From assembly GCA_016784875.1 (NCBI GenBank), contig JADHTX010000006.1:1-32207 (forward strand): DNA of 32,207 bases. The letters are read 5' to 3'. Within the stretch, counting starts at the first letter, position 1; the number at the start of each line of letters is the position of its first letter. This DNA is from Methylobacter sp. (GTDB lineage Bacteria > Pseudomonadota > Gammaproteobacteria > Methylococcales > Methylomonadaceae). Made by a program: the position numbers and the translations under genes. Of this stretch, positions 1 to 32,207 are shown piece by piece. A model generated the notes under the pieces. The model was not told where the DNA came from and searched no databases. It worked only from the letters and a program-made list of their open reading frames with translations.

Positions 1-9
1 GGAAATGAT

Positions 10-108
10 AGCGAGTTGATTTTTGTCGATAGCAAGGCGCTGAAACAGGCGCATAGCAAGCTATGAAGCTGTTTCAGAAACGCGGCTATCGGCATAAAAT
101 CAGCCGCT
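10..108. repeat. Imperfect palindrome of about 100 bp (hairpin or MITE-like element)
   Basis: The two halves fold back on each other around a centre at 58-59. CATAGC (52-57) pairs with GCTATG (60-65), CTGAAACAG (40-48) with CTGTTTCAG (69-77), CGATAGC (27-33) with GCTATCG (85-91), and the TTGATTTT region (16-24) with AAAATCAG (96-103). One or two indels break the arms. A reading frame from base 1 runs through the left arm to a TGA at 64-66, so the element could overlap the 3' end of a gene lying outside the window. The arm structure suggests a non-coding repeat or a very long hairpin RNA. Confidence 0.6.
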
Positions 109-332
109 AGGAATCCGCAACCGTGGCCGGGCGAAGTATATATACGGTTGAAAATTACTGACCGCCGACTTGGGTTTTTATGCCTTAATTGGAGATGCTC
201 TGTGTGTCTGCCGATTCACTGCGATGATGAAAAATTAACTGGCAGCATTTTGATTTATCATAAAATATCTGTTGCGTAACTCGATTTACAACGATAATCC
301 TAAGCATTAATAAAACCAGACAATGAGCTTGA
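109..332. other. Intergenic region upstream of the DUF1538 operon
   Basis: Apart from the palindrome to its left, I see no gene or recognisable riboswitch here. It should carry the promoter of the four-gene operon. No convincing -10/-35 pair or strong Shine-Dalgarno stands out; only a GAG lies 6 nt before the ATG at 333. Confidence 0.4.
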
Positions 333-1061
333 ATGTTTAAAAACCCTTTTATCAAACAATTATTCAGCAGTTTTCTGGACTTGGTGCCTATCCTTGCGGT
401 TGTTTTGATATTTCAGGTTTTTATTATTCGACAACCTATTCCTGATGTCGGTAGTTTAATCGGCGGCACTCTTTTTGTTATTTTGGGGCTGACCTTGTTT
501 GTCCAAGGGCTTGAGCAAAGCCTGTTCCCGATAGGCGAGGCGATGGCTTATGCTTTTGCCCGTAAAGGCAGTGTGTTTTGGCTGCTGGCTTTTGCCTTTT
601 GTTTGGGCTTCGGCACTACGGTGGCAGAACCGGCACTGATTGCTGTAGCTCAGGAAGCGGCTAATATTGCAGGTAATGCAGGCATTATCGAACCAACTGA
701 TGATGCAAAAGACGGCTATGCGCTGGGTTTACGCATTACCGTTGCGCTGTCGGTCGGCTTTGCTATTTTGGTTGGGGTGCTGAGAATTATCCGCGGCTGG
801 CCTTTGTATTACCTGATTATCGGCGGTTATTGCGGGGTGATTATGATGACCCCTTTTGCCCCCCCTGAAATCATCGGCATCGCCTACGATTCCGGCGGCG
901 TGACGACTTCGACTATTACGGTTCCGCTGGTGACTGCGTTGGGCGTTGGTCTGGCAACTGCCATTAAAGGACGTAACGCGATGGTTGACGGCTTCGGCCT
1001 GATTGCTTTTGCTTCATTAACGCCGATGATTTTCGTCATGGCCTACGGGATGCTGAGATGA
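333..1061 (+). CDS. DUF1538 family membrane protein, first paralogue
   Basis: This is a polytopic inner-membrane protein of 242 aa, with about six or seven hydrophobic segments by eye. It matches the DUF1538 family, whose function I do not know. Family-like signatures are [10 protein letters not shown] near residues 90-100 and DSGGVTTST starting at residue 186, followed by a hydrophobic TVPLVTALG stretch. The same motifs recur in the next gene, so the two are paralogues and probably form a heteromeric membrane unit. The stop overlaps the next start by 4 nt, which points to translational coupling. The Shine-Dalgarno is weak. The glycine- and threonine-rich motif inside a membrane segment would suit a transport path, but that is inference. 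Confidence 0.85.
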
Positions 1062-1837
1062 TTGATTGGATGAGTCAATTTGCGCTGGTTCTGCTGGCTA
1101 CTTGTCGGGATGTTTTACCTATTGCCGCGATTATTATCGGCTTTCAGATATTGGTTATCCGCAAACCTTTGGCTCATCCTAAAAAAATGCTGATTGGCTT
1201 TATCTATGTGTTACTAGGCATTGCATTTTTCCTGGAAGGCCTGGAAATGGCGCTGTTCCCGTTGGGAAAATTAATGGCAACTCAGCTGACTAACCCCGAA
1301 TTTCTAGGCATTAATCCCGCCGATCAGAACGTAAGTTGGCAGGCCTATTATTGGGTTTATGTATTTGCCGCTTGCATAGGTTTTGCAACTACGCTGGCAG
1401 AACCGTCTTTACTGGCGGTTGCCTGGAAAGCCCAACAGATTTCCGGCGGCACTATTCATGCGCTGGGACTGCGTATTGCCGTTTCGATGGGTGTCGCTTT
1501 CGGCATTGCACTGGGGGCTTATCGCATTGTGACCGGAGCGGAGTTATATTATTTTATTGTTGTAGGTTATGTCATTGTTCTGATACAAACCTTGTTTGCG
1601 CCTAAACTGATTATCGGTTTGGCTTATGATTCCGGCGGGGTGACGACATCGACGGTTACTGTTCCGTTGGTTACTGCATTGGGGTTAGGGTTGGCTTCTA
1701 CCGTTCCCGGTCGCAACCCGTTACTGGATGGTTTTGGCTTGATTGCCTTTGCCAGTTTATTTCCCATTATGGCTGTTTTAGGTTACGCGCAAATTGCACA
1801 ATGGCTTAATAAAGACAGTCTTTCATCTAAATCTTGA
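1058..1837 (+). CDS. DUF1538 family membrane protein, second paralogue
   Basis: This 259-aa integral membrane protein is paralogous to its upstream neighbour. Shared features are a QGLE/EGLE-type segment near the first third, [10 protein letters not shown], and DSGGVTTST starting at residue 191, followed by [13 protein letters not shown]. It is slightly longer because of an insert near residues 70-85. Its ATG overlaps the previous stop (ATGA), and its stop at 1835-1837 overlaps the Shine-Dalgarno of the P-II gene, so all are very likely on one transcript. Function is unknown; a two-subunit transporter or channel controlled by the downstream soluble proteins is my inference. Confidence 0.85.
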
Positions 1838-1845
1838 GGACAACC

Positions 1846-2196
1846 ATGCATTTCAAATTAATTATTGTTTTTGTCGAAGATGACAAGACGGATCTAGTGC
1901 TTGATACGGCGCGCGAGAATGGTGCTAAAGGTGCAACTGTCGTTAATAATGCTCGTGGCGAAGGGATGAAACAATCGAAAACTTTTTTCGGCTTGACTCT
2001 GGAAACGCAACGCGATGTGCTGTTGTTGCTAGTCGAAGAGCATCTCAGTCGACATATTTTGGAAGCCATCGCCAAAGTCGCGCAATTCGACAGCAAGCCC
2101 GGTACCGGTATAGCCATTCAGATCGATGTCGAAGATGCCGTGGGCGTCATGCATCAGGTTGAACAATTAACCCAGGAACTTGAGGATAAAATATGA
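1846..2196 (+). CDS. P-II family (GlnB-like) regulatory protein
   Basis: This small soluble protein of 116 aa has the P-II ferredoxin-like layout: an N-terminal strand (KLIIVFVEDDKTD), a GAKGATVV segment, a T-loop region (about residues 34-52), a second half rich in aliphatic residues, and a C-terminal GTGIAIQIDVEDAVGV stretch. The uridylylated tyrosine and the RG motif of GlnB T-loops are not apparent, so it is probably a divergent P-II-like sensor rather than GlnB or GlnK. I use the ATG at 1846 rather than the in-frame TTG at 1834, because GAGG at 1836-1839 is correctly spaced for it. By analogy with GlnK-AmtB or SbtB-SbtA it may gate the DUF1538 proteins; this is inference from position. 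Confidence 0.8.
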   Translation: MHFKLIIVFVEDDKTDLVLDTARENGAKGATVVNNARGEGMKQSKTFFGLTLETQRDVLLLLVEEHLSRHILEAIAKVAQFDSKPGTGIAIQIDVEDAVGVMHQVEQLTQELEDKI

Positions 2197-2609
2197 TTCC
2201 GCCACGCACTATAATTCGTGTCAAAGATGTGATGAAAATCGACTTCGGTACGATAGACGGCATTGCTACTATTGGCGATGCGCTAAAAAAGATGAAAATG
2301 CTTAAAACATCGGTGTTGATCGTTAATAAACGCCATGAAGATGATGAGTACGGTATGATTAATTCGGGCGACATTGCCCGTCATGTACTGGCTAAGGATC
2401 GTGCGCCGGACCGGGTTAATGTCTATGAAATAATGAATAAGCCTGTGATTACGGTACCTCCCGATATGGACATCCGCTATTGCTCGCGCCTATTTGCCAA
2501 CTATAACCTGGTTAGGGCGCCCGTCATTGAAAATAACAAGATTATCGGCATCGTCAGTCCGAATTCTCTGGTACTGGATGGGATGTATAGGCTGGTCAAT
2601 AAGGCTTAA
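2193..2609 (+). CDS. CBS-domain pair protein
   Basis: This is a 138-aa cytosolic protein made of two tandem CBS motifs. The first covers about residues 10-70 (VKDVMKIDFGTIDG, then VLIVNKR and GMINSGDIARHV). The second covers about residues 78-136 (YEIMNKPVITVPPDMDI, then RAPVIENNKIIGIVSPNSLV). CBS pairs usually bind adenine nucleotides such as AMP, ATP or SAM and control a partner. The gene starts inside the P-II stop codon region (4-nt overlap) and ends the operon. There is no fused catalytic domain, so it is probably an accessory sensor for the same membrane system. Confidence 0.88.
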   Translation: MIPPRTIIRVKDVMKIDFGTIDGIATIGDALKKMKMLKTSVLIVNKRHEDDEYGMINSGDIARHVLAKDRAPDRVNVYEIMNKPVITVPPDMDIRYCSRLFANYNLVRAPVIENNKIIGIVSPNSLVLDGMYRLVNKA

Positions 2610-2937
2610 GGCGAAGGTATTGTTTGCTGGTTTCTTAATTTTATCTATCCCCGTCTACATAACTTTGTCCGAGAGTCGCCATACAAGTAGAGGTGCCTTC
2701 GTTCCCACGCAACGCGAAGGAACGAGGAAAAGATAGTCACGGAGAGCATGAAGTTTTTTTAATGAAGTGGTTGATTTAGTTATTTTGTACACAATTTGTG
2801 TTCTCTGTGCTAAATCATTTTTTCAGCCCGATTCGGATTATATTTTCACGGTCTCTGAAGTTTGGGAATTAAAAAAACGCTTAATTTGTGTTCAATGATT
2901 AGTTCATATAATAAACTTTTTTAAAAGGCAGTTGATT
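2610..2937. other. Intergenic region between the CBS gene and dsbB
   Basis: The region holds a short inverted repeat (CGTTCC 2700-2705 with GGAACG 2719-2724, plus CCTTCG and CGAAGG nearby) in a GTTCCCACGC-type context that looks like a dispersed intergenic repeat. The dsbB promoter lies at the right end. I see no credible gene. Confidence 0.45.
2885..2912 (+). promoter_or_regulatory. Putative sigma70 promoter of dsbB
   Basis: A perfect -10 hexamer TATAAT lies at 2907-2912, with a weak -35 (TTTGTG at 2885-2890) and a 16-nt spacer. Transcription would begin about 20 nt before the dsbB ATG. Confidence 0.4.
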
Positions 2938-3450
2938 ATGTTGGAATTGTTAAAATTTAATTCGAGAATTTGGTTCTTTCTAGGTTTTGCCGGTTGTGTT
3001 TTCCTGTTATCGATGGGCGCTTATTTCCAGTTTGTCGGCGGCCTAGATCCTTGTCCGCTGTGCATTTCCCAGCGTATTGCTATTTTGTTGACCGGTGTGG
3101 TTTTTTTAAGCGCCGCTATTCACAACCCAGCGCAAACCGGTGTAACGGTTTATGCTATTTCAGGCGCACTAACAGCATTATGCGGCGCGGCGATTTCAAC
3201 CCGACATATCTGGATACAGCATTTGCCGCCAGATAAAGTGCCTGAGTGCGGACCCGGCCTAGAATATGTGCTGCAAAATTTCCCGTTGTTTGAAACGGTC
3301 AAGTTAATGCTCAGCGGTACCGGGGACTGTGCCAAGGTGGATTGGACGTTTTTGGGTTTCAGTATGCCTGCATGGACATTACTGGCCTTTTTAATGCTGG
3401 CCAGCTTAAGCCTACTGCAAATTTGGAATTACAAGCAGGTGGAACAATAA
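2938..3450 (+). CDS. dsbB: Disulfide bond formation protein B (DsbB)
   Basis: DsbB is the inner-membrane quinone reductase that reoxidises periplasmic DsbA. The product has four membrane segments and both redox pairs in the expected places: CPLC at residues 39-42 in the first periplasmic loop, and Cys104 and Cys131 in the second loop. Length (170 aa) is normal. I start at ATG 2938 rather than TTG 2932 because AAGG at 2925-2928 is then well spaced. It stands alone, with its own likely promoter; no dsbA is in the window. Confidence 0.93.
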   Translation: MLELLKFNSRIWFFLGFAGCVFLLSMGAYFQFVGGLDPCPLCISQRIAILLTGVVFLSAAIHNPAQTGVTVYAISGALTALCGAAISTRHIWIQHLPPDKVPECGPGLEYVLQNFPLFETVKLMLSGTGDCAKVDWTFLGFSMPAWTLLAFLMLASLSLLQIWNYKQVEQ

Positions 3451-3565
3451 GGTATTGAGAGGCTATGAATATGATAAAACATGGCAACTGAAAAAAATTA
3501 ACAGAAAGAGTAATGCTCTCAGTGCGAATTCTTTCTCTTACAAAAATTACTCATCGGAATAGAGC

Positions 3566-4372
3566 ATGAAAATTATTTTATTGGCACTTTTGTTGGTAAG
3601 CAGTTTTTCATCGGCGCAAGCGCTAGAAAAATCGAGCTTATTACATCAGGTGATTGTCGGAAAACAACGATCTGTAGACCATAAGCATCGGGATAACTAC
3701 CGGCATCCGCAACAAACCCTGGAGTTTTTCGATGTTAAGGACAATATGACGGTCGTCGAAATTTGGCCGGGTGCGGGCTGGTACACGGAGATTCTTGCGC
3801 CTTATTTAAAAGATCACGGTAAGTTGTACGCCGCGCATTTTTCAGCTGATGCAGACCAGCCTTATTTCAAAAAGAACCTGCATGACTTTGTTAAAAAGAT
3901 AAAAAGTCAGCCGAAGGTTTACGGTAAAGTAGAGATAACCGTATTGCAGCCGCCTAAGATTTTGCAAATAGCTCCGGATGGTTCAGTAGACAGAGTATTA
4001 ACGTTTCGTAATGTGCATAATTGGATGAAAAGCGACCAGGCCGCCGCAGTATTTAATGCGATGTACAAAGCATTAAAGCCAGGTGGAATTTTAGGCGTTG
4101 TAGAACATAGAAATTCAACGTTAAAACAGCAAGATACAAAAGCCGAATCCGGCTACGTATCCGAAGACTATGTGATTGCTCTGGCAAGAAATGCGGGTTT
4201 TGAGTTTCTAGCTAAGTCAGAAATTAATGCCAACAGCAAAGATAGCAAGGATTATCTGGAAGGCGTATGGACTTTGCCGCCTGCTTTAAAGCTCAAGGGT
4301 AAAGATAAAAAGAAATATATAGCTATCGGTGAAAGCGATAGGATGACAATTAAATTTATCAAGCCGATGTAA
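3566..4372 (+). CDS. Exported class I SAM-dependent methyltransferase-like protein
   Basis: This 268-aa protein has a clear signal peptide (cleavage likely after SSAQA, near residue 19) followed by a Rossmann methyltransferase fold. A motif-I-like VVEIWPGAGWYTEILAPYL lies near residues 63-81, and a PGGILGVVEHR segment near residues 173-183. It resembles the family annotated as predicted periplasmic methyltransferases (COG4798). A SAM-dependent enzyme outside the cytoplasm is puzzling, because SAM is not known to be supplied there; it may bind another ligand. It looks monocistronic. The substrate is unknown. Confidence 0.75.
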   Translation: MKIILLALLLVSSFSSAQALEKSSLLHQVIVGKQRSVDHKHRDNYRHPQQTLEFFDVKDNMTVVEIWPGAGWYTEILAPYLKDHGKLYAAHFSADADQPYFKKNLHDFVKKIKSQPKVYGKVEITVLQPPKILQIAPDGSVDRVLTFRNVHNWMKSDQAAAVFNAMYKALKPGGILGVVEHRNSTLKQQDTKAESGYVSEDYVIALARNAGFEFLAKSEINANSKDSKDYLEGVWTLPPALKLKGKDKKKYIAIGESDRMTIKFIKPM

Positions 4373-4692
4373 ATAAACCATTTTTATTTTATGGTTGAAA
4401 TTTTGGAATTTGAGAAGTAATCCACAAATTAAACAGGCGTTAAGTAGAGCCAAAATATAATCGGCGGAGCAGATAATATTTAGACCATGAAAAATGATAA
4501 TATTATGATAAATAAAGGGAATTAATTAGTGTGTAAAAAGTGTTCGAATTAACTGAACTCCAATGGAAATCACTAGTAAGGGAGGGTAGAAATCACTTTT
4601 CCACAAAGTTATCCACAGTTTCTGTGGGTAACTTAAATAGTTTAATACGCATAATCACTTAGCCCTAAAATATCAAAAATAATTCAAGTATT
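4373..4692. other. AT-rich intergenic region upstream of priA
   Basis: No gene is visible. A weak 6-bp hairpin (AACCAT 4376-4381 with ATGGTT 4391-4396) follows the methyltransferase stop. The stretch at about 4440-4560 is very AT-rich, and a DnaA-box cluster follows, described separately. Confidence 0.5.
4597..4631. promoter_or_regulatory. Cluster of three DnaA-box-like sequences before priA
   Basis: TTTTCCACA lies at 4597-4605, a perfect consensus TTATCCACA at 4609-4617, and TGTGGGTAA at 4623-4631, which is TTACCCACA on the other strand. The last two form an inverted pair. They sit 62 bp before the priA start in AT-rich DNA, where they could let DnaA control priA transcription. No dnaA, dnaN or mnmG is nearby, so an origin is unlikely. 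Confidence 0.5.
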
Positions 4693-6945
4693 ATGGCTAA
4701 GTTGCAAAATGACAATGAGCTGATTTTTAGGGTTGCCATTGCAGTTCCTGTTTATAGATTATTTGATTATCTGGCTCCAGATAATATCGAAATGATCCCC
4801 GTCAAACCGGGGGTTCGCCTTGAAGTACCTTTTGGAAAAACTAAAAAAATCGCTTTTTTGGTTGAGTGCGTTCAGCATAGCAATATAGATAGAGGAAAGT
4901 TAAAACGCGTTGAACGGATATTGGACAAAAAGCCGTTATTGTCAATAAAAGATTTGGCGCTGTTGCATTGGGCTAGTCGGTATTATCATCATCCCTTGGG
5001 CGAAGTTTTCAGTGCTGCGTTTCCTGTGGCGCTACGCCAAGGTAAATCGTCCGTTATTCAAACAGAAAAACGCTATGAATTGACTGTGTTGGGTAAGGCG
5101 CTTGATAGCGAGCAATTGAAACGATCACCTAAACAAAAAAGTGTATTGGAAATGTTTCAAGCTCACCCCAGCAGTTTGTCCGAAGCAGAGCTTTCCGCAT
5201 GGAATCAAAACTGGCGTGGCTCTGTAAAGCAATTGCTGGATAAGCAGTTGGTTCAGCTTGACGTAGCAGGGTTCGGGATCAATCGTATCCTGAGCGTAGC
5301 TGAAGGGAACCGAGCATCAATCATCAGGAATAATGCTCTGCGATGCAATCCGCAACAGCAGGCGGCGATAGATGCGGTATGCGACAGACTGGGCCAGTTC
5401 GGCGTGTTCTTGCTGGAGGGCGTGACCGGCAGCGGAAAAACCGAAGTGTATATGCAGATTATTCGGATCGTGTTGGAACGGGGGCAGCAGGTTTTGGTGT
5501 TGTTGCCTGAAATCACTCTGACGCCACAGCTTGAAGACCGGTTCCGGCAACGCTTTACCGTAAACATTGCCATTTCCCATTCCAAGTTAACTGATCGGCA
5601 ACGGGCCAGTGCTTGGCTTAAAATGCAGCAGGGCGAATGTTCGATTTTGTTAGGCACTCGATCTGCGCTGTTTACGCCGCTAAAAAATCCCGGCCTGATT
5701 ATTCTCGATGAAGAGCACGATGCCTCGTTCAAACAACAGGAAGGCTTTCGTTTTTCTGCACGCGATGTGGCGGTGGTGCGCGGCAAGCTACTGAATATTC
5801 CGGTATTGCTGGGTTCGGCAACACCGGCTCTGGAAAGTCTGCATAATGTTGATAACAAACGTTACAGCTTGCTGCACCTGCCGGAACGGGCAGGAAATGC
5901 TATTGCGCCGGTGTTGCAGCTATTGGACATCAGAAACAAGAGAATGCAAGAGGGGCTGTCCGAAGCGCTGGTTGCCGAAATGCATAAAACGCTGGCAAAA
6001 AACGAACAAGTTTTATTATTTCTCAACCGTCGAGGTTTTGCGCCCACTTTGATATGCCACGGCTGCGGTTGGGTTGCGCGTTGCCGACGCTGTGATGCAA
6101 ATCTGGTGATTCATTATGATGAAGGGGTATTGCGCTGCCATCATTGCGGACAGGAACAGCGACTGATCAGGCAGTGTCCCGCCTGTAAAACCGGAGAATT
6201 GACGCCGTTGGGATTGGGTACTGAGCGAGTGGAGAAGGTGTTGGCAGAATTATTTGCCGATAAAACGATTGTGCGCCTGGATCGCGATTCCACACAGCGC
6301 AAAGGTTCATTGGAAAATTATTTACAGCAAATCAACCAGGGCGAGGTAGATATTATTCTGGGTACGCAAATGTTGGCGAAGGGGCATCATTTCCCCAATG
6401 TGACGCTGGTGGCGATCATGGACGTGGATAGCGGTTTGTTTAGCATTGATTTTCATGCGCCAGAGAAACTGGCACAAATGATAGTTCAAGTTTCAGGCCG
6501 CGCCGGGCGTGCGGAAAAACCCGGGCGAGTTATCATGCAAACCCGGCAGCCGGAGCATCCTCTATTAACAACACTGATTAAACAGGGATATAACAGTTTT
6601 GCCAGAACCGCGTTGGCAGAGCGTAAAGAGGCATCATTACCGCCGTTTAGTTATCAGGCCTTATTAAGAGTGCAAGCTGTAGATGCTGAGATGCCGAAGT
6701 TATTTCTACATGCAGTTGTACAGTTGGCGGGAGAACACAGTAAGGGCCATACCCAGATTCTAGGGCCGGTTGCAGCGCCCATGGCCAGGCGCGCGGGGCT
6801 TTATCGTTATCAATTATTATTTCAGAGCAGTAAGCGGCCGGAGTTGCATGCATTGCTTGATATACTGATGCCGAAAATTGAAAAGCTCAAGCAGGCCAAA
6901 AAAGTGCGCTGGTCGCTGGATGTCGATCCGGTGGATTTGTATTAA
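4693..6945 (+). CDS. priA: Primosomal replication restart helicase PriA
   Basis: PriA is the 3'-to-5' DNA helicase that reloads the replisome at collapsed forks. The 750-aa product has the N-terminal DNA-binding region, Walker A GVTGSGKT at residues 243-250, the Walker B DEEH box at 339-342, and a GSATPALES motif. Zinc-binding cysteines are at 455, 458, 464, 467, 482, 485, 495 and 498, and GRAGRAEKPG is helicase motif VI. Length is close to the E. coli protein. The Shine-Dalgarno is weak. The upstream DnaA boxes suggest coupling of its expression to replication initiation. It converges on bamD. Confidence 0.96.
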   Translation: MAKLQNDNELIFRVAIAVPVYRLFDYLAPDNIEMIPVKPGVRLEVPFGKTKKIAFLVECVQHSNIDRGKLKRVERILDKKPLLSIKDLALLHWASRYYHHPLGEVFSAAFPVALRQGKSSVIQTEKRYELTVLGKALDSEQLKRSPKQKSVLEMFQAHPSSLSEAELSAWNQNWRGSVKQLLDKQLVQLDVAGFGINRILSVAEGNRASIIRNNALRCNPQQQAAIDAVCDRLGQFGVFLLEGVTGSGKTEVYMQIIRIVLERGQQVLVLLPEITLTPQLEDRFRQRFTVNIAISHSKLTDRQRASAWLKMQQGECSILLGTRSALFTPLKNPGLIILDEEHDASFKQQEGFRFSARDVAVVRGKLLNIPVLLGSATPALESLHNVDNKRYSLLHLPERAGNAIAPVLQLLDIRNKRMQEGLSEALVAEMHKTLAKNEQVLLFLNRRGFAPTLICHGCGWVARCRRCDANLVIHYDEGVLRCHHCGQEQRLIRQCPACKTGELTPLGLGTERVEKVLAELFADKTIVRLDRDSTQRKGSLENYLQQINQGEVDIILGTQMLAKGHHFPNVTLVAIMDVDSGLFSIDFHAPEKLAQMIVQVSGRAGRAEKPGRVIMQTRQPEHPLLTTLIKQGYNSFARTALAERKEASLPPFSYQALLRVQAVDAEMPKLFLHAVVQLAGEHSKGHTQILGPVAAPMARRAGLYRYQLLFQSSKRPELHALLDILMPKIEKLKQAKKVRWSLDVDPVDLY

Positions 6946-7014
6946 GTTTTAAGCTGGAGGGCAAAGGGAAAAAAACGTGCACTGATGCTTAAGATGTTTT
7001 TTAGCCTTTAGCCT

Positions 7015-7854
7015 TTATTTTTCTAATCCGATAAAATCCCAAACTTTATGGGAAAAAGTCGAGTCTTTATGTTCAGGCACCGGCGGACCATTCGGGTAAT
7101 TCAGCTCATAGACTCGGGTGGTATCTTTGGCAAGATCCGGTAGTTCAAGTTTGGTATAAGCCTCCTGCATAATTTGCAGGGCATAAGGAACTGCTGGCGT
7201 GCGCTGGTACTTGTCAACGACGGTGGACGCCCTGTTGATAGCGGCAACATAGGCTTTGCGTTTCATGTAAAAACGGGCGACGTGGACTTCATACATGGCC
7301 AAGTTGTTTTTAAGCGCAATCATGCGTTGTTGGGCGTCGGCTGCATATTTACTGGCTGGGAATCTGCGTAGCAGTTCGGAAAAATTGTCATAAGCGTCAC
7401 GCGCTGCCCCAGGGTCGCGTTGCGAAGTATCTGTGGGCAGAAAACGGTCGATAAAACCTATGTCGCGATTGTAATTAACCAGGCCTTTTAAATAGTAAGC
7501 ATAATCAACGCTGGAACTACGTGGGTTGATTTTGATGAAACGGTCTGCGGCGGCGATTGCGGCTTCAGGGTCGCCGTTTTTGTAATAAGCGTAAGCAATA
7601 TCCAGTTGGGTTTGAGCGGATTCATCGCCGAATGGATAACGCGATTCCAGCGCTTCGTAGAGCTTGATGGCTTTGTCATAATTGCCGCTATCCAACGCGG
7701 TTTTAGCCTGACCGCGAAACTTTTCGGCATTCCAGTCGGCGTATTCGTCTTCGGTTTCTGAATCACTGGAGCCGAGACTTTTAAGCGTCTCGCAACCTTG
7801 AAGTGATAAGCCTAAACAACAGATAAATAAAAATTTAATTAAAATTAATCGCAT
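7015..7854 (-). CDS. bamD: Outer membrane assembly lipoprotein BamD
   Basis: BamD is the essential lipoprotein of the BAM complex that folds beta-barrel proteins into the outer membrane. The 279-aa product has a lipoprotein signal with lipobox LQGC (Cys21), then TPR helices (for example YDKAIKLYEALESRYPFG and AYYKNGDPEAAIAAADRFI) typical of BamD/ComL. It is divergent from rluD, the arrangement found across Gammaproteobacteria. Confidence 0.95.
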   Translation of the reverse strand: MRLILIKFLFICCLGLSLQGCETLKSLGSSDSETEDEYADWNAEKFRGQAKTALDSGNYDKAIKLYEALESRYPFGDESAQTQLDIAYAYYKNGDPEAAIAAADRFIKINPRSSSVDYAYYLKGLVNYNRDIGFIDRFLPTDTSQRDPGAARDAYDNFSELLRRFPASKYAADAQQRMIALKNNLAMYEVHVARFYMKRKAYVAAINRASTVVDKYQRTPAVPYALQIMQEAYTKLELPDLAKDTTRVYELNYPNGPPVPEHKDSTFSHKVWDFIGLEK

Positions 7855-7974
7855 AGTGTTAACGACACGTTGTAATATTGTGGGTTTTCTCGCTGGAAAT
7901 AACTGCGATACTTGAAATGTCTGGAAGTATCCAGCGAGTATAACTTAACAATGGGTTAATCAGAAGAACTTGTT
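7855..7974. promoter_or_regulatory. Divergent promoter region, bamD and rluD
   Basis: This 120-bp region separates the two divergent start codons and must carry both promoters. I could not assign specific boxes with confidence. Confidence 0.4.
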
Positions 7975-8919
7975 ATGACAAGATTGACGGAAGAAGTGCC
8001 ATATGAAATGGCTGGCATGCGATTAGATCAGGTGCTGGCGGAATTATTCACCGATTATTCACGCAGCAAACTGCAAACCTGGGTTAAGGGGGGCCGGGTA
8101 CAGGTCAATGGCCTTACGCTTAAGCCTAAAGACAAACTGGTTGGGGGCGAAACGATAGATCTGGATGCCGAGGCGGAAGTGGTGATAACTGCTGAACCGG
8201 AGCCAATTCCATTGGAAATTGTTTTTGAAGACGACAGTCTGCTAATTGTGAATAAACCGGCAGGCTTGGTAGTTCATCCGGCAGTAGGAAATTGGAGCGG
8301 TACACTGTTAAATGCCTTGCTGAATCATGATGCCCACCTGGAAACGTTGCCTAGAGGCGGTATAGTACACAGGATTGATAAGGATACGAGCGGACTGTTG
8401 ATGGTTGCAAAAACCTTGCAAGCCCATAACAGTTTGACACAACAATTGCAGGACAGAGCGATTACCCGTGAATATCAGGCTATTACTCGAGGCCGTATGA
8501 CGGCCGGAGGTACAGTGGATGAGCCGATTGGCAGAGACCCTACCGATCGTAAACGCTATACAGTTAGGGAGAATGGCAAGCCTGCGGTGACCCACTATCG
8601 GGTTGGACAACGCTTTACTCGACATACGCTGGTTCAGGTTAAGCTGGAAACCGGTCGTACTCATCAGATCCGGGTGCATATGGCGTATATTCGTTTTCCT
8701 CTGCTGGGCGATCAAGTTTATGGCGGGCGCTTTCAAATGCCGCCGGATTGCAGTGAACAGTTGGAAAAAGAATTGCGCAGCTTCAAACGTCAGGCTTTGC
8801 ATGCGGCAAAGTTAGGTTTACAGCATCCCGTTAGCGATGAATATGTCGAATGGGAACAACCGCTGCCCGATGATATGACTCGATTGTTGGAAGCATTGGC
8901 GAAAAATGAGCGTGATTAA
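7975..8919 (+). CDS. rluD: 23S rRNA pseudouridine synthase RluD
   Basis: This is an RluA-family pseudouridine synthase. RluD modifies 23S rRNA helix 69 (positions 1911, 1915 and 1917 in E. coli). The 314-aa product has an N-terminal S4 RNA-binding domain (MRLDQVLAELFTDYSRSKL, about residues 15-33) and the catalytic motif GGIVHRIDKDTSGL with nucleophile Asp135. The C-terminal GRTHQIRVHMAYI motif is also present. Position opposite bamD and directly before pgeF supports RluD over RluA or RluC. Its 3' end overlaps pgeF by 14 nt. Confidence 0.94.
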   Translation: MTRLTEEVPYEMAGMRLDQVLAELFTDYSRSKLQTWVKGGRVQVNGLTLKPKDKLVGGETIDLDAEAEVVITAEPEPIPLEIVFEDDSLLIVNKPAGLVVHPAVGNWSGTLLNALLNHDAHLETLPRGGIVHRIDKDTSGLLMVAKTLQAHNSLTQQLQDRAITREYQAITRGRMTAGGTVDEPIGRDPTDRKRYTVRENGKPAVTHYRVGQRFTRHTLVQVKLETGRTHQIRVHMAYIRFPLLGDQVYGGRFQMPPDCSEQLEKELRSFKRQALHAAKLGLQHPVSDEYVEWEQPLPDDMTRLLEALAKNERD

Positions 8920-9691
8920 GCACTGGTTGACCCCGGAATGGCCCGCGCCGACAAATATTCATGCGGCAACAACATTGCGAACCGGTGGGGTTAGCGTCGG
9001 TACATACAGTAGTCTTAATCCGGCCATGCATGTGGGTGATGATGCAGGCCTCGTCAAACAAAACCGGCAAATTATTAAAGACTTGCTGGAATTGCCTGGC
9101 GATCCGGTTTGGCTGGATCAAATTCATAGCAATCGTGCGGTATCAGCATCCCCTTCTTTAGCTAAGGATAGCAGAGGGGAGGTGCATCAAGCCGATGCCA
9201 GTTATACGGCTGAGTGCGGGGTTGTTTGTGCGGTAATGACGGCGGACTGTTTGCCGTTGCTGGTTTGCTCGACTGACGGAAGTCAAGTGGCCGCTATTCA
9301 TGCAGGGTGGCGTGGTTTACTGGCAGGAGTGATAGGCAATACGCTAAGTGCAATGCAAATCCCCCGAGCCCCCCTTTGTAAAAGAGAGGCTCGGGGGGAT
9401 TTTCTGGTTTGGCTGGGGCCTGCAATCGGCCCGGACTGCTTTGAAGTCGGCGCTGAAGTAAGGGATGCTTTTCTGGAAAAATCGGCTGCATTCATAACGG
9501 CGTTTAAACCGCAAAGCAACAGAAAGTGGCTGGCAGATATTTATCAGCTGGCCATTATCGATCTCAATACACTGGGTATCAATAAGGTTTACGGAGGCGG
9601 TTTTTGTACCGTCACTGAACATGAACGTTTTTATTCCTATCGTAGGGATAAGCAAACAGGGCGTATGGCTACGCTAATTTGGAGAGCATAA
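8906..9691 (+). CDS. pgeF: Multicopper-type laccase domain protein PgeF (YfiH)
   Basis: This is the YfiH/DUF152 family. The E. coli protein is a peptidoglycan-editing purine-nucleoside-phosphorylase-like enzyme that removes wrongly incorporated amino acids from muropeptides. Zinc or copper ligands are visible in IHSNRAV, MTADCLPLLV and AIHAGWRGLLAG, and the conserved WLGPAIGP follows. Between AGWRGL and WLGPAIGP about 13-16 extra residues (about 152-167, IPRAPLCKREARGDF) are encoded exactly by a palindromic DNA repeat, inserted without breaking the frame. The gene overlaps rluD by 14 nt, so the two are translationally coupled. Confidence 0.92.
   Translation: MSVIKHWLTPEWPAPTNIHAATTLRTGGVSVGTYSSLNPAMHVGDDAGLVKQNRQIIKDLLELPGDPVWLDQIHSNRAVSASPSLAKDSRGEVHQADASYTAECGVVCAVMTADCLPLLVCSTDGSQVAAIHAGWRGLLAGVIGNTLSAMQIPRAPLCKREARGDFLVWLGPAIGPDCFEVGAEVRDAFLEKSAAFITAFKPQSNRKWLADIYQLAIIDLNTLGINKVYGGGFCTVTEHERFYSYRRDKQTGRMATLIWRA
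9357..9402. repeat. Palindromic repeat element inserted in frame in pgeF
   Basis: The arms AAATCCCCC plus GAGCC (9357-9370) and GGCTC plus GGGGGGATTT (9388-9402) are inverted copies around a short loop containing CCCCTTTGTAAAAGAGA. Hairpins of this kind are normally intergenic; here one occupies codons of pgeF. On the opposite strand it reads open in several frames, which explains the spurious ORFs there. Confidence 0.8.
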
Positions 9692-9694
9692 AGA

Positions 9695-10519
9695 GTGAGC
9701 TTACTGATATTAATTATCATCTTTACAGCGGTTGGCGGGGTATTAAGTGTTATGGCAGCCGCAGTGTTTTTATTGTTGCCGGATCATCTCAGGAACGCGG
9801 TGTTACCGCATGGGATAAGTTTTGCAATTGGTGCATTATTGGCGGTCGCCTTTTGGGGCTTGATTCCCGAGGCATTTGAGCAAGTGAAGCCCGAACAGTT
9901 TCAAGTGTTATCCGGGGCAATTTTATCGGGGATACTCGGTTTTTTTGTACTGGAAAAGTTGTTAATCTGGCGTCATTGTCATTCCGGTAGCTGCGAGGCT
10001 CACGGCGATGAAGAAAGCCACGACCACGACCATGATCACGGGCATAGCCATGGCTCGGCTAAATCGGCAGGTGCGTTAATTATCCTGGGCGATGGTATCC
10101 ATAATTTTGTCGATGGGGTTTTAATTGCTGCTGCATTTTTGACTGATGTGCAATTGGGAATAGTTACCAGCTTGGCCGTTGCGGCGCACGAAATTCCCCA
10201 GGAAGTTGGTGATTTTGCTATTTTACTGCACAGTGGATATTCCAAAAGAAAAGCGCTTTTTTACAATATGCTTGCAAGTTTAACTACTGTGTTGGGTGGT
10301 GTGTTAGCGTATTTCGGGTTAGAAGATTTGCACGATAGTTTGCCGTATTTCCTGGCATTGGCGGCCTCAAGCTTTATTTATATTGCAGTAGCCGATTTAA
10401 TACCGTCATTACATAAAAAGACCGATATGAAGACATCATTGCAACAGATTGGTTTGATTGCTATGGGGGTATTGTTGATCTGTTCATTGCATGGCATTGC
10501 ACATAGTATGGCGGGGTAG
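9695..10519 (+). CDS. ZIP family divalent metal transporter
   Basis: This 274-aa inner-membrane protein has about eight membrane segments of the ZIP type. Transport-site motifs are GDGIHNFVDG (segment IV) and AAHEIPQEVGD (segment V). Between them and segment III lies a histidine-rich cytosolic loop (ESHDHDHDHGHSHG, near residues 108-121) that binds metal. The likely substrate is zinc, possibly iron or manganese. It starts with GTG three nt after the pgeF stop, so it is probably cotranscribed with rluD-pgeF, in a place where many relatives carry clpB. Confidence 0.9.
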   Translation: MSLLILIIIFTAVGGVLSVMAAAVFLLLPDHLRNAVLPHGISFAIGALLAVAFWGLIPEAFEQVKPEQFQVLSGAILSGILGFFVLEKLLIWRHCHSGSCEAHGDEESHDHDHDHGHSHGSAKSAGALIILGDGIHNFVDGVLIAAAFLTDVQLGIVTSLAVAAHEIPQEVGDFAILLHSGYSKRKALFYNMLASLTTVLGGVLAYFGLEDLHDSLPYFLALAASSFIYIAVADLIPSLHKKTDMKTSLQQIGLIAMGVLLICSLHGIAHSMAG

Positions 10520-10595
10520 GTAGTTTTCTATTCATGGTAGGTATTATTCGTGTAAATGCTTATTGTAGATTGCACTAATGAGTTGAATCTGTCTT

Positions 10596-10886
10596 TTATT
10601 TCATCCAAGGTAACACGTAGGAGGTTGGATGTGGGTCGCTATTTCCGATCTGTGATCTGATTTTATCAAGGGTTTCATTGAGAAGCCGGATTTCGTTTTT
10701 GAGATAATAGATTTCTTGAGCCATCTTTTCACGGTCATTTTCAAGGTCTAGGATTTGGCGATGTTGCTGTTCACAGAGTTTTTCTGGGCGGATTTCTTCC
10801 GGTGCGGTTCCAGGGCTGGCCGCTTGAGCAAAAAATGGCTGGAGTGAAATAATAAAAACAACTGTCGGGAATAAGTTTTTAGTCAT
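10596..10886 (-). CDS. Small exported coiled-coil protein, unknown
   Basis: The 96-aa product has a signal peptide (cleavage near FAQA, residue 22) followed by a charged, heptad-like helix (about residues 36-83, ILDLENDREKMAQEIYYLKN) and a short proline-containing tail. An AGGA lies 8 nt before the ATG. I recognise no family. A small periplasmic coiled-coil protein is all that can be said. Confidence 0.6.
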   Translation of the reverse strand: MTKNLFPTVVFIISLQPFFAQAASPGTAPEEIRPEKLCEQQHRQILDLENDREKMAQEIYYLKNEIRLLNETLDKIRSQIGNSDPHPTSYVLPWMK

Positions 10887-11031
10887 GCTGGCATTCCTGC
10901 ATTTAATGGATTGTTACTGTGTTGGCTCGTTCTGTTTATGCCATTCTTTGGTGAAGTTTAAATCAGTTTTACTCTTTGTCTTTGTGAGTGCACGTTCGTG
11001 TCGAATAGCGGGGTAGCGAACTAGGTGGAAC

Positions 11032-11328
11032 TCATTTTTTCTCATGCTGCGCCGACGATTGGGCCGATCGGGATTCTATTCGTTTTTGATAATTCTCTCC
11101 CTCTTTCTTAAACGCAGGGTAGTTTTGATACGCAAGTGCAAGAGTGATGGCCAGCATTATTCCGCCGGCGATACGGGGTTTCTTGGAGCAAAATAATGTC
11201 GGGATCATTGCAAGAGCAGCAGCAATAATGTATGAGAGAAATTGAGCTCCGGGTGACATGATACCGAGGCCAAGGAAAGTTGAAAATGCTGCGGCCCAGA
11301 CTAGGGTAGAGGCCGATTTAGGATTCAT
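11032..11328 (-). CDS. Small membrane protein, unknown
   Basis: This 98-aa product has about three hydrophobic segments (residues 8-25, 29-46 and 52-68) and a charged C-terminal tail rich in Lys, Glu, Ser and Gln. No Shine-Dalgarno is obvious. No family is recognised. It lies in a loose series of small genes on the same strand. Confidence 0.5.
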   Translation of the reverse strand: MNPKSASTLVWAAAFSTFLGLGIMSPGAQFLSYIIAAALAMIPTLFCSKKPRIAGGIMLAITLALAYQNYPAFKKEGENYQKRIESRSAQSSAQHEKK

Positions 11329-11387
11329 ATTCTTGTGTAAAACAGCAACGCGGTATATGTCGTGTCTGTTGGTTTTTTTTGTAATGG

Positions 11388-11873
11388 CTAGTCAATATAT
11401 ATCCATTCTTTGCGATTAAAGACATACGTTGGTCGACCAAAGGGCGGTATAGCGTGATAAAAAAGAGAAATATTTTTTCCATAATTAATGTACTTAAAGC
11501 TATTGAAGCTTAAGGTGTATTTTGCTGTAGGTATCCGTGGAAGATACGAAGGTACTAGGTCGTTTAAAGTTTTAGGGTAGCTCCCGGTAGCTTGGTGGAA
11601 GTTCTCGATAATTAAGACCAAGTCATTTGCTCGATTTTGAGCAATCGTGTTGTTAATACTATTTGCTGTAAAAATAGCAGCTACGATAAAGCCGTAAACT
11701 AAAATTTTGGTAAGTTCCTCTTTGGGGCTTTGTTTTTTGTATTTTTTAAAGGCAGATTTTGGTAGCCACCAAAGAATAATGGTAAAAATTAGAAATAGTG
11801 ATATGACTCCTTGGTTTATAACAAGGGCATCCAGAACAAATAAAATTGTAGCCGTAATAATAGTTTTTTTCAC
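11388..11873 (-). CDS. Membrane-anchored protein with pseudopilin-like C-terminal segment
   Basis: This 161-aa product starts at GTG. Two N-terminal hydrophobic segments (about residues 3-38) and a third (about 56-72) lead into a soluble part. That part contains IENFHQATGSYPKTLNDLVPSYLPRIP-type sequence (residues about 90-118), which resembles the loop after the helix in type II secretion pseudopilins (GspG-like). It has no type IV prepilin cleavage site, so it is not a real pilin. Function is unknown. Confidence 0.6.
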   Translation of the reverse strand: MKKTIITATILFVLDALVINQGVISLFLIFTIILWWLPKSAFKKYKKQSPKEELTKILVYGFIVAAIFTANSINNTIAQNRANDLVLIIENFHQATGSYPKTLNDLVPSYLPRIPTAKYTLSFNSFKYINYGKNISLFYHAIPPFGRPTYVFNRKEWIYID

Positions 11874-12256
11874 GGTATTATATTGATGCTCAATAGAGCT
11901 AAGTGCCCCAAATTTTCGATGCGTTTTGTATGTCCAGCGCCCAATTTTACCGATTCATGAAGGTGTATTGTGCCTTTGTTTTCATTCGCACAGTAATCCG
12001 AGGCTCTCACTAGGTTGCAAGCAAAATTTTGATTGATCTTGAACGGGTTTAGAGCTTTCTTAAAAACTGGTTAGTAACAAATAATATTCAGAGACTAACC
12101 GTTCGAATCAGATAGTTGAGAAATACGCTTTTCACTCGACCTTCAAGATCGTTGATCTTGAAGGTTACAATATTGGAACAGGGCTTAGGTTCCTCACCAA
12201 TTGAAATAAAAGATCTTGCCAAGCTGTATTGACACGATATTTTCAATGTTCATGTC
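11874..12256. other. Intergenic region with hairpins
   Basis: No gene is visible in 383 bp. It contains a 7-bp inverted repeat (GGTTAGT near 12070 with ACTAACC near 12095) and a strong 12-bp hairpin at 12139-12165, listed separately. Confidence 0.5.
12139..12165. repeat. Perfect 12-bp hairpin with 3-nt loop
   Basis: ACCTTCAAGATC (12139-12150) is followed by GTT and then the exact reverse complement (12154-12165). There is no U-run on either side, so it is not a standard intrinsic terminator. It may be a transcript-stabilising structure or an operator downstream of the small secreted-protein gene at 12257. Confidence 0.7.
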
Positions 12257-12487
12257 CTACTCGACAGGGCCGCCAGGTGCCTGCCCTGCAGGTGTAGTGT
12301 TTTCAAGGCTTGGTGAATAAACTACATCAGACTGTTTATCGGAAAGATCAACTGTACTTGTGTTGCTATTTTCCTCTGGAGCAGGTGTACTTGGAGTGTC
12401 TCTAAGATCGACTACGGATGTATCGTCGGCGGCAAAAGTTGCGGAGCTAGTTATAACAAACAGCAAACCAATCAATAAAATTTTCAT
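12257..12487 (-). CDS. Small exported acidic protein, unknown
   Basis: The 76-aa product has a signal peptide (cleavage near TFAA, residue 20) and a mature part that is acidic, rich in Ser, Thr and Pro, and probably disordered. It carries two similar units, TSVVDLRD and TSTVDLSD. AAGGA precedes the ATG at good spacing. No family is recognised. It resembles the next minus-strand gene in design: tiny, exported and low in complexity. Confidence 0.6.
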   Translation of the reverse strand: MKILLIGLLFVITSSATFAADDTSVVDLRDTPSTPAPEENSNTSTVDLSDKQSDVVYSPSLENTTPAGQAPGGPVE

Positions 12488-12786
12488 CGTTTTTTCCTTA
12501 TTTGATTAATAGTATTCTGGTAGCGAATTCTGCATATTTAATGAATGGTGCCAATATTGTTCATTCAACTGGATTATCGCCTGTTATTTTATGGTATTTA
12601 TTTGGCTTGGGACATCGGGTTATCAAGTAGTGATCAAAAATAATCATATGTATATTAATACCGTTTAGCTTGGTAATCCGGGGTGGCGTTAGTCATAGCG
12701 ACACCCCGAAAATATCAAAATTTTTGTAAAACCGGTTAAAGCAACACGTCAAATTAAGTTTTAAAAAGCCAAGCTGTTATTTAGCA
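12488..12786. other. Intergenic region with imperfect hairpin
   Basis: A 12-bp imperfect stem at 12679-12708 (CGGGGTGGCGTTA with TAGCGACACCCCG) lies between two small minus-strand genes and may end or pause transcription of the gene at 12787. An AT stretch downstream fits neither strand as a full intrinsic terminator. No gene is seen. Confidence 0.5.
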
Positions 12787-13002
12787 TTAGTTACCATCAG
12801 AGTCGTGAGGAGTGTCAAACGTCTCGCCAGATTCAACTTTGGCCTCTTCGGGAGTTGGAGCTGCAACTGCTTCTTGGCCATCTTGACTGGCATTTTGTAA
12901 GTCCTGCATAGCTGATGAGCTAGAAGAACTTTCTTCAGCAACGGCAGGCAAACTGAACAGCGGAGCAACAAGCAACAAGATTGTAAATATTATCTTTTTC
13001 AT
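12787..13002 (-). CDS. Small exported acidic protein, unknown
   Basis: The 71-aa product begins MKKIIFTILLLVAPLFS. The signal peptide is probably cleaved after AVA, and the mature chain contains a serine run and many Glu, Asp and Ala residues. I start at 13002 rather than the in-frame ATG at 13017, because GAGG lies 9 nt upstream of it. No family is recognised. Confidence 0.6.
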   Translation of the reverse strand: MKKIIFTILLLVAPLFSLPAVAEESSSSSSAMQDLQNASQDGQEAVAAPTPEEAKVESGETFDTPHDSDGN

Positions 13003-13237
13003 GTGAACAGTCCTCATTATATTTATTGTTTTAATATCATTTTATACTCTGACACAGAGCACTGGTTTTTATAAAAAACCTCAAGGATAATAATCCAAGT
13101 TGCGTCAGAGCGCTATGGGTTTTTTGCTATGATATCAGTTAATTACTGAGAGATTTTTCATTGACAAAAAATTATATTTAATATGGATTAGGGTGTTTGC
13201 TTAAAACTGAAGTATTGATTATGTTTTTTGTAATGTT

Positions 13238-13498
13238 TTAACAAAAAAACTCCTTATGTATCAAGTTGATTGCTTCGTATAGCAGCAAGAGTCCGAAGAT
13301 CAGAATAGCAATATCCATTTGGGTTCCCTGAAAACATATTGGTGAAGACTTTTTCATCGGGATGCTTATTTCATCGGGATGCCCTGGCTTGTTGCGGAAT
13401 AACAAACTTGCGGTAATAGGCACGATTGTTACAAGCATCGCCAGGAGCAGCAAAAATGCTATGATCGGGGTGTCGATTAGAAACTGGATGAATGTCAC
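13238..13498 (-). CDS. Small membrane protein with two segments, unknown
   Basis: This 86-aa product starts at GTG with AGGAG 10 nt upstream. Two hydrophobic segments (about residues 10-34 and 62-80) flank a short polar loop. No family is recognised. Confidence 0.55.
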   Translation of the reverse strand: MTFIQFLIDTPIIAFLLLLAMLVTIVPITASLLFRNKPGHPDEISIPMKKSSPICFQGTQMDIAILIFGLLLLYEAINLIHKEFFC

Positions 13499-13823
13499 TT
13501 TCTCTCATCTCCTTTTCTTTTATAGGGAATGTTCACTGTTAAATATTAAAAATTTTTAGAGCGGTATTGAGTGGCATTTTCTGTGCGAATTGGCTATTTT
13601 TCTTAACGGCCTGTTCTTTCAGTGTAGACTGGCAAGTATTTAGGCAATGCTCTTAATTAAATTGTGCTTTATTGCGCGTGATAAGCGCTATTGACTCACC
13701 GGTTCTGATTGAGGTTAGCGACTGTATGAATGATGTATTCTCCGGCTGGGCAAGGTAATTTGTTTAGTCCAGTTGGTAGGTGAAAGGCTTAAAATTTTTT
13801 TGCCTTTCGCCTTTCATCTGTTT
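13499..13823. other. Intergenic region between a small membrane-protein gene and pgm
   Basis: No gene is visible. Next to the pgm stop, GGTGAAAGGC (13779-13788) and GCCTTTCGCC (13802-13811) form a 9-of-10-bp stem that may end pgm transcription, although it lacks a clear U-run on that strand. A T-rich tract followed by GCCTTTCGCCTTTC resembles the sequence at the bamD stop (about 6990-7014). Confidence 0.45.
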
Positions 13824-15479
<1,656 letters not shown>

Positions 15480-15531
15480 TTAACTTAGCGGCTAAAGTAC
15501 ACCAAAATTTTCATCTAGTGTAGATCATTTT

Positions 15532-16074
15532 ATGTTACGAATTTATTTATTATTGTGCAGTAGTTTTTTTTCTTTGGCGGTAATCGCGGATGATGATGTT
15601 TGGCTGTTAGTGGATACGAAGGCGCTGACTATTGAAGTCAAAAAAGGGCAGCAGACGCTTGAAACATTAAATGATATTGCTATTGGACAAGGCGGTGCCG
15701 GATTTAAAAGCCATAGGGGAGATAACGTTACGCCGTTTGGTAGCTATAGAATAGGCTGGGTTGGCGAGAAAAGTAATTTTCGGAAGTTTTTCGGTTTAAC
15801 TTACCCGTCCGCAGAGGATGCTCAAAAGGCGTTGGAGCAGGGTGTTATTAATCGAATGGCTTATAACAGTATTATATCTGCTCATCGGTCTCACCAAGTG
15901 CCGCCGCAAAATACGGCTTTAGGTGGGCGAATCGGTATTCACGGCTTGGGACGGGCGGATGAAAAAATCCATAAATCGATGAATTGGACTCATGGTTGCA
16001 TTGCATTAACCAACGGACAAATTGATCATTTAAGTCAATGGTTAGGCAAGGGGACGGTAGTGAAAATAAAGTAA
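15532..16074 (+). CDS. L,D-transpeptidase (YkuD domain), exported
   Basis: This 180-aa protein has a signal peptide (cleavage near residue 19) and a single YkuD domain. YkuD enzymes make 3-3 peptidoglycan cross-links or attach proteins to peptidoglycan. The motif IGIHGLG is followed by HGCIALTN, with catalytic Cys156. It has no LysM domain. It is divergent from pgm with a 73-bp gap. Some YkuD proteins of this size act as murein endopeptidases (DpaA/LdtF-like), so the exact reaction is open. Confidence 0.9.
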   Translation: MLRIYLLLCSSFFSLAVIADDDVWLLVDTKALTIEVKKGQQTLETLNDIAIGQGGAGFKSHRGDNVTPFGSYRIGWVGEKSNFRKFFGLTYPSAEDAQKALEQGVINRMAYNSIISAHRSHQVPPQNTALGGRIGIHGLGRADEKIHKSMNWTHGCIALTNGQIDHLSQWLGKGTVVKIK

Positions 16075-16274
16075 AAAAAGATGCCGTGATTAAGTTGAGA
16101 TTAAAAAGAATATTATTTTTAATAAACAATAGCTTATGATTATCCGTGTTGTAGGGAAAATTATTATTTGAGCTTTCTTAAAATAAAACTGGAAAATAGT
16201 TTAAAAACAGTTCAGAATTCGAAACTGGTAAGTGTTTTTTTTGTGTAATAACTTTATAAAAGGGAAAATTAAGT

Positions 16275-16553
16275 ATGAAAAAAGTAATGAAATTATCAAT
16301 GATTGCTCTGGTTGCTAGTTTAGCTGTTGGTTGTGCAAGCACTTCTGATATCGAAAATCTGCAATCACAAGTTGATGGCTTGAAAACTTCTGTTGCACAA
16401 GCATCTGCTGATGCAGCTAGCGCCAAAAGCGCTGCTGATTCTGCTTCTTCACAAGCTGCTGCTGCTGAAGCGGCTGCAAATCGTGCGGCTCAGTATGCAC
16501 AAGACACAAACTCCAAACTGGACAACATGTTTAAAAAATCAATGATGAAATAA
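16275..16553 (+). CDS. Alanine-zipper lipoprotein, Lpp/OprI-like
   Basis: This 92-aa lipoprotein has lipobox AVGC (Cys20) and then a nearly uninterrupted alanine-rich heptad helix, ending in KLDNMFKKSMMK. This is the design of small Braun-type outer-membrane lipoproteins (OprI, Lpp) that trimerise and may bind peptidoglycan through the C-terminal Lys. AGGG lies 10-14 nt before the ATG. It is monocistronic with a strong terminator, as expected for a highly expressed envelope protein. Confidence 0.85.
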   Translation: MKKVMKLSMIALVASLAVGCASTSDIENLQSQVDGLKTSVAQASADAASAKSAADSASSQAAAAEAAANRAAQYAQDTNSKLDNMFKKSMMK

Positions 16554-16575
16554 ATCATCGTTGATTTAAAAATAG

Positions 16576-16612
16576 AAAAGCCCGGTGGAATTTTCCACCG
16601 GGCTTTTTTTTT
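16576..16612 (+). terminator. Intrinsic terminator of the alanine-zipper lipoprotein gene
   Basis: A perfect stem AAGCCCGGTGGAA / TTCCACCGGGCTT with a 2-4-nt loop is followed by a run of nine or ten T. It lies 22 bp after the stop codon. Confidence 0.95.
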
Positions 16613-16698
16613 GAGTATATAGATCAGCAATGATGTTTTGAATTCAAGCAAGGCTTTGGCATGATAGAATAAAGGCTTTTTCAAATTTGCCACATTTT

Positions 16699-17652
16699 AT
16701 GCGTCTCATTAGAGGATTACCTCATTTAAAACCGTTAAAATCAGGCTGTGTATTGACGATTGGAAATTTTGACGGTCTGCATTTAGGGCATAGAACGGTG
16801 ATAAAAAAGCTGGCAGAGCGAGGTGAATTACTTGCTTTGCCTGTTGTGGTTATGACGTTTGAACCGCAGCCGCTGGAGTATTTTCTGGGGGACAATGCTC
16901 CGTCACGATTGATGTGTTTGCGGGAAAAAGTGTTAGGTTTTTCTAAATTACCCGTTGATGATTTATTGATATTGCGCTTCAATCAAAATTTTGCCGACTG
17001 CAATGCCGAGCGGTTTATTGAAGATATTTTAGTAAAAAAATTAAATGTAAAGTATCTGGTGGTCGGAGATGATTTCCATTTTGGCAAGGCTAGACGCGGT
17101 AATTTTGCGATGCTCAAGGATAAGGGCAAGTTATTCGATTTTGAAGTTGAAGATACCGGATCTTTTCAAGTAGCAGGGCTTCGAGTCAGCAGCACGTTAA
17201 TCAGGGATGCGTTGGGCGATGGTGATTTGGCTCTGGCCAAAAAAATGTTAGGCTGCTGTTATTCTGTTTGCGGGCGTGTGGCGCATGGCGACAAACGTGG
17301 AAGGACTATCGGTTATCCTACAGCTAATATACAGATGTTTAGAAAAAATACGCCTATTAATGGCGTGTTTGCCGTGACTATGACCGGTATTGATGGTGGC
17401 GAATTTGAGGGCGTTGCGAATGTAGGTACCCGGCCCACATTTGACGGTGGATCAAAGGTTATTCTGGAGGTTCATTTATTCGGTTTTGATAAGGAAATTT
17501 ACGGTCGTTATGTGGAAGTGCATTTCAAACAAAAAATCAGGGATGAAATGCGTTTTCAGTCGCTGGATGAGCTTAAAATCCAGATTATAAAAGATGTGGC
17601 TAAAGCCAAAAAGATTTTTGCTGAGATGAATTGTTATGACGATGGATTATAA
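16699..17652 (+). CDS. ribF: Bifunctional riboflavin kinase / FAD synthetase
   Basis: RibF converts riboflavin to FMN and FAD. The product (317 aa from ATG 16699; the in-frame TTG at 16687 has no support) has the adenylyltransferase domain first ([12 protein letters not shown] near residues 20-31, then [14 protein letters not shown]). The C-terminal kinase domain follows ([11 protein letters not shown], then GVFAV and [11 protein letters not shown]). It overlaps ileS by 17 nt, the usual ribF-ileS-lspA order. Confidence 0.95.
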
Positions 17653-20467
17653 AAAAACACTGAATTTACCCAATACTGCGTTTCCGATGAAAGGTAATCT
17701 GGCTCAACGTGAGCCTGAGCGTCTAAAAAAATGGAACGAAGCCGACTTGTACAAAAAAATCAGGCAGGAATTTGCCGGAAGGCCTAAGTTTGTTCTGCAT
17801 GACGGACCTCCCTATGCCAATGGCGAAATTCATATCGGCCATGCGGTTAACAAGGTGTTAAAGGACATCATCGTAAAATCAAAATCGTTAAGCGGTTTCG
17901 ATGCGCCTTATGTGCCGGGTTGGGATTGCCACGGTTTACCGATTGAATTGCAGGTAGAAAAGAAAATAGGCAAAGCAGGCGTTAAAGTTTCTCCCGCCGT
18001 GTTTCGCAAAGCCTGCCGAGAATATGCGGGAAAACAGGTCAATATTCAAAAAGATGCCTTTATACGGCTGGGTATTTTAGGCGAATGGGATAATCCCTAT
18101 TTAACGATGGATTTTACCTTTGAAGCCGATATCGTGCGCTCGTTGGGTAAAATCAGCCAGAAGGGCCACATAGCAAAAGGCGCTAAACCTGTACATTGGT
18201 GTACCGATTGCGGATCAGCACTGGCTGAAGCAGAAGTCGAATACGAAGATAAACATTCGCCTGCGGTCGATGTGCGCTTTCAGGTTGTCGATGAAGTCGG
18301 TTTTTTAAGTCGGTGTCATCATGTTCCTGAGCATGAAGGATCCGGGCCGTTGTCGGTGGTTATCTGGACAACTACACCCTGGACGTTACCGGCAAACCAA
18401 GGTGTTGCGTTAAACCCCGATCTGGAATATGCAGTCGCACAATGCGAAAAAGACGGCAAAAAAGAACGTCTGGTCGTCGCAGAAGCCCTGCTTAAAGATG
18501 CGATGTTGCGTTACGACATTGAAAATTACCATGTCATTGCCTATTGCAAAGGTACCGAGTTGGAGCGTCAGTTATTGCAGCACCCTTTTTATAACCGACA
18601 AGTGCCGATCATTTTGGGTGATCATGTCACTACCGAGGCCGGCACCGGTGCGGTACACACAGCGCCCGGACACGGACAGGACGATTATATCGTCGGTTTA
18701 AAATACGGCTTACCGGTTGATAATCCGGTCGGTAATGACGGCGTTTTCCTGCCGAGTACCGAAATCTTTGCCGGTGAACATGTGTTCAACGCTAATGCTC
18801 ATGTTTTGGACGTATTGGAACAGCAAGGCAAGTTGGTGCATCACGTCGCGATATTGCATAGCTATCCGCATTGCTGGCGACACAAAACGCCGATTATTTT
18901 TCGGGCTACGCCTCAGTGGTTTATTTCGATGGATAAAAATCAACTACGCGAACAGGCGCTTGATGAAGTTAAACGCGTTACCTGGATTCCCGAATGGGGT
19001 CAGGCGCGGATTGAAAGCATGATGGAAGGTCGGCCTGACTGGTGTATTTCTCGTCAGCGCACTTGGGGCGTACCCATAACATTTTTTGTTCATAAAGAAA
19101 CCGGCGAATTGCATCCGCGCACCGCAGAATTGATTGAGCAGGTAGCCCAGCGCATCGAACAACAAGGCATAGAAGCTTGGTTCGAACTGGAAGCGGCTGA
19201 ATTGTTGGGCGATGAAGCCGAGCAATACGAAAAAATGACCGATACTCTGGATGTCTGGTTTGATTCCGGCGTGACTCATGCCTGCGTATTGGAAAAGCGT
19301 GAGCAGCTGCACTTTCCGGCCGATTTGTACCTGGAAGGCTCCGACCAACATCGCGGTTGGTTTCAATCGTCATTATTGGCCTCGGTAGCCATGAACGAGG
19401 TAGCCCCTTACAAGGCCGTGTTGACACATGGTTTTACCGTCGATGCCGAAGGTAAAAAAATGTCCAAATCGAAGGGTAATGTAGTCGCGCCGCAATCGGT
19501 GATGAAGAACTTGGGCGCCGATGTGTTACGTTTGTGGGTTGCAGCGACCGATTATCGCGGCGAAATGACCGTATCTGATGAAATTCTTAATCGAACTTCG
19601 GATGGCTATAGGCGCCTCCGAAATACGGCACGATTTTTGTTATCCAATCTAGACGATTTTGACCCGACGCAACATTTGGTCGATAACAAGGATTTATTGG
19701 CCTTGGATCGCTGGGTTATGGATAGAGCATACACTTTGCAAGAAGAAGTTAAGACTGCCTACGACACTTATCAATTCCAGCATATCTATCAGAAAGTTCA
19801 TCATTTTTGTGTGATTGATCTGGGCGGGTTTTATCTGGATATTGTTAAAGATCGACAATATACTGCAAAAGCCGATGGTTTGGCGCGGCGCTCAGCGCAA
19901 ACCGCTATGTATCATGTGCTGGAAGCTTTGACGCGCTGGATGGCTCCGATTATCAGTTATACCGCGGATGAAATCTGGCAATACATGCCGGGGAAACGTA
20001 GCGAGTCGGTATTCTTGGAAACATGGTATCAGGGCTTGGTCAAGTTGGGCGATGACGCTGTTTTAAATCGTGAGTTTTGGCAAAAAGTGATGGCCGTTCG
20101 TGCCGCTGTCGGTAAGGAATTGGAAAAGAGCCGAGCTAAAGGCGATATTGGTTCTTCGTTGAATGCGGAGCTTGAACTGTATTGCAATGCCGAGTATTTT
20201 GAGGTTTTAAGTCAGTTAGAGAGTGAACTGCATTTTATCTTTATTGCGTCCAATGCCTCGGTTATGGCCGAACAGGATGCTCCAATAGAAGCCATTCAGA
20301 CAGAAGTCGAAGGCATTAAATTAAACGTTGTCGTTTCCTCACATGAAAAATGTGTGCGTTGCTGGCATCAGCAAGCTGACGTGGGAAAAACAGAAGAACA
20401 CCCTGAACTATGCGGTCGTTGCGTGGAAAATGTCGCGGGCGATGGCGAAATCCGACACTATGCGTAA
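17636..20467 (+). CDS. ileS: Isoleucyl-tRNA synthetase
   Basis: This class I synthetase charges tRNA-Ile. The 943-aa product has the HIGH motif at residues 66-69, KMSKS at 608-612, and an editing domain between them (including [12 protein letters not shown]). The C-terminal zinc finger has cysteines in CVRCWH and CGRC. The start overlaps ribF; a second ATG six nt downstream is an alternative. Confidence 0.97.
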
Positions 20468-20948
20468 TATCGTTATGGTGAAATGGTTATGGCTATCATT
20501 AATAGCGGTAATGCTGGATCAAGGGAGTAAGCTTGCGATAGCGGGATCTATGCAGCTTTATGAGTCGGTTCAGATTATGCCTTTTTTTAAGCTGACTTAT
20601 GTACACAATACCGGAGCTGCTTTCAGCTTCTTAAGTGAAGCCGGGGGCTGGCAGCGCTGGTTTTTTGCCGGGTTAGCGTTGGTGATCAGTGTGGTTATCT
20701 CGATTTGGCTGACCCGGTTAAAAAAACATGAGACCTTGTTGGCGGTGGCTTTGGCATTGGTTTTGGGCGGCGCTGTCGGCAATTTGATTGATCGACTGGC
20801 TTACGGCTATGTAATCGATTTTCTTGATGTTTATTACAAGGCCTGGCACTGGCCTGCTTTTAATATTGCAGATTCCGCAATTACCTTGGGCGTGATTTTG
20901 ATGCTGGCAGAATCATTCGGCTTGGTGGGTTCGAAAGAGTCGGCTTAA
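20460..20948 (+). CDS. lspA: Lipoprotein signal peptidase (signal peptidase II)
   Basis: LspA cleaves the signal peptide of diacylated prolipoproteins in the inner membrane. The product (162 aa) has four membrane segments and the catalytic aspartates in GNLIDRL and FNIADSAI, plus HNTGAAFS. I choose ATG 20460, which overlaps the ileS stop by 8 nt; ATG 20475 is possible. The longer in-frame extension back to 20328 lies wholly inside ileS and is not credible. Clients in this window include BamD, DolP and the alanine-zipper lipoprotein. Confidence 0.95.
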
Positions 20949-21070
20949 AAATTGACAACAAGAACGATTGTCTGTCTCGATAATTTGCTTCATGCAAAAT
21001 CTGTATTCAACATATCTTGGTAGGTTATGCATGAGTTGGCGTAATGAAAACGCAGCGAAGCTGTGCCGAA

Positions 21071-21109
21071 ACACGAAGGATTCAAAGAAAAAACTCAAGT
21101 CCTTCGTGT
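21071..21109. repeat. Intergenic inverted repeat
   Basis: ACACGAAGGA (21071-21080) and TCCTTCGTGT (21100-21109) are exact inverted 10-mers around a 19-nt spacer, in the convergent gap between lspA and ampD. The wording resembles dispersed repeats seen between genes. It could also act as a bidirectional terminator, though U-runs are lacking. Confidence 0.6.
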
Positions 21110-21137
21110 CTTCATGGTGAATAAAAATCACCTTGAG

Positions 21138-21680
21138 TTACTTCAATAGCCCTAAAAGCCTTTGCCAGTCAAACGATGCGCCCGGATCGGTTTTTCGTCC
21201 CGGCGCAATGTCGCTATGTCCGATAAGTCGTTGTGTTGATAACTTAGGATAGTTTTCAAGTAAGGCCTGAATAATTATGGCGAGTTGTATATATTGCTGA
21301 TCGGTATAGGCTACAAATTCAGTGCCTTCAAGTTCTATGCCGATAGAAAAATCATTACACCGCTCCCGCCCCTCATAAACGGACTTTCCCGCATGCCAGG
21401 CGCGCTTATCGAATGGTACATACTGAACGCAACTTCCATCGCGTTTAACCAATAAATGTGCGGATACTTTGAATTGATAAATGTCTTCAAAATAGGGGTG
21501 TTGTCCAGGATCAAGCCGATTGCAAAATAGCTGGTCTATATAATCGTTACCGAATTCTCCGGGCGGAAGGCTGATGCAGTGTATAACCAATAATGAAATA
21601 TCTTCCGGCTCAGGTCTTTCATCAAAGTTTTGTGATGGAGTTTGGGGAATTCCGGTTAACCTGTGTCGGTTTATTTTCAT
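21138..21680 (-). CDS. ampD: 1,6-anhydro-N-acetylmuramyl-L-alanine amidase AmpD
   Basis: This cytosolic zinc amidase recycles anhydromuropeptides, and its loss derepresses AmpC-type beta-lactamases in species with AmpR. The 180-aa product has the ligand His34 (LLVIHCISLPPGEFG) and His155 and Asp165 in GHSDIAPGRKTDPG, with Lys163. It has no signal peptide, which fits AmpD. It is divergent from DUF1631-nadC, as in pseudomonads. Confidence 0.95.
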   Translation of the reverse strand: MKINRHRLTGIPQTPSQNFDERPEPEDISLLVIHCISLPPGEFGNDYIDQLFCNRLDPGQHPYFEDIYQFKVSAHLLVKRDGSCVQYVPFDKRAWHAGKSVYEGRERCNDFSIGIELEGTEFVAYTDQQYIQLAIIIQALLENYPKLSTQRLIGHSDIAPGRKTDPGASFDWQRLLGLLK

Positions 21681-21773
21681 GAGCGAGTCAAAGAGGTAAA
21701 AAACGGAAACAAAGCACAGTATTAGGGATAAATGTGCATATTATTAGTCATAACACTATTTGGGGACAAGGTC

Positions 21774-23921
21774 ATGACTAATTTATCTTTTAATAACAGC
21801 AGCAGATACATTGCTATGGACAATCGTCAGCAAATAAATTCAGGTTTGGTTAAAGCCAATAAGGCCGCGATATTAGGTAAAGTTAAGCCGATTTTTTTTC
21901 AGCATTTCGAGCAAGCTGTCAACGATTGCTGTATGCGTATTGATGTTGAATTCGGCTTGCAGTTAGGTAAAAATCGCGAAAAAATGAACAAAGAACAGTA
22001 TATAAAATTGCTGGACTATCTTCGTTCAGTTCGTAGAGATATTAAACAAGATTATTTGTTAAAAGTTAACGATATTTTCGACGACAGTGATCGAAATATC
22101 GCAAAAAAACAGAAAGGACAATTAGACTTATCTAATGTTTCGCTAATTAGTGAGGATGCGGTAAAAGAAAATCATGCAGTTACTGCAATTATTCGTCAAT
22201 GTGAGCACATATTTTATGAAGAATTGACCAGTTTGAATAAGCTTATTGCAGTCCAGCCGAGAAAACAAACGATTGCCGACAGTCAAATTTCGATATTCCC
22301 GGCGAAATTGGTTCGTGCCTTAGTCGAGGTTATCAAGCCGCTGAAGTTAAATATAGATAGCCGAATTGCGGTATATAAAACATTTGAAGTTACTGTCTTT
22401 AGTCAGTTGGGATTTATTTATTGTGATCTGGTCAAACAGTGCGAAGCTGATGAGATTCCAGAGATTGCGGTGGAAGAGCGCAACTGTGAGCCGACTATTA
22501 CGCCGTTCTATGTTATAGGTGAGATTAAAGAAAAAGCTGAGGCAGCTTCTGAGAGCACTAAACAGATAAGTGCAGAGTTTACATTGCTACAAAAAAAACT
22601 GGAGCTATGGAGATGGGTCCATTTCCCTTCTGCTTACGATTCAATGTCAGTTACCGGAAATGCGATTTATCAGCACTTTGAAATTATAAATGCATTGCAA
22701 GTGCTTCAGCAGTTTAAGGGTGACGTAGATTCGGGTGAAAAAAAACAACCGTTAAAATGGCACGTACTTAAAAAACTGAAAGATCTGAGTTTTAGTGTGG
22801 ATGTCAAGATGTTGGCGAAGCATGATGAGGATGTGCTGGACTTGGTGGCTTTGATTTTTAGCGGAATAAGGGAAGATGATTCGCTTCAAGAGTTTGTGAA
22901 AACAGCTATTTTACAGCTGGAAATTCCGTTTGCAGTGGCATCTTTAGGGCGATACGGTATTTTCTTCAATCCCCAGAATTCGGTTAGGCAGTTACTTGAT
23001 GATGTGTTTGCCGCCGGAAGGTTTTTAAATGCGGAAGAGTATGACGACCAGTTAGTTCAAGAACGTATTGTAAGTGCAGTTAAAAAAATAACTCAGGATA
23101 ATGATTTCGAACTTTCCGTCTGGACGGCAGAAGCGCGTGAGTTTTCCACTTATTTAAGCAAACAAAAGCAGCGAACCGAACATATCGAAGAGAATGTCAG
23201 GCAGTTTATAATTAATGGGCAGGCATTGAGGGCGAGTAGAAAAATTGTCGCTATAGCGATTGAAAACAGCTTAATGGGTAAAACGGTACCGACAGCAATA
23301 ACTGAGTTTTTGCATGAAGTATGGTCTGATGTGTTGCTGGATGCCTATACAGGAAAAGATGAGTTTCCCGAGCGCTGGGAAAAATCGGTGCGGGCTATGG
23401 ATGAGTTGATTGTAAGTGTTATGTCACCGGCAGATGAGCAGCAACAAAAACAGATATTAAAATTGTTGCCGGGGTTGATTGCAGAATTAAGAAAAGGCTT
23501 GAAGCAAATTTCATTCGATAAATCCGAGCAAGCACGTTTTTTTAAAGATCTTGCCGTATGGCATATTATCCTAATGGATAAAAAAGAAATTAATAGAACG
23601 CTGGATGATTTGGGAGAGCAACAAATTAAGGATGAGAAAATAACCGCGGGAGCGGTAGCAGATGACAGCTTGGAGCAGGCTAAAAGCCTTGCTGTGGGAA
23701 GCTGGATTGTATTCATTACCGGAACCGAAAAGCAATGGGGCAAGTTGCTTTGGATAGAGGACGAAACCATGATCTTTGTCGGTAAAAACGGAGTAAAAAT
23801 ATTTGAAATTCAGATGGACGAGTTAGCAGAAAAGCTGCTGCTAGGGCAGGCTGCTATTATTAACGATGATGAAAAAGCGACGATTACCGAACGCGTACTT
23901 TCCGAATTAATGGGCTTATGA
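21774..23921 (+). CDS. DUF1631 family protein
   Basis: This large cytosolic protein (715 aa from ATG 21774) is mostly helical and charged. The C-terminal module (GSWIVFITGTEKQWGKLLW, then IFVGKNGVKIFEIQMDELA) looks like a small beta-barrel and matches the DUF1631 family found between ampD and nadC in Pseudomonas relatives. I know of no established function. I prefer 21774 to the upstream TTG/ATG options because GGGGACAAGG precedes it. The stop overlaps nadC (ATGA). Confidence 0.85.
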   Translation: MTNLSFNNSSRYIAMDNRQQINSGLVKANKAAILGKVKPIFFQHFEQAVNDCCMRIDVEFGLQLGKNREKMNKEQYIKLLDYLRSVRRDIKQDYLLKVNDIFDDSDRNIAKKQKGQLDLSNVSLISEDAVKENHAVTAIIRQCEHIFYEELTSLNKLIAVQPRKQTIADSQISIFPAKLVRALVEVIKPLKLNIDSRIAVYKTFEVTVFSQLGFIYCDLVKQCEADEIPEIAVEERNCEPTITPFYVIGEIKEKAEAASESTKQISAEFTLLQKKLELWRWVHFPSAYDSMSVTGNAIYQHFEIINALQVLQQFKGDVDSGEKKQPLKWHVLKKLKDLSFSVDVKMLAKHDEDVLDLVALIFSGIREDDSLQEFVKTAILQLEIPFAVASLGRYGIFFNPQNSVRQLLDDVFAAGRFLNAEEYDDQLVQERIVSAVKKITQDNDFELSVWTAEAREFSTYLSKQKQRTEHIEENVRQFIINGQALRASRKIVAIAIENSLMGKTVPTAITEFLHEVWSDVLLDAYTGKDEFPERWEKSVRAMDELIVSVMSPADEQQQKQILKLLPGLIAELRKGLKQISFDKSEQARFFKDLAVWHIILMDKKEINRTLDDLGEQQIKDEKITAGAVADDSLEQAKSLAVGSWIVFITGTEKQWGKLLWIEDETMIFVGKNGVKIFEIQMDELAEKLLLGQAAIINDDEKATITERVLSELMGL

Positions 23922-24748
23922 CAGAGCAATTGAAAATGGTAGAAATTAATCCCTTCCTCGAAGAGGACATTGGTTCCGGCGATATAACCGCAGCCATTAT
24001 TCCTGAATCAATGATGGCTGAAGCCGAAGTTATCACCCGGGAAGACATGGTGCTTTGCGGCCAAGCCTGGTTCGATGCGGTATTTAAATCACTGGATGCC
24101 GACGTCAATATCGAATGGTTGACGGCTGAAGGCGTAGCGGTCGGTAAAGATACGATGTTATGTCGACTCAGTGGCTCTGCTAAGTGCTTGTTGACCGGTG
24201 AGCGTACTGCACTGAATTTGTTACAAACCTTGTCGGCAACTGCAACGGTATCCAGGCAATATGCCGATGCGGTTTCAGGCACGGGTTGTAAAGTGCTGGA
24301 TACCCGCAAAACCATTCCCGGCCTTAGGAATGCGCAAAAATATGCGGTAGCCTGCGGCGGTTGTTACAATCATCGGATCGGCTTGTATGACGGGGTTTTG
24401 ATCAAGGAGAACCACATCATAGCGGCAGGCTCCATAGCCCAAGCAATTCGGTCGGCGCGCGAGTTGACTAAAGTTGCTGTAGAAGTCGAGGTCGAATCCA
24501 TGCAGGAATTTTTAGAGGCGGCAGCTGCTAAGCCAGACCGGATTATGTTGGACAATTTCAGTCTTGAAGATATGGTCGAGGCGGTAAAGTTAAACGCTGG
24601 ATCCATAGAACTTGAGGCTTCCGGCAATATCGGCTTGGACAACATCAGGGCAATTGCAGAAACAGGTGTCGATTTCATTTCGATCGGCGCATTGACCAAA
24701 CATGTCCGGGCGGTCGATTTATCTATGCGCATTAAGCTGGTGCATTGA
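23918..24748 (+). CDS. nadC: Nicotinate-nucleotide pyrophosphorylase (quinolinate PRTase)
   Basis: NadC converts quinolinate and PRPP to nicotinate mononucleotide in de novo NAD synthesis. The 276-aa product carries LEEDIGSGDITA at the N-terminus, DTRKTIPGLRNAQKYAVACGG, and the GLYDGVLIKENH phosphate-site segment. VEVEVESMQEF, IMLDNF and ISIGALTKHVRAVD follow, all typical of NadC. It is coupled by 4-nt overlap to the DUF1631 gene. Confidence 0.97.
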   Translation: MTEQLKMVEINPFLEEDIGSGDITAAIIPESMMAEAEVITREDMVLCGQAWFDAVFKSLDADVNIEWLTAEGVAVGKDTMLCRLSGSAKCLLTGERTALNLLQTLSATATVSRQYADAVSGTGCKVLDTRKTIPGLRNAQKYAVACGGCYNHRIGLYDGVLIKENHIIAAGSIAQAIRSARELTKVAVEVEVESMQEFLEAAAAKPDRIMLDNFSLEDMVEAVKLNAGSIELEASGNIGLDNIRAIAETGVDFISIGALTKHVRAVDLSMRIKLVH

Positions 24749-25227
24749 TGATGGAAAACGCGGCGGCATTGGTTAAACAGATTAGTCACGGTGTTTATGT
24801 GATCGGAGTAGGTGTTGGCGAGCGTCAAAATGCCTTTACTGCGGCCTGGGTGATGCAGGTGTCTTTCGATCCCTTGTTGCTGGCGATTAGCATCAATCCC
24901 GAGCATTATTCTTATCAGTTGTTACAGGAGTCCAGCGTTTGCACGGTGAATGTACTGGGGCAGAACCAGTATGCGCTGGCGGAACATTTTGGTCGATTTG
25001 AAAAAGACAAAATGGCTGGATTTAAATGGCAACAAGCCGAAACCGGCGCGCCGGTATTATCAGAAAGTTTGGCTTATTTCGACTGCCAAGTCAGTCATTA
25101 CACCGACGCAGGCGATCATAAAATCGCCGTCTGCAAAGTGCTTGCAGCGGCAACGCTTAATCCGGGATTGCCGTTGTTATACGGTCAAACCGGCGATATG
25201 GACGGCAGCAGCGGGTTATACGGGTAA
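24748..25227 (+). CDS. Flavin reductase-like domain protein
   Basis: This 159-aa protein of the flavin reductase-like FMN-binding split-barrel family begins ISHGVYVIGVGVGERQNAFTAAWVMQVSFDP, the usual FMN-binding N-terminal half. It may reduce flavin with NAD(P)H, or carry bound FMN. The start ATG at 24748 shares its A with the nadC stop; ATG 24751 is also possible. A role linked to NAD supply is only suggested by position. Confidence 0.85.
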   Translation: MMENAAALVKQISHGVYVIGVGVGERQNAFTAAWVMQVSFDPLLLAISINPEHYSYQLLQESSVCTVNVLGQNQYALAEHFGRFEKDKMAGFKWQQAETGAPVLSESLAYFDCQVSHYTDAGDHKIAVCKVLAAATLNPGLPLLYGQTGDMDGSSGLYG

Positions 25228-25310
25228 TAAGCGGCAAGGCATTATCCAAATTCGGCTGAAAAAATTTTTACCACAGAAGATACGACGTATCTAGAAGTTT
25301 GAGTTTTTTC

Positions 25311-25337
25311 TTAGATTCAAACCGTTAGATTCAAACC
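25311..25337. repeat. Tandem 13-bp direct repeat at a gene end
   Basis: TTAGATTCAAACC occurs at 25311-25323 and again at 25325-25337, separated by one G. The second copy includes the stop codon of the FAD oxidase on the minus strand, so a short tandem duplication appears to have formed at the gene end. Confidence 0.85.
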
Positions 25338-26737
25338 AGCGGGAACATTTTATTGGGATTGAGTATGCCGTTCGGATCGAATTGGCTCTTAATGTCTCGC
25401 ATCAGCTCCAAAGAATTCGCATCCAGTTCCCGGTCGACAAAATCCCTTTTTTCCAGGCCCACGCCATGTTCGCCGGATAGGGTTCCGTTTAACGTCAGCA
25501 CCAAAGAAAAAATTTCATCCAGACAAGCATGAGCTTTTTGACCTTGCTCAGGCTGATCGGGATCGAGCAATAAATTCACATGGATATTGCCGTTGCCCGC
25601 GTGGCCGAAGTTGATGATGGGCAGGTCGTATTTTTTAGATAGCTCGCCTAGCCCAGCAATCAACGCAGGCATTTCGGTGACCGGCACGACTACGTCTTCG
25701 TTGATTTTTTTCGGAGCGACTTTGCGTAACGCTGGAGACAACGCTTTCCGGGTTTGCCAAAGCGCCTTAACTTCGGCATCGGTTTGAGCCAATCGGATAT
25801 CCAGCAGCCCGTCATTTTTTGCGGCGGCCGCTACTTTTTTAGCTGCCGTATCTAAACCTTCCAACTGGCCATCGACTTCGATCATTAACATCGCACCGGC
25901 ATGTTCGGGCAGGTCGCTTTCCGAATACTGCCGTATCATCTCGATCGCGTTGCCGTCGATAAATTCCAGCGCGCAGGGAATGACCGGCTGCGACATGATC
26001 GCGGATACGGCTTTGGCCGCATCGAAAACGGAATTGTAAATGGCTCGTAGGGTTTTGGTGGCTTCCGGCAGCGGCGTCAACTTTAACGTTGCCTGAGTGA
26101 TGATCGCCAGAGTACCTTCCGAGCCGAGTATCAGCCGGGTCAAGTCGTAACCGACCACACCTTTGCTGGTATGGACGCCGACCCGGATTTCCTTGCCTGC
26201 GCCGGTGACGGCGCGCAAGCCTAAGGTGTTTTCCCTCGGTGTGCCGTATTTTACTGCTCTAGGCCCTGCGGAGTTATAAGCCAGATTGCCGCCAACGCTA
26301 CAAAAGGCGGCGCTGGTAGGATCCGGCGGCCAGAAAAAGCCTCTCTGTTTGGCAATGTCCTGTACCTGTTGGTTGGTCATGCCCGGCTCTACGATGATGT
26401 AGCGGTTATCGGGCGAAAATTCGACCAGCTTGTTCATGCGTTCCAGCGACACAATCAATCCGCCTTTTAGAGGGACGGTCGCACCGGTAGTGCCGGTGCC
26501 GCGTCCTCTAGCGGTTAATGCAACGTTGAATCGGTTGCAGGCGTTAACGACGCTGACCACTTGTTCGTGTGTGGTAGGGAAAACTACAGCTTGAGGTAGA
26601 ACGTGACGACGGCTGTTGTCATAGCCGTAAGTCCAGCAGTCTTCGGGGGCAGTTAACATGTCACCGGCAGCAAAAGTTTCCGCCAGCAAGTTTAAAAAAT
26701 CGATAGGTAAGGGGGTAATATTAGTCAAGGTATTCAA
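25331..26737 (-). CDS. FAD-binding oxidoreductase, GlcD / D-lactate dehydrogenase type
   Basis: This 468-aa flavoprotein has a PCMH-type FAD-binding domain (ARGRGTGTTGATVPLKGG, near residues 76-93, and the CSVGGNLAYNSAGPRAVKYG segment). The C-terminal FAD-oxidase domain follows (INFGHAGNGNIHVNLLLD, then LSGEHGVGLEKRDF). The family oxidises 2-hydroxyacids such as glycolate or D-lactate. The exact substrate cannot be read from sequence. It has no iron-sulfur partner in the window, and its start overlaps dolP by 17 nt. Confidence 0.92.
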   Translation of the reverse strand: MNTLTNITPLPIDFLNLLAETFAAGDMLTAPEDCWTYGYDNSRRHVLPQAVVFPTTHEQVVSVVNACNRFNVALTARGRGTGTTGATVPLKGGLIVSLERMNKLVEFSPDNRYIIVEPGMTNQQVQDIAKQRGFFWPPDPTSAAFCSVGGNLAYNSAGPRAVKYGTPRENTLGLRAVTGAGKEIRVGVHTSKGVVGYDLTRLILGSEGTLAIITQATLKLTPLPEATKTLRAIYNSVFDAAKAVSAIMSQPVIPCALEFIDGNAIEMIRQYSESDLPEHAGAMLMIEVDGQLEGLDTAAKKVAAAAKNDGLLDIRLAQTDAEVKALWQTRKALSPALRKVAPKKINEDVVVPVTEMPALIAGLGELSKKYDLPIINFGHAGNGNIHVNLLLDPDQPEQGQKAHACLDEIFSLVLTLNGTLSGEHGVGLEKRDFVDRELDANSLELMRDIKSQFDPNGILNPNKMFPLV

Positions 26738-27293
26738 AAATAGTGATAATTTGTTTTACGTCGGGTTGATGTCTGGCGGCATTAATGGCGACAGAGCCTT
26801 CGTTTCTATGTACAAGTCCCATCAGGTAAACCGTACTTTTTTCAGTAACGACTTTTACCCAGGCAGCGTTAAAATTCGGTATTTGAGTGAGCGCAGTTTT
26901 TACTCTGCCGGTAATCAGAGTGTCATTAGCGCGGAAGTTATAGGGACTGGGCTTAGCAATAGTCAGCTTGTTATGCACCAGTTTTACATTGGGGATGACG
27001 CGAACGATGTCGATAATCCGGTCGCGGAATTCTTCTTTCGGCGTCTCGCCGGTGACCAACACCGAACCGTTGTAGGCGGTGATATTAAAGTGGCATTTTT
27101 CTCGTAAGTCGTAATAGGCATTTAGCCTGGCACCGGCATGGTCTTCAATAGACTCGTCAGCCAAAATAGCATTGCTTGTACGACGGTCATTTAATAACGA
27201 CAAACCGGTTATTTCCGCGCCACCCGCCGCAATTGTCGAACAGCCGGAAATAAAAAAGCCATATACCAGCAGCAAGAATACCAGCTTTTTCAT
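26721..27293 (-). CDS. dolP: BON-domain outer membrane lipoprotein DolP (YraP)
   Basis: This 190-aa lipoprotein has lipobox ISGC (Cys18) followed by two BON domains (NITAYNGSVLVTGETP in the first, WVKVVTEKSTVYLMGLVHR in the second). DolP helps maintain outer membrane integrity and supports BAM. I start at ATG 27293; the in-frame TTG at 27308 would remove a normal lipoprotein N-terminus. It follows diaA directly, as in E. coli. Confidence 0.93.
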   Translation of the reverse strand: MKKLVFLLLVYGFFISGCSTIAAGGAEITGLSLLNDRRTSNAILADESIEDHAGARLNAYYDLREKCHFNITAYNGSVLVTGETPKEEFRDRIIDIVRVIPNVKLVHNKLTIAKPSPYNFRANDTLITGRVKTALTQIPNFNAAWVKVVTEKSTVYLMGLVHRNEGSVAINAARHQPDVKQIITIFEYLD

Positions 27294-27297
27294 CTTC

Positions 27298-27885
27298 CTA
27301 GCCGCCAAATAATTGATGGTCGATTAAGTCGCACAAGCAATGGGTAATCATTGCATGTACTTCCTGAATATGTATGCTGGAATCTGACGGTACGCGAATT
27401 TCAATGTCGGTTTCATGTAGTAAAGGGGCAATCATACCGCCATTATTGCCGGTCAGGGCGATGACGGTGATGTCTTTATCGTGTGCCGTGCTAATGGCTT
27501 TGGCGATATTGGTCGAATTGTTACCGTCGGTGTAAGCGACCAATATATTGCCGCTTTGCCCTAAGGCCCTGAGTTGTTTAGCGAAAACATCGTCAAAATG
27601 ATAGTCGTTGGCTATTGCGGTGAGGGTGGTTGTGTCAGTGGTTAAGGCAATAGCCGGTAACGATGGCCGATCACGTTCGTATTGGTTAAGCATGGCCGAT
27701 GACAGCAACTGGGCAATGGCCCCAGAACGGCCATTGCCGCAAGTGATTATTTTCTTATCATTCAGCAACGTTGCGACCAGCCGTTGCGAGGCAAACTCGA
27801 TAAGCTCGCCGAGGCTGTTCAATGTATCCTGCTGGATTCGGATGCTGCAAGTGAAATGGTTAAGTATGCGATTTTGTAAGCTCAT
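27298..27885 (-). CDS. diaA: SIS-domain protein, DiaA (DnaA initiator-associating)
   Basis: This 195-aa single SIS domain has the GNGRSGAIAQLLSSAML phosphosugar-site loop and a GmhA-like layout. Its place right before dolP favours DiaA, which binds DnaA and times replication initiation, over phosphoheptose isomerase GmhA. A GmhA-type activity cannot be excluded, because the two are close homologues. Confidence 0.85.
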   Translation of the reverse strand: MSLQNRILNHFTCSIRIQQDTLNSLGELIEFASQRLVATLLNDKKIITCGNGRSGAIAQLLSSAMLNQYERDRPSLPAIALTTDTTTLTAIANDYHFDDVFAKQLRALGQSGNILVAYTDGNNSTNIAKAISTAHDKDITVIALTGNNGGMIAPLLHETDIEIRVPSDSSIHIQEVHAMITHCLCDLIDHQLFGG

Positions 27886-27934
27886 GGAGAAAGATTATAA
27901 AGGCTATCATCTGCCCCCGCGACAGTTTTTAAAT

Positions 27935-29191
27935 TCAACGCTGGAATTGTGCTTCCAGCAGATGTATCGCTCGTTCTACACCGTTGTTACTTTGCAGGGC
28001 TAGACTGGCTTGCTTGGCCTTGTTTCCTATCGTCTTTGAATCCAAAATCGCCTGTATGGCCCGAGCCAAAGTGGCGGCGGTCACTTTTTTGGCAGGCAAG
28101 GGTTTTCCGGCTAAACCCAGTGATTGCAGTTGCCGTGCCCAGAATAATTGCTCATCCATAAACGGCACCACCACAGACGGACAGCCTGATCGGGTTGCAG
28201 AGTGAGTCGTGCCTGCACCGCCGTGATGGACAATTGCCGTGCAGCGTTTGAACAACGGTTGATGCGGATGTCTACCAATGAAATAGATTTGATCGATTTG
28301 GCTGTCGGCAGGGTAGCGCGCTGAACTGGTCTGGATGATAGCTCGGCAACCTGCCAACGTCACTGCTTCCACAAACAAATCCATGCTCCAGTCGGGCATT
28401 GCCTGCTGCAAACTGCCGAATGTCATATACACCGGCGCTACGCCATTATCCAAAAAATCGTTTAGCGAGTCAGGAATCGTCCAATGTTGAGCATCTACAG
28501 TGAAATTCAAAAAACCGCATACTTGGTGATGTACTTGCCAGTGCTCAAATGAGGGACAAAACAACGGATCAACCGCAACCAAATTGAGCTGTTCTGAACT
28601 TAGAAGTCCGGTTAGCATTCGGTCTGGCGGCGTTACTCGCGCTTCCTGCCATAATCGACACAAGGGTTTTTTTAACGCCCAATTGAACAATGTATCGAGC
28701 AGCCTCCAGCTCAATTTATTGATATGAAAACCCAAATCTGGGAATCTAAAAGGCGGGACGGCAGGATTAGGTATCGCGGCATGACACAATGTCACGCTGA
28801 AAAACGGTTTGTGCAGGCGTTGCGCCGCCAATCTTAGCGGATAGAGAAAATGATGACCGATGACATAATCATTATCGGCGACTAATTGTTGTGCGGCCTG
28901 ATACACGTCCTGCTCGTAGGGGAAAAATGCTTCATCAAGTAATGCGCGCAACCATTGCAGAGGGTGCATTCGAAATGACCGCTGGGCGAAATCTGGCATA
29001 TCGAAGTCGATATGTTCCGGCACTTGCCGGTAGGCTATCCCCAATTGTTCGCAAATGACTCGATAACTGTGGTTGTCGATACTGCTCACTACCAGTGTCA
29101 CATGATGACCCGCTTTCCGCAGGCCATCGGCCAAAGCCAGCATCGGACGAATGTCGCCATTAGAGCCCCAAGTTTGTATGCCGATTTTCAT
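27935..29191 (-). CDS. Glycosyltransferase, GT1 (UGT/MGT-like) family
   Basis: This 418-aa protein has two Rossmann domains. The N-terminal part is MKIGIQTWGSNGDIRPMLALADGL-like, typical of sterol/macrolide glucosyltransferases. The C-terminal donor site AIVHHGGAGTTHSA is followed by PFMDEQLFWARQL. It probably transfers a sugar from a nucleotide sugar to a lipid or small hydrophobic acceptor. I start at ATG 29191; the frame extends upstream into the MITE-like repeat, which is not expected to be coding. Confidence 0.88.
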   Translation of the reverse strand: MKIGIQTWGSNGDIRPMLALADGLRKAGHHVTLVVSSIDNHSYRVICEQLGIAYRQVPEHIDFDMPDFAQRSFRMHPLQWLRALLDEAFFPYEQDVYQAAQQLVADNDYVIGHHFLYPLRLAAQRLHKPFFSVTLCHAAIPNPAVPPFRFPDLGFHINKLSWRLLDTLFNWALKKPLCRLWQEARVTPPDRMLTGLLSSEQLNLVAVDPLFCPSFEHWQVHHQVCGFLNFTVDAQHWTIPDSLNDFLDNGVAPVYMTFGSLQQAMPDWSMDLFVEAVTLAGCRAIIQTSSARYPADSQIDQIYFIGRHPHQPLFKRCTAIVHHGGAGTTHSATRSGCPSVVVPFMDEQLFWARQLQSLGLAGKPLPAKKVTAATLARAIQAILDSKTIGNKAKQASLALQSNNGVERAIHLLEAQFQR

Positions 29192-29303
29192 CAGGTGATT
29201 AGATTGTGATATATAAGAAATGATAAGTTCTTCAAGATCGCCGTTATCGCAAGAATACCAAGAATGGACAATAACGCAATGGCATCGTATTTTTGGCTTT
29301 CCG

Positions 29304-29510
29304 TTTAAGGCGGGACACATAAAAGGCTTAACCGTTCGCCCTTATATCTTGATTCCGCCTTCTAAAAAAGTCAGAATCCCCGACTGATCATCGGGAGGGC
29401 AGTGAGGAAATCGTGTTCGCCCTGAGCTTGTCGAAGGGTGTACGGTTAAGCCGATCATGGTTCGACAAGCTCACCACGAACGGCTTAACCTTAGGCTGTC
29501 CCGGCTTAAG
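29304..29510. repeat. MITE-like element with nested inverted repeats
   Basis: TTTAAGGCGGGACA at 29304 onward and, at the right end to 29510, the inverse CTTAAGCCGGGACA form imperfect ends about 34 nt long, which continue into GGCTTAACCGTTCG and CGAACGGCTTAACC. Inside, GAGCTTGTCGAA (about 29424-29435) and TTCGACAAGCTC (29461-29472) form another inverted pair. No ORF lies inside. The small size, inverted ends and missing transposase are those of a MITE, but I cannot see a target duplication. Confidence 0.65.
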
Positions 29511-29601
29511 TTAGTAGCCGTATTTTTAGAAGGGGCTTTCCGTCTTCTGCTCTTAGCACTGATGATGTTATAGTCAACGAAAACACACAGGGCATTTGAT
29601 C

Positions 29602-30108
29602 ATGATCGGATTTATTCTTTGTAGCTTGGCACTGGCAGCCCTAGTTCAGAACCAAAACGAATTTCTAAAGCTACTGACCACTCCAGTAGCCGTGGGTATC
29701 GGGTTGACGATAATGGTCGGCAGTTTACTGTTCGGCTATTTAAAAAAAATTTCTACCGTTACCTGGCACGATGGCTTTGCGACCAGTTGTTTGCTGATTT
29801 GGTATGGTTACTGGGTGCCGCAGTTCAGTTACGATGCGCCCATGTTTTTTTTCTTTCCATTGTATTACGCATTGTTAACATCAATCGTCACGTTAACGTT
29901 GATCAACAAAAGTGAGTATTTCGATCATGAATCTGTCGTACACCTGCGTTACCTAGAAAAAATCAGCCGTTTAGACATTCGTGTGATCGTGGGGCTGGTA
30001 CTGATTAGCCTGCTGATTACCCGGCATTACATGCTGTATCCGATAGCGATGACTTTTTTTATTGTCCGGCATACGATTATTGCCTGCCTGGAAATTATCG
30101 ATAGGTGA
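29602..30108 (+). CDS. Small integral membrane protein, unknown
   Basis: This 168-aa product has about five hydrophobic segments (residues 1-18, 28-45, 55-75, 80-100 and about 130-160), with a short polar loop near 100-125. I recognise no family. AGGG lies 10 nt before the ATG at 29602; the TTG at 29596 is unlikely. It follows the MITE-like element and is convergent with the Argonaute gene. Confidence 0.6.
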   Translation: MIGFILCSLALAALVQNQNEFLKLLTTPVAVGIGLTIMVGSLLFGYLKKISTVTWHDGFATSCLLIWYGYWVPQFSYDAPMFFFFPLYYALLTSIVTLTLINKSEYFDHESVVHLRYLEKISRLDIRVIVGLVLISLLITRHYMLYPIAMTFFIVRHTIIACLEIIDR

Positions 30109-30155
30109 TTTATCCAACTATATTTGTCGATTATTTCGAGTAAGCGATACGGACA

Positions 30156-30449
30156 TTAAAGTAAAAAATCAACGGTAAATTTTTCCACCTTATGATACAA
30201 ATAATTTGTGTGAATATATGATGGCAGTCTGATACGACGATTCGCGTTGTAGTGGATAGCATGTTCTGGCTGTTGGATTGATTAGCTGTAAAAGGCCAAG
30301 TAGGGAAGTTTTTCGGCATTAATATCGCCAAAGTACGCGACATTAGCCTCAACAAGCTGATGTTTGAGCGTTTGGCGTTCATGAATTGTGCGCGACACTC
30401 CCCCTACTTGGCTGCATTTAGTACAGAAAAAGGGCTTGGAGGTTGTTAT
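30156..30449 (-). pseudogene. Possible decayed gene fragment with CxxC motif
   Basis: Read on the minus strand, the frame is open for 55 codons (30285-30449), has one TAA at 30282-30284, and is open again for 41 codons to a TAA at 30156. The translation is protein-like, with PFFCTKCSQVGG (a CxxC pair), then a helical stretch, and after the stop YHKVEKFTVDFLL. There is no good start. I cannot name a family. It lies 137 bp downstream of the Argonaute gene on the same strand. Chance openness cannot be excluded. Confidence 0.3.
30295..30412. repeat. Exact 11-bp inverted repeat pair
   Basis: GCCAAGTAGGG (30295-30305) and CCCTACTTGGC (30402-30412) are exact inverses flanking 96 bp. This may mark a small mobile or rearranged segment inside the decayed frame. 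Confidence 0.7.
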
Positions 30450-30586
30450 TTAAAAACGTACGGTCGCCTGGGTTGGGCAACGCTTTAGCATCCGGCGATG
30501 GAGAAATAGAAATCTGTCGTCATAATGAAATATCGTGATGTTGGGTATAAAAAGCATGTCCAATCTACAGTGCTCATCCAATCCGA

Positions 30587-32041
30587 TTACAAGAAAAATC
30601 TTAAATCATATTTATGGTTGATTAAATGAGCAATCGAGGGCATGTGCTTTATAAACTTCGCAAGTTTGCTTGATACCAGTAGTGTCGCCGGTAGCTGGTC
30701 ATAAAGGCCAGAGTTATTCCAATTCATCTTAGTAAGAGCAAGGGTGTAGCTTGCTATGTCGCTCCATGGCCCATGACCGCCATGCCGAGTCAAATGCAGT
30801 GGCTCTGGTATACCTCTTGCCTCGCGATAGAATGGCTTGCCATCATCGGCTATGCCGTTAACATTTCCTTGAGTCCAGAGTAAAAGATCAAAATCATCAA
30901 TGGGTACATAGGTTCCACGATTCACCGGGTACAATGAGGGTTGTGTTTTATTGGGAGTCACATGATTTCTTTGACGCTGCATTCCTTTCCACGGCGTGTT
31001 TTGATTAATACTGATTAGATCTAGAGCTTCGTTTTTTCCCCATACATCAAAGCAGCCATCAATCTCATCTGTTCGAAATTCAGTCGTTTTGTAGATAATT
31101 AGACGTTTAGGTGGAACACCATTGTGGGATCGATAAATTTCCAAACCCCGACTGACTAAACGCCCCATCTGCTCTCGATCAAGAAAAGGGTTATCTCCGT
31201 AATGTGTATATGTCTTTGGTTGAGCATCGAAAGCGACAAATTCTAAGCCTGTGCCTTGAGAATCAAATACTTGACTACAACAGGTTACGAACCTTGGTTT
31301 ACCATCTTTAATCTCGACATTATTTCTTACAGAATAACTAATTCCCATAAATGCGACATTATCTTCCAAGGCAGACATTTTCCAGGGAATACCACCTACT
31401 TTGGTGTAGATAGCTAATGCTAAGTTCCAATAATTAGTTGATTTACACTGAGTATTTAATGCTTTATCCCTGAGAAATTGAGTAATTATATTGTTGTTCG
31501 CCGACTCAGCTTTCACAAAATCATGTAGATCAAACCCAGTGTCTTTATGGGAGAAGTATTTTTCGTAAGTGTCAGGTAGGTAAATGATCAAAATGTCGAA
31601 ATTATGCCTTTGTTTGGCAAATGATCTTATGGCGTTTGTAAGTGTTTCAGCAAATTTAAGGTGAGGGACTGCGCTAGAATCAATTTGTCGAATATCAAAG
31701 CTTATTTCATAAGTTAAGCTCTCCTCAATAGCTGCATTAACTCGAAAAGCCGATGCCATGCCTGGATAGTTCGGAGTGTAGCCTGTTTTATGAGCAGTTA
31801 TATGTCTGTTATCAAGACCAGAAATAAAGAATTTAAGTTTTGGGAGGTTCCCTTTAGGGCAAATTATTCCGATTCTTATCGGACCTCTAATGGCGGCCAT
31901 TGTGTTTTGACCATAGGGGCCATACCTTAATAGTCCTCTTAAAGGATGAATGTCTACATCTGCTGGTCTTTCTGGATGAAAGCTCAGTTTAGGTTCTTCA
32001 GCCTGAAAATATGCTGGTAGTTTATAGTCCGCCATGCTCAT
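30587..32041 (-). CDS. Short prokaryotic Argonaute (MID-PIWI), catalytically dead
   Basis: The 484-aa product is a short pAgo without N and PAZ domains. The MID part (about residues 50-210) includes ITQFLRDKALNTQCK, a likely guide 5'-end site. PIWI begins at KVGGIPWKM (214-222). In the first PIWI strand, FMGISYSV (231-238), the usual catalytic Asp is Ser235; LIIYKTTEF (314-322) has KTT where active enzymes have RDG. The C-terminus DLRFFL is hydrophobic, as in the family. Such proteins are guide-directed sensors that need an APAZ-domain effector (Sir2, TIR or nuclease) encoded beside them. None is present here: upstream there is an insertion sequence, downstream a pseudogene-like region. AGAGGT lies 4-5 nt before the ATG. 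Confidence 0.88.
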   Translation of the reverse strand: MSMADYKLPAYFQAEEPKLSFHPERPADVDIHPLRGLLRYGPYGQNTMAAIRGPIRIGIICPKGNLPKLKFFISGLDNRHITAHKTGYTPNYPGMASAFRVNAAIEESLTYEISFDIRQIDSSAVPHLKFAETLTNAIRSFAKQRHNFDILIIYLPDTYEKYFSHKDTGFDLHDFVKAESANNNIITQFLRDKALNTQCKSTNYWNLALAIYTKVGGIPWKMSALEDNVAFMGISYSVRNNVEIKDGKPRFVTCCSQVFDSQGTGLEFVAFDAQPKTYTHYGDNPFLDREQMGRLVSRGLEIYRSHNGVPPKRLIIYKTTEFRTDEIDGCFDVWGKNEALDLISINQNTPWKGMQRQRNHVTPNKTQPSLYPVNRGTYVPIDDFDLLLWTQGNVNGIADDGKPFYREARGIPEPLHLTRHGGHGPWSDIASYTLALTKMNWNNSGLYDQLPATLLVSSKLAKFIKHMPSIAHLINHKYDLRFFL

Positions 32042-32076
32042 TTCTACCTCTATTGCTGAAAGCGCTTACCCCCCAG
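32042..32076 (-). pseudogene. Possible 3' tip of the lost upstream partner gene
   Basis: On the minus strand a frame is open from the presumed IS edge to a TAG at 32050-32052 (end LGGKRFQQ), nine nt before the Argonaute ATG. That spacing is what an operon partner such as an APAZ effector would show. Eight codons are too few to identify anything. Confidence 0.2.
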
Positions 32077-32207
32077 TGTCAGGATAGTTGTCGCCTCAAC
32101 CAAACCAAGAGGCAACCAAAATGGCAATTCGATATAGTCAGGAATTCAAAGACCAAGCGATAGAAAAAACTTTGCAACGCGGAGACAAAACGATACAGTG
32201 CATTGCA
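32077..32207 (+). mobile_element. Insertion sequence, left end, continuing out of the window
   Basis: A TG-starting end (TGTCAGGATAGTTGTCGCC) is followed by a hairpin-prone leader (GCCTC and GAGGC) and then a transposase start. The exact boundary is inferred from the TG and from the end of the Argonaute-side sequence; no target duplication can be seen within the window. Confidence 0.55.
32121..32207 (+). CDS. Transposase OrfA-like, N-terminal fragment
   Basis: The first 29 codons (MAIRYSQEFKDQAIEKTLQR and onward) are cut by the window edge. The RYSQEFKDQAI start and the following GDKTIQCIA look like the helix-turn-helix region of IS3-type OrfA transposases. It is divergent from the Argonaute gene. 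Confidence 0.7.
   Translation, partial: MAIRYSQEFKDQAIEKTLQRGDKTIQCIA

Follow-up and report, generated by a model that had tools for sequence, protein, structure and literature searches.

A probable UmpAB-type cation/proton antiporter operon with putative PII-like and CBS regulators in Methylobacter sp.

Introduction

Within the window considered here, the 32,207 nucleotides of contig JADHTX010000006.1 from Methylobacter sp. (Pseudomonadota; Gammaproteobacteria; Methylococcales), a single operon encodes two DUF1538 membrane proteins, a PII-like protein and a stand-alone pair of CBS domains. We consider it fairly likely that this operon specifies a monovalent cation/proton antiporter of the UmpAB type together with its own PII-like and CBS regulators. 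The operon structure, the homology of the membrane proteins to Halomonas UmpA and UmpB and the conservation of the gene order are documented at the sequence level. The antiporter family is known and the conserved PII/CBS regulatory module is apparently undescribed: no publication linking DUF1538, UmpA or UmpB with PII was found in a search of open-access journal papers.

UmpAB of Halomonas zhaodongensis was cloned by Meng and co-workers through complementation of an Escherichia coli strain deprived of its main Na+/H+ antiporters; in vesicles it is reported to catalyse Na+(Li+,K+)/H+ antiport that depends on pH and is attributed to a heterodimer (PMC5484666). The two proteins are also reported to co-immunoprecipitate, both genes being needed for the full effect (PMC5484666). 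The original prediction that the DUF1538 proteins of the window form a heteromeric transporter or channel is therefore supported, having already been published for this Halomonas homologue (PMC5484666). According to the same report, the set of UmpAB homologues includes Methylosarcina, Methyloglobulus, Mariprofundus, Vibrio and Desulfobacula (PMC5484666). Elsewhere, UmpAB is cited as a salinity adaptation in the genomes of cable bacteria (PMC12093952), and DUF1538 appears in a machine-learning table of genes of pH adaptation (PMC13255231).

Organization of the operon

Open reading frame calls reproduced the coordinates originally predicted for a four-gene operon at 333-2609, and Pfam searches the gene families (Table 1), with gathering cut-offs of 22.6 bits for PF07556, 25 for PF00543 and 24 for PF00571. 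The genes lie on one strand, with 4-bp overlaps at two of the three junctions, namely between the first and second DUF1538 genes (ATGA) and between the PII and CBS genes. At the third junction the ATG of the PII gene follows the second DUF1538 gene after an 8-bp gap; an alternative start, a TTG at 1834, lies upstream and would overlap the second DUF1538 gene.

Table 1. Genes of the operon, with positions given in the window
Product	Position	Strand	Length	Pfam match
UmpA-like DUF1538 membrane protein	333..1061	+	242 aa	PF07556, 2.5e-68, 230 bits
UmpB-like DUF1538 membrane protein	1058..1837	+	259 aa	PF07556, 3.2e-67, 226.4 bits
PII-like protein	1846..2196	+	116 aa from ATG	PF00543, 1.6e-9, 38.5 bits
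Stand-alone CBS pair	2193..2609	+	138 aa	PF00571, 8.2e-18, 64.9 bits, two stretches

The contig begins 332 bp upstream of the operon, and the next gene downstream, encoding DsbB, starts about 330 bp further on. In the source genome, which is about 81 percent complete, a single DUF1538 pair was detected; a different contig encodes one additional PII, which Pfam matches strongly. Promoter and terminator scans of the window remained at shuffle level, and tRNA and Rfam searches of it gave no match.

The DUF1538 pair

Among the NCBIfam models the first DUF1538 protein is matched best by UmpA (NF041627, 357 bits against an equivalog cut-off of 490) and the second by UmpB (NF041628, 335 bits against 500). 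The pair thus comprises one UmpA-like and one UmpB-like gene, as in UmpAB, with both proteins below the equivalog level. It shares with Halomonas UmpAB the pairing of DUF1538 proteins of about 240-270 aa, the overlap of their genes, the roughly seven membrane segments of each protein and the conserved acidic residues. The 4.2-kb Halomonas clone is described as carrying four ORFs, one of them cut, with umpB the last numbered (PMC5484666). Unlike the window, the published clone has no reported PII or CBS ORF, and these terms are absent from the main text of the paper (PMC5484666). The motifs DSGGVTTST and TT(V/L)AEP, noticed in the original prediction, are indeed found in both window proteins.

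The sub-threshold scores bear on the strongest of the alternatives, according to which the pair transports another substrate (e.g., ammonium, bicarbonate or a metabolite) under PII gating, the antiport seen in Halomonas being a secondary activity or one that arose by divergence. Such a reading would also fit the known gating of the ammonium channel AmtB and of the bicarbonate transporter SbtA by PII proteins, as well as the extension of the DUF1538 family to anaerobic Clostridia. However, the UmpA cut-off looks narrow rather than discriminating, because no genome among the 369 of a class-level sample attains it, and the published set of UmpAB homologues is reported to include several groups matching the relatives of the window proteins (PMC5484666). 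On balance another substrate appears unlikely, and transport of monovalent cations in exchange for protons is the function that we prefer for the pair.

As regards membrane topology, counts of K and R in the loops, read by the positive-inside rule, orient UmpA with its N-terminus inside in 180 of 182 aligned proteins and UmpB with its N-terminus outside in 178 of 180; this charge-bias test was not blind, because the segment limits were picked with the hydropathy profile in view. Moreover, in nine DUF1538 proteins in which the two repeats are fused, the linker between them measures 32-41 residues, and its peak 17-residue hydropathy is at most 0.8 in seven proteins and 1.3-1.4 in the other two; if each repeat has seven segments, the two would run antiparallel. 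Charge bias and fused-form linkers together make it probable that UmpA and UmpB form an antiparallel transporter of two repeats. Opposite topology is not proposed in the Halomonas paper, where the words topology, inverted and antiparallel do not occur (PMC5484666).

A structure was predicted for the UmpB half only (pLDDT 89, pTM 0.82). In this model two helices are broken at the conserved motifs TTLAEP and GVTTST, which suggests an ion site at these breaks. A Foldseek comparison of the model with solved structures gave no match below 0.001, the best being 0.35, and VIA-align applied to the same candidates gave Z 5.7 at most, a range of little meaning. No solved structure was a clear match, but we do not propose a new fold. 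The basic C-terminal tail of UmpB would be cytoplasmic and is a possible docking site for PII. Two scans of viral contigs returned no DUF1538 relative.

The PII-like protein

The third gene product belongs to the PII superfamily, as indicated by a PF00543 match above the cut-off and by the ferredoxin-like PII fold of its predicted structure (pLDDT 82.6, with a low-confidence T-loop). The top Foldseek matches of this model, at E about 4e-6 to 7e-6, are TTHA0516, SbtB and CPII; GlnK follows closely. In VIA-align, canonical PII, CPII and SbtB are tied at Z 10.4-11.2, a range into which CutA and a NIF3 protein also fall; the comparison with GlnK1 gives Z 11.2 and an rmsd of 3.3 over 95 residues.

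The operon recalls GlnK-AmtB in that a protein of PII fold is encoded beside a transporter, as by glnK-amtB in E. coli, and departs from it in three features of the PII protein itself. The tyrosine of GlnB, whose absence had been remarked in the original prediction, is missing: the protein contains no tyrosine at all, and the GlnK stretch around tyrosine 51, canonical in GlnB and GlnK, faces an alignment gap. The T-loop is six residues shorter than that of E. coli GlnK. Finally, the positions of GlnK K90 and R101/R103 are not basic in the window protein (GTGIAIQ and DAVGVM vs GDGKIFV and RVIRIR); in canonical PII these residues are phosphate-binding contacts. Nucleotide sensing is thus unproven for the PII-like protein, since the canonical phosphate-binding residues are absent, and if the protein binds a nucleotide at all, its sequence implies a mode different from that of GlnB.

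With SbtA-SbtB the operon shares a membrane transporter adjoined by a dedicated PII-like gene, SbtB being among the best fold matches. It differs in the membrane protein, the gene directly upstream of PII encoding DUF1538 and not SbtA in the window as in almost every relative sampled, and in its CBS gene, a partner not mentioned in the available text on SbtB (PMC8352866). A further parallel is the PII-NG clade, reported to lie beside the proton-driven cation exporter CzcABC (PMC7726332). The likeness lies in a PII gene beside a proton-driven cation exporter; CzcABC is found neither in the window operon nor among the downstream genes scanned with Pfam, the contig starting 332 bp upstream.

Five positions are invariant among 126 sampled PII sequences. 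Three belong to G-A-x-G-A-T, namely its threonine and its two outer glycines, while A-R-G-E-G contributes its first glycine and T-F-F-G-L its only one; the remaining letters of these motifs are majority residues. When 189 pair systems were sorted by two letters of the T-loop, CBS was present in 153 of the 163 with GE and absent from 15 of the 21 with GT, five systems having other letters. This pattern could be explained by lineage alone.

The CBS protein

The fourth gene product is a CBS-domain protein, with a tandem pair above the PF00571 cut-off. Its nearest solved relative is the cyanobacterial CBS-CP12 (5nmu; phmmer 3.9e-24, profile 1.8e-36), with which it shares the CBS pair and an RHE-x-D-x-YG stretch. 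It differs from CBS-CP12 in lacking the CP12 tail, the match to 5nmu spanning residues 7-127 of 138, after which the protein ends, and in being encoded by a separate gene inside a transporter operon. CBS-CP12 is reported to bind AMP (PMC9406205). By analogy with this relative, nucleotide sensing by the CBS protein is plausible and AMP is its putative ligand. A further candidate is c-di-AMP, since some papers on c-di-AMP contain the terms PII-like, antiporter and CBS domain. In a mutual-information analysis of covariation across 163 four-gene systems, CBS-CBS pairs formed the largest class among the top 300.

Conservation of the gene neighbourhood

DUF1538 is carried by 116 of 299 genomes spread over the phylum and by 120 of 201 genomes of the order. 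Loci were fetched from 83 of the former (86 loci) and 40 of the latter (40 loci), giving, with the window, 127 loci and 130 DUF1538 systems among the matches listed, a sample in which high-scoring DUF1538 genes are over-represented. A PII gene was counted as directly downstream when it shared the strand of DUF1538 and lay no more than 300 bp away. The original prediction depended on PII and CBS genes recurring as neighbours of DUF1538 elsewhere. For PII this holds, the gene being directly downstream in 124 of the 130 systems of phylum and order among the matches listed, and present in 79 of the best 80 of at least 588 loci from named genomes. For CBS the recurrence depends on lineage: the gene follows PII in 95 of the 130 systems, again among the matches listed, and in 78 of the best 80 named loci. 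The titles of these 80 include Vibrio, Aliiroseovarius, Sedimenticola, Desulfobacula, Desulfamplus and Desulfobulbaceae; the top named matches are from Methylococcaceae and Methylococcales, in keeping with a source that is probably a methane oxidiser.

Six of the 130 systems are without a downstream PII. In one of them (L034) the PII gene lies directly upstream of the DUF1538 pair, in another (L141) the contig stops 134 bp after DUF1538, and in the remaining four (L066, L068, L084 and L116) no PII was found beside the pair despite contig to spare. PII is present without CBS in 29 of the systems among the matches listed, two of which end at a contig edge; CBS is therefore absent from 25 pair systems and two fused systems with PII and contig to spare.

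In a sample of 369 genomes at class level, 101 have a match to the UmpA model at E 1e-90. Twenty loci were fetched from 19 of these 101 genomes, mostly top scorers with a few of the lowest; PII is directly downstream in 18 and CBS present in 19. The exceptions for PII are a locus where it lies 1.4 kb away (L303) and one without it (L311).

The recurrence of this gene arrangement far exceeds that of chance neighbours. A role of CBS as a core partner was considered and rejected, because the gene is absent from the 27 systems just mentioned and from all eight of the plasmid regions described below. CBS is an add-on, common and lineage-dependent.

Co-occurrence in genomes and PII paralogues

Among the 299 genomes, 113 have both DUF1538 and a match to the PII profile, three DUF1538 only, 15 the PII profile only and 168 neither (Fisher p 4e-61, a value that is only indicative because the genomes are related). 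The three genomes with DUF1538 and no match to the PII profile are G172, G218 and G245. In the PII-only genomes some matches are weak and others strong (e.g., G022 and G181).

Some paralogues of the PII subfamily lie beside genes encoding SH3_3 domains (L256, L257, L262 and L263) or near MutS (L260), with no DUF1538 in the stretches fetched around them. Moreover, a PII-CBS pair occurs directly behind a gene for malic enzyme/phosphotransacetylase at L269:161-1001 and L270:141-955, in the same two genomes in which the DUF1538 pair sits elsewhere (L068 and L084). Because these paralogues adjoin other genes, the tie is partial: the PII subfamily is mostly, not only, linked to DUF1538.

Both observations, the separated PII-CBS pair of these two genomes and the paralogues beside other genes, speak for a second alternative, in which PII and CBS are produced together with UmpAB and inform other targets of the cation or energy status, the antiporter itself being left ungated. 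Against it stands the position of PII directly behind DUF1538 in the large majority of the systems sampled, distant fused forms included. We judge this second alternative improbable, placing it after that of another substrate, and keep the antiporter as the likelier target of its neighbouring regulators.

Fused forms and plasmid regions

Nine plasmid records match UmpB, and eight of the regions were fetched. PII directly follows DUF1538 in all eight, and CBS was found in none of them. Six are from Clostridia (Paraclostridium twice, Peptoclostridium, Acetoanaerobium, Subdoligranulum and Vescimonas); in all six DUF1538 is a single chain of two repeats, followed by PII as a single chain of two PII domains, the first of which is weak in Vescimonas (E 0.0047). 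These two-domain PII proteins (L248, L250-L254) are about 217-229 aa long, with one ORF of 305 aa. In the two alphaproteobacterial regions (Methylocystis and Chelativorans) a DUF1538 gene pair is accompanied by a single-domain PII, the first DUF1538 gene of Chelativorans being annotated short.

In the phylum sample, fused DUF1538 is followed by PII and CBS in five loci (L034, L051, L058, L092 and L098) and by PII without CBS in two (L069 and L085). Two PII proteins from loci of fused DUF1538 share 31 and 35 percent identity with that of the window. Since both partners are single fused chains in Clostridia, transporter and regulator have been kept together through their joining.

Simple co-inheritance of adjacent genes among relatives, without any functional connection, would be in keeping with four short, tightly packed genes and with a sample drawn largely from Pseudomonadota; it is highly improbable, as the link to PII is seen in Pseudomonadota, in Bacillota and in loci titled Desulfobulbaceae, Desulfobacula and Desulfamplus, persists where both partners have been duplicated and fused, and holds in the two-by-two count of genomes.

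Two further arrangements were seen. At L034:3496-7687 a fused DUF1538 system with PII and CBS stands back to back with an unfused pair that has its PII upstream. In addition, a second, divergent type of fused DUF1538, with its own PII and no CBS match, occurs at L265, L266, L272, L273 and L274, loci that were chosen by their PII matches; some of the genomes with this type also carry the pair type.

Proposed mechanism

Antiport by the Methylobacter proteins, ligand binding by their partners and gating of the transporter are functions that we infer, with support that falls from the antiparallel heterodimer to cation/proton antiport, then to gating by PII and finally to AMP input through CBS. In the mechanism proposed for the UmpAB-type antiporter, UmpA and UmpB would be inserted in the membrane in antiparallel fashion and jointly make up a single transporter of two repeats, which in other lineages is one fused chain. 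A trimer of the PII-like protein would dock on UmpAB from the cytoplasmic side, with the T-loop as the contact, and throttle transport. This gating is modelled on GlnK-AmtB and on SbtB-SbtA, for which entry of the SbtB T-loop into a cleft of SbtA has been reported (PMC8352866). The CBS protein would read AMP or another adenine nucleotide and modulate the same switch, probably via PII. In this way, export of Na+/K+ driven by the entry of protons would be tied to the energy state of the cell.

Taken in its full detail, that is, as a PII-gated, antiparallel two-repeat cation/proton antiporter for which a CBS protein of the CP12 type acts as co-sensor of AMP, both transporter and PII-like regulator being single joined chains in Clostridia, the proposal is tentative, and we hold it with more hesitation than the general assignment to a regulated UmpAB-type antiporter. 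Cation/pH homeostasis and PII signalling have mostly been studied apart. If the proposal is true, it would add a third arm to the control of transport by PII, beside those of ammonium and bicarbonate; a widespread antiporter would come under energy-state sensors, and a little-studied one would gain its missing subunits.

Other genes of the window

Two other parts of the window may be mentioned. A row of genes on the + strand at 7975-10519 encodes an RNA pseudouridine synthase, a Cu-oxidase_4 protein and a metal transporter of the ZIP family, and a DUF1631 protein of 729 aa is encoded at 21732-23921 (E 2.4e-87).
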